Positions 1 through 64,000 of a stretch of 64,000 nucleotides of DNA are shown here, in pieces. Within the stretch, counting starts at the first letter, position 1. Each line of letters opens with the position of its first letter. This stretch comes from an uncultured Dysosmobacter sp. Its GTDB lineage: Bacteria; Bacillota; Clostridia; Oscillospirales; Oscillospiraceae. The DNA is taken from contig NZ_CANRMB010000002.1 of the NCBI RefSeq assembly GCF_947631635.1, positions 62,001 to 126,000 on the forward strand, read 5' to 3'. The notes under the pieces were generated by a model, which saw only the letters and a list, made by a program, of their open reading frames with translations, had not been told where the DNA came from and searched no databases. The translations under genes were made by a program, and so were the position numbers.

Positions 1-525
1 GGCTTGCTCAAGTTCGGGTTTTCCCGCAATGTCGCCTGCATCTCCGTTGCCTCCGGCGAGAACGGCTCCGAGGTTGTTCCACTGCAAATGTGCCATCAAG
101 TGATTGAAGTAGAGCAGCACATCATCAAACCCATTCCCCTCAGCCGCCATCAAAAGGGCGCAGGCTCTGCCGTGTCCACGGAGCAGATTGCCGTCGCCTT
201 CCTCCAGTGCAAACAGGCGGTCAACCGCCGTTCTGATCTGACCGCTCATATTCCAATAATAAAGCGGTGTTGCCAGCACAATTACATCGCAGTCCTTGAC
301 AGCAGGATAGATCTGCGACATATCATCCCGTTGGACACAGGGACATGCCCGGCTGCTGTGGCCGCCGAAGCAGCCCTTGCAGCCGTTGATATCCATGGTG
401 TCAAGGAAAAACTCGGTCACTGTATTACCGGCGCTTTCCGCGCCCTCAGTGAATCTCTTTACCAAAGCGGAAGTATTCCCGTTTCTGCGGGGACTTCCGT
501 TTAATATCACAATTTTCTTTGCCAT
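1..525 (-). CDS. flavodoxin-family NAD(P)H-dependent oxidoreductase (partial, runs off left edge)
   Basis: The ORF track misses this gene because it has no stop inside the window. Read on the minus strand from the ATG at 525 it gives 175 residues starting MAKKIVILNGSPRRNGNTSA, the typical first beta strand and FMN phosphate-binding loop (GSPRRNGNT) of the NADPH-dependent FMN reductase / flavodoxin-like fold. A cysteine-rich patch (GCKGCFGG, then RACPC) follows at about residues 48-62, as in iron-sulfur flavoprotein relatives, then the DVIVLATPLYYW strand. An AGGA-containing ribosome site lies upstream. It is followed upstream by a second gene of the same family only 20 bp away, so the two are probably cotranscribed. 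Physiological substrate unknown; the C-terminus is missing. Confidence 0.85.
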   Translation of the reverse strand, partial: MAKKIVILNGSPRRNGNTSALVKRFTEGAESAGNTVTEFFLDTMDINGCKGCFGGHSSRACPCVQRDDMSQIYPAVKDCDVIVLATPLYYWNMSGQIRTAVDRLFALEEGDGNLLRGHGRACALLMAAEGNGFDDVLLYFNHLMAHLQWNNLGAVLAGGNGDAGDIAGKPELEQA

Positions 526-545
526 ACTTGTAACCGTCCTTTCGC

Positions 546-1091
546 TTAAATCTTCTCTGCCAGCGCAGCGGCCTGTTTGCAGCCGTCCGTTTTTTCAATG
601 TCTCCGGTGTTCAGAACGCCGGGAATCAGTACCTCGCCAACCATTTTCCATTTCATCAAAGCGGCGGAACGCTCAATCGGAATACGGACACCGTCCATAA
701 CGGACATATCATTTTCTTCACAGCAGGTGATCAGGGCACATTCCTTGCCTGCAATATCCTTACCCGCCACACAGAAAGAAAACAATTTATCAATGACCCC
801 TTTGATCTGTGCCGGAATGGAATACCAGTAGACAGGCGTGGTAAAGACCACCGCATCCGCCTCCAAAATAGCAGGCGCAATGATATTGAAATCGTCATCA
901 AAAGAGCAGGCTTTTCCTGTCTTAAAGCAGGTTTCACAGGCATGGCAGCCACCCACATTTTTCATGGCGGCATCGAACCGGGTAACGGTATGGCCCTTTG
1001 CTTCTGCCGCTTTGATAAAAGCATCCGTCATAGCAAAACTGTTGCCGTTTTTACGGGGACTTCCGGTAATCACTACGATTTTCTTGCTCAT
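546..1091 (-). CDS. flavodoxin-family NAD(P)H-dependent oxidoreductase
   Basis: A 181-residue flavoprotein of the NADPH-dependent FMN reductase family. The start MSKKIVVITGSPRKNGNS carries the FMN phosphate loop, and a conserved CHACETC cysteine pair region at about residues 46-52 resembles the preceding gene. The ORF-track start at 1181 would add 30 unrelated residues. The ATG at 1091 has a GGAGG site 7-9 bases upstream and aligns with the family start, so I use it. First gene of a minus-strand pair, and divergent from an HxlR regulator that probably controls it. Such enzymes usually reduce quinones, nitro compounds or other electrophiles using FMN; the exact substrate cannot be read from the sequence. 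Confidence 0.88.
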   Translation of the reverse strand: MSKKIVVITGSPRKNGNSFAMTDAFIKAAEAKGHTVTRFDAAMKNVGGCHACETCFKTGKACSFDDDFNIIAPAILEADAVVFTTPVYWYSIPAQIKGVIDKLFSFCVAGKDIAGKECALITCCEENDMSVMDGVRIPIERSAALMKWKMVGEVLIPGVLNTGDIEKTDGCKQAAALAEKI

Positions 1092-1143
1092 AAATATATC
1101 CTCCAATTCTGCGGGATTGACTTTTCCCGTTGCTGACATTATA

Positions 1144-1171
1144 ATCATAGCAAGAATAAGAGGAAAAACAA
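1144..1171 (-). promoter_or_regulatory. candidate sigma-A promoter for the flavoprotein pair
   Basis: On the minus strand a TTGTTT -35 box and a TATGAT -10 box are separated by 16 bp, about 50 bp upstream of the flavoprotein start. A TATAAT-like run sits just downstream as an alternative -10. The upstream edge of the -35 abuts the dyad at 1172-1194. Confidence 0.4.
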
Positions 1172-1216
1172 GTACGCACATATAAGTGCGATACTCACAT
1201 TGACGTTAAGTACTTA
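1172..1216. promoter_or_regulatory. two dyads in the HxlR divergent intergenic region (candidate operators)
   Basis: Two inverted repeats lie between the divergent genes. The first pairs GTACGCAC (1172-1179) with GTGCGATAC (1186-1194), with one unpaired base. The second is a perfect 10-bp palindrome TAAGTACTTA (1207-1216) ending just before the ribosome site of the regulator. HxlR-type regulators usually bind short dyads next to their own gene, so these are reasonable operators for redox- or electrophile-responsive control of both directions. Binding is inferred, not shown. Confidence 0.5.
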
Positions 1217-1234
1217 CCTAAAGGAGAGCGCAAA

Positions 1235-1573
1235 ATGAGTATAGCGTGCATTAAAGATGCAAAGCTGGAAGAAACCGGATTTAATTATACAATGTCCCTC
1301 ATTCAGGGAAAGTATAAAATGTTCATCCTATATGCCTTGATGGGCTTTGAAATTGTCCGCTTTAATGAGTTGAAAAAATATATAGGAACGATTTCTTATA
1401 AAACTTTAAGTGCCACGCTGAAAGAATTAGAAGCAGATGGTCTTGTTCACCGTGAAGAATATCCGCAAATTCCTCCAAAAGTTGAATACAGTCTTACAGA
1501 GCGCGGGAAGTCTCTGATCCCAATACTGGACGAAATGTGTGAGTGGGGCGAGAAAAACCGGCTGGCAAAGTAA
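1235..1573 (+). CDS. HxlR-family winged-helix transcriptional regulator
   Basis: A 112-residue HxlR/DUF24-type regulator, the usual length for this family. The core shows the helix pattern GKYKMFILYALMGFEIVRFNELKKYI, the recognition segment SYKTLSATLKELEADGLVHR, and the wing PPKVEYSLTERGKSL typical of HxlR proteins, with a C-terminal dimerisation helix. A cysteine at about residue 5 is at the position used for thiol-based sensing in several relatives such as YodB and HypR. AAGGAGAG precedes the ATG. It is divergent from two flavoproteins, the classic arrangement for electrophile or quinone stress control. Ligand unknown. Confidence 0.9.
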   Translation: MSIACIKDAKLEETGFNYTMSLIQGKYKMFILYALMGFEIVRFNELKKYIGTISYKTLSATLKELEADGLVHREEYPQIPPKVEYSLTERGKSLIPILDEMCEWGEKNRLAK

Positions 1574-1599
1574 CTGTGGCGTATAAGAAAGCAGCGCAA

Positions 1600-1690
1600 A
1601 CATGAAATGAAATAGTCGGTATCACGAATCTGTTCTTCGCCCCATGAGTATTCTCTCTGGTATTCTGGAATGATATCGTTTTTCCATATT
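1600..1690 (-). pseudogene. short remnant resembling the N-terminus of a DUF262 (GmrSD-type) protein
   Basis: On the minus strand one frame reads approximately NDIIPEYQREYSWGEEQIRD, which matches the N-terminal signature of DUF262 proteins (IPxYQRxYSW...Q). It breaks off into non-homologous sequence within about 20 residues on each side. No intact gene is possible here. The rest of 1574-1778 shows nothing else recognisable. Short, so only moderately sure. Confidence 0.4.
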
Positions 1691-1778
1691 GAAAAAATGC
1701 ATGGCCGTATTGCCGTCAGAAATCAGCCGAACACGCTGACCACTGTTTGTCTACTATTTCGGAAAATTGAGATATCCT

Positions 1779-1805
1779 GAAAGCCATTGCGTTGCAATGG
1801 CTTTC
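1779..1805. terminator. perfect 12-bp hairpin
   Basis: GAAAGCCATTGC and its exact reverse complement are separated by three bases, followed by a short T-containing tail. It could end transcription from the left, although the HxlR gene finishes about 200 bp earlier, or it may be debris of a mobile element. Confidence 0.45.
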
Positions 1806-1890
1806 CCGTTTGACGGCCTGATAACTCAGACTTTGAAGGCCGCCCTACTCATAATCCCCACCCTTGCGGATGGGGATTTCTTGCACGCTC

Positions 1891-1953
1891 CCCTGCTCCT
1901 CCTTTCCAAACCGAACTCCCTTCGTTGGGCTTCGGTTTGGTTTTTGGCTAACC
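1891..1953 (+). repeat. terminator-like hairpin shared with 17640-17690 (copy 1)
   Basis: The sequence GCTCCTCCTTTCCAAACCGAA folds with TTCGGTTTGG and ends in TTTTT, so it has the form of an intrinsic terminator. A closely similar block (GCTCCTCCTCTCCAAACCAA) recurs at 17640-17690. A second stem, AATCCCCA with TGGGGATT, lies just before it at about 1852-1880. Both copies lie beside gene fragments, suggesting these hairpins mark edges of past mobile-element or deletion events. Confidence 0.45.
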
Positions 1954-1988
1954 CTTTGGCTGGAAAAGTATTTTTCTTGCCTTGGTAC

Positions 1989-2025
1989 AAAACCACCTTA
2001 AACCTATTGTTTAAGGTGGTTTTTT
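1989..2025 (+). terminator. strong intrinsic terminator hairpin
   Basis: A 15-bp stem (AAAACCACCTTAAAC with its reverse complement) closes a 5-base loop and runs straight into Ts. The stem's A-rich left arm would also give a T-tract on the minus strand, so it may act in both directions. Confidence 0.65.
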
Positions 2026-2170
2026 CATACAGAAAGTTTTTTGTTACCGTTGGTCAAATGCTGGTCATACACATTCTCAGAAGGAAATGCTTATTATTGT
2101 TTGCTTTTTATCTACAACGAATCATAGGTTCTTTTATAATGCCGCGTCGTTTATCAGCATGTGGCCGCTT

Positions 2171-2265
2171 CTAAGTCATAGCTTGTAATGAATCGAATAT
2201 CTCCCAACCTTTATCTTCGTGATGCAGAGCAAGCGCCGCTGCTAAATGTTTTGCATTCATGATAT
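2171..2265 (-). pseudogene. C-terminal fragment of an unrecognised protein, cut by the structured repeat
   Basis: The minus-strand ORF 2171-2356 ends in about 30 plausible residues (MDYIMNAKHLAAALALHHED and onward), but its first half is translated from the structured repeat at 2263-2446. I read it as the tail of a gene whose upstream part has been replaced by the repeat, or as a chance ORF. No family recognised. Confidence 0.25.
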
Positions 2266-2446
2266 AGTCCATTAACTCGAAAAATCGCACGCGATTTTTC
2301 AAACAGGCGATGCCCGCTGTGCGTAAAGCACACAGAGATTGCCTATGAAATTCCAATCAAGGCCGCGGTCCGCGGCCTGTCACAGCGCACATGCGCTGTG
2401 ACACTTGAAAAGTGGATTTGCTACTTTTCAAGTTATTTGGCAAGAA
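2263..2446. repeat. structured dispersed repeat, copy A (about 184 bp)
   Basis: A block of nested hairpins: GAAAAATCGC with GCGATTTTTC, CTGTGCG with CACACAG, GGCCGCGG with its complement, GTCACAGCGCA with TGCGCTGTGAC, and ACTTGAAAAGT with ACTTTTCAAGT. The unpaired centre ATTGCCTATGAAATTCC aligns with the TTTCCTATGAAGTCAGG core of copies B and C. Its ends form an imperfect terminal inverted repeat (CCATTAACTCGAAAA versus CCAAATAACTTGAAAA, reverse complement). It begins with TATAGTC like copy C. Most diverged of the three copies. Confidence 0.55.
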
Positions 2447-2573
2447 TTCTCCCACTTGTTTTTCCTCCATTCATCTGCCGAATCAGAAACTGCCCAATAC
2501 AGTAAAGAGAGGCCCGCTGCGCCGTTCCACGGCACAGCGGGTAATAAGGAGGAAGAGTATCAAAAGATACTGT

Positions 2574-3235
2574 TTATAAAAGAGTTATGGTTATGAAAGC
2601 AGTCTTCACTATAACTTTTTTCAGCCATACATCGGTCTTGTAACGATCATCAGCCTCAAGCCGGGCCTCTGCAAAGAGCTTTTCGGCAATCTCGGGATAC
2701 TTCCCCTTCAATTCGGCATGGCGGATCTCGCCGCTTAAGGAATTCGCTGACAGGCACACTGGGCTGCTTGTAATCCAGAGACCTTGTCAGGATCGCAGCG
2801 GTACAGGTGCCGCAGTCCACAGCCTTCTTCATCTCGGCCTGACCCGAACAGTGTTCCGCAGAAGGTCAGGACCAGCCCTTCTTGTTCTTCGTGTAGGGCA
2901 GGGACAGACCAGGCCTGGGAGCAGCCCGTGCAGGCGCTGGAGACCCCAACCAGGGGCTGGCTCAACTAACTGTGCCATTGAGCGTCTTGCGGTTGAACAC
3001 GCCGGGCTTGCCGCTAAGGGGCAGGGCGCAGTTCCAGTTGGTCTCATCATGCAGGGTATCATCCACGGGTTCCATGGTCAGCGCCTTGCCTTTTGCCAGG
3101 TAAGGGCAGCACGCCGGTACCGTCCAGCATGCTGGCCTTCCGCAGCTTTCCCCTGCAAGCACCTGACGGCCTTGATCTCCGCCCAGGCCGCTGTCTGGGC
3201 TGGCAGCGTGTGGTCGCATTTGCTCAGTCTTTCAG
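2574..3235 (-). pseudogene. decayed C-terminal fragment of pyruvate:flavodoxin/ferredoxin oxidoreductase (nifJ-like)
   Basis: Pieces of one protein can be read in successive minus-strand frames. KALTMEPVDDT..ETNWN and GVFNRKTLNGT, then after a frameshift SQPLVGVSSACTGC, then LSLPYTKNKKG in another frame, and finally EIRHAELKGKYPEIAEKLFAEA. These follow the order of the C-terminal third of NifJ-type pyruvate oxidoreductases: ferredoxin domain end, the NVFxxKTLxGxQFxxPLxExSGACAGCGE segment, the PYTxNKxGxGPAW segment and the extreme C-terminus. At least three frameshifts, stops and internal deletions show the copy is dead. The functional domain content (TPP-binding) is incomplete. Confidence 0.6.
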
Positions 3236-3254
3236 TTCCACGTGTTTCTTCTGT

Positions 3255-4169
3255 TCACCTGCTTATTTTAGAAACATGCTTCAGGTTGCGTGCGCCGTAG
3301 ATCAGCAGCACAAGGATCGTCGCCACATAGGGCAGCGTCTCGACCAACTGGGACGGAATTCCCAGGTTCTGAATACCGACGCTCAGCGCGCTGGCATAGG
3401 CAAACAGCAGGCAGGATGCCGCCGCTAACAGAGGATTGCCCTGGCCCACCAAAATAGCAGCTACCGCCAGGAAGCCCCGGCCGGCCGTCATGTTCTCTGC
3501 AAACACAGAGGTCCCGCCAATGGGCAGCACCGCGCCGGCAACACCGCAGAACACGCCTGTAATGATCGTTGAGACCCATTTGTAGGCCAGGATATTGACG
3601 CCCGAGGTCTGCGCTGCCCGGGCATTGATGCCCACACCGCGAAGGCGCAGGCCAAAGGGCGTTTGATACATCACGACCCACATGACGGCCACCGCCACAA
3701 ACGCGAGATACACCAGCACATTTTGATCGTTCAGCACGCCGTTCACCTTTCCCAGCGGCTCCAAAATGGAAAAATGCAGGGCCGGAAGACTGACCAGCCG
3801 CTCGTCCATAAAGGAGCCTCTGACGCCGAACAGCGCCACCATCATCAAGGTGGTCAGGCCCCAGGCGCCCAGGTTCATGGCAATGGATACCACCATGCCG
3901 TCGGACTCCAAATGAAAGACGAACAGGCCGAACAGCGCCGCGCACAAAACACCTGCCAAAATACCGAAAAGTACGCCCACATACGGATTTGCCGTGAGCC
4001 AAGTACCATATGTTGCGAAAAACGCCGACGTCAGCATAAAACTCTCCAGTGCGATGTTGAATACACCGGCGCGGTTTCCAAAGCAGCCCCCCACCGCCGC
4101 AAAAATCAGCGGCGTGGCAAGGCGCAGCGTGGCGGCCAGCGTAACAGTCCCTAACAGCGTGTTCAGCAT
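3255..4169 (-). CDS. nucleoside ABC transporter permease (NupQ/YufQ-like)
   Basis: A 304-residue membrane protein of the branched-chain/ribose permease family (BPD_transp_2), with about eight hydrophobic segments and the conserved FNIALESFML region near the N-terminus that matches the N(I/L)G(I/L)EG motif of such permeases. I start it at the ATG at 4169, which has AAGGAGGG upstream. The 323-residue ORF-track start is internal to the previous gene. It overlaps the preceding permease by 7 bp, indicating translational coupling. With the other permease, the double ATPase and the BMP lipoprotein it makes a complete purine nucleoside importer of the BmpA-NupOPQ type. Last gene of the operon. Confidence 0.9.
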   Translation of the reverse strand: MLNTLLGTVTLAATLRLATPLIFAAVGGCFGNRAGVFNIALESFMLTSAFFATYGTWLTANPYVGVLFGILAGVLCAALFGLFVFHLESDGMVVSIAMNLGAWGLTTLMMVALFGVRGSFMDERLVSLPALHFSILEPLGKVNGVLNDQNVLVYLAFVAVAVMWVVMYQTPFGLRLRGVGINARAAQTSGVNILAYKWVSTIITGVFCGVAGAVLPIGGTSVFAENMTAGRGFLAVAAILVGQGNPLLAAASCLLFAYASALSVGIQNLGIPSQLVETLPYVATILVLLIYGARNLKHVSKISR

Positions 4170-5257
4170 ATGCCGCCCTCCTTTCCCTTTCCAGCGGTCC
4201 TCTTCCGAGGCTGTCTGTCCTTCCATTTCCCCCAGAGCCTGCGGTAATCAATGGTGACAAACAGGACGAACATTGCCTGGATCAGCTCCACCGTCAGACG
4301 GTTGGTGGAAGTGACACGCTCCATTTGCAGCGCCCCCGCTTTCAATGCGCCCCACAGCATGGACGCCAGCGCCACACCGACAGGGCTGTTTTTCGCGATC
4401 ATGGAGATCATGATGCCGTCCCATCCGATGTTATTGGCAAAGCTGGGGGTGAATTTTCCGTATACGCCCAAAATCTCCACCGCGCCGCACAGGCCCGCGA
4501 TAAAGCCGGACAGCAGGAAGATCGAGATGAACATCCGCGTCGTCCGCACACCGCCCACTCTGGCAAACCGCAGGTTTTCACCCACCTGCTTCATCTCATA
4601 GCCGACCTTTGTAAAGCGGTAGATCACAAAGACCACAGCCACCAGCAGCAGCGCGATAAAAATGCCTGTGCTGGCATTGGTGCGGGGCACCAGTGTGGTC
4701 AGCTCTGCGCTCTCCTGGATGACAGGCGTCGCCATGGCCTTGGAGTTGTTGTTGGCGCTGGCGCCCTTTACGATCTTTGTGAAATACTCCGTCACCCACA
4801 GCGCCACATAATTGAGCATCAGGGTGGTGATCATCTCGTCGATGCGGAACACCAGCTTGATGACCGCCGGGATCAGGGCAAACAGCAGGCCGGACAGGCT
4901 GCCCGCCAGCAGGCAGGCCAGAGGCAAAAGCCAGCCGGGCAGCTCCGCATACAGGCCAACCAGGGTCGCGGCAAATGCCCCCACATAGAGCTGGCCCTCG
5001 ATCCCCAGATTCATCACGCCGGAGCGGAACGCCACCGTGGCGGCAATACCGGTAAAAATGCAGGGCGTGATCCAGCGGATGGTATTGCCGATTGCGGAAG
5101 CGCTGCCGCAGATGCCCTGGAGAATGGCGGCATATGCCTCTCCCGGCGCCGCCCCCTGAAAGCTGATCAGTGCCGCGCCGATGACGGCCACTGCCGTAAA
5201 TGCCAGCACATATTTCAGTGTTTCCAGGAGCAGTTCGCTCTTATTTTTCAGCCGCAT
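4163..5257 (-). CDS. nucleoside ABC transporter permease (NupP/YufP-like)
   Basis: A 364-residue inner-membrane permease, longer than its partner as is usual for the NupP subunit. A hydrophobic helix at about residues 15-35 is followed by the conserved MNLGIEGQLYVGAF motif around residue 82 and the GIEG-containing coupling region, and there are about ten membrane segments. The C-terminal tail is basic and hydrophilic (WGKWKDRQPRKR). Its start overlaps the end of the ATPase gene by 17 bp and its end overlaps the next permease, so all three are translated as a unit. The role is moving nucleosides delivered by the BMP-family lipoprotein across the membrane. Confidence 0.9.
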   Translation of the reverse strand: MRLKNKSELLLETLKYVLAFTAVAVIGAALISFQGAAPGEAYAAILQGICGSASAIGNTIRWITPCIFTGIAATVAFRSGVMNLGIEGQLYVGAFAATLVGLYAELPGWLLPLACLLAGSLSGLLFALIPAVIKLVFRIDEMITTLMLNYVALWVTEYFTKIVKGASANNNSKAMATPVIQESAELTTLVPRTNASTGIFIALLLVAVVFVIYRFTKVGYEMKQVGENLRFARVGGVRTTRMFISIFLLSGFIAGLCGAVEILGVYGKFTPSFANNIGWDGIMISMIAKNSPVGVALASMLWGALKAGALQMERVTSTNRLTVELIQAMFVLFVTIDYRRLWGKWKDRQPRKRTAGKGKEGGIC

Positions 5258-6767
5258 CTTCCACTCCTCCTGTCATCAGCAGACCGATCTGCGCTTCCGT
5301 CAGCTCGCCATGGAGACCGCCGTCGTACAGCTGTCCGTCATATATGACCTCGATCCGGTCCGAGACCTCCATGACCTCGTTCAGCTCCTGACTCACCAAA
5401 AGCACCGCCACGCCGGAGGCCGCCAGTTCCTCGATCTTCTTCCAGATAAATTCGATAGCGCCGATATCAATGCCCCGGGTGGGGTCCTCCATGATCAGCA
5501 GCTTATTCTCCTGCAAAAACTCTCTGCCCACAATGGCCTTTTGCACATTGCCGCCGGACAGGGATGAAATAGGCTCATTCAGCGAGGAGGCCTTGACGGA
5601 AAACTCATCCACCACGCGCTGGGCAAATGTCTCCGCCTCGCCCCGGTCTATGAGCCACTTGCTGCGGAAGCCGTGGGCAATGTGATAGCCCATGATGCAG
5701 TTTTCCCAAATGGGAGCGGCCCGGTTGCAGCCGTCGGCCATGCGGTCCTGGGGAACCAGGCCGATACCTTTGCAGCGGTGCTCCCGGCAGGAGGCGCGGG
5801 TGATGTCATCGCCGTCCAGCAAAATAGCACCCGATTCCGGGGCGCGCAGGCCATACAGGCATTGGACCAGCTCCACCTGCCCCGATCCGGCCACGCCGGC
5901 GATTCCCACGATCTCCCCGGCGTGAACGGTGAGGTTCACATGCTTCAGCTTGACGATGCCGTTATCATTGCGGGCCTGCAGATCCGTGACCTGCAGAATG
6001 GGACGGCCCCGGTCCTTTTTGAGCTTGTTTGCCTTGAGCATCACGTTGCGTCCAACCATCATGCTGGCCATCTGCTCCTCCGAGGTCTCCGCCGGGGTCG
6101 TGTGGCCCACCACCGCGCCCTCTTTCAGCACCGTGATCTCATCCGCGACCTGAAGCACCTCTTTCAGTTTGTGCGTAATAAAGAGGATTGTCTTCCCCTT
6201 AGACACCAGAAAGCGCATGGCGCGGAACAGGCCCTCCACGCCCGCAGGCGTCAGAACGGAAGTTGGCTCATCAAAAATCAGGATATTGGCGCCGCGGTAG
6301 AGGATCTTGACGATCTCGATCTGCTGCAGCATCGCCACAGGCTGCTCCCGCGCCAGCTCATCCAGGGGGATATTGAAATTATAGGTGCGCAGCAGCTCTT
6401 CCACCTCGGCCCGGACTTGTCTGCGGTCCAGCAGTCCCAGCTTCCCCGTCCGCTCATATCCCATCATGATATTGTCCAGAATGGTCAATTCCGGGAACAG
6501 CATAAACTCCTGATGCACCATGCCGATGCCGGCCTTGCTGGCCTCTGTGGGCGAGCGGAAATTTACCGGTTTGCCCTCCAGAAATATCTCTCCGTCATCC
6601 AGCCGGTGGACACCGGAGATGATGTTCATCAAGGTGCTCTTCCCAGCGCCGTTTTCTCCCACGACCGCGTGGATCGTTCCCTTCTTGACCGTTAAATCGA
6701 TTTCACGGTTTGCGACCAGGCTGCCGAACCGTTTTGTCACGCCCCGCAGCTCCAGAATTGTATCCAT
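5241..6767 (-). CDS. nucleoside ABC transporter ATP-binding protein (double ATPase, NupO/RbsA-like)
   Basis: A 508-residue protein with two ABC ATPase halves, as in sugar and nucleoside importers. The first half has an intact Walker A GENGAGKS at residues 37-44 and a Walker B ILIFDEPT, but its signature loop reads VAMLQQIEI rather than LSGGQ. The second half (from about residue 255) has a degenerate Walker A GVAGSGQVEL and a good signature SLSGGNVQK, with a modified Walker B LLIMEDPTRG. This asymmetry is normal for the family and leaves one competent composite site. I use the ATG at 6767 (spacing to GGGACGG about 6) instead of the in-frame GTG at 6773. It powers uptake through the two downstream permeases. 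Confidence 0.92.
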   Translation of the reverse strand: MDTILELRGVTKRFGSLVANREIDLTVKKGTIHAVVGENGAGKSTLMNIISGVHRLDDGEIFLEGKPVNFRSPTEASKAGIGMVHQEFMLFPELTILDNIMMGYERTGKLGLLDRRQVRAEVEELLRTYNFNIPLDELAREQPVAMLQQIEIVKILYRGANILIFDEPTSVLTPAGVEGLFRAMRFLVSKGKTILFITHKLKEVLQVADEITVLKEGAVVGHTTPAETSEEQMASMMVGRNVMLKANKLKKDRGRPILQVTDLQARNDNGIVKLKHVNLTVHAGEIVGIAGVAGSGQVELVQCLYGLRAPESGAILLDGDDITRASCREHRCKGIGLVPQDRMADGCNRAAPIWENCIMGYHIAHGFRSKWLIDRGEAETFAQRVVDEFSVKASSLNEPISSLSGGNVQKAIVGREFLQENKLLIMEDPTRGIDIGAIEFIWKKIEELAASGVAVLLVSQELNEVMEVSDRIEVIYDGQLYDGGLHGELTEAQIGLLMTGGVEDAAEK

Positions 6768-6857
6768 AAACACCGTCCCTTAGCGCAGGAGGGGACTCGC
6801 ATCCGCCAGTCCCCTCCGCTTTGTCAAATATATTGCTCGGCGGCGCAGCTTTCAATC

Positions 6858-7898
6858 TTATTCGCCGTAAGCGAATACGTCGATGCTGCCGTCCTGCACG
6901 CCCGCCATCAGTGTATCCACTGCCTGCTGCACATCCTCGGGCAGTTCCTCATAGTCGATATCGGCAAAGATGGGAGAACCGGTGGAAATACCATAGCTGA
7001 TGCTGTTGACGCCCTCGAACTCGCCGTTCACATAGCTGTTATAGGCCGTGGGAACCGCGTCCTGGATGGCAATCAGCGCAGACCAGAACACCAGCTCATC
7101 CATGTCGCCCTGCCACTTATCCACGCCGATGCACTTCACGCCCGCGTCGATGCAGGCCTGCAGCACGCCCAGGCCCGCCTGGCTGGCAGCCTGCGCCACC
7201 ACGTCCGCGCCGGCGTCCAGAACGATCTTTGCCGTCTCGGCGCCCTTCACAGAGTCATCGGAGGTGCCGATGAACGTCTTGCTGGCGGAGGCGTTGGTAC
7301 CATAGGTCTCGTTGGCATACTTGATGCCGGCGGCGAAGCCGTCATAGAAGCGGTTGATAACGCCGATATCCAGGCTGCCGATCCAGGCGATGTTGCCGGT
7401 CTCGCTGGTCAGTGCCGCCACCAGGCCGGCCACGAAGCAGGGTTCAAAGGAGTCCACCACGATGCAGGTCACGTTGGGCAGGTCTGTCTCCTCGTTGCAG
7501 TCGATGGGGATGAACCGCGTATCGGGATACTCATCAGCGATCTCCAGCGCCACAAGGCTCACGGCATCATACATGGTATAGATGGGGTTGGCGCCCATCT
7601 CCGCCATTGCGCGGATCTGCTCCTCATATTCGGCGGGTTCCAATGCCTCCACCAGCTTCACCTCCACGCCGGTCGCCTCATGGATCGCCTCAAAGCCCGT
7701 CCAGGTCAGATCTACAAAGGGATCACCAGCGGGAACCTCGCTGATGAGGCAGACCAGACCCGCACTCTCAGGCTCATCAGTACTGTCCTCAGCCGGTGTG
7801 GTCTCGGGAGTCTTTTGGCCGCCCCCGCAGGCTGCCAGGCTGAGAATCATCGTCAGGGCAAAAAATACAGCGATTCCTCTTTTCCAGAACTTGTTCAT
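6858..7898 (-). CDS. BMP-family nucleoside-binding lipoprotein (PnrA/BmpA-like)
   Basis: A 346-residue extracytoplasmic binding protein. The N-terminus is a lipoprotein signal with lipobox LSLAAC, so Cys24 would be lipidated. A Thr/Glu/Pro/Ser-rich linker follows, then the BMP domain (LVCLISEVPAGDPFVDLTWTGF and onward), the family of Treponema PnrA and Bacillus YufN (NupN), which bind purine nucleosides. GGAGG precedes the ATG at 7898 by 8 bases; the upstream ATGs at 7904 and 7913 overlap that ribosome site. It is the substrate receptor for the ABC genes downstream. The operon's two nucleoside phosphorylases make purine nucleosides the likely cargo. An 84-bp gap separates it from the ATPase gene. 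Confidence 0.93.
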   Translation of the reverse strand: MNKFWKRGIAVFFALTMILSLAACGGGQKTPETTPAEDSTDEPESAGLVCLISEVPAGDPFVDLTWTGFEAIHEATGVEVKLVEALEPAEYEEQIRAMAEMGANPIYTMYDAVSLVALEIADEYPDTRFIPIDCNEETDLPNVTCIVVDSFEPCFVAGLVAALTSETGNIAWIGSLDIGVINRFYDGFAAGIKYANETYGTNASASKTFIGTSDDSVKGAETAKIVLDAGADVVAQAASQAGLGVLQACIDAGVKCIGVDKWQGDMDELVFWSALIAIQDAVPTAYNSYVNGEFEGVNSISYGISTGSPIFADIDYEELPEDVQQAVDTLMAGVQDGSIDVFAYGE

Positions 7899-7930
7899 CT
7901 TCATATCCTCCATATAATTTTTTCATACAC

Positions 7931-8584
7931 TCAGGCCAAGAGTATCTCTTGCAGCTCCTGAATATCCATGATATGCCGGTGGGGACTGCACTCCAGCAGG
8001 CTCTCCAGCGGCCAGTTGCCGGAGGGGACCGCCACCGTGTACACGCCTGCGGCCACGCCTGCCTGAATGTCAAAGGGAGATTCCCCGATATAGACACAAT
8101 CGGCAGGCCTCTGCCCCACCAGCGCCGCCGCCTTCAGCAGGGGTTCCGGGTCCGGCTTAAAATGCTCCACATCATCTCTGGAGATCAAATAATGAATGTA
8201 TCTGTCCAATTTCAGCTCATGTAGGATGAACTGCGCGTTCTGCTTCCGCTCCGAGGTGATGAGACAGATGGGCAGGCCCATTTTGAAGGCCTTTTGCAGT
8301 GTCTCCTCCGCGTGGGCAATGAGCTTCGCCTTCACCATCTTCACGGGATACTGCCGCTTATACTCGGCAATGAACTCCGCAATACGGTCCGTTTCATCCT
8401 CCCGCACTTCAGACAGGGTGGTCAGCATGACCTCCACCGGCAGGCCAAACATGTCCAGAATGGCCTGCTTTCCCGGCGGCACAGCGCCCACATGGCGGAA
8501 AGACGCCTCCAGGGCTTCACAAATGGGGTCCTGGGAGTGGACCAGCGTGCCGTCCAGGTCTGTTAATAGTGCCGCAAACGCCAT
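7931..8584 (-). CDS. HAD-superfamily hydrolase (phosphatase)
   Basis: A 217-residue haloacid-dehalogenase-type phosphatase with an alpha-helical C1 cap. Motif I is LLTDLDGTLV, with the nucleophile at Asp9 and the general acid at Asp11. Motif II lies in ICLITSERK, motif III is the lysine in HFKPDP, and motif IV is IGESPFDIQAG, where E/D residues bind magnesium. Size and motifs match phosphoglycolate phosphatase / PpaX-like members. It sits 2 bp after the phosphorylase gene and before the binding protein. A role in dephosphorylating a sugar phosphate or nucleotide made during nucleoside breakdown is likely, but the substrate is not evident. Confidence 0.88.
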   Translation of the reverse strand: MAFAALLTDLDGTLVHSQDPICEALEASFRHVGAVPPGKQAILDMFGLPVEVMLTTLSEVREDETDRIAEFIAEYKRQYPVKMVKAKLIAHAEETLQKAFKMGLPICLITSERKQNAQFILHELKLDRYIHYLISRDDVEHFKPDPEPLLKAAALVGQRPADCVYIGESPFDIQAGVAAGVYTVAVPSGNWPLESLLECSPHRHIMDIQELQEILLA

Positions 8585-8586
8585 AC

Positions 8587-9372
8587 TCAGTTCTGTTTCG
8601 CCAGGATCGCAGAGTCCAGGGCGTGCTTGCAGATGCAGTCGCCGTCATAATCCACGCTCTTGATGGCGATCCGCAGGATGGCCTTGAAATCCTCCACGCC
8701 CTGCCGCAGCAACTCCGGGAAATCGGCGCAGTCGGTCTGCTCGCCCATGGCCCAGTTGTTGACCATGCAGATATGGGCATAGCACATGGCCAGTTCCCGG
8801 GCAAAGATCACCTCAGGGATGGTGGTCATGCCGATCAGGTCGCCGCCCAGCTTGCGGAACACCTTCAGCTCAAAGGGCGTGTTGAACCGCAGGCCCTCGT
8901 CCACGAACAGAACGCCGTGGTCGTGGATATGGCCGGGCTTCACCTGATTTGCCGCGTCGATCAGCGCCTTGCGCAGGGTGGGGCAATAGGCCGGACACAT
9001 ATCCACATGGTAAGCCACCGGCACATCGTCGTACATTGAGCGCGGCATTCTCCGCGTCATGTCAAAGAAGTCATCCGGGACAACCAGATCGCCCGGCTTC
9101 ATATCCGGGTTCATGCTGCCCACGGAGTTGGTGGCAAAAATTCTGCGCACGCCCAACTCCCACAGCGCATATACATTTGCGCGGTAGTTGATGCGGGGCA
9201 CGATGATGTGGTGCTCCGGTCCATGGCGGGGAATAAAATAAACCGGCATCCCGTCAATGGTACCCTTGAAAATCTCAGAAGAGCGGCCATATTTGCTGTC
9301 GTGGATAAATACCTCCGGATTTTCCAGCAGATCGTAAAATCCGCTTCCTCCAATAATGCCTACAGGTTCCAT
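8587..9372 (-). CDS. MTAP/PNP-family purine nucleoside phosphorylase (paralogue 2)
   Basis: A 261-residue phosphorylase of the methylthioadenosine phosphorylase / purine nucleoside phosphorylase family 2. Visible motifs: phosphate-binding GIIGGSGFYD at the N-terminus, the RHG motif around residue 49, NYRAN, the ATNSVGSMNP segment and PDDFFDMT, then GMTTIPE. These match MTAP/MTIP-type enzymes, which split nucleosides with phosphate to free base and (methylthio)ribose 1-phosphate. A GGAGG site precedes the ATG. It is clearly a paralogue of the gene at 10470-11249. Whether it prefers methylthioadenosine, methylthioinosine, inosine or adenosine cannot be decided from the motifs alone. Confidence 0.88.
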   Translation of the reverse strand: MEPVGIIGGSGFYDLLENPEVFIHDSKYGRSSEIFKGTIDGMPVYFIPRHGPEHHIIVPRINYRANVYALWELGVRRIFATNSVGSMNPDMKPGDLVVPDDFFDMTRRMPRSMYDDVPVAYHVDMCPAYCPTLRKALIDAANQVKPGHIHDHGVLFVDEGLRFNTPFELKVFRKLGGDLIGMTTIPEVIFARELAMCYAHICMVNNWAMGEQTDCADFPELLRQGVEDFKAILRIAIKSVDYDGDCICKHALDSAILAKQN

Positions 9373-9404
9373 ATGCTTTCCTCCTCAATACGCTCCATGT
9401 GATT

Positions 9405-10454
9405 TTATGAAATCAAATTCACTACGGAATTGCGTTCTATCAGCTTGATCTTAAATACCGTCTTGCTGTGGCTGAGTTCCTCCTGGCCCGCGGCCAGCGC
9501 CTCCAGCCGGCGGATGATCTGCTGGCTGGCCTGCTCGGCCAGTGCCTCGCTTGTCAGGCGCAGGTTGGTGATGCCCAGTTTCTCAAAATACCGGATATCC
9601 CGCCTGCACTCCTCTGTTCCAATCAGGGAGATATCCTCCCCCGGCTTCAGCCCGCGCTGCTCCAGCTCCTCCAAAACACCCTCGCAGATGTAGTTGTTGG
9701 CCGCCAAGATCGCCGTCGGCGGGTCCTCCAGGTCCAGCAACGCCGCCGCTTCCTGCTGGCCAGTTTCAAACTCCCACTTTCCCTGGCGCAAATACTCCTG
9801 GCGGAAGGCGATCCCGTTTTTCTCCAGTCCCTGGCGGTAGCCCTCCAGCTTGTCCAACCGCACGGATTCGCCCTGATTGCCGACGATGATGGCGATCTTC
9901 TTATGTCCGGCGGCGACAAAATAATCCACTACATCGCTTACCGCGCCCACATTGTCATGGGCCAGCGTGTCCGCCGCCGAGGCGGGGATGTTGCGGTCCA
10001 CAAAGAGGAGCGGTTTCCGCTGCTCTTCATAGTAGACCAGAATGTCCCGGATCGCGTCGTCGGACAGGCAGTCCGTCACGCTGATGAGACCGTCCGCCAT
10101 CTGGCCGATGTTCCCCATCAGCAGATCCTCTTCCTCTTCGGCATGGTTATCCGTCTCATACACCAGCGGAATGTAACCGGCCGATTGCAGCGTGTGCATT
10201 GCCGTGCTGACGAAAGCCGTGAAGAATGGGTTCACAATATTGGGGACCACGATCACGATCACGTCGCTGCGTCCTTTGGCCATGGCGACCGCGTTGTAAT
10301 TGGGAACGTAGTGCAGCTCACGCATCACCGTCAACACCCGTTCCTTGATCTCCGGATTGATCCATTTATAGTTGTTGATCACTCTGGAGACTGTTGCGAC
10401 CGAGACATTCGCTGTTTTTGCGATTTCCTTGATCGTAACCTTTTTCTGACGCAT
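9405..10454 (-). CDS. LacI-family transcriptional regulator of the nucleoside operon
   Basis: A 349-residue LacI/GalR-type repressor. Residues 6-27 (VTIKEIAKTANVSVATVSRVIN) are the helix-turn-helix, followed by the hinge helix VPNYNAVAMAKGRS and a periplasmic-binding-like sensor domain. AAGGAG precedes the start. It sits between the two phosphorylase genes, inside the operon it presumably controls. Two LacI-type dyads flank the operon promoter (11265-11280 and 11394-11411), consistent with autoregulated repression. The inducer is probably a purine nucleoside, base or ribose phosphate, inferred only from the neighbours. Confidence 0.92.
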   Translation of the reverse strand: MRQKKVTIKEIAKTANVSVATVSRVINNYKWINPEIKERVLTVMRELHYVPNYNAVAMAKGRSDVIVIVVPNIVNPFFTAFVSTAMHTLQSAGYIPLVYETDNHAEEEEDLLMGNIGQMADGLISVTDCLSDDAIRDILVYYEEQRKPLLFVDRNIPASAADTLAHDNVGAVSDVVDYFVAAGHKKIAIIVGNQGESVRLDKLEGYRQGLEKNGIAFRQEYLRQGKWEFETGQQEAAALLDLEDPPTAILAANNYICEGVLEELEQRGLKPGEDISLIGTEECRRDIRYFEKLGITNLRLTSEALAEQASQQIIRRLEALAAGQEELSHSKTVFKIKLIERNSVVNLIS

Positions 10455-10469
10455 AACGCTCTCCTTCTA

Positions 10470-11249
10470 TTACGCCTTACTCAAAATCGCATGGTCCAAG
10501 GCATGGCTGCACGGGCAGTCCCGCTCGTCGGACAGCCGTTCCACGGCCAATGCGATGATTTGGCGGAAGTCCTCCGTTCCCTTTTTCAGAAGGCTCTGGA
10601 AGGTGTCGGATTCAATGGGCCGCCCAACGCAGTCCGTCGGCATGCAGATGTGGGCGTAGCACAGTCCGATCTCCCTGGCCAGGACCGCCTCCGGCAGCGT
10701 CGTCATGCCGCACAGATCGGCGCCCCAGCTCTGGAACAGCCGCTGCTCCGCCGGCGTGTTGAACGCAAGCCCCTCTACCACGACGAGCACCGCCTCGTCA
10801 TGGGTCATTCCCTCATGGACCTCATGAGAGGCGCGTATCAGCTCTCTGCGGATATCCGGGCAGTAGGGGGAGGACATGTCCACATGGTACGCCACCTCCG
10901 TATCATCGTAAAAGGAGCGCGGCAGGCGGCTGGTGGTGTTGATGAAATCGTGGGGGATCACCATGTCTCCAACAGATATCTTTGGATTCAGCGATCCCAC
11001 GGAATTGGTGGCGATGATGCGCTCCACCCCCAGTTCCTTCATCGCCCAGATATTTGCCCGGTAATTGATGCGGGGCACGATGATCGTGTGGTTCGGGCCG
11101 TGCCGCGGCAAAAAATAGACCGGCCGCCCAGAGAGCGTGCCCTCGTAAATTTCAGAGGAGCGTCCATATACATTGTCGTGGATGAACATGCGGGGATGCT
11201 CCAGCATCTCATACATTCCGCTGCCTCCAATGATTCCAATCGGCTTCAT
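10470..11249 (-). CDS. MTAP/PNP-family purine nucleoside phosphorylase (paralogue 1)
   Basis: A 259-residue member of the same family as the gene at 8587-9372, with collinear motifs: GIIGGSGMYE, PRHGPNH, NYRANIW, ATNSVGSLNP, HDFINTTSR and GMTTLPE. It is the first gene of the nucleoside operon, preceded by AGGAGGGAG and by the promoter at 11286-11314. The two paralogues differ near the putative base-binding loop (PDDFFDMTRR versus PHDFINTTSR), which suggests different base or ribose preferences, for example methylthio-nucleosides against ordinary purine nucleosides. That split of duties is inference. Confidence 0.88.
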   Translation of the reverse strand: MKPIGIIGGSGMYEMLEHPRMFIHDNVYGRSSEIYEGTLSGRPVYFLPRHGPNHTIIVPRINYRANIWAMKELGVERIIATNSVGSLNPKISVGDMVIPHDFINTTSRLPRSFYDDTEVAYHVDMSSPYCPDIRRELIRASHEVHEGMTHDEAVLVVVEGLAFNTPAEQRLFQSWGADLCGMTTLPEAVLAREIGLCYAHICMPTDCVGRPIESDTFQSLLKKGTEDFRQIIALAVERLSDERDCPCSHALDHAILSKA

Positions 11250-11264
11250 TTTTCTCCCTCCTAA

Positions 11265-11280
11265 CTGAAACCCTTTTCAG
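11265..11280. promoter_or_regulatory. LacI-type operator O2 at the transcription start
   Basis: The 16-bp dyad CTGAAACCCTTTTCAG lies 6-21 bp downstream of the -10 box of the nucleoside operon promoter, so a bound repressor would cover the start point. Its half-sites (TGAAA/TTTCA) match those of O1. Confidence 0.65.
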
Positions 11281-11285
11281 GTTGA

Positions 11286-11314
11286 ATTATACGTTCTTTG
11301 AAATTTTTCGTCAA
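11286..11314 (-). promoter_or_regulatory. consensus sigma-A promoter of the nucleoside operon
   Basis: On the minus strand TTGACG and TATAAT are separated by exactly 17 bp, about 40 bp upstream of the first phosphorylase. This is close to a perfect housekeeping promoter, so expression must depend on repression, fitting the two flanking LacI-type dyads. Confidence 0.8.
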
Positions 11315-11393
11315 TAAGCTTTTTGAAAATTCTCGAATTTTAGCATTTTATATATTTTTTCTTTGTATTTTTCATTTTTATTACAAATCTTTA

Positions 11394-11411
11394 ATTGAAA
11401 TCGCTTTCAAT
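11394..11411. promoter_or_regulatory. LacI-type operator O1 (cre-like)
   Basis: ATTGAAATCGCTTTCAAT is an 18-bp dyad with the central CG typical of LacI/GalR operators. It also fits the CcpA cre pattern TGNAANCGNTTNCA exactly. It lies about 80 bp upstream of the -35, allowing repression by looping with O2, or carbon-catabolite control. Confidence 0.65.
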
Positions 11412-11504
11412 ATTAGATGGACTTATGTCACATATTTGCCGTACAAATAGCCTTCTCTCCGTGAAACCGGGCAAGCAATCCCAACCGCCAGCTAAACCGC
11501 CGAC

Positions 11505-11738
11505 TTGAGCAAATCCTATGAGAGCTTTTACCGGCCAGTGCGGCAAGACGTGCTGCGCTCCAGCCGGGCGTGCAGCCTGAAAGGCTATGATTTCCCCAGG
11601 GGCTTTCCCCCCACCTCCGGCTGCCGGCTGCCCATTGGCACCCCTGCGGCCAATATGCAGGCGCTGATGGACGCCGTCAGGATCTGCGGCAGATACCCGG
11701 TGGAAAAGCGTCTGCCGGGACATGGAGACGAGCTGTAA
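11505..11738 (+). pseudogene. C-terminal remnant of a uroporphyrinogen decarboxylase-family methyltransferase
   Basis: The 77-residue plus-strand ORF contains FPPTSGCRLPIGTPAANMQ followed by ALMDAVRICGRYPV, which closely follows the C-terminal motif of UroD-superfamily corrinoid methyltransferases (SSGCDLPPGTPxENVxALMDAVRxYG). The family is normally about 340 residues and nothing upstream continues it, so only the tail survives. Catalytic regions are absent. The remainder of the 780-bp gap 11412-12190 holds the hairpin at 11827, the promoter region at 11895-11954 and a possible 35-codon ORF from a TTG at 11979 with an AGAGG site (EKLTEHSRYAIYMIVRDQ), which I do not recognise. Confidence 0.45.
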
Positions 11739-11826
11739 GACCGGCAAACGCTTTCACCGAGATCACACTGCCCTTTGGTGCCTATCCTCCGTTTTTATGC
11801 GTCTGACGACTCCCGAAGAAGAAAAG

Positions 11827-11863
11827 ATCCGACAAGCCGTTACTGTGCAATGGCTTGCCGGAT
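11827..11863 (+). terminator. hairpin before the kinase genes
   Basis: ATCCGACAAGCC pairs with GGCTTGCCGGAT (one A-C mismatch) around a 13-base loop, followed by TTCTCAATTT. Weak tail, so it is a possible terminator only. Confidence 0.4.
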
Positions 11864-11894
11864 TTCTCAATTTGTGCAAAATGCGGGATTACAA

Positions 11895-11954
11895 TACCCT
11901 ATAAAATAGAAAATGATATTTACCCTATGAAATCGCCAGATTTTCTGATATAAT
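11895..11954 (+). promoter_or_regulatory. direct repeat plus extended -10 promoter upstream of the hybrid kinases
   Basis: TACCCTATAAAAT (11895-11907) and TACCCTATGAAAT (11921-11933) form a 26-bp-spaced direct repeat. Sixteen bases after the second copy is TGATATAAT, an extended -10 element, with no good -35. A promoter without a -35 preceded by direct repeats is the layout expected for activator-dependent transcription. The activator is unknown. Confidence 0.4.
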
Positions 11955-12190
11955 TAAAAAACTTAGAGGTGGTCGCATTGGAAAAGCTGACGGAGCACAG
12001 TCGGTACGCAATATATATGATTGTGAGAGATCAGTATTTGGCCGCTCTCTTAAATGAGGGGGACTATCACCTCAGAGCAATTTGATTCATCAAACAACCA
12101 TTCAAGGAAGATAGGCGGGAAAGATCGCCTTGGACACCGGTATATCCAAAGGGAGCGTCCTATTACTGAAAAAAGTCTGGAGGCTGGCAG

Positions 12191-14860
12191 ATGAATATAA
12201 ATTATGAAAACAATATTTATATCATAGACCGAAATTTTCGCCTTGTGGAATTTGACAAGGCGGTGGCGGATCGCTATCCGGGAATCCAGGTGGGCGATCT
12301 GTGCTACCGGGCCGTCATGAACCGGGACACGCCGTGCGCCCATTGCCCGATTGCGGACTGCTCGGACAGTCCCTCCGTGGTGTATTATGATTCCTTCTAC
12401 GACGGGTTTGTGGAGGCCGCTTTTTGCGAGCTGACCGGGGGCAAATACTGCGTGACGCGCCACAAGGTGGGCGTGGAGAGCGAACATATGAAGAAGCAGA
12501 TCGAGCGCTCCATCGGCTTTTTTGACGCTTACAGCCATGTGTTTGTAGCCACCTATTATGTGGAGTTCTCCTCGGGCACCTATTCGGTGTTTAACCGCGA
12601 AAGCTTTTTTGACGAGCGGTACAGTCAGGGCAACCACTGGGAGCAGTTTGACGACTATATCCGCAACTTTATCCACAAGGACGATCAGGAAAAGCTTTTT
12701 CAGGCCAGCCGGATCGAGGCCATGCGGGAACGGCTTCAAAGGGAAACCCGATACTCGGTGGTGGTTCGGGAGCTTTCGGCAAAGGGCATGCGGTGGCTGC
12801 GCTTTGAGGTGAATCGCGGCGTTGACAGCGACCACGCGGCGGTCAGCTTTATGGATGTCTCCGAGGAGAAAGAGACGAAAATCAAGCTGGAGCAGATGGA
12901 CATCGTCAAAGCGCTCAGCCGCGATTATACGGAAATCACCCAGGTTGATTTGGAGGAAAACACGTCCATCCCCTTCAAGTCGCGCGGTGAGATGATTGAC
13001 GATGACCGCAGGAAAGTCCATCCGTATGATCAGACCTGGGCGTGGGTCATTGAAAAATATGTGTATCCGGCGGACCGGGAGGCGTTTCGGGAGAGGATTT
13101 CCGCTCCGGCGCTGGAATGCGCGCTGAAAGACGCGGATGCGCTGGTGATTCCCTTTCGGGCAACGCTGGAGGGCGAAGTCCATCACTATCAGGTGAAGAT
13201 CGTCACAGCGGGCGGCGACAGGCGGCATCTGATTCTGGGCATTCGCAACGCGGATGCAGAAGTCAAGGCGGAGGAAGAGCGAAGAAATGTCCTCCAGGAC
13301 GCGCTGGCCGCCGCAGAGCACGCGAACAGGGCCAAGACCACCTTCCTCAACAACATGTCCCACGACATCCGCACCCCGATGAACGCCATCATCGGCTTTA
13401 CCGCCCTTGCGGCAGCGCATATTGACAACCAAAAGCAGGTGGCGGACTATCTTGGAAAGATATCGGTGTCCAGCGAACACCTGCTCTCCCTGATCAACGA
13501 CGTTCTGGACATGAGCCGGATCGAGAGCGGCAAGGTCAAGATTGAGGAAAAGGACGTGCATCTTCCGGACGTCCTCCACGATCTCAAAACCATCATTCAG
13601 GCCAACGTGCACGCAAAACAGCTTGAGCTCTTCATCGATACCGTCGATGTGGTTCATGAGGACATCATCTGCGACAAGCTGAGGCTGAATCAGGTCCTGC
13701 TGAATCTCATCAGCAACGCCGTGAAGTTTACAAAGCCGGGCGGCACCCTCAGCATACGCGTAATGGAGAAGGAAGGCGCACCCAACGGATACGCGAACTA
13801 CGTCTTCCGGGTGAAGGATTCCGGCATCGGCATGAGCAAGGAATTCCAGAAGCACATCTTCGAGGCGTTTACCCGGGAGCAGACCTCCACCGTCAGCGGC
13901 ATTCAGGGTACCGGCCTCGGCATGGCGATTACGAAGAACATTGTGGACATGATGGGCGGAACCATTTCCGTGGAGAGCGAGGCCGGTAAGGGATCGGAGT
14001 TTACCGTCTGCCTGCAATTCCGCACCGGCAGCAGTCCGGTGCGCTGTGAGCAGATCCCAAAACTTGCCGGTCTGCACGCGCTGGTGGCCGACGACGATTT
14101 CAACACCTGCGCCAGCGTCACCCGGATGCTTGGGAAGATCGGTATGCGCGCGGAATGGACCACCTCCGGAAAGGAGGCCATCCTTCGCACGCAGCTTGCC
14201 GTGGAAAACGACGACGAATTCAGCGTTTACATCATCGATTGGATCATGCCGGATATGAACGGGATCGAGACTGTCCGGCGCATCCGGGCGATGATCGGCG
14301 ACAGCAAGCCGATCATCATCCTGACGGCCTACGACTGGACGGAGATCGAGGAGGAGGCGAGAGCAGCGGGCGTTACGGCCTTCTGCTCAAAGCCGCTGTT
14401 TATGTCGGAGCTTCGGGACGCTCTTCTGGGACATATTGAAACAGCCGAAGAGAAGCCGGAAGAACCCGGCGAGATTTTGGAGGGCAAGAGGATCCTCCTG
14501 GTGGAGGACAACGAGCTGAACCAGGAGATCGCGGCGACCATTTTGGAGGAAAAGGGATTTGTGGTCGATGTGGCCGGGGACGGAACCGTGGCCGTTGAGA
14601 AGATAGAAGCCGAGCCTGCGGGCCGATACGATCTCATCCTCATGGACATCCAGATGCCGCGCATGGACGGTTACGAGGCGACCCGCCGGATCCGGTCCCT
14701 GGGGGACAGGGTCAAGGCGGATATCCCGATCTACGCAATGACGGCGAACGCCTTTGAAGAAGATCGCCAGAAGGCGCTGGACGCTGGTTTAAACGGACAT
14801 ATTGTGAAGCCGATCAACATTGCAAATTTGATGGAGGTTTTAAAGGAAGCCTTAAAGTGA
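12191..14860 (+). CDS. hybrid sensor histidine kinase with two receiver domains (cytoplasmic)
   Basis: An 889-residue hybrid kinase with no membrane segment or signal. The N-terminal third (about 1-360) looks like two or three PAS-like sensor modules, the first with a CAHCPIADC cysteine cluster at about residues 56-64. Then come a dimerisation/phosphoacceptor domain with the H box SHDIRTPMN near residue 390, an HATPase with N box [12 protein letters not shown]1 DSGIGM and G2 GTGLGM, and two receivers. Receiver 1 has [16 protein letters not shown] and SKPL; receiver 2 has [22 protein letters not shown] and VKPI. GGAGG sits 7 bases before the ATG. No DNA-binding output domain or Hpt protein is encoded nearby. 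Possibly senses a soluble redox or metal signal. Confidence 0.92.
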
Positions 14861-14890
14861 ACAGAGGCTTTCTGAAAGGTGGGCAGAACA

Positions 14891-17464
14891 ATGAAAAACA
14901 AGATCAAGCATTTTCTGGCCGGCGGCCTGGCCGCCGTGTGTGTTGTGTGTATCGCGGCATTTGCAGCGCTGGCGTTTTATCTGAACCGGCAAAGCGATCA
15001 GGCCGTCACCCAATTGGGCAGCATTTACATGGCCAACATCAACGACCGTATCTCCAAGCATTTCGGCGCTATCAGCAACCAGTGCCTGGTTCCAATGACG
15101 ACATTTGCGGAAAACCTTCCTCCCACTTGTGAGAACAACAAGGAGGCATATTACCAGTGGATGACCTACTACGGGCACAGCCGGGAATATGAGTCCATAA
15201 GCTGGTGTGATGGCGAGGGAAACATCGAGACGATCTACGGAGATCCGCTCCAGTATTCCGGCCCCGCAACATTTCTGGAGACGCTGAAAAACGGGGAGGG
15301 TCGAGTCGCTGTCGGCTACAACGGCGCTGGGGAACAGGTAGTGCTGATGTGCGCGCCGGTCAGCCTCGATATTCCAGGCATGGAGGACTGCGTCGCCATG
15401 ATCGGCGAGATGCCGATCAGCTATTTGTCCGAAATTCTCTCGCTGGACACACTGGAGGATAAAAGCACCCTCATCTATTCTCTTGTTATCCGCAAGAACG
15501 GCGACTTCGTGGTCCGCAATTCCGCCGCGGTGCGGGACAACTATTTTGACCGGGTCCGCGCCGTATACGCGGAGGCGGACGGTCAAACCCCGGAGAACTA
15601 CATTGCCGAGCTTGAGGCTGCCATGCAAGCCGGCAGCGATTACTCCACCATGGTCCAGGTGGAAGGTGTACGGCAGCATATGTACGCGTCCAGCCTGCCC
15701 AACAGTGTGTGGTACCTGGTGACGTTCATGCCCTACGGCGCGCTGAACAAATCGGTGGAGAGCCTGGGAACACGCTCCTTATCCGCTTCTGCGGCTGTCT
15801 GCGCGGTGATCCTGCTGTCCCTGATTGCCGTGTTCCTGCGGTATTTCACCCTGAACCGGGCGCAGATGAAGGAATTGGAGGAGGCCCGGCAGTTAGCTGA
15901 GGAGGCCAAGCTTGCCGCCGAGAAAGCCAGCAAGTCCAAGGGAGAGTTCCTCTCCAACATGAGCCATGACATCCGCACGCCCATGAACGCCATTGTGGGC
16001 ATGACGGCCATCGCCACCGCGCATATGGATGATCCACAGCAGGTGCAGAACTGCCTGAAGAAGATCACCATGTCCAGCCGCCATCTGCTGGGCCTGATCA
16101 ACGACGTGCTGGATATGTCCAAGATCGAGAGCGGCAAGATGACGCTCAACGAGGAACTGGTCTCCCTGCGGGAGATCATGGAGAGCATCGTGAGCATCGT
16201 GCAGCCGCAGGTGAAGGCGAAGCATCAGAAATTCAACATCTCCATCTTCAACATTCTCTCGGAGAACGTGCACTGCGACAGCGTGCGCCTCAACCAGGTG
16301 CTGCTGAACCTGCTCTCCAACGCCATCAAGTTCACGCCGGAGGGCGGCTCCATCGAGGTGTCCATTTACGAGGAAGTGTCCCCCAAGGGAGAGGATTATG
16401 TCCGTATCCGCATCAGTGTGAAGGACACCGGCATCGGAATGTCCGAGGAGTACCAGGCCCATATCTTTGAATCCTTCTCTCGGGAGGACAACAAGCGGAT
16501 CCACCGTACCGAGGGCACCGGCCTGGGCATGGCCATCACCAAGTACATCGTGGACGCCATGGGCGGTGAGATCACGGTGGACAGCCAGCAGGGCGTGGGC
16601 ACCCAATTCCAGGTGGTTCTGGACCTGCAGCGGGCGGTGGAGCAAGTCGAGGACATGATCCTGCCCGACTGGGTCATGCTGGTGGTGGACGATGACCAGC
16701 AGCTGTGCGAGAGCACTGTTGATTCCCTGCGCTCCATCGGCATCCGGGCGGAGTGGGTGCTGGACGGCAAGGACGCCGTTCAGATGGCTGCCCAACACCA
16801 TAAGGCGCATAATGATTATCACGTGATCCTGCTGGACTGGAAGCTTCCGGACATGGACGGCATTCAGACCGCCCGGGAGCTGCGGCGGCAGCTGGGCGAC
16901 GATGTGCCCATCCTGCTGATGTCCGCCTACGACTGGACCGAGATCGAGGAGGAGGCCCGGGCGGCGGGAATCAGCGGTTTCCTGATGAAGCCCCTGTTCC
17001 GGTCCACCCTGTTCTATGGATTAAAGCCCTATGTAGGCGCAGAGGAGGTTCAAGCCGCCCAGGAGGAGAAAGCGCCGGAATTCTCCAACAGGCGCATCCT
17101 GGTTGCGGAGGACAATGAGCTGAACTGGGAGATCGCCAATGAGCTGCTTCACGATCTCGGCCTTGAGCTGGAGTGGGCGGAAAACGGCGAGGTCTGCACG
17201 GAGATGTTCCGGCGCTCCGATCCCGGATACTATGACGCCATCCTGATGGACATTCGAATGCCCATTATGGACGGCTACCAGGCGACGGTTGCCATCCGGG
17301 CTATGGACCGTCCGGATGCCTCCCTGCCCATCATCGCCATGACAGCGGACGCGTATTCCGACGATATTCAGAGGTGCCTGAGCCACGGCATGAACGCCCA
17401 CGTGGCCAAGCCCATCGACATCGGTGAGGTTGCCCGCATCCTGAAAAAGCACCTGAACGATTGA
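14891..17464 (+). CDS. membrane hybrid sensor histidine kinase with two receiver domains
   Basis: An 857-residue kinase. A transmembrane helix at about residues 8-28, an extracellular sensor region of about 265 residues (Cache-like by size and spacing) and a second helix near residues 295-315 precede the kinase core. The H box SHDIRTPMN is near residue 358, with N box LNLLSNAIKFT, DTGIGM and GTGLGM, then receivers VVDDD/LLDWKLPDMDG and VAEDNELN/LMDIRMPIMDG. I start at the ATG at 14891 (AAAGGTGGG upstream) rather than the in-frame GTG at 14879. It begins 30 bp after the soluble kinase and shares its entire HisKA-HATPase-REC-REC order, so the pair probably arose by duplication with exchange of the sensor. 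Confidence 0.92.
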   Translation: MKNKIKHFLAGGLAAVCVVCIAAFAALAFYLNRQSDQAVTQLGSIYMANINDRISKHFGAISNQCLVPMTTFAENLPPTCENNKEAYYQWMTYYGHSREYESISWCDGEGNIETIYGDPLQYSGPATFLETLKNGEGRVAVGYNGAGEQVVLMCAPVSLDIPGMEDCVAMIGEMPISYLSEILSLDTLEDKSTLIYSLVIRKNGDFVVRNSAAVRDNYFDRVRAVYAEADGQTPENYIAELEAAMQAGSDYSTMVQVEGVRQHMYASSLPNSVWYLVTFMPYGALNKSVESLGTRSLSASAAVCAVILLSLIAVFLRYFTLNRAQMKELEEARQLAEEAKLAAEKASKSKGEFLSNMSHDIRTPMNAIVGMTAIATAHMDDPQQVQNCLKKITMSSRHLLGLINDVLDMSKIESGKMTLNEELVSLREIMESIVSIVQPQVKAKHQKFNISIFNILSENVHCDSVRLNQVLLNLLSNAIKFTPEGGSIEVSIYEEVSPKGEDYVRIRISVKDTGIGMSEEYQAHIFESFSREDNKRIHRTEGTGLGMAITKYIVDAMGGEITVDSQQGVGTQFQVVLDLQRAVEQVEDMILPDWVMLVVDDDQQLCESTVDSLRSIGIRAEWVLDGKDAVQMAAQHHKAHNDYHVILLDWKLPDMDGIQTARELRRQLGDDVPILLMSAYDWTEIEEEARAAGISGFLMKPLFRSTLFYGLKPYVGAEEVQAAQEEKAPEFSNRRILVAEDNELNWEIANELLHDLGLELEWAENGEVCTEMFRRSDPGYYDAILMDIRMPIMDGYQATVAIRAMDRPDASLPIIAMTADAYSDDIQRCLSHGMNAHVAKPIDIGEVARILKKHLND

Positions 17465-17577
17465 TGGCTGTATTCTGCTGAAACGGGCACGCGACCGCGT
17501 AGGGCAGGGACTCAGAACGGTCCCTCCCCCGAAAGCTCTTGCTCAAAGATAGTATATTTTTCTTCTTCGTGCACGCC

Positions 17578-17611
17578 GGAGCAAGCGCCATGGCGCTTGC
17601 TCCGATTTTTT
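17578..17611 (+). terminator. strong intrinsic terminator after the hybrid kinases
   Basis: A perfect 12-bp GC-rich stem (GGAGCAAGCGCC and complement) with a 2-base apex and a following GATTTTTT tail. It closes the two-kinase transcription unit about 115 bp after its stop. Confidence 0.85.
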
Positions 17612-17639
17612 CAAAAAAGTCAGAGCGCGCTCATTCTGC

Positions 17640-17690
17640 TGCTCCTCCTCTCCAAACCAAACCCGCTTACGCTGGGCTTGATTTTGCCGG
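17640..17690 (+). repeat. terminator-like hairpin shared with 1891-1953 (copy 2)
   Basis: GCTCCTCCTCTCCAAACCAA followed by ACCCGCTTACGCTGGGCTTG aligns with the block at 1891-1953, but here the right arm of the outer stem is lost and the T-run interrupted. It immediately precedes a LacI C-terminal fragment, so it may mark a deletion or insertion junction. Confidence 0.45.
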
Positions 17691-17694
17691 AGAT

Positions 17695-17865
17695 CTCAAA
17701 CTTTTTCGACGATATCAGCTTCTGCGAATTTATGGAAATGAGGCCTGCAAGCGGGCGTTTTTGGAGATCGAACACCCCGATCTGCCAAAACAAACGGTCT
17801 ATTTTGAACCGGAACTCATTGTCCGAAAATGTTCTGAAAAAAAATGGAGATTTATAAAGATGAAT
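17695..17865 (+). pseudogene. C-terminal remnant of a LacI-family regulator
   Basis: In the frame that opens at 17539 the segment LRIYGNEACKRAFLEIEHPD followed by LPKQTVYFEPELIVRKCS fits the end of LacI/GalR regulators (GxxAxxxLLxxIexPdlPxxxxxLxPELIVRESS). About 40 residues remain of a protein normally near 340. The frame then runs into the ribokinase gene. It suggests that the kinase-hydrolase pair once had its own LacI regulator. Confidence 0.5.
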
Positions 17866-18765
17866 CGGATCCTCGTCTTTGGCTCTGTCAATCTTGACCA
17901 CACCTACGAAGTCCCCCATATCGTCCGTCCTGGAGAGACGATTTCCAGCACCGTCTATCGCACCGCCTGGGGCGGCAAGGGCCTCAATCAGGCCATCGCC
18001 CTGGCAAAGGCCGGCGCCTCCACCTTTTTGACCGCCCAGATATCTGAGGCGGACATCTCCGCGCTGGCAGACTTTTGCGCCCCCCTTCATCTGGACATCT
18101 CTCGGGTTTACCCAGTTCCCTTCCCCACCGGACATGCCATGATCCAAGTGGATGCAGCCGGTCAAAACTGCATCGTGGTGACGGCGGGTGCAAACAGCAA
18201 AATCACCCCGGAAACCATCCGGAACGCGCTGGAAGGCTTCGGCGCGGGGGACATGCTTCTACTGCAGAACGAGATCAATCTGGTGCTGGAAATTCTGCGC
18301 AGTGCCAAGGCCAAGGGCATTCGGGTGGTGCTGAATCCCTCCCCCTGTACCAGCGAGATCACGCGCTGGCCATTGGAATGCGTGGATATCTTCCTCCTGA
18401 ATGAGGCGGAAGGACTGGCTCTTTCCGGGGAGACGGAGCCAGAGAACATGCTGTCCGCCTTGCTGGACCGCTACCCAGCGGCCCAGATCGTTCTGACCCT
18501 AGGGGAAAAGGGCAGCATCTTCGCCAGCAGCACCCAGCGCATCTCCGTGACCGCCTGTCGGGTGCAGGCCGTGGACACCACTGCCGCCGGCGATACCTTT
18601 ACCGGCTATTTTCTGTCCGGGCTGCTGCGTGGGGCGGCTGTGGAGGAAGCCATGAAACTGGCGTCCTGCGCGTCTGCGATCGCCGTCTCCCGGCCGGGAG
18701 CGGCCCAGTCCATTCCGGAGCTTTACGAGGTGCAGGCCTTTTTTGAAGAGAATGCTGCGAAATAA
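17860..18765 (+). CDS. ribokinase / PfkB-family carbohydrate kinase
   Basis: A 301-residue PfkB kinase. The start MNRILVFGSVNLDHTYEVPH resembles the N-terminal FGSxNxDxxxxV motif of ribokinases. The AWGGKGLNQAIALAKAG motif matches ribokinase signature 1 (GGKGANQAxAxARLG). The C-terminal VDTTAAGDTFTGYFLSGLL carries the catalytic base Asp and anion hole of signature 2. The 408-residue ORF-track entry is inflated by upstream debris in the same frame, so I use the ATG at 17860. It probably phosphorylates ribose or a related sugar or nucleoside. It is followed after 21 bp by a nicotinamidase-like hydrolase, suggesting salvage of ribosyl compounds. Confidence 0.88.
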   Translation: MNRILVFGSVNLDHTYEVPHIVRPGETISSTVYRTAWGGKGLNQAIALAKAGASTFLTAQISEADISALADFCAPLHLDISRVYPVPFPTGHAMIQVDAAGQNCIVVTAGANSKITPETIRNALEGFGAGDMLLLQNEINLVLEILRSAKAKGIRVVLNPSPCTSEITRWPLECVDIFLLNEAEGLALSGETEPENMLSALLDRYPAAQIVLTLGEKGSIFASSTQRISVTACRVQAVDTTAAGDTFTGYFLSGLLRGAAVEEAMKLASCASAIAVSRPGAAQSIPELYEVQAFFEENAAK

Positions 18766-18786
18766 AATCTGGCGGAGGATACGTTG

Positions 18787-19326
18787 ATGAAAAAGATTTT
18801 AATTGTTGTTGACATGCAGAAGGACTTTATCGATGGCGTTCTGGGTACTCCCGAGGCTGCCGCCATCGTACCGGCAGTGGTGCAAAAAATCAAGGCCTAC
18901 ACAGCTGCCGGGGATGTTGTCATCGTCACCCGGGACACCCATCAGAGCAATTATCTGGACACCCAGGAGGGCAAATATTTGCCTCTTGTCCACTGTGTGG
19001 AGAACACCGCCGGCTGGCAGCTCGACCCGCGGATCACTGACGTGCTTCCCGTTGACACTATTTATGTCGATAAGCCCACCTTTGGCTCCACAGCGCTGGT
19101 GGAGTATATTGGATCGTATGTGCAGGAATTTGGTCAGGCGGGTGTGCAGGTGGAATTGGTCGGGCTATGTACAGACATCTGTGTGGTGTCTAACGCCTTG
19201 ATCCTGAAAGCCTTCTATTATGAGATGCCCATTTCTCTGGACAGCGCATGCTGTGCGGGTGTGACGCCCAGCAGTCACGAAGCGGCGCTGGCCACCATGC
19301 GCAGTTGTCAGATTCAGGTTTTGTAA
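18787..19326 (+). CDS. isochorismatase-family cysteine hydrolase, nicotinamidase-like
   Basis: A 179-residue hydrolase of the nicotinamidase/isochorismatase superfamily. The catalytic triad is visible: Asp in VVDMQKDFIDG (about residue 9), Lys in YVDKPTFGS (about 98) and the nucleophile Cys in GLCTDICVVSNA (about 131). Metal-site residues of nicotinamidases (D, H, H) may be DTHQS, but the second histidine is not obvious. GGAGG lies 9 bases before the ATG at 18787. It is likely an amidase acting on nicotinamide. With the ribokinase upstream it could process nicotinamide riboside breakdown products; this pathway idea is inference. Confidence 0.82.
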   Translation: MKKILIVVDMQKDFIDGVLGTPEAAAIVPAVVQKIKAYTAAGDVVIVTRDTHQSNYLDTQEGKYLPLVHCVENTAGWQLDPRITDVLPVDTIYVDKPTFGSTALVEYIGSYVQEFGQAGVQVELVGLCTDICVVSNALILKAFYYEMPISLDSACCAGVTPSSHEAALATMRSCQIQVL

Positions 19327-19439
19327 GTGTTTCTGTGCAGAGGGCAAGCCTCCAACCTGGCTGCTGGATTTCAGCATAGCAAAACGACGGTCGATACCAG
19401 ACCCTCTTTTTATAGTGCCCGGCATCGGCCGTCATTGAA

Positions 19440-21449
19440 TTATTCTTGCTGGTCCAGCAGTTCCAGATAATGAGCATAGCCCGCTTCCGTCAGGCGGGTG
19501 CCGCCACGGCCCTGTCCCACCGCCAGCCAGCCTGCATCCAGCAGGCGGCGGAGCTCTACGCGGACCTCATGCTCGGAGATCGGCACACCCATCTTTTCAC
19601 ATGCGTGGACCAATCCCTGACGGCCGATCCCCCGGCGCTTGGGATACAATTCCCCCAGAACCCGCCAGATCCCCCACTCCCCTCTGGAAATTCTCACATC
19701 CAGAGGGTCCGCGTAAGTGCGGAACTGTTCCGGCAGATCCTCCAGGGTCACCTCCCGGAGCCCCATATGGTGGAGATACTCCATACAATTCCGGAGTTCC
19801 CGCACGTTGCCCATCCATTTGTAGCGGACCAGAGCTTCCTGAACGGGCTTGCTCAGGGTAAAGGCGGCGTGGAATTCCTGGCGAAAGATATCCGCTAACA
19901 GAAGGATGTCGCTCTGCCGCTCCCGCAGCGCGGGAATGTGGAGAGGGATGACATTCAGACGATAGTACAGGTCTCTGCGGAAGCTCCCCTGTTGAACCCG
20001 GGCCGCCAGATCCTCGTTGGTGGCGGAGAGGACCCGAACGTCCACCGGGATGGGGTTCACAGAGCCAATACGGACCACCTCCTGCTCCTGAAGGACCCGC
20101 AGGAGTTTTGCCTGGAAGGCGGGGCTGATGGTCTCGATCTCATCCAGGAACAGCGTCCCCCGGTGGGCATACTCAAAAAGTCCGGCCTTTCCTCCCCTTT
20201 TGGCGCCGGTAAAGGCCCCCTCCTCATAGCCGAAGAGTTCACTCTCCAGCAGTGTCTCCGACAGTGCCGCGCAGTTGACGGCGATGAAGGGGCAGCCCTT
20301 CCGGGGGGAAGCGTTATGGATCGCCTGGGCGAAGAGTTCCTTGCCAGTGCCGCTCTCCCCGTCCAGCATAATGGACGCGCTGCTCCCCGCCACCCGGCAG
20401 GCGATCTCCTTGGTCTTTCGGATCGCAGGACTGCCGCCTGCGATATCCTGAAACGTATACCTGGCCCGATGACTCTTGGGACTCTTTTGCAGGCGCAGCG
20501 TGGCCTGCTGGGCCTCCATCTCCTGGAAGGGCCTGAGGATGGCAAACGCCCCCAGGGATTGCTCCCGGACACACAGCGGAGCCGCAGTAACGCTGAGGTC
20601 CCGCCCCAGGATGTTGACGAGGGTGGGCCCCAGTCTCTGGTCAAAGGACAGCTCCGGCAGAGCCTCCGCTGCCGGACGGCCCAGCAGCTGGGAGCGGTCC
20701 ATGCCCAGCAGGGTCTCCGCCGCCCGGTTTACCAGGGTGAGGAGGCCGTTCTCATCAACACAGACAAGGCCGGCGTCCAACGCGTTGAGGATCAGCTCCA
20801 GCTTGTTCTCCATGGTCAGGTTGTTATAGGAGAGCTTTTGCAGAGAGTAATCCACGCCCGTCAAGGCGGCAGTATAGTCGGCAAACCGCCGGCTTTCCAA
20901 AAAGAAGGAGTTTCCCAGCCGCAGGGCGATCTCACAGACGGTATTGGCGGTGAGCCAGCGGGACCCCAGGTCCACCACGGTGACGCCGGGCGGGGCCAGC
21001 TTCGCCTCGCCGGGGGAGAATGCGACGGAAACACCGGGGACCATCTCAGCCCCCGGGAAGTAGGGCAGGAACTCGATGTTGGAAATGCCCAGATGGTAGA
21101 GCTGGGAGATGCTCTCCATCGCCATGTGCCGGGTCTGGTTCACCAGCAGGGCCTTCGTGCCCTCAGGATAATCTTTCAGCGTCTCCACCGCCTTTCGGGT
21201 GAAGGTGATGGAAGCCTGGACTGTCCGGGCCTTTGGGGGGAGGCAGTCCCTGGCCCAGCTGTGGTAGATCAGGTCATAGCTGGTGACGCTGACCAGGTAG
21301 AGATCACAGCCCCGGAGCTTTTGAATGCTCCTGTCCTCCAGATTGGCGGCGCAGATGTCCGCCATATCGCCGAAGAGTCCGTGCAGGAGTCCGGTGTAAA
21401 AGTCGGCCATATCCTGGCTTTTGGTGATGATGCCGATGGTCTTTTTCAT
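19440..21449 (-). CDS. sigma-54-dependent transcriptional activator (PrpR-N / PAS / AAA+)
   Basis: A 669-residue enhancer-binding protein. The N-terminal 180 residues (KKTIGIITKSQDMADFYTGL onward) resemble the PrpR_N sensor domain. A PAS domain follows at about 215-300 (ILNALDAGLVCVDENGLLTL). The AAA+ domain has Walker A GESGTGKE at about 364-371, the sigma-54 contact loop GAFTGA at about 412, Walker B GTLFLDEI and the R-finger region FRRDLYYRLNV. The C-terminus lacks the usual Fis helix-turn-helix; instead it ends in a winged-helix-like stretch (MGVPISEHEVRVELRRLLDAGWL). It has its own sigma-A promoter and lies just downstream of the antiporter and MalY-type genes, whose promoter is a clear -24/-12 element. 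Confidence 0.92.
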   Translation of the reverse strand: MKKTIGIITKSQDMADFYTGLLHGLFGDMADICAANLEDRSIQKLRGCDLYLVSVTSYDLIYHSWARDCLPPKARTVQASITFTRKAVETLKDYPEGTKALLVNQTRHMAMESISQLYHLGISNIEFLPYFPGAEMVPGVSVAFSPGEAKLAPPGVTVVDLGSRWLTANTVCEIALRLGNSFFLESRRFADYTAALTGVDYSLQKLSYNNLTMENKLELILNALDAGLVCVDENGLLTLVNRAAETLLGMDRSQLLGRPAAEALPELSFDQRLGPTLVNILGRDLSVTAAPLCVREQSLGAFAILRPFQEMEAQQATLRLQKSPKSHRARYTFQDIAGGSPAIRKTKEIACRVAGSSASIMLDGESGTGKELFAQAIHNASPRKGCPFIAVNCAALSETLLESELFGYEEGAFTGAKRGGKAGLFEYAHRGTLFLDEIETISPAFQAKLLRVLQEQEVVRIGSVNPIPVDVRVLSATNEDLAARVQQGSFRRDLYYRLNVIPLHIPALRERQSDILLLADIFRQEFHAAFTLSKPVQEALVRYKWMGNVRELRNCMEYLHHMGLREVTLEDLPEQFRTYADPLDVRISRGEWGIWRVLGELYPKRRGIGRQGLVHACEKMGVPISEHEVRVELRRLLDAGWLAVGQGRGGTRLTEAGYAHYLELLDQQE

Positions 21450-21488
21450 GAGCGGGCTCCCTTCTGAACAAAGTTAATATCGGTTTTC

Positions 21489-21517
21489 ATTATATCGTCC
21501 GGCGGAAATCTTGTCAA
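21489..21517 (-). promoter_or_regulatory. consensus sigma-A promoter of the sigma-54 activator gene
   Basis: On the minus strand TTGACA and TATAAT are separated by exactly 17 bp, 40 bp upstream of the activator start. The activator is therefore made independently of the sigma-54 operon it is thought to control. Confidence 0.8.
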
Positions 21518-21550
21518 CGAAGCGCCGCCTGGGAACCGCAGAAGGAGCAA

Positions 21551-21582
21551 AGAGGCGCGGGCAGTGAACTGCCCGCGCCTCT
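21551..21582 (-). terminator. terminator after the antiporter gene
   Basis: A perfect 15-bp stem (AGAGGCGCGGGCAGT and complement) with a 2-base apex, followed on the minus strand by TTTGCTCCTTC. It lies 117 bp after the antiporter stop and before the activator promoter, separating the two transcription units. Confidence 0.7.
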
Positions 21583-21698
21583 AGTCTCCACCTTCCGGAT
21601 GGTCAGTGCAGAAGCCATCATCTCCCGAGTGCCCAAATCAGATGCACATGGCGATTTTAATGGCTGGTATTTCGATCCTGTTTACGGTTTTGCCCATA

Positions 21699-23045
21699 TC
21701 ACTTTTGGGCCGTCTTCGCCTGTTCCTGGCTATAGGCTTTTTCCTCAGGCGTCCGAAGCAGGCCAAACTGGATCGTCACGCAGGTGAAGACGATCAGCGC
21801 AAACATATAGAAGGAGTAGGGCAGAATGTCCAGAGGCGTGCAGCCAGCCAGCTCCGTAACGATAAGGATACCGCCGTCGTGGGGCATCAGAGCCAGGAAC
21901 GCGCAGGCAAAGATATCCACCAGGCTGGCCAGGCGCTTAGGAGCAATGCCATACTTGCCGCCGATCTCCTTGGCGATGGGGCAGGTGACGATGATGCCGA
22001 TGGTGTTGTTGACCAGTGCGGCGGACAGAACGCCGGACAGCAGGCCAATGCCATACTCGGCACCGCGGCGGCTACTGATCTTGGAGGTGATGGCATTGAC
22101 CAGCCACTCCACGCCGCCATAATAGCGGACCAGGCCGATGATGCCGGAGATCAGGGCTGCAACGATACTGATGCTGAACATATCGCTCATGCCGCCGCCG
22201 ATGGCCTGGACCCAATCAAAGAAGCCCACAGTCCCCTGCGCCAGGCCAATGACGCCGGTCATCAGGATGCCCACGAACAGCACCACAGCCACGTTGATGC
22301 CCAGCAGGGCGGTAATCAGAACCACGATATAGGGCAGGACCTGGATGATATTGTACGCCCCAGCTTCGATAGCGCCGGAACCCTTGCCGCCCAGCACAGC
22401 GTACAGGACCATGGCAATGATGGCGGCGGGCAGGGCCATGAAGAAGTTCATGCGGAATTTATCCTTCATCTCGGAACCGCAGCCCTGCGCGGCGGAAATG
22501 GTGGTGTCAGAGATCATGGACAGGTTGTCGCCAAAATAGGAGCCGCCAATAACAGCAGCACCCACAATGGCGGGGTTCAAGCCAGCGCCCTGGGCCACGC
22601 CGATCGCCACAGGAGCCATGGCGGCGATGGTGCCCATGGAGGTGCCGATGGCGGTGGAAATGAAGCAGCACATCAGGAACACGCCGGGAATCAGCAGGGA
22701 GACCGGGATGGCGTGCAGTGCCAGGTTGATAACGGATTCCTTACCGCCCATGGCAGCGGCAGCGCCCTGAAAACCACCGGCCATCAGATAGATCAGGATG
22801 ATCATCATGACGCCGGAGTTGCCCATGCTCTCACAGAACACATCCAGCTTCTCGCTGACCTTCACAGAGGGAGCCAGCACCAGGGCTACGGCGATACCGG
22901 CCAGCAGGGCCACGTGACGGGGAAACTGGTTGAAGGGGCTCTCGACCCCCATCAGAGTAAAGGTGATTCCGCAACCTACATACAGAACCAGGAACACGAT
23001 TAGGGGAAGAAATGCTAACGCGCCAAGTTTCTTTTGTTTATCCAT
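21699..23045 (-). CDS. NhaC-family Na+/H+ antiporter-type transporter
   Basis: A 448-residue membrane protein with about eleven hydrophobic segments and motifs of the NhaC family: AVIGGSYFGDNLSMISDTT near residue 165, and ISTAIGTSMGTIAAMAP before it. Members exchange Na+ or H+ against other cations or small organic anions such as malate/lactate or amino-acid-derived compounds. AGGAGAG precedes the ATG. It lies 47 bp after the MalY-type lyase in a sigma-54-controlled operon, so it more likely handles a substrate or product of that enzyme, for example a sulfur amino acid or keto acid, than housekeeping pH control. That assignment is inference. Confidence 0.85.
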   Translation of the reverse strand: MDKQKKLGALAFLPLIVFLVLYVGCGITFTLMGVESPFNQFPRHVALLAGIAVALVLAPSVKVSEKLDVFCESMGNSGVMMIILIYLMAGGFQGAAAAMGGKESVINLALHAIPVSLLIPGVFLMCCFISTAIGTSMGTIAAMAPVAIGVAQGAGLNPAIVGAAVIGGSYFGDNLSMISDTTISAAQGCGSEMKDKFRMNFFMALPAAIIAMVLYAVLGGKGSGAIEAGAYNIIQVLPYIVVLITALLGINVAVVLFVGILMTGVIGLAQGTVGFFDWVQAIGGGMSDMFSISIVAALISGIIGLVRYYGGVEWLVNAITSKISSRRGAEYGIGLLSGVLSAALVNNTIGIIVTCPIAKEIGGKYGIAPKRLASLVDIFACAFLALMPHDGGILIVTELAGCTPLDILPYSFYMFALIVFTCVTIQFGLLRTPEEKAYSQEQAKTAQK

Positions 23046-23092
23046 TTTTTCTCTCTCCTATATGTAACATAATGCCTGTAGGGACAACAGGA

Positions 23093-24265
23093 TCAGCGGG
23101 TCCGGATGGCCTTCTCCATCTGGGTCAAAGCCTTTTCGATGGTAGCTCTGGGGCAGGCGGCGTTGAGCCGCAGGAAGCCGCTTCCGCCAAAGCCGAAGTC
23201 GGTGCCCTTGCCAAAGGCCACACCGGCCTTTTCCACGCAGAAGCGCTGGAGGGCTTCGTCGTCCATGCCCAGGCCTCTTGCGTCGATCCAGTTCAGATAC
23301 GTGGCCTCTGGACGGTTGGGCTTCAGCTCGGGGATACGCTCTTTGCAGAAGTCGTTGATGAAACGCATATTGTCTCCGAGATATACCTTCAGCTCCTCCA
23401 GCCACTCCTCTCCATGCTCATAGGCGGCCATGGTGGCTACCAGGCTGAAGCAGTTGTTGCGGGCAATATCCATCCGCTTGAGTTCAGCCACATAGGCGTC
23501 TTTCCGCTCCACGGTGTTGAACACCACGCTGGAGGACTGAAGCCCTGCCAGGTTGAAGGTCTTGCTGGGGGCGATGCAGGTGGTGGTAATGGCGGCGATC
23601 TCCGGGGAGACGGAGGCCATGCAGGTGTGCTTGTGGCCATCCAGCATCAGGTCGGAATGGATCTCATCAGAGATGATCTCCACGCCATGGCGCACACAGA
23701 TATTGCCCACAGCCTCCAGCTCCTCCCGTGTCCAGGCCCGGCCCACGGGGTTATGGGGATTGCAGAGGATGAAGAACTTCACATCTTTGATCTTGGCCTC
23801 AAAGTCCTCCAGATCCATGGTGTAATAGCCGTCCTCATCCCGTTTCAAAGGACTGACCACCATCTCTCTCCCTGTGTTTTGGATAACGTCCGCGAAGGGA
23901 TGGTATACCGGCTGCTGGATGATGATCTTGTCCCTCGGCTTGGTAAACATAGTCAGGATCATCCGCATGCTGGGCACCACGCCAGGTGCGAACGCCATCC
24001 GCTCCACATCGGGACGCCATCCATTGCGCCGGTCCTGCCAGGCTGCCACGGCCTCGAAATATCTGGGTGTCCGCCAGGTATAACCGAAAATGCCCTGGTC
24101 AGCCCGCTCCTTGATCGCATCCACAATGCAGGGTGCGGTACGGAAATCCATGTCGGCGATCCACAGGGGGATGACCTGATTGGTACCGTAGTGAAGTTCG
24201 GCTTCCTCGAACTTCGCAGCGTAGTTTTGCGAGCGGTCGACGATTTCGTCAAAATTGTAGTTCAT
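23093..24265 (-). CDS. MalY/PatB-type PLP-dependent C-S lyase (cystathionine beta-lyase-like aminotransferase fold)
   Basis: A 390-residue fold-type I PLP enzyme. Characteristic segments are IPLWIADMDFRTAPCIVDAI near the N-terminus, YTWRTPRYFEAVAAWQ, FILCNPHNPVGRAWTREEL, the Asp/Tyr region IISDEIHSDLML, and PSKTFNLAGLQSSS with the PLP lysine near residue 233. FLRLNAACPR holds the carboxylate-binding Arg. This is the MalY/PatB subgroup, which mostly catalyses beta-elimination of cystathionine or cysteine to ammonia, pyruvate and a thiol or sulfide. The ATG at 24265 has AAGGAGAG upstream; the longer ORF-track start is unsupported. A -24/-12 promoter lies about 100 bp upstream, and the antiporter gene follows. 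Confidence 0.88.
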   Translation of the reverse strand: MNYNFDEIVDRSQNYAAKFEEAELHYGTNQVIPLWIADMDFRTAPCIVDAIKERADQGIFGYTWRTPRYFEAVAAWQDRRNGWRPDVERMAFAPGVVPSMRMILTMFTKPRDKIIIQQPVYHPFADVIQNTGREMVVSPLKRDEDGYYTMDLEDFEAKIKDVKFFILCNPHNPVGRAWTREELEAVGNICVRHGVEIISDEIHSDLMLDGHKHTCMASVSPEIAAITTTCIAPSKTFNLAGLQSSSVVFNTVERKDAYVAELKRMDIARNNCFSLVATMAAYEHGEEWLEELKVYLGDNMRFINDFCKERIPELKPNRPEATYLNWIDARGLGMDDEALQRFCVEKAGVAFGKGTDFGFGGSGFLRLNAACPRATIEKALTQMEKAIRTR

Positions 24266-24362
24266 ACAGCTCTCTCCTTTCGATATGATTCCGGTGCGGG
24301 CGTCCTCCTCCCTTCCGGATGAAAAGGGCGCCTTTTTCATCTGCCCGTTCGCAATTCTATAA

Positions 24363-24378
24363 AGCAAATTTCATGCCA
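24363..24378 (-). promoter_or_regulatory. sigma-54 (-24/-12) promoter of the lyase-antiporter operon
   Basis: The minus strand reads TGGCATGAAATTTGCT, matching the sigma-54 consensus TGGCACGNNNNTTGCW at nearly every position, with the invariant GG and GC exactly 10 bases apart. It lies about 100 bp upstream of the lyase start. A sigma-54 activator gene follows the operon. Confidence 0.8.
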
Positions 24379-24416
24379 CATTTTAAAAATGTACAAAAAA
24401 CCTTTGTTTTTTCAGA

Positions 24417-24449
24417 TTTTCTGCGTAAAAACAGAGAAAAAGCAGAAAA
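24417..24449. promoter_or_regulatory. candidate upstream activator site
   Basis: TTTTCTGC and GCAGAAAA form an 8-bp inverted repeat, 17 bases apart, about 40-70 bp upstream of the sigma-54 promoter. The region is A-rich with further CTG/CAG half-sites. This is a plausible enhancer for the PrpR-type activator but closer than usual. Confidence 0.35.
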
Positions 24450-24640
24450 AACAGCGGTTATTCCCGGAATCACCGCCGCCTTTTCAAAAACGGCGGAAAC
24501 TGGGGAAACGCTCCTATAAACGGGATAAAACTGGTTAAAATCGGATAATCGTCAAATTATCCTGTTTATTCATCTAATAATATAGAGGTATTCTCGTTGA
24601 GATTTGGCATTTTTACCATAGTGACCAGAGAGGCATGCAT

Positions 24641-24835
24641 AGATAGCCAACGCAGCCGAAAAGGAGAACATGCGCCTGTTCAACCGACGGGCCGAGGGTC
24701 CGCCAGTGCGCAAGGCGCATGTGCGTTTCCTATGAAGTCAGGCACAGCGGGCCGCATATACGGTCTGCAGCGCCGCGTATACTCCTCGCATTCTCAGCGG
24801 ATATGCAAAGAAACATGCCACACATGGTACGTCAT
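24641..24835. repeat. structured dispersed repeat, copy B (right half degenerate)
   Basis: From about 24650 this aligns with copy C: CGCAGCCGAAAAGGAG (C has CGCAGTTGAAAAAGAG), then TTCAACCGACGGGCCGAGGG and GTCCGCCAGTGCGCAAGGCG, then the near-identical core GTGCGTTTCCTATGAAGTCA with GGCACAGCGGGCCGCATA. After about 24770 the similarity fades and no matching right-hand terminal repeat is found. It occupies most of the 24380-24886 gap between the sigma-54 region and the MocR gene. Confidence 0.65.
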
Positions 24836-24838
24836 CTA

Positions 24839-24893
24839 CGTATAGAAAATCGTATGGATACAGCTCAGCCGTATCCATACGATTTTCTATACG
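24839..24893. repeat. perfect 23-bp inverted repeat (long hairpin)
   Basis: CGTATAGAAAATCGTATGGATAC is followed after nine bases by its exact reverse complement. The right arm overlaps the last codons of the MocR gene. It is A/T-mixed without a T-run, so it is not a classical intrinsic terminator, though it could stall or stabilise the MocR transcript. Confidence 0.7.
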
Positions 24894-26311
24894 CGCGGCG
24901 GAACCAGATACAGCCGTTCCGTCTCCCGCTGGATCTGCAGCATGCCGGTGCGGATCATTTCTTCATCACATCCCGCATAACTCAAACGGATAAAATGACG
25001 CTTCATTGCCTGCTGACTGCAGGCAATGCTGGGGATCACCTTGATATTCTGCCGCTGGAGAAGGCTCCAAAGTTCGACAGACTCCACATTTTCCGGCAGC
25101 TGGACCCAGAAAAATGCGCCGCCGCTTTCATTGTGATAGGGCAGGCTCAAAAAGCGGGAGGCCTCGATCATCTGCCGCATCAGTGTCCGCTTGCGCGCAT
25201 AGTCCTGCCGCAGCGTCTGAATATGCCGTTCATATAAGCCCTGCTTGATGTAAAGCGCCAGGGCCTCCTGCATGATGGCCGGCGTGGCGACATCCGCGTT
25301 GAACTTCGCGGCGGTGATCCGGCGTTCAAACCGTTCCGGGACCACCATATAGCCGAGACGAAGCCCCGGAGCCAGACACTTTGAAAAAGAGGTCAGATAG
25401 ATGACCTGGTCGTGTGCCTTGGTATTCCAGAGCGTGCTTTTTTGCCCGCCTTCAAAATACAGCTCCCCTAAGCAGTCGTCCTCAATGATCACAAATCCGT
25501 GCTGCTCGGCCAGCGTTAAAATGGCCGCACGCTTTTCGGGGCTGAATGTCACATTGGTGGGGCACTGGAAATTTGCCATGGTGTAGTAATAATCGACAGG
25601 AATACGGGACAAGATGCCCTCAAGCGCCGCAAGATCCGGCCCATCTTCCTCCATGGAAACTGTCTCGATCTGCGCCCCGGCCCGCTGAAAGGAATTCGTT
25701 GCCACGGAATAGCCCGGATCATCCACCAGCACCACAGAGTTCTTGCTGATGATGGACTGACAGATCAAATTGATCCCCTGCTGGCATCCGTTGATAATAT
25801 GCAGATGCTCCGGGCAGACCGTCTCTCCCCTCTGGGCAAAGTTCTCGCAGATCACATCCCGAAGCGCGGGAATCCCGCGGGTCGGAGGACGCCGGAGCAG
25901 CTCTTCCGGCTTGTCCTGCGCCAGCTTCTGAATGAGTCCGGCAAAGCTCCGGGACTCCTCTATCCCCACGACCGGCGTGCTGCTCGCAAAGTCGATCCAC
26001 CCTTCCGACAGGCTCTGCCCGTGCTCAAAGCTGTCCAGCATAACGGTGTCAGAATAGAATTCCAGGCTGTCTAACGGCAGAACGTAGCAGCCGCTCCCGT
26101 GGCGCTTTTGGATATAGCGGTTCACCTCCAGCATGTCATAGGCTTTTTCGACCGTAGAGATATTCACGCCATATTTCCGGCTCATAAAGCGATAGGACGG
26201 AAGCGAAGTCCCAGGCAAAATATGCCCACGCAGGATCTGGTTTTTGATCTCTGTGTAAATCTGATAGTGCAGGCTTTTTTCACCGTCACGCTGTAAGTGA
26301 AGGGGCTCCAT
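24887..26311 (-). CDS. MocR-type regulator (GntR helix-turn-helix fused to aminotransferase-like domain)
   Basis: A 474-residue MocR/GabR-type protein. Residues about 8-75 form the GntR-type winged helix (SLHYQIYTEIKNQILRGHI, then SYRFMSRKYGVNISTVEKAY). The rest is a fold-type I aminotransferase domain with NGCQQGINL, VLVDDPGYSVA, IIEDDCLGELYF and the PLP-lysine segment TSFSKCLAPGLRLGY. Such proteins sense PLP or an amino-acid aldimine and activate a divergent PLP-related gene. I use the ATG at 26311, which begins the conserved region; the ORF-track start adds a Cys-rich leader. It is divergent from methionine gamma-lyase, with a 9-bp palindrome between them. Confidence 0.9.
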   Translation of the reverse strand: MEPLHLQRDGEKSLHYQIYTEIKNQILRGHILPGTSLPSYRFMSRKYGVNISTVEKAYDMLEVNRYIQKRHGSGCYVLPLDSLEFYSDTVMLDSFEHGQSLSEGWIDFASSTPVVGIEESRSFAGLIQKLAQDKPEELLRRPPTRGIPALRDVICENFAQRGETVCPEHLHIINGCQQGINLICQSIISKNSVVLVDDPGYSVATNSFQRAGAQIETVSMEEDGPDLAALEGILSRIPVDYYYTMANFQCPTNVTFSPEKRAAILTLAEQHGFVIIEDDCLGELYFEGGQKSTLWNTKAHDQVIYLTSFSKCLAPGLRLGYMVVPERFERRITAAKFNADVATPAIMQEALALYIKQGLYERHIQTLRQDYARKRTLMRQMIEASRFLSLPYHNESGGAFFWVQLPENVESVELWSLLQRQNIKVIPSIACSQQAMKRHFIRLSYAGCDEEMIRTGMLQIQRETERLYLVPPRV

Positions 26312-26392
26312 ACGAGAACATGCTCCTTTTCCGCAGCAAAGTGTTCCCATACAGTTTATCAACTGTCCGCAACACTTTCAAGCTCCAAATGA

Positions 26393-26421
26393 TTGTGGAA
26401 GGTAAAATCAGATGCTATAAA
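26393..26421 (+). promoter_or_regulatory. promoter of the methionine gamma-lyase gene
   Basis: TTGTGG and TATAAA are separated by 17 bp, about 80 bp upstream of the lyase start. The -10 box falls inside the left arm of the palindrome at 26412-26434, so a bound regulator would interact directly with polymerase. Confidence 0.55.
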
Positions 26422-26434
26422 TGGATTATAGCAT
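26412..26434. promoter_or_regulatory. candidate MocR operator
   Basis: ATGCTATAA and TTATAGCAT form a perfect 9-bp inverted repeat around a 5-base spacer in the intergenic region between the MocR regulator and methionine gamma-lyase. It overlaps the -10 of the lyase promoter. Binding by the adjacent regulator is inferred from position. Confidence 0.6.
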
Positions 26435-26501
26435 GTTTGTCAAATGTTTAAAATGCGTAAAACAAATCGACTTACAAAAGAGAAACGAAAGGAACGATAC
26501 C

Positions 26502-27692
26502 ATGAACGATCATACATACAGCGTATCCACCGACATTCTGCACGGCGTACATATAAAGAATCCGGCGGGCGCACTGTCCACTCCCATCTTCCAGACCTCC
26601 ACATTTGTGTTTGACAGTGCCGAACAGGGCGGCCGCCGCTTTTCCGGTCAGGAGGACGGCTTCATCTATTCCCGTCTGGGGAATCCCACCACAGATCAGC
26701 TGGAGAAAAAAATCGCTCACCTGGAGGGCGGCGAGGACTGCGCTGCGTTCTCCTCCGGCATGGGCGCGATCTCCGGTACGCTGCTCTCCCTGCTCCGCTG
26801 CGGCGATCATCTGGTGGCGGACCGCACCCTGTACGGCTGCACCTTTGCCCTGATCAACGAGACCCTGCCGAAGTTCGGCATTCAGGTGGATTCCATTGAT
26901 ATGAGCGATATGGAACTGTTCAAGTCCACCCTTCGTCCCGACACCAAAATGGTCTATTTCGAGACCATTGCCAACCCCAGCATGAAGGTCATTGACATTG
27001 AGGCCGTGGCCGCTTATGTGCATCAGGTGGCCCCTGAATGCCTGGTCGTGGTGGACAATACATTCGCCACTCCCCTGCTGGTGAAGCCCCTGTCCCTGGG
27101 TGCCGACATTGTTGTCCACAGTGCCACAAAGTATCTCAATGGCCATGGCGATGTGGTCGCAGGCTTCTCCGTCTCCCGCAAGGAGCTGATGGATACCATT
27201 CGTCTGGTGGGCCTGAAGGATGTGACCGGCGCAGTGCTGGGACCCCAGGAGGCGTATCTGATCCTCCGCGGCCTGAAGACACTGAAGATCCGCATGGACG
27301 CTGTCTGCGCGAACACGCTGAAGGTCGTAGATTTCCTCACCAAATCCCCCTATGTCAAAAAGGTGTTCTTCCCCGGTCTGGAGAGCAATGCGGACTACAC
27401 TGTGGCCAGGAAGGAGCTGAAGCAGTTCGGAGGCATGGTCTCCTTTGAGATGGGCAGCTTTGAAGAGGCAAAGAAAGTGCTGAATTGTGTGAAGCTCTGC
27501 ACGTTGGCAGTCAGTCTGGGTGACTGCGAGACGCTGATCCAGCATCCCGCCTCCATGACGCACTCCATGTGCACGAAGGAAGAGATCGAAGCCGCCGGAT
27601 TTTCTGACCGTCTGATCCGCCTGTCCGTCGGTCTGGAAGCGCCTGAGGATATCATCACGGATCTCCAGCAGGCCTTTGAAGCCGCTGACTAA
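26502..27692 (+). CDS. megL: methionine gamma-lyase
   Basis: A 396-residue Cys/Met-metabolism PLP enzyme (gamma family). Key features: SRLGNPTTDQLEKKIAHLEGG near the N-terminus, SSGMGAI, TLYGCTF with the Tyr and the specific Cys (about residue 114) that mark methionine gamma-lyases, VDNTFATPLL, and the PLP lysine in HSATKYLNGHGD near residue 208. GLKDVTGAVLGP retains the Lys-Asp pair also typical of this enzyme. It splits L-methionine to methanethiol, 2-oxobutyrate and ammonia. The ATG at 26502 is preceded by a modest AAGGAA site. The ORF-track start at 26421 reads through the operator and is rejected. Control by the divergent MocR protein is likely. Confidence 0.88.
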   Translation: MNDHTYSVSTDILHGVHIKNPAGALSTPIFQTSTFVFDSAEQGGRRFSGQEDGFIYSRLGNPTTDQLEKKIAHLEGGEDCAAFSSGMGAISGTLLSLLRCGDHLVADRTLYGCTFALINETLPKFGIQVDSIDMSDMELFKSTLRPDTKMVYFETIANPSMKVIDIEAVAAYVHQVAPECLVVVDNTFATPLLVKPLSLGADIVVHSATKYLNGHGDVVAGFSVSRKELMDTIRLVGLKDVTGAVLGPQEAYLILRGLKTLKIRMDAVCANTLKVVDFLTKSPYVKKVFFPGLESNADYTVARKELKQFGGMVSFEMGSFEEAKKVLNCVKLCTLAVSLGDCETLIQHPASMTHSMCTKEEIEAAGFSDRLIRLSVGLEAPEDIITDLQQAFEAAD

Positions 27693-27702
27693 CCTTGTCT
27701 GA

Positions 27703-27763
27703 AACAACCTGCCCGATCTGAACAAATGTGCGTCATTTGTGGGAACCGGGCAGGTTGTTTTTA
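27703..27763 (+). terminator. intrinsic terminator of methionine gamma-lyase
   Basis: AACAACCTGCCCG pairs with CGGGCAGGTTGTT and is followed by TTTTAT. The loop contains its own smaller stem (ACAAATG with CATTTGT). Confidence 0.85.
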
Positions 27764-28130
27764 TCTCCAAGCCCTTGTGAAGCAATGGTTTGGAACTCTT
27801 TATCGACTGCAGCAATTTATGCGGTTTCTATGTCAGAAGAAGTGTCCCTGAAAAAAGCGATATAGACATCCCGGCAGATATCATAGGTACAAAACCAGAA
27901 GTTTTTCCCTGAGCGTACTCTATTGTGCGTGAACAAATGCGTTTGATAGGAAAGTCAATGGGAAAAGATCGAGGGCGTGGATATTCCAGAAGGAGAATTT
28001 GTCCATGTGCCTGTCCGCTTAAAGAATGCTCCCACCGGTAGAGCGGTTGGAAAGCCGCAAAAGCGGCAGCTTGTGCAGATCATGGCACGGAAAAGCGCAC
28101 GTTTGCTTTTTTATATTTTCCGGCCATAAC
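27764..28130. other. gap without an intact gene
   Basis: No complete reading frame with a ribosome site is seen. The plus strand at about 27963-28128 reads an open stretch (EKIEGVDIPEGEFVHVPVRL and onward) of about 55 residues ending in a stop. It has protein-like composition but no start and no family I recognise, so it may be the tail of a lost gene. A small stem with CCGCAAAAGCGG lies at 28051-28062. Confidence 0.35.
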
Positions 28131-28135
28131 AATCC

Positions 28136-28173
28136 CCCCCCTGATGTAGTTTTATTTTTCTACATCAGGGGGG
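28136..28173. terminator. 14-bp hairpin between convergent units
   Basis: CCCCCCTGATGTAG and its exact complement enclose a T-rich 10-base loop, followed on the plus strand by AATTTGTTT. It lies 65 bp beyond the end of the nucleotidase gene and could terminate that minus-strand transcript, although the minus-strand tail is poor in Ts. Confidence 0.5.
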
Positions 28174-28238
28174 AATTTGTTTATGATCCGCTTCTACTGG
28201 GGCAGTTCAGACCCCCGCGGTGTTTTCAGCAGAATCGA

Positions 28239-30419
28239 TCAGGCGGCCTTGGCCGTCACCGCGGGAATAACCTTCTGGCTGAAGTTCGCCAGGAACTCAG
28301 CGACCTGATAGCGGGGAGCGGGAGCGGTGGGGGCCAGCTTGCCGTCGATGCCGTCGGCGACACCGGCGCCGCAGGCCCACTGCATGGCGGGCATGGCGTA
28401 CTCACCGATGCTTCCGGCATCGGGATAAGAGAGGATATTGGTGTCCTCGCCCACGGAGACGTCATAGCCCATGAACTGGGCGTAGCGGTACAGGATGGTC
28501 AGGAACTGCTGGCGGGAGATGGCCTGGCCGGGGGCAAAGGTGGTATCTGTGGTGCCCTTGGTCAAACCGTTCTCCGCGGCCCAGGCGATGGCCTTGACAA
28601 AGGGAGAGGTCGCGGCCACATCGCCGAAGGGATTGGCGGCCTTGGGCTCGGGAGAGCCGTTCATGCGCCAGAGGACCGTGACCATCTGGCCCCGGGTCAG
28701 GGTGGAGGCGGGCGCGAAGGTGGTATCCGTGGTGCCCTTGAAGATGTTGTTGTCGTAGCAGTACTTCACAGCCTCATAATAGGCGTCGCTGACAGCCACG
28801 TCGGTGAAGGGCAGCTCGCTGACAGGGGCCTTGATGGTGATGCGGCCCTCGGGCTCGCCATAGGCCTTCTTGGCAACGACGCCATCCAGCTCGGTGGTGA
28901 TGTAGTCCATGACCACCTCATCCATGGCAATGCCCAGATCGTAGTTGGAGGAAGCGGCGCTGAAGGCATAGTAGGTGTCGCCGCCGGCGGCCATGAAGTC
29001 GTTGGTGGCGATGGTGTAGACCGTCTTTTCATTGAAAGCCTTGCCGCCCACGGACTGGATGCTCACGCGGTTGATGCTGTTGGGCTCATGATAGGTGGAG
29101 CCGGGATACAGATCGCCCTGGTCAAAGGTCTTGCTGGTATCCACTGTGAAAACGATGCCGCTGACCTGGGGGAAGCCGCCGATGGCGGTGGGGGTGCAGT
29201 AGGTAGAGGCCTCCAGAGCTTCCAGCAGCTCGGCGCCGGTGACCTTGACGATGCTCAGAGTATTGCCGAAGGGCAGAACGGTGTTGATATCCTTCTTGGT
29301 GATGTCGCCCTTGTCGATGGAGGCGCGGATGCCGCCGCCGTTGGTCACGGCCGCGTCAACGCTCTCGCCGTTTTTCTTGGCGCCCCAGACCAGAGCGTCG
29401 GTGATCAGGTTGCCCAGGTTGGTCTCCTCGGTGCGGTTGCCGGGGGCCTTCGCGCCGTTCAGGTCCACCTCGGTCTCGGCAAACACGGTGCCGTAATCGT
29501 CGTCGATCTCCTTCTGGATGGCGGCGGCGCGGGCGGCGACTTCCTTGTCGCTGGAGACCAGCGTGTCGGTGGAGAGGCTGGCCGTGGTGATCTCACCCTT
29601 GGGGGAGATGGTCACGACGCCCACATTGGCCAGCTTCGTGCCGGTGGAGGTGACGGGGGTCTTGATGCCGGCAGCTGCCTCCTGCACTTCCTCCAGGGTG
29701 GAGTGGGAATGGCCGTCGATGAACACGTCGATGCCGTCCACGGCCTTCAGCAGGTCGATGGAACGGTTGCCCGCGGACTCGTCATCGATGCCCAGGTGGC
29801 CCAGACAGACGATGTAGGAGCAGCCCTCAGCCTTCAGGGCCTTCACCTGCGCCTGGGCGCAGGCGAACATCTCCTTGCCGGCGAGGAACTCCACGCCCTT
29901 GATCTTGGCGGGGTGGGCCTTGGTGGCGGTCTCGGGGGTGTCCAGGCCGAACACGCCGATCTTCGTGCCGTTGGGGGCGGTGAAGACCACATGGTCGTTG
30001 AAGGCCACCTTGCCCTTGTACTCGATGTTGGCGGCCACGATGGGGAACTCGGCCTTTTCAGCCAGCTCCGTCAGGTTGGCGTAGCCATAGTCGAACTCAT
30101 GGTTGCCGGGAGCGGCCGCGTCATATCCCGCCATATTCATCAGTTCGATGGCCGTTGCGCCCTCGGACACGCTGACGGTAGGATCGCCCTGGCTGAAGTC
30201 GCCGGCGTCCACCAGAAGCACATAGGCGCCTTCGGCCTTGTAGGCCTCCTTCAATGCGGCCACCTTTGCATAACCGCCGATGGCGCCGTGGACGTCATTG
30301 GTGTGCAGGATGACGATGCTTCCATCCAAAGAGCCCTTGGTCTCGTCCGCGCTGGCTGTAACAGCCAGGGAGAACATCATGGCCACAGCCAGAAGCAGGG
30401 ACAGAATTTTCTTCTTCAT
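28239..30419 (-). CDS. cell-surface 5'-nucleotidase / cyclic phosphodiesterase with SLH domains
   Basis: A 726-residue exported protein. A signal peptide (KKKILSLLLAVAMMFSLAVT, likely cut after ASA near residue 24) leads into a metallophosphoesterase domain with HTNDVHG, DAGDFSQG, PGNHEFDYG and DGHSHS metal motifs. The 5'-nucleotidase C domain follows (about 335-520, TNLGNLITDALVW and TNGGGIRAS). The last about 185 residues are three SLH repeats (LTRGQMVTVLWR, ISRQQFLTILYRYA). UshA-type enzymes strip phosphate from extracellular nucleotides; SLH domains hold it on pyruvylated wall polymer, which the CsaB-type protein at 32810 would make. Freed nucleosides could feed the importer at 3255-7898. 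Confidence 0.93.
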   Translation of the reverse strand: MKKKILSLLLAVAMMFSLAVTASADETKGSLDGSIVILHTNDVHGAIGGYAKVAALKEAYKAEGAYVLLVDAGDFSQGDPTVSVSEGATAIELMNMAGYDAAAPGNHEFDYGYANLTELAEKAEFPIVAANIEYKGKVAFNDHVVFTAPNGTKIGVFGLDTPETATKAHPAKIKGVEFLAGKEMFACAQAQVKALKAEGCSYIVCLGHLGIDDESAGNRSIDLLKAVDGIDVFIDGHSHSTLEEVQEAAAGIKTPVTSTGTKLANVGVVTISPKGEITTASLSTDTLVSSDKEVAARAAAIQKEIDDDYGTVFAETEVDLNGAKAPGNRTEETNLGNLITDALVWGAKKNGESVDAAVTNGGGIRASIDKGDITKKDINTVLPFGNTLSIVKVTGAELLEALEASTYCTPTAIGGFPQVSGIVFTVDTSKTFDQGDLYPGSTYHEPNSINRVSIQSVGGKAFNEKTVYTIATNDFMAAGGDTYYAFSAASSNYDLGIAMDEVVMDYITTELDGVVAKKAYGEPEGRITIKAPVSELPFTDVAVSDAYYEAVKYCYDNNIFKGTTDTTFAPASTLTRGQMVTVLWRMNGSPEPKAANPFGDVAATSPFVKAIAWAAENGLTKGTTDTTFAPGQAISRQQFLTILYRYAQFMGYDVSVGEDTNILSYPDAGSIGEYAMPAMQWACGAGVADGIDGKLAPTAPAPRYQVAEFLANFSQKVIPAVTAKAA

Positions 30420-30475
30420 TCTTTTTCCTCCTTGTTTTTTTCACCGACAACTGGTCCTTCCAGTTTGTCTTTTTT

Positions 30476-30484
30476 ATTATATCA
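30476..30484 (-). promoter_or_regulatory. extended -10 promoter of the nucleotidase gene
   Basis: The minus strand reads TGATATAAT about 60 bp upstream of the start codon, an extended -10 element. The -35 region (CTGTTC at 17 bp) is weak. Confidence 0.45.
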
Positions 30485-30636
30485 TATTTCAGTCGATTGA
30501 ACAGCCAAAAAATGGGGGAACCGTTAGAAAAAAGGCAGTCAAATTTGTAAGCTTTTTGAAATCCCGGCCAATGCCTGGAAATCCTGTCCAAGGTATGTTA
30601 TATTGGATACAAGATCACGGAACGGAGGAATTGCAT

Positions 30637-32013
30637 ATGCGAACACTGTTCAAGGGCGGCACTGTGGTGAGCGGCGCCGGCATGAAGCGGGCCGACCTGC
30701 TGGCCGACGGCGAAAAAATCGTGAGCCTGGGCCGGAACATCAGCGCGGAGGCGGACAGCATCGTGGATGTGTCCGGCTGTCTGCTGTTCCCCGGCTTTAT
30801 CGACGCCCACACCCATTTTGACCTGGACGTGGCGGGCACCACCACGGCGGACGACTTCACCACCGGCAGCCGGGCTGCTCTCCGGGGCGGCACCACCACG
30901 GTCATCGACTTCGCCTGCCCCAACAAGGGTGAATCCCTGCACCACGGCCTGGACCTGTGGCACCGGAAGGCCGACGGCCGCACCTTCTGCGATTACGGCT
31001 TCCACATGACCATCGACGACTGGAACGAATCCATCCGGGCGGAGCTGCCGGACATGTTCGCCAAGGGCGTCTCCTCCTTCAAGATGTATATGACCTATCC
31101 CGCCATGATGGTGGGCGACCGGGACATGTACTGGGCGCTGAAGGAGCTGAGATCCTTGGGAGGCATCTGCGGCGTCCACTGCGAAAACGCCGGCGTTATC
31201 GACGGCATGATCGCGGAGCGGAAAAACGCCGGAGACCTCTCCCCCGCCAGCCATCCCCTGACCCGCCCGCCCTATCTGGAGGCGGAGGCGGTGAGCCGCC
31301 TGCTGCGCATCGCCCAGGCGGCGGACTGCCCGGTGGTCATCGTCCACCTGACCAACCATGAAGCCCTGAAAGAGGTGGAGCACGCCCGGGCCCGGGGCCA
31401 AAAGGTCTATGTGGAGACCTGCCCCCAGTATCTGCTGCTGGACGAGAGCGTCTATTTCAACGAGGACTGGTCCCAGGCGGCCCGGTACGTCTGTGCCCCG
31501 CCCATCCGGGAGAAGGCGGAGCAGGACTGCCTGTGGAAGGCCCTGAAGCGGGGGGAGATCCAGACCATCTCCACGGACCACTGCTCCTTCACCCTGGCGC
31601 AGAAGGAACTGGGCCGGGAGGACTTCACCAAGATCCCCGGCGGCCTGCCCGGCGTGGAGACCCGGGGCGAGCTGATCTGGTCCTACGGCGTGGCGAAAAA
31701 ACGCATCACCGCCGCCAAGATGTGCAAGGCCCTGTGCGAAAACCCCGCCCGGCTGTACGGTCTCTTCCCCCGGAAGGGCACCCTCAAGCCCGGCAGCGAC
31801 GCGGACATCGTGGTCTACGATCCCGGCGCCAGCCATGTCATCCGGGCCGACGACTGCGCCGCCAATGTGGATTACAACCCCTATGAGGGCTTTGTCACCG
31901 CCGGCGGCATCCGGCAGGTGTGGCTCCGGGGCAGTCTGGCCGTGGAAAACGGCAAGGTCCTGATGGAAACGCCCCAGGGCCGGTACATGGCCCGTGGAAA
32001 ATGCTCCCTGTGA
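30637..32013 (+). CDS. dihydropyrimidinase / hydantoinase-family amidohydrolase
   Basis: A 458-residue cyclic amidohydrolase. Metal-binding motif DAHTHFDL lies near residue 58, the carboxylated-lysine segment SSFKMYMTYP near 150, further metal histidines in HCENAG and VHLTNHEAL, and the last Asp in STDHCSFT. Length and motifs match D-hydantoinase/dihydropyrimidinase, which opens dihydrouracil, dihydrothymine or hydantoins. The ATG at 30637 follows GGAGG by 7 bases; the ORF-track start at 30280 is antisense to the nucleotidase and wrong. It forms a single-gene unit with its own terminator. A role in pyrimidine base catabolism is likely, but preference between pyrimidine and hydantoin cannot be read. 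Confidence 0.9.
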   Translation: MRTLFKGGTVVSGAGMKRADLLADGEKIVSLGRNISAEADSIVDVSGCLLFPGFIDAHTHFDLDVAGTTTADDFTTGSRAALRGGTTTVIDFACPNKGESLHHGLDLWHRKADGRTFCDYGFHMTIDDWNESIRAELPDMFAKGVSSFKMYMTYPAMMVGDRDMYWALKELRSLGGICGVHCENAGVIDGMIAERKNAGDLSPASHPLTRPPYLEAEAVSRLLRIAQAADCPVVIVHLTNHEALKEVEHARARGQKVYVETCPQYLLLDESVYFNEDWSQAARYVCAPPIREKAEQDCLWKALKRGEIQTISTDHCSFTLAQKELGREDFTKIPGGLPGVETRGELIWSYGVAKKRITAAKMCKALCENPARLYGLFPRKGTLKPGSDADIVVYDPGASHVIRADDCAANVDYNPYEGFVTAGGIRQVWLRGSLAVENGKVLMETPQGRYMARGKCSL

Positions 32014-32020
32014 CCGCAGA

Positions 32021-32055
32021 CAGCTCCGCCCCCAACCGGGCGGAGCTGTTTTTTT
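32021..32055 (+). terminator. intrinsic terminator of the dihydropyrimidinase gene
   Basis: An 11-bp stem (CAGCTCCGCCC and complement) with a 6-base loop and seven Ts, 8 bp after the stop codon. Confidence 0.9.
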
Positions 32056-32192
32056 GTATCAGGAAAGGCCCTTGGGTATTGCAAGTGCCCCATGGCCGCT
32101 GCATGTTTGCTTTCCAGCTTTATCCTCTGTGTTCTCTCCCCAAAATGCAGCCGGAATTGAAAAAGAGGCCCCGGCATGGGGCCTCTCTCCGC

Positions 32193-32681
32193 TTATTCTC
32201 CCCAGACCACGTCCACGATGGTGACGTCCTGGAATTCGATAAACTCGCTTTTGAGGATATAATCCGTCTTGCCGATGCGGACCTCCTGCTCGCCCACCTT
32301 GGTGGTCATCACCTCGGCGGTGGGGGTCTCTGTGACAACCGTGAACAGCAGGGTGGTGTGTGCGGCATCCTCCACCCAATTGCCGCCGGCGTCCAGCACA
32401 TAGTAGGGCGTCTGCTCCACCGCCACGATCTCGCCGCCCACCAGGGCGCCGGAGGCCATTAGCGGAGAGGGCAGATGGGCCTTGCAGTTTTCATACAGCT
32501 CCGCCGGTACGCCCTCCGCCCGGACCGTATAGGTGACTTTGGTCATGTCCCGCTGGACGCTCTCGCCGCTCCCTCTGCTCAGGAGCTTTGCGCCCACCAG
32601 CGCCAGCACCGCCAGGATCAGGATCACCGCGATGATATCGATGATATTGAATTTTCCAATGTGTTTTGCTTTTTGTTCCAT
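32193..32681 (-). CDS. DUF4330-family membrane-anchored protein
   Basis: A 162-residue protein with one N-terminal transmembrane helix (IGKFNIIDIIAVILILAVLA) and an extracytoplasmic beta-rich domain containing VTYTVRAEGVP and the final IEFQDVTIVDVVW. This matches the DUF4330 family, whose function is unknown. GGAGGAGACC precedes the ATG at 32681; upstream in-frame starts are weaker. It is divergent from the glycosyltransferase-CsaB fusion with overlapping promoters. A link to cell-wall polymer export or assembly is suggested only by this placement. Confidence 0.8.
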   Translation of the reverse strand: MEQKAKHIGKFNIIDIIAVILILAVLALVGAKLLSRGSGESVQRDMTKVTYTVRAEGVPAELYENCKAHLPSPLMASGALVGGEIVAVEQTPYYVLDAGGNWVEDAAHTTLLFTVVTETPTAEVMTTKVGEQEVRIGKTDYILKSEFIEFQDVTIVDVVWGE

Positions 32682-32725
32682 GGTCTCCTCCATCACGGAC
32701 GCTGGCGCGTCCGGTTTTTCCCGTG

Positions 32726-32773
32726 TGGACAATGTTCGTCAGATATTGTATAATATTTTCCGCGATTCCACAA
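32726..32773. promoter_or_regulatory. overlapping divergent sigma-A promoters
   Basis: Plus strand: TGGACA, 17 bp, TATAAT (32726-32754) for the csaB fusion gene. Minus strand: TTGTGG, 17 bp, TACAAT (32745-32773) for the DUF4330 gene. The two -10 regions overlap, so the promoters probably compete. Confidence 0.6.
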
Positions 32774-32809
32774 GACCATTTTCGTATTTCGTAAAAGTGA
32801 GGTCTTTTC

Positions 32810-35038
32810 ATGAAAGTCATTCATCTTATCAGCGGCGGCGACTCCGGCGGCGCCAAGACCCATGTGCTGAGCCTGCTGCAAGATCTGAACCGGACCATCA
32901 CCGCCCAGCTGGTGTGCTTCCGGGACGGTCCCTTTGCCGAGGAGGCCCGGCAGATGGGCATTCCCACCATGATCTGCGGCGGCAACCATGTGCTCCGCAC
33001 CCGGCGGGTGCTGGCCGCTTATATCCAGGAGGGCGGCTATCAGCTCATCCACTGCCACGGGGCCCGGGCCAACATGATCGGCGCTTTGCTGCAGGGCGTC
33101 ACCGGCCTGCCGGTGGTCAGCACCGTCCACAGCGACTACAGGCTGGACTACATGGGCCGTCCCCTCAGCCGTCTGACCTTCGGCACCATCAACGCCTGGG
33201 CGCTGCGGAAGCTGGACTACCGCATCGGCGTGTCCGACGCCATGGTGGACCTGCTGATCTCCCGGGGCTTCGCACCCGACCGGTTTTACGCCATCTATAA
33301 CGGCATCGACTTCACCCCCGCCCCGGACCAGGGGGACCGCCTCCCCTATCTGCGGAGCCTGGGGGCCGATGTGGATGAGGATTCCGTGGTGGTGGGCATC
33401 GCCGCCCGGCTGAACCCGGTCAAGGATATGTCCACCCTGATCCGGGGCTTTGCCGCGGGCTATGCCCGCTGTCCCCGCCTGCGGCTGGTCATCGCCGGAG
33501 ACGGCGAGGAGCGGGACAAGCTGGCCGCTTTGGCCCGCGAGCTGGGCGTGGAAAAGCAGGTCACCTTCGCCGGATGGATCAGCGGCGGCATGGACCGCTT
33601 CTATTCCGCCCTGGATATCAACGCCCTCACCAGCTTGTCCGAGACCTTCCCCTACGCCCTGACCGAGGGCACCCGGTTCCATCTGGCCACCGTGGCCACT
33701 GCCGTGGGCGGCATCCCCTATCTCATTGACCAGGACGTGAACGGCTATCTGTTCGCCCCCGGAGACTGGGAGGCATTGGGGCAGCACCTGGCCGCTCTCG
33801 GCAGTGACGACGCCCTGCGCCGCGGCATGGGGGAAAAGCTGTTTGAAAAGGCGTCCACCCAGTTCTCCATTCAAAAAACGGTGGACACCCAGCTGCACAT
33901 CTATGAGGAGATCCTCCGCCGCCACAGCCGTCCCAAGACGGCCCGGGACGGCGTGGTCATCTGCGGCGCCTACGGCCGGGGCAACGCCGGAGACGACGCC
34001 ATCCTGGAGGCCATTTTACAGGAGATGCGTTCCATCGACCCGGACATGCCCGCGCTGGTCCTCAGCAAGGACCCCAAGAGCACCCGGCTGACCTACCGCG
34101 TCCCCTCCGTCAGCCGCATGAACATCCCCGCCTGGCACAAGGCCATGCGCCGCGCCAAGCTCTATATCAACGGCGGCGGCAGCCTGATCCAGGATGTGAC
34201 CTCCCGCCGCTCCCTGTGGTACTACCTCCACAACATCCAAAGCGCCAAGAAGTGCGGCTGCAAGGTGCAGATGTACGGCTGCGGCATCGGCCCCGTCACC
34301 CGGGAGAACCACCGGAAGCTGGCGGCCAAGGTGCTGAACCGCAGTGTGGATATCATCACCCTGCGGGAGCCGGACTCCCAGGCGGAGCTGCAGGCCATGG
34401 GTGTCACAAAGCCTGAGATCCTGCTCACCGCCGACCCGGCGCTGACCCTGCGCAGGGTCTCCGACACCAAGACGGACAGTGTGATGCTCCGGGCGGGCAT
34501 TCCGCCCCACGGCAGGTATCTCTGCTTTGCCCTGCGGCGCTGGAAGGGCTTTGAGGAAAAGGCCCCCCTGTTCGGCGCGGCGGCGCAGTACGCCTACGAG
34601 ACCCACGGCCTGACGCCGGTGTTCCTGGCGGTGGAAAAGCACCTGGACCCCGGCGCCGGACAGCTGGCTGCCCAGGGGCTGGACGATATCCCCCACTATT
34701 TTCTGGACGACGCCGGAAGCGCCGGGACCATCATCGGCGCCCTCTCCCGGATGGAGGTAGTGGTGTCCATGCGGCTCCACGCGCTGATCTTCGCCGCCGG
34801 ACAGGGCATTCCCCTGGCGGGCGTGGTGTATGATCCCAAGGTGTCCTCCTTCCTGCGGTACATCGGGCAGGAGAACTTTACGGACCTGGACGCCCTGACA
34901 GCGGAAAGCCTTCAGGCGATGATCGACCAGGCCGCCGCCAAGGCGGCCCATCCCGAGGCCCAGGCTGCCGCGGTGGAACGGCTCCAGGAGATGGAACAGC
35001 GAAATGTGGAAGCGGCCCGGAGGCTGCTGGACGCATGA
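32810..35038 (+). CDS. csaB: glycosyltransferase (GT4) fused to polysaccharide pyruvyl transferase CsaB
   Basis: A 742-residue two-domain protein. Residues 1-370 are a GT-B glycosyltransferase of family 4: SGGDSGGAKTHVL at the start, HCHGARANMIG, IYNGIDF and the nucleotide-sugar region RLNPVKDMSTLIRGF. Its usual EX7E motif is altered (SETFPYALTEG). Residues about 380-735 are the pyruvyl transferase: CGAYGRGNAGDDAIL, INGGGSLIQDVTSRRSLWYY and MRLHALIFAAGQGIPLAGVVY. CsaB adds ketal-linked pyruvate to secondary wall polymer, the ligand of SLH domains. Two SLH proteins are encoded in this window (28239-30419, 51370-52263). The fusion is longer than stand-alone CsaB (about 365). Confidence 0.9.
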   Translation: MKVIHLISGGDSGGAKTHVLSLLQDLNRTITAQLVCFRDGPFAEEARQMGIPTMICGGNHVLRTRRVLAAYIQEGGYQLIHCHGARANMIGALLQGVTGLPVVSTVHSDYRLDYMGRPLSRLTFGTINAWALRKLDYRIGVSDAMVDLLISRGFAPDRFYAIYNGIDFTPAPDQGDRLPYLRSLGADVDEDSVVVGIAARLNPVKDMSTLIRGFAAGYARCPRLRLVIAGDGEERDKLAALARELGVEKQVTFAGWISGGMDRFYSALDINALTSLSETFPYALTEGTRFHLATVATAVGGIPYLIDQDVNGYLFAPGDWEALGQHLAALGSDDALRRGMGEKLFEKASTQFSIQKTVDTQLHIYEEILRRHSRPKTARDGVVICGAYGRGNAGDDAILEAILQEMRSIDPDMPALVLSKDPKSTRLTYRVPSVSRMNIPAWHKAMRRAKLYINGGGSLIQDVTSRRSLWYYLHNIQSAKKCGCKVQMYGCGIGPVTRENHRKLAAKVLNRSVDIITLREPDSQAELQAMGVTKPEILLTADPALTLRRVSDTKTDSVMLRAGIPPHGRYLCFALRRWKGFEEKAPLFGAAAQYAYETHGLTPVFLAVEKHLDPGAGQLAAQGLDDIPHYFLDDAGSAGTIIGALSRMEVVVSMRLHALIFAAGQGIPLAGVVYDPKVSSFLRYIGQENFTDLDALTAESLQAMIDQAAAKAAHPEAQAAAVERLQEMEQRNVEAARRLLDA

Positions 35039-35043
35039 AGAAC

Positions 35044-35080
35044 AAAGCCGGAGGCGGTCTGTTGACAGCCTCCGGCTTTT
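35044..35080 (+). terminator. intrinsic terminator of the csaB fusion gene
   Basis: AAAGCCGGAGGC pairs with GCCTCCGGCTTTT around a 12-base loop, 5 bp after the stop. On the minus strand it could also serve the small gene at 35121. Confidence 0.8.
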
Positions 35081-35120
35081 CAAAATATCCGCTTGATACA
35101 GAGCGCCCCGCCGCCGTCCC

Positions 35121-35297
35121 TCATCTCGGGCCGCACCGCTCCCGCTGAACGGAGATGGTCTCCAGGGTCTCTCCCAGCTGGTTGAAGATCGCCGACACCA
35201 GATGCAGGTCATGGTCATTCAACTGGCTGGCGATGGACACCGCCAGCGTATTGACGGCAGTGGTCAGGGCCAATGGGTCACACTCACAGCGTTTCAT
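35121..35297 (-). CDS. small conserved-looking protein, 58 residues (DUF6774-like)
   Basis: Too short for the ORF track. The minus strand reads MKRCECDPLALTTAVNTLAV, then SIASQLNDHDLHLVSAIFNQ, LGETLETISVQRERCGPR and a stop. A GGGGG site lies 5 bases before the ATG. The helix-rich pattern with LAxxLAxxLxxxELxLLxxxxxQLGDTLxTI resembles short clostridial proteins that I believe are filed as DUF6774. It has cysteines at both ends. Function unknown. It is the only gene between the csaB terminator and the CLC gene, 76 bp after the CLC stop on the same strand. Confidence 0.6.
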   Translation of the reverse strand: MKRCECDPLALTTAVNTLAVSIASQLNDHDLHLVSAIFNQLGETLETISVQRERCGPR

Positions 35298-35373
35298 GAC
35301 ATCCCCCCTGCCATCCTATGCGGCAACCTCCGGGTTTGCCGCTTTCCCCGGCAGAACGAGCGGCCAGGCAGGG

Positions 35374-36723
35374 TCATTTCCGGGCGCCGGTGCGGTCCTT
35401 CACGCTGCCCGCCACCGGCGGCTCCGCGTGGGGCGCTCCCGCATGGTGGGCGTTGGTGTGGACATTGATGTACTGCGCCTTCAGCTTGGAATACATGATG
35501 GTTTGGCTGGAATACAGGCCGTTATAGCCGGAGAGCATGTAGCTGATGCCGCAGGCCAGGGCAAAATACAGCAGTCCCCCATCCCCGAACAGCTCCACAG
35601 CCAGGAAGATCGAGGTGAGCGGGCAGTTGGTGGCGCCGCAGAACACCGCCGCCAGGCCCAGCGCCGCCGCAAAGCCGGCGGGGATACCCAGCAGCGGACC
35701 GGCCACGCAGCCGAAGGTGGCCCCCACGAAGAAGGACGGCACCACCTCGCCGCCCTTGAAACCAGCGGCCAGTGTCACGGCGGTAAACAGCAGCTTCAGC
35801 AGGAACGCCGCCGGATGGGCGGTCCCCTGCTCCACAGCGGCGGTGACCACGTCCATGCCCGCGCCGTTGTAATCCGTGGTGCCGCAGAGATAGGTCAGGG
35901 CGATGACGGCGAAGCCGCCCACCACCGCCCGGAGCCAGGGATTGGGCAGGCGTTTTTTCATCTGGTGCTCCGCGAAGTGGATGACGCTGCAGAACAAAAT
36001 GGACACCATCGCGCACAGCGCCGCCAGGATCGCTACCCGCACCATCAGCCCCGCCTCCAGCTCCGGCATCTCCACGGCAAAGCGGGTGGGCTCCACGCCC
36101 ATCAAAAGCGACACGCCATAGGCCACCAGGGCGGCGGTCAGGCAGGGGATAAAGGCCGCATGGTACAAAACACCGATGCTGATGACCACGATGGCGAACA
36201 CCGACGCGGCCAGGGGCGTGCCGAACAGCGCGGAGAAAAAGGCCGCCATGCCCGCCATGGTGGCGGTGCGCAGGTCCCGGTCATCCAGGTGGAAGAGCCT
36301 GCCGGTGTTGTATCCGATGGTGCCGCCCATCTGAAGAGCCGCGCCCTCCCGTCCGGCGGAGCCGCCGCACAGGTGCGTCAGCACGGTACCCAGAAAAATC
36401 GAGGGCAGCAGCCAGATGGAGAGCTCTTTTCCGAGGTGGACCGCATCGATGATATCGTTGGTCCCCTGCCCCTCTGTCCTGAACAGCTTGTAAACGCCCA
36501 CAATGGCCAGGCCGGCCAGGGGCAGGCACCACAAAAGCCAGGGATGGGCGTCCCGCAGAGCCGTGGCCTCGTGGACGCCGATATGGAACAGCGAGCCGAT
36601 CACGCCGCAGAGCACGCCGGTCACGGCCGCCAGGATCAGCCACTTTCCCAGCGCCTGGACATACAGCCCGCAGTGCTTCAGCCAGGCCCAGGCGCGTTTC
36701 CCGTGTTCGTTTTCCACGTCCAT
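35374..36723 (-). CDS. CLC-family chloride/fluoride channel or antiporter
   Basis: A 449-residue CLC membrane protein with about ten or more hydrophobic segments. The gating-glutamate motif reads GREGAALQMGG (canonical GxEGP, here Gly-Arg-Glu-Gly). The GSGIP anion-selectivity motif is absent, replaced by EGQGTNDII. The central FKGGEVVPSFFVGATFG motif and the C-terminal FCGATNCPLTS are present. The combination of GREG and lack of GSGIP resembles the CLC-F fluoride/proton antiporter branch rather than chloride types, but I cannot confirm this without a tree. No fluoride riboswitch is seen upstream. It lies 8 bp after the acyltransferase-like gene and shares its promoter. Confidence 0.85.
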   Translation of the reverse strand: MDVENEHGKRAWAWLKHCGLYVQALGKWLILAAVTGVLCGVIGSLFHIGVHEATALRDAHPWLLWCLPLAGLAIVGVYKLFRTEGQGTNDIIDAVHLGKELSIWLLPSIFLGTVLTHLCGGSAGREGAALQMGGTIGYNTGRLFHLDDRDLRTATMAGMAAFFSALFGTPLAASVFAIVVISIGVLYHAAFIPCLTAALVAYGVSLLMGVEPTRFAVEMPELEAGLMVRVAILAALCAMVSILFCSVIHFAEHQMKKRLPNPWLRAVVGGFAVIALTYLCGTTDYNGAGMDVVTAAVEQGTAHPAAFLLKLLFTAVTLAAGFKGGEVVPSFFVGATFGCVAGPLLGIPAGFAAALGLAAVFCGATNCPLTSIFLAVELFGDGGLLYFALACGISYMLSGYNGLYSSQTIMYSKLKAQYINVHTNAHHAGAPHAEPPVAGSVKDRTGARK

Positions 36724-36731
36724 AAGCCTCC

Positions 36732-37568
36732 TTATGCCTGCACTGTTGCGGCGTCAAAGCGGCCTTCCAGCAGATCCGGCGCCTTCAGGTAGCGCTCAAA
36801 GGCGGCAAAGAAACGGGAATACTCGATGCCCGTGGCGATGCGCTCATCCATCACCACGCCCAGGGGCATCTGCTTCTTCCGGCTGTCTGCGGGAGCCATG
36901 GGGTTCACCACCGGCTTTCCCATGCAGATGAACACGCTGGTGGTGCCGAACTCGTAGCAGTGGTGGAAAATAAACCGGGTGTTGATGGAGGCCAGGTTCG
37001 TGATGAACAGGCTGGTGTGGAAGGGGCTCAGATCGATGATCTTCCGGGGCAGCAGTCCGTGGAGGTCCAAATGATAGGCCGCCCAAAACACGAACCGGGC
37101 AAGTCCGGGAATGGAGAAGGCCATATTTGCGAATTTATCCGTGGTGTTGTTGTGCACCGCCTCCAGATTCCGGTCTATGTGCTCCTGGATCTTCTGGCTG
37201 ATGGTGAATACATCGTCCGCCGGGTCCAGAAAGACCTTCAGGGAGGTCTCGTCCGGCGTGCCGTCGGCCCGGGTCTTCAGGATCACAAAGCTGAAGCAGA
37301 AGTGGTTCCGCTTGTATACCTTGCGGTTCATGATGAAATAATTCACTTTGGGATTTTCCAGCGCCGCCTTGTAATAGGCAGCCACCAGCACGCTCATGTG
37401 GGTCACATGGCGGCCCTCCCGCCGCTTCTGGCGGATATAGCCCTTGATGATATCCTCATCCACAAAATCGCTGGCCCAGTTCTGGGCGTCAAACCGCTTT
37501 GGCATAACGTACGGCAGGGCCTGTACAATGGGTGTCAGGTTCTTGACCCGGGTTCCGTCCGGTCTCAT
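36732..37568 (-). CDS. CoA-dependent acyltransferase-like protein (chloramphenicol acetyltransferase / E2 fold)
   Basis: A 278-residue protein whose pattern (VTHMSVLVAAYYKAAL, NYFIMNRKVYKRNHFCFSFV, SLFITNLASI) resembles the catalytic fold of 2-oxoacid dehydrogenase E2 and chloramphenicol acetyltransferase. The active-site HHxxxDG motif is not intact: the equivalent stretch reads HHCYEFGTTS. It has no lipoyl domain. The ATG at 37568 (AGGA upstream) is chosen over the ORF-track start, which has an unrelated leader. It is first in an operon with the CLC transporter. Catalytic activity is uncertain because of the altered motif; function unknown. Confidence 0.7.
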   Translation of the reverse strand: MRPDGTRVKNLTPIVQALPYVMPKRFDAQNWASDFVDEDIIKGYIRQKRREGRHVTHMSVLVAAYYKAALENPKVNYFIMNRKVYKRNHFCFSFVILKTRADGTPDETSLKVFLDPADDVFTISQKIQEHIDRNLEAVHNNTTDKFANMAFSIPGLARFVFWAAYHLDLHGLLPRKIIDLSPFHTSLFITNLASINTRFIFHHCYEFGTTSVFICMGKPVVNPMAPADSRKKQMPLGVVMDERIATGIEYSRFFAAFERYLKAPDLLEGRFDAATVQA

Positions 37569-37632
37569 AGCAAGTTCCTCGTTCTTTCCTAAACTGGCGG
37601 AGGCTCTTCTTCCGCTGTGCACATACACAGGT

Positions 37633-37661
37633 ATTATATAAAAATTTTGCTAAAATTTCAA
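37633..37661 (-). promoter_or_regulatory. sigma-A promoter of the acyltransferase-CLC operon
   Basis: On the minus strand TTGAAA and TATAAT are separated by 17 bp, 65 bp upstream of the acyltransferase-like start. Confidence 0.65.
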
Positions 37662-37745
37662 TGTCTATCCGGCTTTTTTTCCGCGTCAGTCATTTTGCAT
37701 AACCTTTTTTGCGGTTCAACCTGTCGGATGCGTGCGAATTTTCGG

Positions 37746-37774
37746 TTGATTCTTTCCAAATGCTGTCGTATACT
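37746..37774 (+). promoter_or_regulatory. sigma-A promoter of serC
   Basis: TTGATT and TATACT are separated by exactly 17 bp, 44 bp upstream of the serC start. No riboswitch-like structure lies between. Confidence 0.65.
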
Positions 37775-37817
37775 GGACGGAAGCAATCTAAATTTTATGA
37801 GATGAGAGGGGTCTTGT

Positions 37818-38909
37818 ATGATGAAATACGGCCGCACCTATAATTTCTCCGCCGGTCCCGCCATGATGCCGGAGGAGGTCCTGGAGGAGATCGCCGCCGA
37901 GATGATGAACTACCGCGGCAGCGGCATGTGTGTCATGGAGATGAGCCACCGCTCCAAGGTGTTCCAGCAGATCCGGGACGAGGCGGAGGCCGACCTGCGG
38001 AAGCTGATGGGCATTCCCAACAATTACAAGGTCCTGTTCGTCCAGGGCGGCGGTACGGTCCAATTCGCCATGGTGCCCATGAACCTGATGAAAAACGGCG
38101 TGGCCTGCTATGTGGAGACCGGTGCCTGGTCCAAGAAGGCCATCGCGGAGGCCAAGAAGTACGGCGAGGTGAAGATCGTCGCCTCCTCCGCCGACCAGAA
38201 TTTCTCCTACATTCCCGACTGCGACCACCTGGACATCCCGGAGAACGCGGATTACGTGTATATCTGCGAGAACGAGACCATCAACGGCACCACCTGGCAC
38301 AAGCTGCCCAACACCAAGGGTAAGCTCCTGGTGGCCGACCAGTCCTCCATGTTCCTCTCCCGCCCCTGCAATGTGGCGGATTACGGCCTGATCTGGGGCG
38401 GTGTGCAGAAAAACGTGGGGCCCGCCGGCATGTCCATCGTCATCGTCCGGGAGGACCTGCTGCGGGATGATCTGCCCGCCTTCGTCCCCACCTATCTGAA
38501 CTACAAGACCCATGCCGACGCCGACTCCCTGTACAATACCCCCAACTGCTGGGCCATCTACTGCTGCGGCAAGGTGTTCAAATACCTGTTGAACCACGGC
38601 GGTCTGGAGGCCATGGCGGAGCGGAATCAGGAGAAGGCCCAGATCCTGTATGACTTCCTGGACCAGAGCAAGTTCTTCACTGGAGCCGTTCGCAGGGAGG
38701 ACCGCTCCCTGATGAACGTGCCCTTCGTCACCCCCTCCAAGGAGCAGGATGCCGACGTGGTGGCAGCCAGCAAGGCCGCGGGCTTCGACAACCTGAAGGG
38801 CCACAAGAGCGTGGGCGGCCTGCGGGCCTCCATCTACAATGCCATGCCCAAAGAGGGTGTGGAGGCGCTGGTGGCGTTTTTGAAAAAATACGAGCAGGAG
38901 CACGCCTGA
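37818..38909 (+). CDS. serC: phosphoserine aminotransferase
   Basis: A 363-residue fold-type I aminotransferase with the SerC signature start RTYNFSAGPAMMPEEVLEEI. Other family features are the phosphate-binding FVQGGGTVQFAMVPMNL, ENETINGTTW, the Asp in VADQSSMFLSRP, and the PLP lysine in WGGVQKNVGPAGM near residue 197. It transaminates 3-phosphohydroxypyruvate to phosphoserine in serine biosynthesis, and can act on the B6 intermediate in some organisms. AGAGGGG precedes the ATG. It is a single-gene unit here; serA, its usual neighbour, is not in the window. Confidence 0.95.
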   Translation: MMKYGRTYNFSAGPAMMPEEVLEEIAAEMMNYRGSGMCVMEMSHRSKVFQQIRDEAEADLRKLMGIPNNYKVLFVQGGGTVQFAMVPMNLMKNGVACYVETGAWSKKAIAEAKKYGEVKIVASSADQNFSYIPDCDHLDIPENADYVYICENETINGTTWHKLPNTKGKLLVADQSSMFLSRPCNVADYGLIWGGVQKNVGPAGMSIVIVREDLLRDDLPAFVPTYLNYKTHADADSLYNTPNCWAIYCCGKVFKYLLNHGGLEAMAERNQEKAQILYDFLDQSKFFTGAVRREDRSLMNVPFVTPSKEQDADVVAASKAAGFDNLKGHKSVGGLRASIYNAMPKEGVEALVAFLKKYEQEHA

Positions 38910-38927
38910 TCATCTTCCGATAACAGC

Positions 38928-38960
38928 AAGGCCCGGCACAGATGTGCCGGGCCTTTTTTG
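38928..38960 (+). terminator. intrinsic terminator of serC
   Basis: A perfect stem (AAGGCCCGGCACA and complement) with a 2-base apex, followed by seven Ts. Confidence 0.9.
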
Positions 38961-39022
38961 CGTCCCCAGCCGCCGAATGCACAGGGCCGCACAAAAAGGA
39001 GCGTTTTCGCGCTCTTTTTTCT

Positions 39023-39688
39023 TTATTTCCAGGTAAAATGGTCTCTGCCCGCTCCTATTTCAAAATGGTATTTTACGATCCCCAGATCCACTCTGGAATA
39101 AGGGCCTCCGGCGGCGTCCGCCCGGACGGAATTTCCATCCAGGGTCAGCCGGAATTTCTGCTGGTTCACGGCGGTGGGGGCCAGGAGGGCCGCCTCCATC
39201 CCCGCGCGGAACCAAGCGGGCATATCTCCATCCACCCGGCAGAGCGCCTCCATGGGCTTGCTTTTATGGGGGACGCCGTGGGTCGTGCCGTATCCCAGCG
39301 CGATGACGCAGACCAGCTTCTCCCCAGGCGCCACGGTACAGCGGCATTTTCCCCTTCGGAAGGTCAGCGCCACCCAGCAGCTGTCCAGCCCAAGCTGCGC
39401 GGCTTTCAGCACCAGGCGCTCTCCGTAATAGCCGATCTTTTCGTCCAGCTCCGGTCCTTTGGGGCCGACCAGCGCCAGGTAATTCCGCACGCCTCTGAAT
39501 TTGCCGTAGTGGGCCATGATCCCCTGAAATGCCTCAGGCTCATCTGCCGCCAGCTCTATGTGCAGGCCGCCCTCCCGGCTGCAGGCAGCGGTCTCCTCCC
39601 GCAATTCCGCCAGGACCTCCGCCGGGATGGGGCGGTCCGTATACTGCCGCACCGCATGGCGGCGTCTGATGGCTTCCAATACTTCCAT
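39023..39688 (-). CDS. nitroreductase-family protein
   Basis: A 221-residue flavoprotein of the nitroreductase family. The N-terminus EVLEAIRRRHAVRQYTDRPI is the typical FMN-binding RRSxRxY region, with GERLVLKAAQLGLDSCWV and APTAVNQQKFRLTL also fitting the family. The ATG at 39688 lies 8 bases after GGAGGAG; the in-frame GTG at 39697 would overlap that site. Reduces nitro or quinone compounds, or acts on an unknown flavin substrate. It stands alone between the serC terminator and a structured repeat. Confidence 0.85.
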   Translation of the reverse strand: MEVLEAIRRRHAVRQYTDRPIPAEVLAELREETAACSREGGLHIELAADEPEAFQGIMAHYGKFRGVRNYLALVGPKGPELDEKIGYYGERLVLKAAQLGLDSCWVALTFRRGKCRCTVAPGEKLVCVIALGYGTTHGVPHKSKPMEALCRVDGDMPAWFRAGMEAALLAPTAVNQQKFRLTLDGNSVRADAAGGPYSRVDLGIVKYHFEIGAGRDHFTWK

Positions 39689-39723
39689 ATCCGTCACTCC
39701 TCCTCTAATCTAATAAATGTGGA

Positions 39724-39915
39724 TATAGTCAGCGCAGTTGAAAAAGAGCTTGTGCTCCTTTTCAACCGGCGGACCAATGGTCCGCCGGCGCGCAAGGCGC
39801 GCGTGCGTTTCCTATGAAGTCAGGCACAGAGGGCCGCATACGCAGCCTGCAGCGCTGCACAGCAGCATTGCACGGAAAAGAATCCAAAGGATTCTTTTCA
39901 ACTGTGCCGACTATA
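39724..39915. repeat. structured dispersed repeat, copy C (192 bp, best preserved)
   Basis: Bounded by a 21-bp terminal inverted repeat with two mismatches (TATAGTCAGCGCAGTTGAAAA and TATAGTCGGCACAGTTGAAAA). Inside are hairpins GTTGAAAAAGAGC with GCTCCTTTTCAAC, CGGCGGACC with GGTCCGCCG, GCGCGC with GCGCGC, and GAAAAGAATCC with GGATTCTTTTC. The central unpaired segment TTTCCTATGAAGTCAGGCAC is shared with copy B. No ORF inside. It overlaps the 3' end of the ArsR gene. It behaves like a MITE in its ends and like a folded RNA in its interior. Confidence 0.75.
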
Positions 39916-40269
39916 GCCCGTGTCGGCAGCGCTGCGTATCACCGCGCAGATGTGCTCCGCCAGGGTCCGCAGTTTTTCCCACTGCTCCGTGTCCGCGTTG
40001 GGATAGTAGTAGTTCCGGGCCCCCTCCCTGTGCATACGGACAGCGCCCGCCTCCCGCAGGACGCGCAGATGGCGGGACACCGCCGGACGGCTGAGGTGCG
40101 TCCGCTCCGCCAGCTCTTTCGCCCGCAGGCCCACCTGCTCGCTCTCCAGCAGCGCCAGAAAGACCCTCTGCCTTGTCTCGTCACCCAGCGCCGCGAACAG
40201 CCCTTGCAGCCCTCGGAATTCCTCCGCCAGCGCTGTCCGCATCTCCACACACTCCGCGCATGCTTCCAT
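39898..40269 (-). CDS. ArsR-family winged-helix regulator
   Basis: A 123-residue ArsR/SmtB-type regulator: LQGLFAALGDETRQRVFLAL, then the recognition helix region LSRPAVSRHLRVLREAGAV and the wing MHREGARNYYYP. An N-terminal CAECVEM cysteine pair (residues 4-7) could bind metal. The ATG at 40269 follows AAGGAGGG; the ORF-track TTG start is weaker. Its last five codons and stop (YSRHS) are translated from the terminal repeat of the structured element, so its C-terminus was redefined by that insertion. No target gene is obvious nearby; the nitroreductase is a candidate. Confidence 0.82.
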   Translation of the reverse strand: MEACAECVEMRTALAEEFRGLQGLFAALGDETRQRVFLALLESEQVGLRAKELAERTHLSRPAVSRHLRVLREAGAVRMHREGARNYYYPNADTEQWEKLRTLAEHICAVIRSAADTGYSRHS

Positions 40270-40461
40270 CTGCTCTCCCTCCTTGGTCAAAAGCTTGGGA
40301 CCATTATACCACAGCTCCTTCTCTTTGGCATATTGGGAAAGAAAATCGAGCCGCCCGCCTCGCTTCCATTTTCTAGTACATTTTTAGCCTATACATGGCT
40401 GATTTCCCATTTTTTGCAGCTTTTTTTAATTTTTTCACGATTTTTTAACTGCCACATCTAT

Positions 40462-40490
40462 TTACTTTTTAAAGTTGTCAGTGTATAATA
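40462..40490 (+). promoter_or_regulatory. promoter of the osmoprotectant-type ABC operon
   Basis: TTTACT and TATAAT are separated by 17 bp, 32 bp upstream of the regulator start. An 8-bp palindrome ATAGCTAT overlaps the end of the -10 and could be a GntR site. The region upstream is AT-rich with T-tracts. Confidence 0.6.
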
Positions 40491-40521
40491 GCTATATTCA
40501 ACGATAAGGTGGTGTTCCCCC

Positions 40522-41169
40522 ATGAGGCAGACGGTCGTTCCGTCTCAATATCTGCAAATCGCCCTGGACCTGGCCAGCCGCATCGCCAAAGGCGATCTCC
40601 CGGAGGGCAGCCGCATCTACGGCAGGTCCGTGATGGCGTCGGAATACAATGTGTCGCCGGAGACCATCCGGCGGGCCCTGCGGCTGCTGGCGGACATGAA
40701 GGTGGTTGAGGTGAAGCCCCAGAGCGGGGCCATGGTCCTCTCCGCCGACAGTGCCCGGCGGTACATTGAAAACTTTGAGGAAAATGCCGACGTCCGCGCC
40801 CTTCGGGCGCAGCTGCGGGAGCAGATGGAGGAGTATGACGCCCTTCACCGGCGTATGGCGGAGACCGTGAAAGCCCTGGTCAAGAGCCGGGACACCTTCG
40901 CCGCCGCAGGCGAGCCCCTTCCCAACTATGAGGTCCCTGTCCCCAAGGACTCCCCCTGCACCGGGAAAAGCATTGGGGCTTTAAAATTCTGGCAGTCCAC
41001 CGGCGGCACCATCGTAGCCATCCGGCGGGGCCAGACCGTCATCCTGTCCCCCGGCCCCTACGCGGAACTGTACGCCGGGGACATCATCGTTCTAGTGGGC
41101 AGTCCTGCCGCCGCGGAGGCCGCCCAACGCCTGCTGTCAGTAAAGGAGGTTTCCATTGATCCAATTTGA
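40522..41169 (+). CDS. GntR-type regulator with C-terminal RCK/TrkA-C domain
   Basis: A 215-residue two-domain protein. Residues 5-75 are a GntR winged helix (IALDLASRIAKGDLPEGSRI, then SRxxASEYNVSPETIRRALR as VMASEYNVSPETIRRALR). A coiled linker follows at about 85-125. The last 75 residues (LKFWQSTGGTIVAIRRGQTV, then GDIIVLVGSP) match the TrkA-C / RCK C-terminal domain, which often binds cyclic nucleotides such as c-di-AMP. AAGGTGG precedes the ATG. It overlaps the start of the ATPase gene by 14 bp and is probably the local, osmotic- or c-di-AMP-responsive regulator of the operon (inference). Confidence 0.88.
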   Translation: MRQTVVPSQYLQIALDLASRIAKGDLPEGSRIYGRSVMASEYNVSPETIRRALRLLADMKVVEVKPQSGAMVLSADSARRYIENFEENADVRALRAQLREQMEEYDALHRRMAETVKALVKSRDTFAAAGEPLPNYEVPVPKDSPCTGKSIGALKFWQSTGGTIVAIRRGQTVILSPGPYAELYAGDIIVLVGSPAAAEAAQRLLSVKEVSIDPI

Positions 41170-42268
41170 ACATGTCTCAAAAAGCTATGGCAAAACGCCC
41201 ATCCTCAAGGACCTGAACTTCACCATTCCAGACGGGCAGTTCGTGGTCCTGATCGGTCCCTCCGGCTGCGGAAAGACCACCACCCTGAAAACCATCAACC
41301 GTCTGATCGACATCGACTCCGGCACCATCTCCATCGACGGCCAGGATATCCGCTCCTCCGACAAGGTGGAGCTGCGCCGCCACATCGGCTATGTCATCCA
41401 GCAGATCGGTCTGTTCCCCAATATGACGGTGTCCCAGAACATCTGCGTGGTGCCGAAGCTGCTGAAATACGACAAGGCCAAGTGCGGCGAGATCGTCCGG
41501 GAGATGCTGAAGCTGGTCAACATGGAGCAGTACGCGGACAAATATCCCTCGGAGCTCTCCGGCGGGCAGCAGCAGCGCATCGGCGTGCTGCGGGCCCTGG
41601 CGGCCTCTCCCCCCATCGTGCTGATGGATGAGCCCTTCAGCGCCCTGGACCCCATGACCCGGGAGACCCTCCAGGACGAGGTGAAAAACATCCAGCAGAA
41701 GCTGAACAAGACCATCGTGTTCGTCAGCCATGATATGAACGAGGCCCTCAAACTGGCGGACACCATCATCTTCATGGCCGGCGGCGAAGTGGTCCAGATG
41801 GCCTCTCCCGAGGAGATGCTGGAGCATCCCGCCACCGACCAAGTGCGCACCTTCCTGGGCAAGCACTCCCCGGAGGCCGCCGCGCCCTCCACGGTGGAGC
41901 ACTTTATGCGGACCAATCCCGTCACCGTCAAAAAGGACCGGGGCGTTCTGGAGTGCGCCGAGCGCATGGCCCGCAGCAGCGTGGACTCCCTGCTGGTGAC
42001 GGACGGGGAAAAACGGTATGTAGGCACCATCTCCATCGGCGATATCCGCCGCTGGGGCCGGGAGCTGACCAGCATCGAGCCCATCGTCCGCCAGACCGCC
42101 CGGACCGTCCGGGTGGGCGACGACGCCAAGGAGAGCTTTGACTACCTGCTGGATTCCGGCGCCAACTATGTGGTGGTCCTCAACGAGGACGACACCATCG
42201 CGGGCATCGTCACCAAGACCAGCGTGGCCCGCTCTGTGGCGGAGAATCTGTGGGGTGATTCCAAATGA
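41156..42268 (+). CDS. osmoprotectant-type ABC transporter ATPase with CBS domains (OpuCA/EgtV-like)
   Basis: A 370-residue ABC ATPase with a tandem CBS extension. Walker A is GPSGCGKT near residue 35, then QQIGLFPNMTV, signature LSGGQQQR, Walker B VLMDEPFSALD and the H-loop SHDMNEA. Residues about 250-365 are two CBS motifs (VDSLLVTDGEKRYVGTISI, ANYVVVLNEDDTIAGIV), which in OpuA/OpuC ATPases sense ionic strength or c-di-AMP. The start is a TTG at 41156 with GGAGG 6 bases upstream, and it overlaps the regulator gene. It powers uptake through the two following membrane proteins. Confidence 0.92.
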   Translation: MIQFEHVSKSYGKTPILKDLNFTIPDGQFVVLIGPSGCGKTTTLKTINRLIDIDSGTISIDGQDIRSSDKVELRRHIGYVIQQIGLFPNMTVSQNICVVPKLLKYDKAKCGEIVREMLKLVNMEQYADKYPSELSGGQQQRIGVLRALAASPPIVLMDEPFSALDPMTRETLQDEVKNIQQKLNKTIVFVSHDMNEALKLADTIIFMAGGEVVQMASPEEMLEHPATDQVRTFLGKHSPEAAAPSTVEHFMRTNPVTVKKDRGVLECAERMARSSVDSLLVTDGEKRYVGTISIGDIRRWGRELTSIEPIVRQTARTVRVGDDAKESFDYLLDSGANYVVVLNEDDTIAGIVTKTSVARSVAENLWGDSK

Positions 42269-42906
42269 GGACGCTGTTTGATACTTACGGCGCCATGCTG
42301 GCGAAGGCCATTGCCGTCCACACGGGGTATGTGCTGCTCTCCGTGGCCATTGGCTTTGTGCTGGGACTGGTGCTGGGGGTCCTGCTCTCCCGGGTGCCCA
42401 AGTGGTCCGGCGTGATCCTGCCTGTGGTCTCCGTGTTCCAGACCATCCCCGGTCTGGTGTTCATCGGCCTGCTGTTTCTGTGGCTGGGCATGGTGCCCGC
42501 CACGGTGGTCGCCGCCCTCTCCATCTACGCCATGTTCCCGGTGCTGAAAAACACCTACACCGGCATCCTGGGCGTGGAGGAAAAATATGTGGAGGCCTCC
42601 AAGGGCTGCGGCATGTCCCCGTTCCAGACGCTTATGAAGGTGGAGCTCCCTCTGGCTATGCCTACGATCATCGCCGGACTCCGCATGTCCGCCATCTACA
42701 CCGTCTCCTGGGCGGTGCTGGCCGCCATGATCGGCCTGGGCGGGCTGGGCGACTTCGTGTACCAGGGCACCAGCTCCAACAACAACACGCTGATCCTGCT
42801 GGGGGCTATCCCCGCCGCCATCCTCGCCATCGTCATCGGCGCGCTGATCGACCTGCTCCAGAAGCATGTCACGCCCCGGGGCCTGCGGAAGGGGGTGGGC
42901 AGATGA
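42265..42906 (+). CDS. osmoprotectant-type ABC transporter permease (OpuCB-like)
   Basis: A 213-residue permease with about five or six membrane helices and the BPD_transp_1 EAA-like loop EASKGCGMSPFQTLMKVELPLAMPTI. Small size and sequence fit OpuBB/OpuCB subunits for quaternary amines. The ATG overlaps the stop of the ATPase gene (ATGA) and its own stop overlaps the next start in the same way, so translation is coupled. Confidence 0.9.
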   Translation: MRTLFDTYGAMLAKAIAVHTGYVLLSVAIGFVLGLVLGVLLSRVPKWSGVILPVVSVFQTIPGLVFIGLLFLWLGMVPATVVAALSIYAMFPVLKNTYTGILGVEEKYVEASKGCGMSPFQTLMKVELPLAMPTIIAGLRMSAIYTVSWAVLAAMIGLGGLGDFVYQGTSSNNNTLILLGAIPAAILAIVIGALIDLLQKHVTPRGLRKGVGR

Positions 42907-44426
42907 CCTGGTCACTGGTCTTTGAGCACCTGTTCATCGTGCTGGCCGCCAGCATCCTCTCCATCTGCATCGGCCTGCCCCTGGGCATTTTGTCCTACGT
43001 CTATCCCAAGGCCCGGGCCGTGATCCTGCGGGTGGTGGATCTTTTGCAGACCATTCCCTCCCTGGCACTGCTGGGCATCATCATGGTGTTCCTCGGCGCA
43101 GGCAAGACCACTGTCATCATCGGCATCACCCTGTACTCCCTCCTCCCTATCGTGCGGAACACCTGCCTGGGTCTCCAGGAGGTGGACCCCGGCGTGAAGG
43201 AGGCCGCCCGGGGCATGGGCATGAGCAAGCCCTACCAGGTGCTGATGGTGGAGTTCCCCCTGGCCTTCCCCACCGTATTCACCGGCATCCGCATCGCCGT
43301 GGTCAACGCCATCGGCACCGCGGTGTTCGCGGCCTTCGTGGGCGGCGGCGGATTGGGCGGTATCATCAACCGGGGCATCCGCATCCAGGATATGGGACTT
43401 ATCCTATCCGGCACCGGCGCCCTGATGGTCATCGCCGTGATCCTGGACCTGCTGATGGGCTGGTTTGAAAAGCAGATGCGCAGATCCCGGGGCGGCTCCA
43501 AAACGATGTGGGTCCCCGTGGCGGCCATTCTCCTGGCCTTCTGTCTCCTGCTGCCCTACGGCACGGGCAGGGGCGGCGGCGAAAATGAGCTGCTGCTCTA
43601 CGACGGCGATTACAGCGAGACCCAGATCATGCACCGCATGGTCAAGCTGCTGGTGGAGGACCGGACGGACCTGACCGTCACCATCCAGGACCAGATGTCC
43701 CAGGTGAACAACTTCAAGTCCCTCATCGGCGACGGTCACACCTGCGACCTGATGATCTCCTACGACGGCACCCTGCTGACCACCTTTTTGCAGCTGGATA
43801 CCAGCGACGTGCCGGAGGGCACCTCCATTTACGACTACGCCAACCAGGTAGCCGGAGAGCAGTACGGCCTCCGCCTGCTGGACCAGCTGGGCTTTGACAA
43901 CACCTACGCCATCGCGGTGCCCCAGGCCATCGCCGACCAGTACGGCCTGGAGACCGTCAGCGACCTGGTCCCGGTGGCGGACCAGCTGGTGTTCGGCGCG
44001 GAGCATGAGTTCTTCACCCTGGAGGGCAGCATGAAATACGGCCCCTTCACCGAGTTCTACGGCCTGCGTTTCAAGGACACCTCTCCGGTGGATGTGAGCC
44101 TGAAATACGCCGCCGCGGAAAAGGGCAGCTTTGACGTCACCGAGGTCTACGCTACCGACGGCCTGAACCGCAAGGCCAATCTGAAGGTCCTGGAGGACGA
44201 CCGGAACTTCTTCCCGGACTACAACGGTGCCTTTCTGGTCCGGGAGGACACGTTTGAGAAGTTCGCCCAGACCGCGCCCGAACTGGAGGAGGTGCTGAAC
44301 CTGCTGGCGGGTCAGATCGCCAACGAGGACATGGTGGATATGACCTACCAGGTGGACGTAATGGGCCGTACCGTGGACGACGTGGCCCGGGAATTCCTGG
44401 TGAGCCGGGGATTGCTGAACGGCTGA
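42903..44426 (+). CDS. ABC permease fused to substrate-binding domain (OpuF/EgtU-like)
   Basis: A 507-residue fusion. Residues 1-205 are a second permease (LLQTIPSLALLGIIMVFLGA, EAARGMGMSKPYQVLMVEFPLAFP). After an extra helix at about 205-222 (MWVPVAAILLAFCLLLPYG) the remaining about 285 residues form an OpuAC-type binding domain outside the cell (ENELLLYDGDYSETQIMHRM and onward). The ORF-track start at 42402 reads through the upstream permease in the wrong frame, so I start at the ATG at 42903. Substrate could be betaine, carnitine or choline, or ergothioneine as in EgtU fusions. The sequence alone does not settle this. Having both a separate permease and a permease-receptor fusion gives a heterodimeric membrane domain. 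Confidence 0.9.
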   Translation: MTWSLVFEHLFIVLAASILSICIGLPLGILSYVYPKARAVILRVVDLLQTIPSLALLGIIMVFLGAGKTTVIIGITLYSLLPIVRNTCLGLQEVDPGVKEAARGMGMSKPYQVLMVEFPLAFPTVFTGIRIAVVNAIGTAVFAAFVGGGGLGGIINRGIRIQDMGLILSGTGALMVIAVILDLLMGWFEKQMRRSRGGSKTMWVPVAAILLAFCLLLPYGTGRGGGENELLLYDGDYSETQIMHRMVKLLVEDRTDLTVTIQDQMSQVNNFKSLIGDGHTCDLMISYDGTLLTTFLQLDTSDVPEGTSIYDYANQVAGEQYGLRLLDQLGFDNTYAIAVPQAIADQYGLETVSDLVPVADQLVFGAEHEFFTLEGSMKYGPFTEFYGLRFKDTSPVDVSLKYAAAEKGSFDVTEVYATDGLNRKANLKVLEDDRNFFPDYNGAFLVREDTFEKFAQTAPELEEVLNLLAGQIANEDMVDMTYQVDVMGRTVDDVAREFLVSRGLLNG

Positions 44427-44439
44427 AAACCTGATACGA

Positions 44440-44474
44440 TGGGCTTCGGAGCATTCTCCGAAGCTCATTTTTTT
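44440..44474 (+). terminator. intrinsic terminator of the osmoprotectant-type operon
   Basis: GCTTCGGAG pairs with CTCCGAAGC around a CATT loop and is followed by ATTTTTTT, 14 bp after the stop. Confidence 0.85.
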
Positions 44475-44535
44475 CAAACACGCGAAACCTCCGCGGTTTT
44501 TTCCCGTCTATATGAGCAAGAGAGGAGGCATCATC

Positions 44536-45096
44536 ATGGAGGACAGCGCCATCATCGACCTGTACTGGGGCCGGGACCAAAGCGCCATCGCGGAGACGGC
44601 CAGCAAATACGGAGGGTTCCTGTGGAACATCTCCTGGAATATCCTCCGCAGCCACGGCGATGCGGAGGAATGCGTCAACGACACCTATCTGCGGACCTGG
44701 AACGCCATCCCGCCCGCCAGACCCACGGCCCTCCAGGCCTGGCTGGGCCGCATCGCCCGGAACCTGTCCCTGGACCGCTGGAAGCAGGCCCGGACCCAGA
44801 AGCGAGGCGGCGACAGCATGGAGGTCCTGCTGGGGGAGCTGGACGCCTGCGTCCCCGCGCCCCGCGGCACGGAAACCGTACTGGAGGACCGGGAGATCGC
44901 GGCCCTCATCAGCGCGTTTTTGCGGAAGCTCCCGGCGGAGAGCCGGATCATCTTCCTGCGGCGGTACTGGTACGGGCAGGAGCTGGGGGAGATCGCGGCG
45001 CAGCTGGGCTGCGGGCAGGGAAAGGTGAAATCCTCCCTGTACCGCACCCGGCAGGCCCTGCGGGCCTATCTGGAACAGGAGGGGGTATCCATATGA
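44536..45096 (+). CDS. ECF-type RNA polymerase sigma factor
   Basis: A 186-residue sigma-70-family protein with only regions 2 and 4. Region 2 includes DAEECVNDTYLRTWNAIPP and the core-binding helix. Region 4 includes LPAESRIIFLRRYWYGQELG, then EIAAQLGCGQGKVKSSLYRT with the helix-turn-helix. AGAGGAGG lies 7 bases before the ATG at 44536; the ORF-track start at 44512 is upstream of that site. Its stop overlaps the start of the next gene (ATGA), the standard coupling of an ECF sigma with its regulator. Target promoters unknown. Confidence 0.92.
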   Translation: MEDSAIIDLYWGRDQSAIAETASKYGGFLWNISWNILRSHGDAEECVNDTYLRTWNAIPPARPTALQAWLGRIARNLSLDRWKQARTQKRGGDSMEVLLGELDACVPAPRGTETVLEDREIAALISAFLRKLPAESRIIFLRRYWYGQELGEIAAQLGCGQGKVKSSLYRTRQALRAYLEQEGVSI

Positions 45097-46718
45097 GCGA
45101 ACGGTTATTCCGCATCTTGGGACTGGTGGACGACGGCCTGATCGAGGAGGCGGCCCCCGGAGCCAAAACCGCTGCCCGGCGCCATCCCTGGCGGCGGTAT
45201 GCGGCCATCGCGGCATGTCTGGCGGTGGTGTGCGCCGTGGGCTGGCAGTTCGCGGAGCGTCTGGGCACCTGCGGCGCTGACGGAGCCGCGAACACCGGCG
45301 GTAGCGGCATCAACCATTCCCCAGAACCCGACGAGGGTCAGAGCGGCACCGTCACAGATCACGAGCCACTGTCTGTGGAAGGCACCACCTTCATGTCCTA
45401 CGCCGGGCCGGTGTTTCCCCTGACCACGGTGGAGCCGGACACAGGGCTGACGGCGGAGCGGGCCATCACCTGGGACTTTGCCGCAGGGACCTATCAGGAC
45501 GGCTCCCCCCGGCAATGGGGCGCCGCCGTGACAGACGGATACACCCTGACCAATCCCACGGACAGTGATATCACCGTGACGGCGCTGTATCCCTTCGCGG
45601 GGTCGTTCTCCCAGCTGGAAACAGAGCTGCCTACGGCGGCGGTGAACGGCGAGGCCGTGGAGGCGGAGCTGCTGGCCGGGGCCTATGCCGGCGGCTTTCA
45701 GGGCGTTTGGCGGTCCGACGGAAAGGGCGGCCACGAGCTGGACGGCACCACCCTGAATCTGGCCCATCCCGACGACTGGACGGACTACAAGTCCCTGCTG
45801 GAGAGCGGCGATTATCTGGCGCGGACGCTGGGAGACGCCCCGGTGCTGGACATCCCGGTGACGGTGTATGAATTTTCAGATTTCGAGGCTCCCCATGAGA
45901 AATATCAGGCCGCCACCCAGGCCGTGGAATTCACCATCGACCAGGAGCAGACCACCGTGCTGACCTACGGCTTCAACGGCTCCAGCTGGGACTGGGACAC
46001 CGGTTGGCGGCAGTTCTCCTACTTCGTGCCGGACGGCATGCGGGCGGAGCCGGAATACAAATGCCTGGTGGTGCTGGGCAGAGACATCGGCGAGTACACC
46101 CTGGCGGGCTACGGGGACGGCGGCTGTGACCGGGAAATCGACGGGGTCTCCTGCACCGTCACCCGGCGGGAGACCACTCTGGATGAGGTGCTGGATACGC
46201 TGTGCATGAAAAACATGAGGAGCTACACCGACAGCCGGGCTGTGGATCAGGACAATGCCTTCGACGTTCTCTCCTTTGCCACATACCGCCGGGCCGTATC
46301 GGAGCTGATGGTCCAGTACGGCGTTCTGTCCGGGGAGAATGTGACGGACCGCTACGCCGACGGGCGGCTGGACGACATGGTGGGCGAGACCATGAGCCAC
46401 ACCCGGGTCCTGTACCTGTCGCTGCCTGTCACGGTTCCCGCCGGCGGCTCCGTTGACATCACATTCCAGCTGTGGAAGGAGCCAAGTTTTGACTATGGCT
46501 GTTCCGGTTCGGAGAACGTGGGCCTCCAGGGCTATGACATGGTGACGCAGCTGGGCTCCACTTTGGATTTCACCGCCCAGACCGCCGCCCTTGTCAACAC
46601 GGACGGCATCGAGCTTGTCCAGCAAAACCTGGGGTTCGATCTGGAAAACGGCGTCACGGAGGTATCTTTGGCGCCTGCGGAGGAACACTATTATCTGGAG
46701 ATCCGGCCAAAAGAATAG
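45093..46718 (+). CDS. membrane-anchored partner of the ECF sigma factor, putative anti-sigma factor
   Basis: A 541-residue protein with a short cytoplasmic N-terminus (SERLFRILGLVDDGLIEEAA), one transmembrane helix near residues 33-52 (AAIAACLAVVCAVGWQFAER) and a very large extracytoplasmic region of nearly 490 residues. There is no zinc-binding ZAS motif and no recognised domain in the outer part, which contains beta-rich and Cys-poor segments. Its start overlaps the sigma gene by 4 bp, so it probably holds the sigma factor at the membrane and senses an external signal. No known family is identified; the anti-sigma role rests on topology and coupling. Confidence 0.7.
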   Translation: MSERLFRILGLVDDGLIEEAAPGAKTAARRHPWRRYAAIAACLAVVCAVGWQFAERLGTCGADGAANTGGSGINHSPEPDEGQSGTVTDHEPLSVEGTTFMSYAGPVFPLTTVEPDTGLTAERAITWDFAAGTYQDGSPRQWGAAVTDGYTLTNPTDSDITVTALYPFAGSFSQLETELPTAAVNGEAVEAELLAGAYAGGFQGVWRSDGKGGHELDGTTLNLAHPDDWTDYKSLLESGDYLARTLGDAPVLDIPVTVYEFSDFEAPHEKYQAATQAVEFTIDQEQTTVLTYGFNGSSWDWDTGWRQFSYFVPDGMRAEPEYKCLVVLGRDIGEYTLAGYGDGGCDREIDGVSCTVTRRETTLDEVLDTLCMKNMRSYTDSRAVDQDNAFDVLSFATYRRAVSELMVQYGVLSGENVTDRYADGRLDDMVGETMSHTRVLYLSLPVTVPAGGSVDITFQLWKEPSFDYGCSGSENVGLQGYDMVTQLGSTLDFTAQTAALVNTDGIELVQQNLGFDLENGVTEVSLAPAEEHYYLEIRPKE

Positions 46719-46729
46719 GCAAACAGAAA

Positions 46730-46762
46730 CGTGCGGAGCCTTACGGCTCCGCACGTCTTTTT
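46730..46762. terminator. bidirectional terminator between the sigma operon and PAP2
   Basis: CGTGCGGAGCC pairs with GGCTCCGCACG around TTAC and is followed by TCTTTTT on the plus strand. The convergent PAP2 gene ends inside it. Confidence 0.8.
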
Positions 46763-47274
46763 GCGGCTTTTTCCACAATTTTGGCCCCCGCCCAGCCGCA
46801 GGCGGCCCCCAGCAGGGCTCCGCCCAGCACATCGGTGGGCCAGTGGACATACAGGTACAGCCGTGAAAAGGCCATCACCACCGCCACCGCCAGGGCGGGT
46901 CTCCACAGGGGACTGCCCGCCGTTTTCAGGGCAAATACCGCGGCAAAGGAGGCCGCCGTATGGCCCGAGGGAAACGAGGCGTCCAGCGGCGGCGCCGCCA
47001 GCAGCTCGATGGCCGTGTTCACGGCAAAGGGCCGGATGCGGCCGATCAGGGGCTTCAATACCATGTTGCAGCTGATCAGATCCAGCACCAGCGCGCAGGA
47101 GACAGCCGCGCCCGTCCGGCGGTATCTTTTTACGGCCAGCAGGACCGCCGCCAGCAGGATCCACAGCTCCCCATGGTTGCAGGTCCAGCTGATGAGCGGC
47201 AGCACAGCGTCCAGCGCTCCGCAGCGCAGATGGAGCTGTATCCAGTCCAGGACGGCAAGCTCCGCGGCCTGCAT
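46741..47274 (-). CDS. PAP2-family membrane phosphatase
   Basis: A 177-residue membrane protein with about five helices and the three PAP2 phosphatase motifs: KPLIGRIRP (K..RP), PSGHTA with the catalytic His, and SRLYLYVHWPTDVLGG with the nucleophile His. It resembles bacterial undecaprenyl-diphosphatase or lipid phosphatases of the BcrC type. I start at the ATG at 47274, which leaves a 7-base gap from AAGGAG; the ATG at 47280 is nearly fused to that site. It may recycle the lipid carrier for wall polymers. Confidence 0.88.
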   Translation of the reverse strand: MQAAELAVLDWIQLHLRCGALDAVLPLISWTCNHGELWILLAAVLLAVKRYRRTGAAVSCALVLDLISCNMVLKPLIGRIRPFAVNTAIELLAAPPLDASFPSGHTAASFAAVFALKTAGSPLWRPALAVAVVMAFSRLYLYVHWPTDVLGGALLGAACGWAGAKIVEKAAKRRAEP

Positions 47275-47403
47275 AGGCATTCTCCTTTCTGTCCAAATGC
47301 TTGAGATGTCATTACTATATCATTATATCATAGTTCTCTTCGGAATCTATGGAAAATTTTTTAAGGATATGCACAAATTTTGGCACTTTCTTCGGAAAAG
47401 CGG

Positions 47404-47432
47404 TTGACAGCTTCCCGGAAGCGTGGTAGGAT
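47404..47432 (+). promoter_or_regulatory. sigma-A promoter of the lysine transporter operon
   Basis: TTGACA and TAGGAT are separated by 17 bp, ending about 20 bp before the lysine riboswitch begins. Confidence 0.75.
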
Positions 47433-47449
47433 ACGGTCAAAATTGAATC

Positions 47450-47625
47450 GCTTAGATAGAGGCGCGGTATTCATCAGTACCCTCCGGCAAGGCCAGGCAG
47501 CCGCCGTTGGAGAAAGGGAACACCGCCGAAGCGCGGGAAGCTGCCTGGCTTTTCGCCGCTGGGTCGACAGAGAACATCTGTCGGACTGTCACAAAAACTT
47601 TGTGAAGCGCTATCAATGGCTGTCG
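47450..47625 (+). promoter_or_regulatory. lysine riboswitch (L-box)
   Basis: The segment carries the conserved L-box elements in order: GATAGAGGCGCG, then ATCAGTA, AAAGGGAACACCGCCGAAGC, CGCCGCTGGGTC, and GGACTGTCACAAAAACTTTG, closing with GCGCTATC, which pairs with the opening GATAG to form P1. These match the B. subtilis lysC element closely. It is followed by a terminator hairpin and then a polar amino acid ABC transporter, so lysine binding should stop transcription and repress uptake. This identifies lysine as the likely transported amino acid. Confidence 0.92.
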
Positions 47626-47662
47626 GACCCCGCCCCTGTGGGCGCCTTTCCGGATATTCCAT

Positions 47663-47690
47663 GGACCGCTTGACAAAGCGGTCCAATTTT
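47663..47690 (+). terminator. riboswitch-controlled terminator
   Basis: GGACCGCTT pairs with AAGCGGTCC around GACA and is followed by AATTTTTAT, between the aptamer and the binding-protein gene. It is the probable expression platform. Confidence 0.8.
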
Positions 47691-47748
47691 TATCCGCCCG
47701 GCGCGGGATGGATGCGCCGGAAAATCATTTTTGGAAAGGTGATCCGCA

Positions 47749-48663
47749 ATGAAGAAGTTCCTGTCTCTGCTCATGGCTTTGGCCATGACCCTGTCCCTGG
47801 CCGCCTGCGGCGGCTCCGAGGACCCCGCTCCCGAGGCCAACACCGACACTCCCGCCCAAACCGAGACCGACGCCAACGCCGTGCCCTCCGGCGTGGAGGA
47901 CGGCGTGCTGACCATCGCCATGGAGTGCGCCTACGCCCCCTACAACTGGGCCCAGAGTGACGACTCCAACGGCGCCGTGCCCATCTCCAACGTCCCCGGC
48001 TCCTATGCCAACGGCTATGACGTGATGATCGCCAAGAAGATCTGCGAGGCCAACGGCTGGGAGCTGGAGGTCATCCAGTCCGACTGGGACTCCCTGGTCC
48101 CCGGCGTCCAGACCGGCACCTTTGACGCCGTCATCGCCGGTCAGTCCATGACCGCCGAGCGCGCCGAGCAGGTGGACTTCGCCGGCCCCTACTTCTACGC
48201 CACCATCGTCTGTGTCACCAAGGCCGACAGCGAGTTTGCCAACGCCGCCTCCATCGCGGACCTGGCTGGCGGCTCCTGCACCGCCCAGATCGCCACCATC
48301 TGGTATGACCAGTGCCTGCCCCAGATCGAGGGCGCTGACGTTCAGACCGCCGCGGAGACCGCTCCCGCCATGCTGATGGCTCTGGAGACCGACACCGTGG
48401 ACTTCATCTGCACCGACATGCCCACCGCCCAGGGCGCCGTGGCCGCCTATCCCGACATGAAGATCCTGGACTTCTCCGGCACTGACGGCGACTTCCAGTT
48501 CTCCGAAGAGGTCCGGGCCGAGAACGTCAACATCGGCGTCTCCCTCATGAAGGGCAACACCGCGCTGAAGGAGAGCATCGACAGCGTCCTGTCCGCCATG
48601 ACCGTTGACGACTTCAACGGCATGATGGAAGAGGCCATCTCCATCCAGCCCCTGAGCGAGTGA
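47749..48663 (+). CDS. lysine-binding lipoprotein of an amino acid ABC transporter
   Basis: A 304-residue substrate-binding protein. Its lipoprotein signal has lipobox LSLAAC, placing lipidated Cys at residue 20, followed by an acidic, Pro/Thr-rich linker. The mature part is a SBP_bac_3 domain with VLTIAMECAYAPYNW, ANGYDVMIAKKICEANG, and VIAGQSMTAERAEQVDFAGPYF. GGAAAGGTG lies before the ATG. It is the receptor of the importer completed by the next two genes, and the upstream L-box makes lysine its likely ligand. Confidence 0.93.
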   Translation: MKKFLSLLMALAMTLSLAACGGSEDPAPEANTDTPAQTETDANAVPSGVEDGVLTIAMECAYAPYNWAQSDDSNGAVPISNVPGSYANGYDVMIAKKICEANGWELEVIQSDWDSLVPGVQTGTFDAVIAGQSMTAERAEQVDFAGPYFYATIVCVTKADSEFANAASIADLAGGSCTAQIATIWYDQCLPQIEGADVQTAAETAPAMLMALETDTVDFICTDMPTAQGAVAAYPDMKILDFSGTDGDFQFSEEVRAENVNIGVSLMKGNTALKESIDSVLSAMTVDDFNGMMEEAISIQPLSE

Positions 48664-48687
48664 TCCTGATCTCCCCGTGATCTCCCC

Positions 48688-48718
48688 AAGGCGAGAGGAC
48701 CCGGTGTCCTCTCGCCTT
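48688..48718 (+). terminator. intra-operon hairpin after the binding-protein gene
   Basis: A 13-bp stem (AAGGCGAGAGGAC and complement) with a 5-base loop and a weak tail (GTCCCC). It is likely a processing or partial-termination site that gives more binding protein than permease. Confidence 0.65.
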
Positions 48719-48763
48719 GTCCCCTGATTTTTCTGAATCCAACGAAGGAAAGGAGCCTGCTCC

Positions 48764-49642
48764 ATGGAGAAGTTTTCCCAGCTTTTCGCCGACATCGTCA
48801 AGCTGTGGTCCAAGTACGGCGTCTCCCACTACCTGCCGGGCATCCGCAACACTCTGGTCCTGGCCCTGGTGGCCACCGCCATCGGCTGTGTCATCGGCTT
48901 TGTCTGCGGCGTGCTGAACACCATTCCCTATACCAAGAAGGACCCCCTCGTCAAGCGTTTTTTCCTGAAACTGATCCGGGTCGTCGTCCGGGTCTATGTG
49001 GAGGTCTTCCGCGGCACCCCCATGGTGCTGCAGGCGGTGTTCGTGTACTACGGCCTGCCCTATTTCACCGACAATGTGGTGAAGTTCAGCAGCATCTGGG
49101 CAGCCGCCATCCTGGTGGTGTCCATCAACACCGGCGCTTACATGGCGGAGTCCGTCCGGGGCGGCATCATCTCCATCGATCCCGGCCAGACCGAGGGCGC
49201 CAAGGCCATCGGCATGACCCATGTCCAGACCATGCTGAACGTGATCCTGCCCCAGGCCCTGCGGAATATCATGCCCCAGATCGGCAACAACTTCATCATC
49301 AATGTGAAGGATACCTCCGTGATGTTCATCATCGGCTTCCCCGACTTCTTCTCCGCCCACCGGGCGGCTGTGGGCGCCAGCTACCTCTACTTCCCCTCCG
49401 CCACGGTGGAGATGGCGGGCTATCTCACTATGACGCTGATCGCCTCCTTCCTGCTGCGCTGGGTGGAGAAAAAGCTGGACGGCGACAGCAGCTATGAGCT
49501 GGTGCAGGTGGACCCCCTGACCATGACCGCCGGGACGTACAGCCACCCTGACCGGGGCACGCCCTTTGACGAGCAGAGCAAGGAGTACCGGGGCCGGGTC
49601 CAGCAGGGTCTGAAGCACGGCCGGACGAGAGGAGAGCGCTGA
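48764..49642 (+). CDS. lysine ABC transporter permease
   Basis: A 292-residue polar amino acid permease (HisM/GlnP type). It has about five helices and the typical [21 protein letters not shown] motif, then [20 protein letters not shown], the EAA loop that contacts the ATPase. It carries an unusual hydrophilic C-terminal extension of about 45 residues (from [14 protein letters not shown]). One permease gene implies a homodimer. AAAGGAG precedes the ATG. Confidence 0.92.
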
Positions 49643-49643
49643 T

Positions 49644-50384
49644 ATGGGAGAAATGATTTTACAGATCAACCATCTGTCCAAATCCTTCGGCTCCAACCTG
49701 GTGCTGCGGGACATTGACTTCACCGTGGAAAAAGGCGACGTGACCAGCATCATCGGCGCCTCCGGCTCCGGCAAGAGCACCCTGCTGCGGTGCATCAACC
49801 TGCTGGAGACCCCCACTAGCGGTGAGATCCTCTACCATGGGGAAAATGTGGCGGGCCGGGGCGTCAACGCCGCCGCCTACCGCTCCCATGTGGGCATGGT
49901 GTTTCAGTCCTTCAACCTGTTCAACAACATGACGGTGCTGGAAAACTGCATCGTGGGCCAGGTGAAGGTTCTGAAAAAGAACAGAGAGGACGCCCGGAAG
50001 CGGGCTATGAACTATCTGGAAAAGGTGGGCATGGCCCCCTATATCAACGCCAAGCCCCGGCAGATCTCCGGCGGCCAGAAGCAGCGGGTGGCCATCGCCC
50101 GCGCCTTGGCCATGGACCCGGAGGTCCTGCTGTTCGACGAGCCCACCTCCGCCCTGGACCCCGAGATGGTGGGCGAGGTGCTGAATGTCATGCAGGCCCT
50201 GGCCCAGGAGGGCATGACCATGCTGGTGGTGACCCATGAGATGGCCTTTGCCCGGGATGTGAGCAGCCATGTGGTCTACATGAACCAGGGCGTCATCTGC
50301 GAGCAGGGCTCCCCCGAAGAGGTGTTCGGGAACCCCCAGCGGCAGGAAACCAGGGATTTTCTCTCCCGATTCCGGAGCAACTAA
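49644..50384 (+). CDS. lysine ABC transporter ATP-binding protein
   Basis: A 246-residue ABC ATPase of the amino acid (GlnQ/HisP) type: Walker [10 protein letters not shown] near residue 38, Q-loop [13 protein letters not shown], signature ISGGQKQR, Walker [13 protein letters not shown] and H-loop [12 protein letters not shown]. It starts one base after the permease stop with GGAGAG upstream. Last gene of the lysine-riboswitch operon. Confidence 0.94.
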
Positions 50385-50403
50385 ATCAGTATCAATATCT
50401 ATC

Positions 50404-50446
50404 AAGCCGGCAGGCGGATATCAAATCATCCGCCTGCCGGCTTTTT
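50404..50446 (+). terminator. terminator of the lysine transporter operon
   Basis: A 16-bp stem (AAGCCGGCAGGCGGAT and complement) with an 8-base apex, followed by TTT, 20 bp after the stop. Confidence 0.85.
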
Positions 50447-50503
50447 CCTGCTGCTGTCTCCCGTCTACCCTTCCAGGCAAACTGTTTTTTACAAATTTCC
50501 AAG

Positions 50504-50536
50504 AAAAGAGGACCCTGCTATGCAGAGTCCTCTTTT
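50504..50536 (-). terminator. terminator of the MerR regulator gene
   Basis: AAAAGAGGAC with CTGC pairs with GCAG and GTCCTCTTTT; the minus-strand side ends in TTTTC. It lies directly after the MerR gene stop. Confidence 0.7.
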
Positions 50537-50538
50537 CA

Positions 50539-51273
50539 TCACTTTGTGTATTCCGCGATGGCGGCGGAGAGAAACGCCGCCGTTCCCTCTCCAAACTGGT
50601 CCAGATTCTTTTGAAACCGCTCGTCCCCGGTGTACATCTGCCCCAGGCCGGCCAGGATCTCCCTGGTGCAGTCGTAGTAGTGGGTGCTGATGAAGGCCTG
50701 CCACTCCCGCACCAGCGCCTGGGCCTCCGGGGACGCCGGGTCCCCGTTCCGCAGGGCGGCGGCCCGGCGGAAGATCTCATTCATCCCCTCCGCCTGGGCG
50801 GCAAGCCCGGCGCTGCCGCAGCTTGCCATCCGCTCCTGGCTCTGGCGCCAGGCTTCCGTGCCGCCCCAGCGCGCTTTGGCCTCGCCCGCGTACTGCCTGC
50901 GGGCCGCTTCCAGCTCCGCGGCGTCAAATCCCTTGAATTCCATGGTCTGTTCTCCTTTCAGATTGGCCTCCAGCAATTCCAGCAGGCGGTCCAGACGCTC
51001 CCGCTTCAATTGGAGCAGATGCCGCTGGCGCCGGAGGGCCTCTTGCCTGTCGTAGTGAGGGTCGGACAAGATCATTTGAATGTCCTTCAGCGGAAAATCC
51101 AGCTCCCGGTAAAACAAGATCTGCTGCATCCGCTCCACATCGGCCCTCCCATACCAGCGGTAGCCGGAATCCGCCGCTGTTTCCGGACAGAGAAGCCCGA
51201 TCTGGTCGTAGTAGTGCAGGGTGCGTATACTCACCCCGGTCAGCTTTGCCATCTCGCTGATGGACAGTCTCAT
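50539..51273 (-). CDS. MerR-family regulator with TipAS-type effector domain
   Basis: A 244-residue MerR regulator. The N-terminal winged helix reads LSISEMAKLTGVSIRTLHYY, then DQIGLLCPxxxxxSGYRWY, followed by a dimerisation coiled coil (LLQLKRERLDRLLELLEANL). The C-terminal about 120 residues (EAWRQSQERM onward, IFRRAAALRNGDPASPEAQA, TREILAGLGQMYTGDERFQK) match the TipAS antibiotic-recognition domain. ATG at 51273 has GAGGTGAGG upstream. Its own promoter has the 19-bp spacer of MerR-activated promoters, so it is probably autoactivated on drug binding. No efflux gene is adjacent. Confidence 0.9.
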   Translation of the reverse strand: MRLSISEMAKLTGVSIRTLHYYDQIGLLCPETAADSGYRWYGRADVERMQQILFYRELDFPLKDIQMILSDPHYDRQEALRRQRHLLQLKRERLDRLLELLEANLKGEQTMEFKGFDAAELEAARRQYAGEAKARWGGTEAWRQSQERMASCGSAGLAAQAEGMNEIFRRAAALRNGDPASPEAQALVREWQAFISTHYYDCTREILAGLGQMYTGDERFQKNLDQFGEGTAAFLSAAIAEYTK

Positions 51274-51292
51274 GTGCCTCACCTCATTTTGA

Positions 51293-51323
51293 AGTGTAAT
51301 CTATGACGCAGCGTCAGAGTCAA
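51293..51323 (-). promoter_or_regulatory. MerR-type promoter with 19-bp spacer and operator
   Basis: On the minus strand TTGACT and TACACT are 19 bp apart. The spacer contains the perfect dyad TGACGC-T-GCGTCA (51304-51316). An over-long spacer with a central dyad is the hallmark of promoters that MerR proteins untwist. It lies 20 bp upstream of the MerR start. Confidence 0.8.
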
Positions 51324-51333
51324 GGGGTATTTT

Positions 51334-51362
51334 AAAAAAATCGTCCGGCAGTGCCGGACGAT
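51334..51362 (-). terminator. terminator of the SLH-protein gene
   Basis: On the minus strand ATCGTCCGGCA pairs with TGCCGGACGAT around one base and is followed by TTTTTT, 8 bp after the SLH-protein stop. A strong intrinsic terminator. Confidence 0.85.
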
Positions 51363-51369
51363 CTTTGCG

Positions 51370-52263
51370 TTATTCCGTGATCGTGAAATCCGCCGACAGG
51401 CGGCACTCCGTACGGTACACGCTGCTGCTGTATGGCGTGAGGGCCCGCTGGGTCCTCTGGGCAGCCCGGTACTCCCCTGCGGGCAGAGATACCTGTATAC
51501 CGCTCCAAAATGTCCGTTCCCAAGTCTTGCTGGTGCCGGGCCGGGCGATATATCCGGTGGTCTGGTCGATCTCATGGAAGTTGAGCAGATACCAGCCGCC
51601 GTTGACCTTCCGGAACAGGCGGAGGTCCTCCTCGCAGTTCAGCCACTCCGCTCCGCTGTTTTGGAGGCTGATTGCCACCTTGTCCGCAGAATAGGAATCC
51701 ACGGTCAGCTTGGCGTCAGCCGCCATATTGTAGTTGTCCCAGTCCGTCTCCAGTTCGGAACCGCCGAAATAGACCGCCATGACGGCGGTCTCACACTCCG
51801 CCCGGGTCACCTTGTCCCCAAGGCCCAGCCGCGTGGCGCTGCCGGAAAACCACAGTCCCTTGAAAACCGCCCAGCGCACCTGCTGCTCCGCCCATGCGGG
51901 CACGGACGCCGCGTCCGTATATCCGTCCAGAATATCCGGCGGCAGGACCCGGGGGATCAGCGTTTTCAGACTGGTCATGCTGGCGTAGCGGTACAGCATC
52001 ACCGCCATTTGGGTCCGGGTGATGGCTTCATCCGCCCGGACGCTGCCGTCGGCATAGCCCTGGACCACACCCAGGGAGGCCGCCCACACCACCGGGTCCG
52101 TCGTGCTCCGGTTCCCGTTTCGCGCCTGGTGCGCGTCGTACAGCTGTTGGATGAACTGGCCCCGGGTGACAGCCGGTTCCGTACCGGCGGCGTGGGCCGC
52201 CGCCCCCAGCAGAAGGCAGGCGCACAATGTCAGGGCCAGCAGGCGGAAAAGTCGTTTTTTCAT
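51370..52263 (-). CDS. exported SLH-domain protein with C-terminal Ig-like domain
   Basis: A 297-residue secreted protein. The signal peptide (RLFRLLALTLCACLLLGAAA, cut after AHA near residue 25) is followed by SLH repeats at about 30-165 (VTRGQFIQQLYDA, ITRTQMAVMLYRYA, VTRAECETAVMAVYF). The remaining about 125 residues form a beta-sandwich-like domain (DKVAISLQNSGAEWLNCEED, GGWYLLNF, SLPAGEYRA) resembling bacterial Ig-like folds. The ORF-track start includes non-coding upstream sequence; the ATG at 52263 has AGAGGGA upstream and a 17-bp-spaced promoter. It should bind pyruvylated wall polymer made by the CsaB fusion. Partner unknown. Confidence 0.88.
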   Translation of the reverse strand: MKKRLFRLLALTLCACLLLGAAAHAAGTEPAVTRGQFIQQLYDAHQARNGNRSTTDPVVWAASLGVVQGYADGSVRADEAITRTQMAVMLYRYASMTSLKTLIPRVLPPDILDGYTDAASVPAWAEQQVRWAVFKGLWFSGSATRLGLGDKVTRAECETAVMAVYFGGSELETDWDNYNMAADAKLTVDSYSADKVAISLQNSGAEWLNCEEDLRLFRKVNGGWYLLNFHEIDQTTGYIARPGTSKTWERTFWSGIQVSLPAGEYRAAQRTQRALTPYSSSVYRTECRLSADFTITE

Positions 52264-52308
52264 GGGCAATATCCCTCTCTTTCCTGGATTCTCTCGCTCT
52301 ATGTGTTT

Positions 52309-52337
52309 ATTATACGTCCTCTCAAAGAAGATTGCAA
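52309..52337 (-). promoter_or_regulatory. sigma-A promoter of the SLH-protein gene
   Basis: On the minus strand TTGCAA and TATAAT are separated by 17 bp, 46 bp upstream of the start codon. Confidence 0.65.
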
Positions 52338-52440
52338 TGAAAAGCTGACCGCATCCCCGCACAAGGGCCGGGCACATGGAAAAATCCGCCGGAGCTTGCG
52401 GTACGGGCGTCCCAGGGGCAATAAAGTGCCGCCGTGATAA

Positions 52441-52468
52441 TGCCCCGCAGGCTTTCGCCTGCGGGGCA
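52441..52468 (-). terminator. hairpin after the shikimate kinase gene
   Basis: TGCCCCGCAGGC pairs with GCCTGCGGGGCA around TTTC. The minus-strand tail is ATTATCA. It likely ends the shikimate kinase transcript, though its T-tract is weak. Confidence 0.6.
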
Positions 52469-52497
52469 CTGTTCCACGCCATTGGCCGGTTTTCCAT

Positions 52498-53010
52498 TTA
52501 CAGCTGCATCCCCACGGTCCGCATGACCTGCTCCACCTGTTGGGCGGTGTCGTGCTCGCCGTCCCGGCTCACCACGATCAGGTCCGCGTATTTGGCATAC
52601 AGCGGCTCCCGCTGCTCATAGATCTCCCGGATGGTCATCCCCTGGGGCGCCGCGATGCCCCGGTCCGTCAGATCCTCCGGCATCCGCTCCGTGATCTGGG
52701 AGAGCGGCGTCTCCAGCCAGACGGCGATGCCGTTTTCCCTTAAATGCACCATGGCGGTATCCGACAGGACCATGCTGCCGCCGGTGGCGATGACGGTGTT
52801 TTCACAGTCCATGGTCTCCCCCACCCGGGCCTCGATCTTCAAAAAGGCATCCAGGCCCTCTGTCCGCAAAATCTCCGGCAGGGTCTTGCCGGTGGTCTCC
52901 ACGATCACATCGTCCGCGTCCACAAAGGTATAGTCCAGACGCTTCGCCAATGCCTTTCCCACCGTGCTCTTTCCGGTGCCGGGCATCCCGATCAGAATAA
53001 TATTCTTCAT
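52498..53010 (-). CDS. aroK: shikimate kinase
   Basis: A 170-residue P-loop kinase: Walker A GMPGTGKST at residues 8-16, the shikimate-binding VDADDVIVE (Asp near 33), ATGGSMVLS (the usual GGG altered to GGS), and the lid with RGIAAPQGMTIREIYEQREPLY. Length is standard. It phosphorylates shikimate in aromatic amino acid synthesis. AGGAAGGAATGT precedes the ATG. No other aro gene is adjacent. The GGG-to-GGS change could affect activity or simply be subfamily variation. Confidence 0.85.
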   Translation of the reverse strand: MKNIILIGMPGTGKSTVGKALAKRLDYTFVDADDVIVETTGKTLPEILRTEGLDAFLKIEARVGETMDCENTVIATGGSMVLSDTAMVHLRENGIAVWLETPLSQITERMPEDLTDRGIAAPQGMTIREIYEQREPLYAKYADLIVVSRDGEHDTAQQVEQVMRTVGMQL

Positions 53011-53190
53011 ACATTCCTTCCTATCTGTTCACGGCTTCCGCCGTTTTCCTGGGGATATTATAGCATGCCGTGGACAAGTGTCCACCGTTAAATTACACGA
53101 AAATACAGCGTGGGCCTCCATTTTCCCCCACTCGGCAAGGCTAGACAAGGCTTTTTCAAAAAGGCTGGCGCAAACTGTCAGATTTGCCAA

Positions 53191-53219
53191 TTGCGTGCCC
53201 GCCGCAAATTCGATACAAT
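53191..53219 (+). promoter_or_regulatory. promoter of the de novo purine operon
   Basis: TTGCGT and TACAAT are separated by 17 bp, about 60 bp upstream of the GntR gene. The -10 overlaps the left arm of the dyad at 53215-53254. Confidence 0.55.
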
Positions 53220-53254
53220 AGGTACGACCTTTAAAAATGGGTATTACCTATTGT
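53215..53254. promoter_or_regulatory. candidate operator of the purine-operon GntR regulator
   Basis: ACAATAGGTA (53215-53224) and TACCTATTGT (53245-53254) are exact reverse complements 20 bp apart, centres 30 bp or three helical turns apart. They cover the -10 and the region just after the start point. Placement fits repression by the GntR/UTRA protein encoded 25 bp downstream. No guanine-riboswitch motif is seen here. Confidence 0.7.
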
Positions 53255-53279
53255 CCGAACAAATAACGAGGTGAATGGA

Positions 53280-54005
53280 ATGAGCAGTCATCCTACCCAG
53301 TCCAAAACGATCCGCGTCCAGTTGCTGTCCGCCATGAAGGACGGAGCATACGCCTCCTGCGAGCGGCTCCCCCGTGAGAGCGTTCTGGCGGAAAAGCTGG
53401 GGATCAGCCGCACACAGCTGCGGGATATCCTGGCCTCTCTGGAGCGGGAGGGCTTCATCACCCGCCGGCACGGCGTGGGGACGATCATCAACCGGCACGT
53501 GCTGAATGTCCAGACCCGCATGGATATCGAGGTGGAGTTCCTGGACATGATCCGCCAGAGCGGCCACGAGGCGGCGGTGGCTTCCGTCCGGGTGTCCGAG
53601 GGCGCTGCCGATGAAAAAGTCTCCAAGCAGCTCCAGATCCCGGTGGATACCCCCATTATCCGCATCGCCCGCCTCTGCACCGCCGACGGCAGGCCCGCCA
53701 TCTACTGCGAGGACGTGGTGGAAAAGGCTTTGGCAAAAGGCAATTATACCATCAAGGACCTCAAGCTCCCTGTTTTTTACTTCCTCCAGCAGTTCTGCGG
53801 CGTGTATCCCTATCTGGACCTGACAGACCTGCGGCCCGTGGTGGCCGACGACGCGCTGTCGGAGATCCTTCAGGTCCCTGCCGGCTCTCCCCTGTTGAAT
53901 ATGGAGGAAGTGGACTTCGACATTGACGGCAAGCCGGTGTTCTGCTCCACAGAATATTTTGTGGACGGCATCTTCCGGCACACGGTCATGCGCAAAAAGC
54001 TATAA
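53280..54005 (+). CDS. GntR/UTRA-family regulator heading the purine operon
   Basis: A 241-residue HutC-type regulator. Residues about 10-75 form the GntR winged helix (ESVLAEKLGISRTQLRDILA, then SLEREGFITRRHGVGT). The C-terminal UTRA ligand domain spans about 95-240 (PIIRIARLCTADGRPAIYCE, GSPLLNMEEVDFDIDGKPVF). GAGGTG lies 6-7 bases before the ATG at 53280. It is separated from purE by only 15 bp and preceded by a 40-bp dyad, so it probably represses the whole pur operon and itself. The effector may be a purine or a phosphoribosyl intermediate; this is inferred from location. Confidence 0.9.
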   Translation: MSSHPTQSKTIRVQLLSAMKDGAYASCERLPRESVLAEKLGISRTQLRDILASLEREGFITRRHGVGTIINRHVLNVQTRMDIEVEFLDMIRQSGHEAAVASVRVSEGAADEKVSKQLQIPVDTPIIRIARLCTADGRPAIYCEDVVEKALAKGNYTIKDLKLPVFYFLQQFCGVYPYLDLTDLRPVVADDALSEILQVPAGSPLLNMEEVDFDIDGKPVFCSTEYFVDGIFRHTVMRKKL

Positions 54006-54020
54006 AAAGGAGATTGCACG

Positions 54021-54515
54021 ATGAAAAAAGTAGCCATCATCATGGGCAGCGACAGCGACTGGCCCGTTGTCAAGGGCGCCTGCACCCAGCTGGACGCTTT
54101 CGGCATTCCCTATGAGGCCCATATCCTCAGCGCCCACCGCACCCCCGTCCAGGCGGCGGAATTCGCCAGGAACGCCCGGGCCAACGGCTTCGGCGTGCTG
54201 ATCTGCGCCGCCGGCATGGCGGCCCATCTGGCCGGCGCCTTCGCCGGAAACTCCACCCTGCCCGTCATCGGCATCCCCATGAAGGGCGGCGCCATGGACG
54301 GGCTGGACGCCCTGCTGGCCACCGTGCAGATGCCCAGCGGCATTCCCGTGGCGACAGTCGCCATCAACGGCGCCAAGAACGCCGCTGTGCTGGCGGCCCA
54401 GATCCTGGCCGTCTCCGACGCGGACCTCGCCGCCAAACTGGACGCGGCCCGGGCGGATATGGCAAAGCAGATCGCGGAAAAGGAGGCCAGGCTCCAGGCG
54501 GAGCTGGCCCAGTAA
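54021..54515 (+). CDS. purE: N5-carboxyaminoimidazole ribonucleotide mutase
   Basis: A 164-residue PurE: IMGSDSDWPVVKGA, LSAHRTP with the catalytic His, and CAAGMAAHLAGAFAGN are all present, as is PVIGIPMKGGAMDGLDALLATVQMPSGIPVAT. Class I versus class II (the latter using CO2 directly) cannot be decided surely. No purK is seen in the window, which leaves open direct carboxylation of AIR. AAAGGAG precedes the ATG. First purine enzyme gene of the operon. Confidence 0.95.
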   Translation: MKKVAIIMGSDSDWPVVKGACTQLDAFGIPYEAHILSAHRTPVQAAEFARNARANGFGVLICAAGMAAHLAGAFAGNSTLPVIGIPMKGGAMDGLDALLATVQMPSGIPVATVAINGAKNAAVLAAQILAVSDADLAAKLDAARADMAKQIAEKEARLQAELAQ

Positions 54516-54560
54516 ATCCCCCAGCAGAAATTTGATGAAATCGATCAGGAGAATTTGACC

Positions 54561-55982
54561 ATGGGTGGTTTTTTTGGAGCGATCTCCAAGCGGGATTGCG
54601 TACTGGATATCTTTTTCGGAGTGGACTACCACTCCCACCTGGGCACCCGCCGGGGCGGCATGGCGGTCTATGACCCTGCCACCGGCTTCCAGCGGCAGAT
54701 CCACAACATCGAAAACACGCCGTTCCGCACCAAATTTGAGAGCGACCTGGCGGACTTCCACGGATGCAGCGGCATCGGCTGCATCAGCGACACGGACCCC
54801 CAGCCCCTGCTGGTCCGGTCCCATCTGGGACTGTACGCCATCACCACCGTCGGCATCATCAACAACGCCGAGACGCTGGTGGAGACCTATTTCTCCGACC
54901 ACGGGCACCAGTTCATGGCCATGAGCAGCGGCAAGGTGAACTCCACAGAACTGACGGCGGCGCTCATCAACCAGAAGGACTCCCTGGTGGAGGGCATCCG
55001 CCACGCCCAGGAGGTCATCGACGGCTCCGCCACCATTCTGCTGCTGACGCCGGAGGGCATCATCGCCGCCCGGGACAAGCTGGGGCGGCTGCCGGTGCTG
55101 GTGGGCAAAAACGAGGAGGGACACTGCGTCTCCTTCGAGTCCTTCGCCTATCAGAAGCTGGGCTACCAGACCGCCTATGAGCTTGGCCCCCAGGAGATCG
55201 TGCGGGTCACGGCGGAGGGTGTGGAATCCCTCTCTCCCCCGGGGGAGAAGATGCGCATCTGCGCCTTCCTCTGGACCTACTACGGCTATCCCAACTCCAA
55301 CTATGAGGACGTCAACGTGGAGGTCATGCGCTACCGCAACGGTGAGATCATGGCCCGGGACGAGGTGGCCCAGGGCCACCTGCCCAAGGTGGACTTTGTG
55401 GCCGGCGTGCCAGACTCCGGCCTGCCCCACGCCATCGGCTTTGCCAACCGCAGCGGCAAGCCCTTCGCCCGGCCCTTCGTGAAATACACCCCCACCTGGC
55501 CCCGGTCCTTCATGCCCGCCAATCAGGACGTGCGGAATCAGGTTGCCAAGATGAAGCAGATCCCCGTTCCCGAGCTGATCGAGGGCAAGAAGCTGCTGTT
55601 TGTGGACGACTCCATCGTCCGGGGCACCCAGCTGCGGGAGACGGTGGAATTCCTGTACGACAGCGGCGCCGCGGAGGTCCATATGCGCTCCGCCTGCCCG
55701 CCCATCATGTACGGCTGCAAATATCTGAACTTCTCCCGCAGCAACTCCGACATGGAGCTGCTGGCCCGCCGCACCATCCAGGACCTGGAGGGCGACGAGG
55801 GGCAGCAGCACCTGGACGAATACGCCGACGCCAAGACCCAGCGGGGCCAGTGCCTGCTGAGCACCATCTGCAAGCAGCTGGGCTTTGACTCCCTGGGCTA
55901 CCAGTCCCTGGACGGCCTGCTGGAGGCCATCGGCATCGACAAAGACAAGATCTGCACCTATTGCTGGAACGGCAAGGAATGA
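54561..55982 (+). CDS. PurF paralogue lacking the catalytic cysteine (amidophosphoribosyltransferase-like)
   Basis: A 473-residue protein with the same two-part plan as PurF. The N-terminal Ntn-hydrolase domain starts MGGFFGAISKRDC: the nucleophile Cys that must follow Met in PurF is Gly here, and the HRGQE motif is replaced by YHSHLGTRRGG. The C-terminal phosphoribosyltransferase half is intact, with PRPP loop LLFVDDSIVRGTQLRE and PDSGLPHAIGF. A Cys-rich tail CTYCWNG ends it. Similar proteins with an MGGFFG start occur, to my knowledge, in Bacteroidetes and are labelled amidophosphoribosyltransferase. It cannot use glutamine by the normal chemistry. A true purF follows two genes later. It may use ammonia, or be regulatory. 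Confidence 0.85.
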   Translation: MGGFFGAISKRDCVLDIFFGVDYHSHLGTRRGGMAVYDPATGFQRQIHNIENTPFRTKFESDLADFHGCSGIGCISDTDPQPLLVRSHLGLYAITTVGIINNAETLVETYFSDHGHQFMAMSSGKVNSTELTAALINQKDSLVEGIRHAQEVIDGSATILLLTPEGIIAARDKLGRLPVLVGKNEEGHCVSFESFAYQKLGYQTAYELGPQEIVRVTAEGVESLSPPGEKMRICAFLWTYYGYPNSNYEDVNVEVMRYRNGEIMARDEVAQGHLPKVDFVAGVPDSGLPHAIGFANRSGKPFARPFVKYTPTWPRSFMPANQDVRNQVAKMKQIPVPELIEGKKLLFVDDSIVRGTQLRETVEFLYDSGAAEVHMRSACPPIMYGCKYLNFSRSNSDMELLARRTIQDLEGDEGQQHLDEYADAKTQRGQCLLSTICKQLGFDSLGYQSLDGLLEAIGIDKDKICTYCWNGKE

Positions 55983-56047
55983 TCCCTGATCTCAGGATCT
56001 TTGATTTTCAAAAACTGTAAAATTTACGACATAGGAGGACAAACATC

Positions 56048-56756
<709 letters not shown>

Positions 56757-56767
<11 letters not shown>

Positions 56768-58271
56768 AGAAAAGACTCCGGCGGACCGTCTCAACGGAGA
56801 GGCGGTCCCGGCCGGTCTTTCTATTCCAAAGCGCCACATTCACGAGGAATGCGGCGTGTTCGGCGTTTATTCGGAGTCCCCCGCCGACGTGGCCTCCCTG
56901 GCCTACTACGCCCTCTACGCTCTGCAGCACCGGGGGCAGGAGAGCGCGGGCATCGTGGTGAACGACGACGGCATGTTCTCCTCCTACCGGGACGTGGGCC
57001 TGGTCAGCGAGGTGTTCCCCCCGGAGCGGCTGTCCGCCCTGGGCACCGGGCATATCGCCGTGGGCCATGTGCGCTACGGCACTACCGGCTCTGACAACAA
57101 GCGGAACGTCCAGCCCATTGTGGTGAACCACTACAAGGGACGGATAGCCCTGGCTCACAACGGCAATTTGACCAACTCCCTGGCCCTGCGCTCGGAGCTG
57201 GAAAGCCAGGGCTCCATCTTTCACACCACCACGGATTCCGAGGTCATCGCCTACATCATCGTCCAGGAGCGGCTGAAGGCCCCCTCCATCGAGGCCGCCG
57301 TATCCGCCGCCATGGACCGCATCGTGGGGGCCTACTCCCTGGTCATCTCCTCCCCCAGCAAGCTCATCGCCGTCCGGGACCCCAACGGCTTCCGGCCCCT
57401 GTGCATGGGCAGGCTGAAGGACGGCTCCGTGGTGTTCGCCTCCGAGTCCTGTGCCCTGGACGCCATCGGCGCCAGGTTTGAGCGGGACATCCTGCCCGGC
57501 GAGATCGTGGTGGCGGACAAAAACGGTGTCAGGTCCGACACCAGCCACTGCGGCAGAGCGCCGAAAAAGCTCTGTGTCTTTGAGTTCATCTACTTTGCCC
57601 GGCCTGACTCCGTCATCGACGGCAGCAGCGTCCACACCGCCCGGCAGCGGGCCGGCGCCTTTCTGGCGCTGGAGCACCCCGTCCAGGCGGATATCGTGGT
57701 GGGCGTGCCGGATTCCGGCCTGGACGCCGCCATGGGCTATGCCCGTCAGTCCGGCATTCCCTACGGCATGGGCTTTATCAAAAACAAGTACATCGGCCGG
57801 ACCTTCATCTCCCCCACCCAGGCCATGCGGGAGAACGAGGTCAACATCAAGCTGAACCCCATCCGCTCCGTGGTGGAGGGCAAGCGGGTGGTCCTGATCG
57901 ATGACTCCATCGTCCGGGGCACCACCTGCCGCCGCACCATCGACCTGCTGCGCAGGGCGGGGGCCAGGGAGATCCACATGCGGGTCAGCGCGCCGCCCTT
58001 CGTGGCGGCCTGCTACTACGGCACCGACATCGACGACCCCAGCAAACTGATCGCCACCCACCACACCGTGGAGGAGATCGCCGAGATCATCGGCGTGGAC
58101 TCCCTGGGCTACCTGAGCCTGAACGACGTGGTGAAGCTGGCGGACAATACAGAATGCGGTTTCTGCACCGCCTGCTTCGGCGGCGGCTATCCCACCGCCA
58201 TCCCCCAGGACGGCGGCAAGGACCGCTTTGAGTGCAAGATCAGCGAAAGGAAGAGAGAGCAACATGCGTAG
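56757..58271 (+). CDS. purF: amidophosphoribosyltransferase
   Basis: A 504-residue PurF with a propeptide of about 31 residues before the catalytic Cys in EECGVFG, so processing is needed to expose the N-terminal nucleophile. The glutaminase domain has LQHRGQESAGI, GHVRYGTTG and AHNGNLTNS. The phosphoribosyltransferase domain has VVLIDDSIVRGTT and the PDSGLDAAMGYA segment. C-terminal CGFCTACFGG cysteines may ligate an iron-sulfur cluster as in the Bacillus enzyme. It makes 5-phosphoribosylamine, the first committed purine step. The start overlaps purC. Confidence 0.96.
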
Positions 58272-59298
58272 TTTTTCTGACAGCTATCGGGAGGCCGGCG
58301 TCAATATCGAGGCCGGCTATGAGGGCGTGCGCCTGATGAAGGAGCACGTCGCCCGTACCATGATCCCTGGCGTGGTGTCCGACATCGGCGGCTTCGGCGG
58401 CCTGTTTGCCCCGGATATGAAGGGCATGACCAATCCGGTGCTGGTCTCCGGCACCGACGGCGTGGGTACCAAGATCCGCATCGCCCAGCTGCTGGACAAG
58501 CATGACACCGTGGGCATCGACTGCGTGGCCATGTGCGTCAACGACATCATCTGCTGCGGCGCGAAGCCCCTGTTTTTCCTGGATTACATCGCCCTGGGCA
58601 AAAACGAGCCGGAAAAGGTCGCCACCCTGGTCTCCGGCGTGGCGGAGGGCTGCGTCCAGGCGGGCTGCGCCCTCATCGGCGGCGAGACCGCCGAGCACCC
58701 CGGCACCATGGCCGCCGACGACTATGACCTGGCGGGCTTTTCCGTGGGTCTGGTGGACAAGCCCAAGGTCATCGACCACAGCGCCATGAAGGCCGGGGAC
58801 GTGATCCTGGCCCTGCCCTCCTCCGGCATCCACTCCAACGGCTTCTCCCTGGTGCGGAAGGTCTTCAATGTGGAGCACGCCAATCTGAACCTCCACTGCG
58901 ACGAGCTGGGCCGCACCCTGGGCGAGGCGCTGCTGGAGCCCACGGTCATCTATGTGAAGCCCGTTCTCGCCTGCATCGAGGCTGCCGCCGTCAAGGGGAT
59001 CAGCCATATCACCGGCGGCGGCTTCTTTGAGAACATCCCCCGCTGCCTGGCGGAGGGCCTCACCGCCAAAATCGAGAAGGCCGCCATCCAGACACCGCCC
59101 ATCTTCCACATGCTCCAGCGGCAGGGCCGCATCCCCGAGCACGACATGTTCAACACCTACAACATGGGCGTGGGCATGACCGTCATCGTGGCGAAGGAGG
59201 ACGCGGACAAGGCTCTGGCCGCGCTGAAGGCGGAGGGCTGCGGCGCCTATGTCATCGGCGAGATCGTGAAGAGCGGCGAGCGGGTGACGCTATGCTGA
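58264..59298 (+). CDS. purM: phosphoribosylformylglycinamidine cyclo-ligase
   Basis: A 344-residue AIR synthetase: YREAGVNIEAGYEGVRLMK, SGTDGVGTKIRIA, CVAMCVNDIICCGAKPLFFL, LIGGETAEHPG and ITGGGFFENIPR are family motifs for nucleotide and metal binding. I start at the ATG at 58264 after AGGAAGAGAG; the longer ORF-track start is inside purF. It overlaps purF by 8 bp and purN by 7 bp. Confidence 0.96.
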   Translation: MRSFSDSYREAGVNIEAGYEGVRLMKEHVARTMIPGVVSDIGGFGGLFAPDMKGMTNPVLVSGTDGVGTKIRIAQLLDKHDTVGIDCVAMCVNDIICCGAKPLFFLDYIALGKNEPEKVATLVSGVAEGCVQAGCALIGGETAEHPGTMAADDYDLAGFSVGLVDKPKVIDHSAMKAGDVILALPSSGIHSNGFSLVRKVFNVEHANLNLHCDELGRTLGEALLEPTVIYVKPVLACIEAAAVKGISHITGGGFFENIPRCLAEGLTAKIEKAAIQTPPIFHMLQRQGRIPEHDMFNTYNMGVGMTVIVAKEDADKALAALKAEGCGAYVIGEIVKSGERVTLC

Positions 59299-59897
59299 GA
59301 AAAGCCAGAATCGCCGTTTTTGTCTCCGGCGGCGGCACCAACCTGGAGGCGCTGCTGAACGCCCAGGAGTCCGGCGCCATCCCCCATGGGGAGATCGTAC
59401 TGGTGGTCGCCAGCAATGAGACCGCCTATGCCCTGAAGCGGGCGGAAAACCACGGCGTCCCCGGCGTGGCCGTTCCCAGAAAACAGATGAGCCAGGAGGC
59501 GTTCGAGGCCGGCATCTCCCGGAAGCTGGCGGAATACCAGGTGGACGTCATCGTCCTGGCCGGGTTCCTGTCCATTCTCTCCGAGCGCTTTGTCAAGCAG
59601 TGGCCCCAGCGCATCCTCAACGTCCACCCCTCCCTGATCCCCTCCTTCTGCGGCAAGGGGATGTACGGCCTGAAGGTCCATGAGGCCGCTTTGGAAAAGG
59701 GCGTGAAGGTCACCGGCGCCACCGTCCATCTGGTAAACGAGATCCCCGACGGCGGCCGCATCCTGCTGCAAAAGGCAGTGGACATCCTGCCGGAGGACAC
59801 GGCGGAGACCCTCCAGCGCCGGGTGATGGAGCAGGCGGAATGGGTCCTGCTGCCCCAAGCCACGGAACTGGTCTGCAAACAAATCACAGAAAGCTGA
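59292..59897 (+). CDS. purN: phosphoribosylglycinamide formyltransferase
   Basis: A 201-residue folate-dependent GAR transformylase with VFVSGGGTNLEALL near the start (usually SGxGSN), VLAGFLSILSERF, and the catalytic NVHPSLIPSFCGKGMYG containing Asn and His, with Asp in NEIPDGGRIL region. The length is normal. It adds a formyl group from 10-formyl-tetrahydrofolate. Coupled to purM by a short overlap. Confidence 0.94.
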   Translation: MLRKARIAVFVSGGGTNLEALLNAQESGAIPHGEIVLVVASNETAYALKRAENHGVPGVAVPRKQMSQEAFEAGISRKLAEYQVDVIVLAGFLSILSERFVKQWPQRILNVHPSLIPSFCGKGMYGLKVHEAALEKGVKVTGATVHLVNEIPDGGRILLQKAVDILPEDTAETLQRRVMEQAEWVLLPQATELVCKQITES

Positions 59898-59908
59898 GGA
59901 GTTTTTTC

Positions 59909-61087
59909 ATGAACGAATTGGAATTGAAATACGGCTGCAACCCCAACCAAAAGCCCTCCCGCATCTTTATGAGAGACGGCTCCGACCTGCCCATCGCGGT
60001 GCTGAACGGCAAGCCCGGCTACATCAACTTCCTGGACGCCTTCAACTCCTGGCAGCTGGTCCGGGAGCTGAAAGCCGCCACCGGCCTGCCCTCCGCCGCC
60101 TCTTTCAAGCACGTCTCCCCCGCCGGCGCCGCCGTGGGCCTGCCCCTGAGCGAGACTGACCGGAAGATCTATTTTGTGGAGGAGGTTGCCGAGCTGTCCC
60201 CCATCGCCTGCGCCTACATCCGGGCACGGGGGGCCGACCGCCTGTGCTCCTACGGCGACTGGGCGGCCCTCTCCGACGTGTGCGACGCCGCCACCGCCAA
60301 TTACCTGAAATATGAAGTCTCCGACGGCGTCATCGCCCCCGGCTACACCGAGGAGGCCCTGGAAATTCTGAAAACCAAGAAGAAGGGCAACTACAACGTG
60401 GTACAGATCGACCCCGATTACGTGCCCGCGCCCCAGGAGTACAAGGACGTGTTCGGCATCACCTTCCAGCAGGGCCGGAACAACTTTGCCATCAACGAGG
60501 CGCTGCTGGAAAATATCGTCACCGAGAACCACGACCTGCCCCAACAGGCTAAGATCGATATGATCGTCTCCCTCATCACCCTGAAATACACCCAGTCCAA
60601 CTCCGTCTGCTATGTGAAGGACGGCCAGGCCATCGGCGTGGGCGCGGGCCAGCAGAGCCGCATCCACTGCACCCGCCTGGCGGGCCAGAAGGCGGACAAC
60701 TGGTATCTGCGGCAGCATCCCAAGGTCCTGGGCCTGCAATTTGTGGACAACATCCGCCGCCCCGACCGGGACAACGCCATCGACATCTACACCTCCGACG
60801 AATATGAGGACATCCTGGCCGACGGCGTGTGGCAGAACACCTTCAAGGTCAAGCCGGACGTGCTGACCGCCGAGGAGAAAAAGGCCTGGATCGCTACCCA
60901 GTCCGGCGTCACCGTGGGCTCCGACGCCTTCTTCCCCTTCGGCGACAATGTGGAGCGGGCCAGAAAGAGCGGCGTGCAGTACATCGCGGAGCCGGGCGGA
61001 AGCATCCGGGACGACCATGTCATCGCTACGGCAAATAAATACGGCATGACCATGTGCTTTACGGGGATGCGTCTTTTCCATCACTAA
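59909..61087 (+). CDS. purH: AICAR transformylase, stand-alone (no IMP cyclohydrolase domain)
   Basis: A 392-residue protein matching only the AICAR formyltransferase half of PurH: LKYGCNPNQKPS at the start, FLDAFNSWQLVRELK, SFKHVSPAGAAVGLPL with the Lys and His of the active site, SDGVIAPGYTEEAL, and SGVTVGSDAFFPFGDNVERA, then YIAEPGGSIRDD. Bifunctional PurH is about 510-530 residues; the MGS-like cyclohydrolase domain is absent. The ATG at 59909 follows GAGGAG. The final step (FAICAR to IMP) must be done by a gene outside the window. Confidence 0.92.
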   Translation: MNELELKYGCNPNQKPSRIFMRDGSDLPIAVLNGKPGYINFLDAFNSWQLVRELKAATGLPSAASFKHVSPAGAAVGLPLSETDRKIYFVEEVAELSPIACAYIRARGADRLCSYGDWAALSDVCDAATANYLKYEVSDGVIAPGYTEEALEILKTKKKGNYNVVQIDPDYVPAPQEYKDVFGITFQQGRNNFAINEALLENIVTENHDLPQQAKIDMIVSLITLKYTQSNSVCYVKDGQAIGVGAGQQSRIHCTRLAGQKADNWYLRQHPKVLGLQFVDNIRRPDRDNAIDIYTSDEYEDILADGVWQNTFKVKPDVLTAEEKKAWIATQSGVTVGSDAFFPFGDNVERARKSGVQYIAEPGGSIRDDHVIATANKYGMTMCFTGMRLFHH

Positions 61088-61334
61088 GGAGTACGCCTTA
61101 TGGAGATCAGCAGCAATACCGGCTCCTGTTCCTGTTGCTCCCCGGAGGAGGGGGGATATCCCTGTCCCGCCATCCTCGTCAGCGGCGGGCAAAGTGAGAC
61201 CGCTGGACACCAGATCCTTCCATCTGCGTTGGCCATGGATCGCGCTCTGTCCTTTTTCCGCGTTCCAAAAAGGCCGGAATGTATCGAATGGGAGGAACTG
61301 TCATGCTGCAGCAAGATAGAAAGGATGGTTTGCT

Positions 61335-62617
<1,283 letters not shown>

Positions 62618-62618
<1 letters not shown>

Positions 62619-64000
62619 TGGTTAGACGCATTTATGTTGAGAAAAAGCCCGCCCTGCGGCAGGAGGCCGCGGGACTTCTGAACGAGCTGCGCTCCCTGCT
62701 GGGCATCTCCGCCCTCACCGGCCTGCGGCTCATCAACCGCTACGATGTGGAGGGCCTGGACGACGCCACCTTCTACCGGGCCGTGCAGACGGTGTTCTCC
62801 GAGCCCCAGGTGGACGACGCCACCGCCGCCCTTCCTGCCGGGGACTACACCGCCTTTGCCGTGGAATACCTCCCCGGCCAGTTCGACCAGCGGGCGGATT
62901 CCGCCAGCCAGTGCATCCAGCTGATGACCCAGGGGGACCGCCCCGCCGTCCGCACCGCCAAGGTCTATCTCCTCTCCGGCGAGCTGACCCCCGCTGAAGT
63001 GGACAGGATCAAGCACTACGTCATCAACCCCGTGGAGGCCCGGGAGGCCGGACTGGAGACCGTGGACACCCTGAAAATGGAGTACGACATCCCCACCACT
63101 GTGGAGACTGTCTCCGGCTTTACCGCTTTGGACGAGGCGGCCCTCTCCGCCCTGCTGGACAGGCTGGGGCTTGCCATGGACCTGGACGACCTGAAATTCC
63201 TCCAGGCCCACTTCCGGGACGACGAGCACCGGGACCCCACCATCACGGAGATCCGGGTGGTGGACACCTACTGGTCCGACCACTGCCGCCACACCACCTT
63301 CTCCACCCATATCGACTCCGTGGAGATCTTGGACGGGGAGACAAAGGCCGCCTATGAGCGGTATCTGGCCGCCCGGGAGGAGGTCTACGGCAGAGAAAAA
63401 GCCGCTGTCCGCCCCCAGACTCTGATGGACATCGCCACCATCGGCGCAAAGGTGCTGAAAAAGCGGGGCCTGCTCACAAATATCGATCAGAGCGAGGAGA
63501 TCAACGCCTGCTCCATCCATGTCACCGCCACGGTGGACGGCGAGGAGCAGGACTGGCTGCTGATGTTCAAAAACGAGACCCACAACCACCCCACGGAGAT
63601 CGAGCCCTTCGGCGGCGCGGCCACCTGCATCGGCGGCTGCATCCGGGACCCCCTGTCCGGCCGGGCCTACGTGTATCAGGCCATGCGGGTCACCGGCTGC
63701 GGCGACCCCCGCACGCCGGTCAGCAAGACCATCCCCGGCAAGCTGCCCCAGCGCAAGCTGGCCCAGACCGCCGCGGCCGGTTACTCCTCCTACGGCAACC
63801 AGATCGGCCTTGCCACCGGCATCGTCTCTGAGATCTATCACCCCGGCTACATCGCCAAGCACCTGGAGGTGGGTGCCGTGGTAGGCGCTGCTCCGGCTGA
63901 AAACGTGGTGCGGGAACGCCCCGCCCCCGGCGACGTGGTGATCCTGCTGGGCGGCCGCACCGGCCGGGACGGCATCGGCGGCGCCACCGGCTCCTCCAAG
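62618..64000 (+). CDS. purL: phosphoribosylformylglycinamidine synthase, partial (runs off right edge)
   Basis: Not in the ORF track because it has no stop in the window. From the ATG at 62618 the first 461 residues are open. It matches the long single-chain type of FGAM synthase: an N-terminal PurS-like part (MVRRIYVEKKPALRQEAAGL), a linker with VDTYWSDHCRHTTF, then the first AIRS-like domain with FKNETHNHPTEIEPFGGAATCIGG and GRTGRDGIGGATGSS at the edge. The complete protein would be about 1230 residues with a C-terminal glutaminase, which is outside the window. Confidence 0.94.

Follow-up and report, generated by a model that had tools for sequence, protein, structure and literature searches.

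What kind of repeat occupies positions 39724 to 39915 of the window (the whole stretch of 64,000 nucleotides that was analysed, from an uncultured Dysosmobacter sp.), and are the hairpins that fill it kept as RNA or as DNA? In the initial annotation this repeat, hereafter copy C, had been taken for a MITE whose interior folds as an RNA. Using its TIRs, a search of its own genome and a comparison of occupied and empty sites, we delimited a family-1 element of 188 bp without the duplicated TA (39726-39913, + strand). The left end (39724-39745, + strand), TATAGTCAGCGCAGTTGAAAAA, is of IS630 type and matches IS630 ends; the right end (39894-39915, - strand), TATAGTCGGCACAGTTGAAAAG, was retrieved by TIR pattern search and comparison with IS630 ends. 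The TIRs TATAGTCAGCGCAGTTGAAAA and TATAGTCGGCACAGTTGAAAA are 21 bp long with 2 mismatches, as first described. Copy C is short, non-coding and multi-copy, and it carries no transposase of its own.

Based on the MFE fold (-103.5 kcal/mol; z = -10 for the + strand and -9.3 for the - strand against shuffled sequence) and on covariation, copy C was divided into two cloverleaf halves, each comprising one closing stem and three hairpins. The left half (39724-39816, + strand) is closed by stem P1 (39724-39736/39804-39816) and carries hairpins P2 (39738-39765), P3 (39766-39788) and P4 (39789-39801). The right half (39819-39911, + strand) is closed by stem P5 (39819-39829/39902-39911) and carries P6 (39832-39847), P7 (39848-39872) and P8 (39875-39899). 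At least four internal stems had been announced for this copy, and we found six internal hairpins in addition to the two closing stems. The core TTTCCTATGAAGTCAGGCAC (39808-39827, + strand) had been called unpaired, which proved wrong: it is the junction of the two halves and consists of the inner strands of P1 and P5, in which the left TIR is the pairing partner of TGCGTTTCCTATG and the right TIR that of GTCAGGCACAG.

The site of copy C is empty in five congeners that have the orthologous gene pair. Comparing the occupied site (GTGGA-TA-[TAGTC...GACTA]-TA-GCCC) with these empty sites (GGATAGCCC, GGGATATCCC and similar) identified a 2-bp TA target duplication, whose left and right copies lie at 39724-39725 and 39914-39915. 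ISY100, an IS630-family element, likewise duplicates TA on insertion in vitro (PMC2170065). For a copy of the sister family 2, a compatible empty site was found in genome G013. Copy C is located between genes for an ArsR-type regulator (39898-40290, - strand) and a TM1586-type nitroreductase (39023-39697, - strand); it interrupts the last codons of the regulator gene and supplies its stop codon (39898-39900). The regulator gene lies just upstream of the nitroreductase gene in the same direction, and transcripts of the pair would cross the hairpins of copy C, which may affect neighbouring transcripts. Across insertions, no clear pattern of gene-context bias was found with a crude ORF caller.

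To place the ends, we compared them with those of IS630 elements. A transposase with the PF13358 (IS630) domain was present in 13 of 86 congeners. One of them, G031, carries an 878-bp IS630 element with the ends TATAGTAAAACCAGTTGAAAA and TATAGTTACCACAGTTGAAAAG (also given as TATAGTAAAACCAGTTGAAAA...CTTTTCAACTGTGGTAACTATA), whose transposase scores above the NCBIfam NF033545 cut-off and contains PF13358; its relatives from other genera within the family have TATAGTCACCACAGTTGAAAAG at their ends. Over all IS630 loci, the end pattern yielded 21 matches versus 4 for the reversed-pattern control, and a MITE end from genome G042, TATAGTCACCGCAGTTGAAAAG, differs by one base from the end of the G031 element. 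The MITE therefore shares its ~22-bp ends with IS630 elements of one congener and of further genera within the family. Given these shared ends and the TA duplication, the repeat is therefore an IS630-type MITE, and the original call of a MITE is strongly supported by the TIRs, the duplication with its empty site in five congeners, the dispersed copies and the IS630-shared ends. A search of its own genome, an assembly of 59 contigs that is 94% complete, revealed no PF13358 transposase; a present mobiliser is missing there, lost or unassembled. We also considered the abundant IS630 copies of genome G034 as a partner and rejected them, as they have other ends (TAGAGC...). Solitary TIRs of the own genome were scanned as possible ends of an autonomous copy, and the 8 stretches contained only short forms and family-2 neighbours.

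A different mobiliser would be expected if the repeat were a REPIN-like element, that is, palindromic DNA whose single-stranded hairpins are recognised and mobilised by a RAYT/Y1 transposase. The resemblance is real in that both are palindromic, intergenic mobile DNA made of paired units, with hairpins kept by compensatory changes (PMC3116915), and the own genome has one Y1_Tnp gene of RAYT-like length (a 185-aa ORF; contig C22:52488-52736, L345). REPINs, however, are associated with Y1 transposases and lie next to their genes (PMC3116915), whereas no MITE copy lies within 1.5 kb of this gene, the only Y1_Tnp gene found. Together with the TA duplication and the IS630 ends, this led us to reject a REPIN/RAYT origin, which we hold to be very improbable.

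To assess how widely the IS630-type MITE is distributed, we searched the own genome with copy C, yielding 39 matches that correspond, after merging self-inverted matches, to ~24 family-1 loci, copies B and C among them. Most are 82-94% identical to copy C, i.e. not fresh. The TIR pattern occurred at 43 sites in the own genome, compared with 1 for a control pattern, and family 2 has at least 40 copies there (40 of 105 candidates scored). Copies at two other places of the window had been said to share both layout and core with copy C, which holds in part. Copy B (24642-24776, + strand) belongs to family 1 and retains the left half and the exact core, which is found in copies B and C against a chance expectation of 0, while its right half has decayed. 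Copy A (2263-2443, + strand), a member of family 2 with a decayed right end, keeps the two-half layout and the CTATGAA part of the core at the junction, as in copy C, but has other TIRs and different hairpin sequences. Next to copy B, where the gene at 24887-26362 (- strand) ends, we observed a long near-perfect hairpin (GTATAGAAAATCGTATGGATAC..., 24839-24893) that looks like a terminator.

Relatives also contain the repeat: family 1 was found in 15 of the 61 congeneric genomes sampled, and a core-pattern search of GTDB returned 43 stretches, all from MAGs labelled Oscillibacter, Dysosmobacter or, in one case, Oscillospiraceae. No family-1 copy was found outside the genus in ~320 family genomes sampled, although few candidates were scored there at first look. 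The statement that no named family has this core holds within our Rfam and literature searches, which retrieved no paper on MITEs of this group.

We then examined whether the stems are maintained as structure rather than as sequence, as had been proposed, using a set of 32 diverse family-1 copies and the 78 pairs of the eight stems. Paired cells amounted to 91.2%, versus 83.0% in shuffled controls, which ignore relatedness, and 37-47% in controls slid by 1-3 columns, which keep it. Two-sided changes were present at 48 of 78 pairs versus 24 after shuffling (0 of 500 shuffles reached 48), and all eight stems covary. For the two long-range stems P1 and P5 alone, 85.5% versus 80.4% of cells were paired, with two-sided changes at 12 versus 6.4 pairs. 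RNAalifold recovered both cloverleaves from the copies. The proposal is thus borne out, with strong covariation in all stems, the two long-range ones included. Scarcity of copies in related genomes and absent covariation, which the initial annotation had named as refuting outcomes, were not what we observed.

Covariation of this kind could reflect selection on an RNA fold, the MITE then carrying a structured RNA, regulatory or ribozyme-like, in its interior. The very stable fold (z about -10) and a two-cloverleaf layout that is constant across very different subfamilies are in line with this reading, as is the covariation of the long-range stems. Selection on one strand as RNA should lead to tolerance of G.U pairs and avoidance of A.C mismatches. 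With the structure fixed, family-1 stems contained 77 G-T versus 78 A-C cells (38:35 when distinct occurrences are counted), hence no preference for G.U, a balance that includes neutral decay of dead copies, by which any RNA signal would be diluted. As a positive control we used 30 lysine riboswitches of the genus, relatives of one located in the window at 47449-47620 (101.8 bits), for which RNAalifold structures gave 176 G-T versus 21 A-C. The same procedure applied to the MITE gave 78 G-T versus 54 A-C on one strand and 78 versus 46 on the other, a small G-T excess that goes with whichever strand the fold had been fitted to.

Orientation was informative as well. Hairpin segments that are exact reverse complements between copies occurred eight times (P3, P8), versus one time for control reversed loops, and two further inverted hairpins (P2, P6) have imperfect arms; since chance alone can produce flipped loops of 3 bases, ~six of the flipped pairs are informative. 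Since G.U is not preferred and hairpins occur in both orientations, we infer that the palindromes are kept at the DNA level. Both strands moreover fold equally well, the loops are short and variable, copy C has no match in Rfam either at gathering score or at E up to 1, and no promoter-like site was found in the region by a terminator/promoter scan of low information. An RNA folded from the interior, as initially suggested, is therefore unsupported, and we judge a structured RNA quite unlikely.

How DNA palindromes of this kind are assembled can be read from shorter forms of the MITE. Right halves with TATAGTC ends of their own were found at four separate sites (L014, L015, L018 and L019), and bare end-to-end palindromes occur as separate insertions at L022-L024 and in genome G049. 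The element is therefore modular, and the full form reads as two joined units. Each half is a palindrome that combines a TIR with an inverted copy of itself, formed by P1 + P2 in the left half and by P5 + P8 in the right half. Two additional hairpins are inserted where P1 meets P2 or P5 meets P8, and the two units are joined at CTATG/AAGTC. An IS630 transposase acting in trans would bind the ends, excise the element and paste it into TA. The palindromes would be maintained mostly because, in replication, one arm is copied from the other on a hairpin or cruciform template, possibly together with selection that keeps the ends matched to their partners.

The inner end copies could instead be kept only as extra transposase-binding sites, in which case the covariation of P1 and P5 would reflect joint adaptation to transposase specificity and not pairing. 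Both P1 and P5 indeed have inner strands that are inverted copies of the outer part of the TIR, and at the four right-half sites a half delimited by the inner copy stands on its own. However, the two ends of an element are often unlike each other, and at the subfamily level the match between each inner strand and its own end exceeds that in all 2000 shuffles; covariation also extends to P3, P4, P6 and P7, hairpins that are no copies of the ends. We consider this explanation unlikely. Taken together, the repeat is very probably a non-autonomous, modular MITE of the IS630/Tc1-mariner superfamily, whose internal palindromes are kept as DNA and which would be mobilised in trans. More doubtfully, the double cloverleaf might itself be an active part of the element, each half having to fold as single-stranded or cruciform DNA for the element to spread, through end matching, transposase assembly or replication-coupled copying.

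In genome G042 (L093:777-960) we observed a third subfamily, in which the left end (CTGTGCTGACTATGAAGTC) and its inner copy are perfectly inverted versions of each other; this end design may be ancestral.

Bacterial MITEs are usually described as IS remnants with a filler interior. The repeat is a new family of a known kind, the IS630-type MITE, with an unusual architecture, of Oscillibacter/Dysosmobacter gut bacteria. It shares the TA duplication, the absence of coding sequence and the multi-copy state with IS630/Tc1-mariner ISs (e.g. ISY100, PMC2170065) and their MITEs, and its ~22-bp ends are identical or nearly so to the IS630 ends found in its own genus and family; unlike in those MITEs, the interior is not an IS deletion remnant but a set of 6 hairpins and 2 closing stems in two cloverleaf halves. 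The two-cloverleaf design of this interior is fixed, its arms changing in concert across many subfamilies and species, and all module sizes (bare palindrome, half and double) exist as separate insertions. Correia elements, too, have TATAG-type ends and a TA duplication, and we know of no comparable multi-hairpin interior in Correia or NEMIS elements. These MITEs of Neisseria, a different host phylum, are alike in size (Correia, 204 bp), intergenic location, copy number (tens to >100) and folding TIRs (PMC10969869), the comparison covering layout and ends only.

Whether long palindromes in mobile DNA are kept perfect by selection or by hairpin-templated copying is a neglected question that this family makes testable now. 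Counting G.U versus A.C departures before covariation is called RNA would also provide a control for claims of conserved RNA structure in repeats. Were the double cloverleaf active, the family would represent a class of IS630-type MITEs that amplifies by structure-dependent steps and evolves by joining mobile palindromic modules.

Finally, mobile replicons were searched. Plasmids and phages gave no match by blastn, and the family-1 core was not found in viral contigs. An IMG/VR contig of 8464 bp (L217:1840-2021) carries a family-2 copy with TA-type ends between phage tail sheath and tail tube-like genes, and these MITEs therefore also ride on (pro)phage DNA.

Follow-up and report, generated by a model that had tools for sequence, protein, structure and literature searches.

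By target and partner, the nearest described case to the repeat analysed here is RUP of Streptococcus pneumoniae, with its partner IS630-Spn1 (PMC2229807, PMC3049150). RUP is likewise a short, multi-copy element with IS630-like terminal inverted repeats (TIRs), a TA target, strong base-pairing and insertions into genes. RUP is, however, 107 bp in length and its partner IS resides in the same genome, whereas the present element, compared with it by description, measures 192 nt, seems to be composed of two halves and has no partner that we could find in the source genome. More generally, the IS630/Tc1-mariner transposase inserts almost only at TA, which it duplicates, and ISY100 and the other IS630/Tc1-mariner elements share TA insertion, TA duplication and TIRs with the present repeat; ISY100 is autonomous, whereas our element carries no transposase (PMC2170065).

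Correia/NEMIS elements of Neisseria are also small TIR elements with TA termini and strong hairpin potential, and are known to affect neighbouring genes; they display a 24-bp TIR together with IHF, RNase III and promoter features, while a promoter scan of the element described here found none (PMC2229807, PMC2649163). In Coxiella, copies of the MITEs QMITE1 and QMITE2 extend 1–50 bp into functional genes at their 3' ends, an overlap also seen in our case, and in one strain a MITE supplies the last 33 residues of EnhC; QMITE2, which belongs to a different host, has direct repeats of 7–9 bp and is not TA-targeting (PMC5896051). With the RUP, Correia and Coxiella QMITE precedents established, the repeat belongs to a known kind. 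A search of the open-licence literature for Dysosmobacter and Oscillibacter found no account of this family. The case reported below is a new family of an established type, in a new host and with unusually clean empty sites.

The repeat between the ArsR and nitroreductase genes

The repeat was found in the window, i.e., the whole stretch of 64,000 nt that was analysed (contig NZ_CANRMB010000002.1, positions 62,001 to 126,000), which derives from an uncultured Dysosmobacter sp. whose draft assembly (59 contigs, 94% complete) is the sole genome for the species. The relevant features, in window positions, are as follows.

39898–40269, minus strand: winged-helix regulator of the ArsR family, with a conserved ATG at 40269 that gives 123 aa (Pfam HTH_20/HTH_5; start shared with G073 and G013)
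39724–39915, minus strand: repeat, 192 nt with both TA copies counted, TATAGTC...GACTATA (from its exact ends, the genome family and empty sites in four relatives)
39726–39913: element proper, TAGTC...GACTA, 188 nt
39898–39915, minus strand: TIR, end A, reading (Y)SRHS and the TGA stop of ArsR
39724–39741, plus strand: TIR, end B, TATAGTCAGCGCAGTTGA
39914–39915: target TA on the ArsR side (from comparison with the empty sites GG(A/C)TATCC)
39724–39725: target TA on the nitroreductase side (from comparison with the empty sites)
39818–39915, minus strand: half-element A, alone elsewhere in the genome as ~100-nt elements
39698–39723, minus strand: nitroreductase RBS (AGGAGG) and the orphaned codons that once formed the ArsR 3' end, now beyond the element (from alignment to the empty sites)
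39023–39688, minus strand: TM1586-type nitroreductase, next gene after ArsR (Pfam PF14512, E 2.8e-77)
24643–24776, minus strand: decayed copy of the same family (81% match within the window)
2263–2443, plus strand: copy of a sister family, with a TATAGTCCATTAACTCGA end, diverged, its far end approximate

Of the interval (nt 39898–39925) given in the first-pass annotation, nt 39898–39915 read TATAGTCGGCACAGTTGA on the minus strand and are exactly one TIR, while nt 39916–39925 are host sequence and lie outside it. The same 18 bases terminate four other copies with no mismatch (C11, C16, C19 and C23), and the TIRs of the two ends, TATAGTCGGCACAGTTGA and TATAGTCAGCGCAGTTGA, are identical at 16 of 18 positions. 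Searching the genome with the repeat returned 32 matches, nine of them near full length (82–100% identity), with about 20 recognisable copies; the family, which is real and multi-copy, is present in 19 out of 86 genomes of the genus. A transposase gene is absent from the 192 nt, and an Rfam search of the element gave no match at gathering scores. Being short, multi-copy and devoid of transposase, with TIRs and with an insertion documented by empty sites, the element has the features of a MITE.

The middle of the element (CTGTGCCTGACTTCATAGGAAACGCA) resembles an inverted end A placed beside end B, and half-element A, ~100 nt in length and ending in CTGTGCCTGACTATA or close variants, stands alone at four other genome sites (G000:C1:241423, C8:70516, C18:25821 and C18:60750; L014, L015, L018 and L019), all four matches ending at query position 123. 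On these grounds, the full 192 nt look like an end-to-end fusion of two half-elements.

Empty sites and hairpin folding

Orthologous ArsR–nitroreductase loci without the repeat were retrieved from four genomes of the same genus, namely G073, G013, G092 (whose ArsR is without its middle and was used for the gene end only) and G007. All four read GG(A/C)TATCC, where the window reads GGC-TA-TAGTC...GACTA-TA-TCC. Once the flanks of the window were joined with a single TA, the alignment was continuous (GGC-TA-TCCACAT in the window versus GGATATCCCAAT in G073, GGATATCCACAC in G013, GGCTATCCCCAT in G092 and GGCTATCCCAAT in G007). Judged from this alignment, the insertion is precise at TA, with duplication of the TA, a duplication of two bases next to TA-rich element ends and therefore dependent on the empty sites. 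Two further copies, C1:266745 and C38:21264, have empty sites in G073, G013, G080 and G090, the local alignment being looser at C1:266745. The mobility that had been proposed from the first reading of the locus is thus borne out, both by the base-precise empty TA sites at ArsR and by the empty sites at these two other copies.

The nitroreductase lies directly 3' of ArsR in the relatives too; in the window it starts from the ATG at 39688, within an ORF reaching a GTG at 39697. Just past the repeat, in the orphaned ex-codons, the window has 8 nt more than the relatives, after which AGGAGG is intact.

The strand fold of the element is very stable (−106 kcal/mol, z −8.9). In an alignment of 27 copies (window 39724–39915 plus 26 related ones, alignment A1), 32 of 63 pairs were changed on both sides, and 119 double-changed cells were counted versus a shuffled mean of 35, and versus at most 20 with the partners slid, the shuffle control being inflated by the relatedness of the copies and the structure being derived from the same alignment. 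Moreover, palindrome-correcting mutation could be the source of the compensatory pattern; for all these reasons, selection on RNA is to be regarded as a possibility behind the hairpin covariation and not as a finding. That the hairpin chain is kept by selection, with the copies acting as structured RNA or ssDNA modules with portable stop codons, placed at the ends of genes and between genes transcribed together, seems to us unlikely. The compensatory changes across copies raise a testable question, namely why the hairpins are kept.

Stability, compensatory changes and the position between adjacent same-strand genes would also fit a repeat retained at this very site for a role in RNA, as an attenuator or as a site of processing or stability between ArsR and nitroreductase, with the new tail incidental. 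Against this, copies are found at unrelated loci, none of the four relatives has the repeat here, the covariation is family-wide and not specific to the ArsR site, and the coding strand of the element shows no terminator-like U tract, so that we consider retention as an RNA element improbable. A promoter and terminator scan of the element toward the nitroreductase found none.

The new end of the ArsR gene

The ArsR ORF (nt 39898–40290, minus strand) reaches a TTG at 40290, the ATG at 40269 being the likely start. Its product belongs to ArsR/SmtB by its winged-helix HTH domain, with both Pfam models above cut-off (PF12840, 43.5 bits; PF01022, 39.6 bits), and terminates with ...ADTG-YSRHS-TGA, the stop falling at nt 39898–39900. 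The C-terminus is thus GYSRHS in the window, versus GYPNLKEE (G073), GYPHMEEDL (G013), GYPHTEEEF (G092) and GYPNTEEEL (G007) in the loci without the repeat. The first-pass annotation had suggested comparing repeat-free orthologues to see whether they diverge exactly at TATAGTC: all four part company with the window precisely where the TA of this motif stands and have other C-termini, and the YSRHS end was absent from the repeat-free genomes found. Its attribution of YSRHS and TGA to the repeat is right for S-R-H-S and the stop, but not for the tyrosine, which is ancestral (GY in four of four orthologues); since TAT is present in all the empty orthologues, the novelty is confined to SRHS and the stop.

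The AlphaFold2 model of ArsR, built on 21 sequences, has a mean pLDDT of 90.9. Its last helix runs from residue 95 to 117, and the final three residues average a pLDDT of 53. The swapped residues (aa 120–123) are thus predicted to be outside the fold, past the last helix, and with the replaced tail outside the folded domain the regulator was probably kept after the insertion, presumably together with its function. The dN/dS of ArsR versus G073 (0.12/0.38, ≈0.3) was computed with the changed tail included and both lineages pooled. These data, with the HTH domain above the Pfam cut-off, agree with the earlier proposal that the end of the gene was redefined without destroying the gene.

An ArsR inactivated by the insertion and now decaying, with a short tail that only seems intact, would be consistent with the orphaned codons past the element, whose 8-nt difference in length from the relatives may reflect relaxed constraint there. 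Nevertheless, the HTH domain is entire and no lesion other than the changed tail was found, the dN/dS versus G073 is ≈0.3 and the predicted fold is complete; ArsR tails, furthermore, vary naturally among relatives. Decay of the gene is thus very unlikely. As for an assembly or binning error at the repeat, it is hardly credible even in a draft of 59 contigs with a multi-copy repeat, as the junction is precise to the base and the repeat is flanked by the very genes that neighbour each other in four independent relatives; a false join would not restore the right flanks.

IS630-type ends and other recoded genes

The lack of transposase, the TIRs and the TA target together conform to the IS630/Tc1-mariner pattern, and a non-autonomous MITE of this type is the best reading of the repeat. 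As deduced from the empty sites, the TA target is duplicated (GG(A/C)TATCC becoming GGCTA-TAGTC...GACTA-TATCC). A DDE_3 (IS630) transposase search of the source genome, in its 94% complete assembly of 59 contigs, found none; the transposase may be missing from the assembly or lost from the genome. DDE_3 matches were detected in 13 of 86 genomes of the genus. An IS630 element of 878 bp in G031 (L155) has the ends TATAGTAAAACCAGTTGAAAA and TATAGTTACCACAGTTGAAAA, matching the repeat imperfectly, and one of 937 bp in G068 (L165) carries at both ends TATAGTAATCCTACTT, close to the sister family described below. By sequence, the ends are thus shared, albeit imperfectly, with autonomous IS630 elements of these relatives, none being found in the source genome. 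Because the IS630 elements of relatives carry matching ends, we infer that an IS630-type transposase moved the repeat in trans. The IS630 copies of G034 were also considered as parent and rejected, their ends, TAGAGC(A/G)(A/G)TTCTCA, not matching.

The proposed course of events is the following. A 188-nt MITE, for which an IS630-type transposase presumably acted in trans, inserted at the TA within a TAT (Tyr) codon 6 or 7 residues upstream of the ArsR C-terminus, the TA being duplicated on insertion. The TIR brings a stop within six codons in two of three entry frames (Y-S-x-x-x-stop or immediate TAG) and, in the frame of ArsR, Y-S-R-H-S-stop has supplanted tails like Y-P-N-L-K-E-E-stop. On the far side the nitroreductase RBS survives and the gene pair is retained, with ~190 nt of stable hairpins now lying between the two genes, which may act on the mRNA. 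We hold this explanation as a whole, comprising element insertion, TA duplication, tail swap, survival of the gene pair and mobilisation in trans, to be very probable. The base-precise empty sites document how a small mobile repeat can recode a regulator gene at its end and leave both the protein fold and the following RBS untouched.

Among the frames entering the repeat end, frame 1 reads Y-S-x-x-x-stop, frame 2 runs on for longer without a stop and frame 3 meets TAG at once. The sister family (TATAGTCMATTCACTTGA), ~183 nt in length and with ends TATAGTC(C/A)ATTCACTTGA, has at least 12 copies in the source genome, and at G000:C30 (L112 2039–2221, L221) one of its ends provides the tail YSPFT-stop to a TrmB-like methyltransferase that is fused to DUF4275; the orthologues of this protein have other tails and stop no more than a few residues after CGPYF. 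In G078 (L146), the YSQRG-stop of an amidohydrolase-family ORF also appears to be supplied by such an end. Since a sister-family end likewise recodes the TrmB-like gene, annotators of the genus should expect repeat-derived Y-S-x-x-x endings. Other copies of the repeats also contain the stops of many ORFs, but these were reading-frame artefacts, and such cases were counted only with family or orthologue support.

Several copies lie directly 3' of a stop codon (TGA-TATAG), and the copy L008 (G000:C3:51071-51265) starts right after the TGA of an ORF that, by reading alone, resembles glyceraldehyde-3-phosphate dehydrogenase. Elsewhere in the window, a near-perfect 27-bp inverted repeat with a 1-nt spacer (CGTATAGAAAATCGTATGGATACAGCT) was observed at nt 24839–24893, and a lysine riboswitch (Rfam RF00168, 101.8 bits) at nt 47449–47620.
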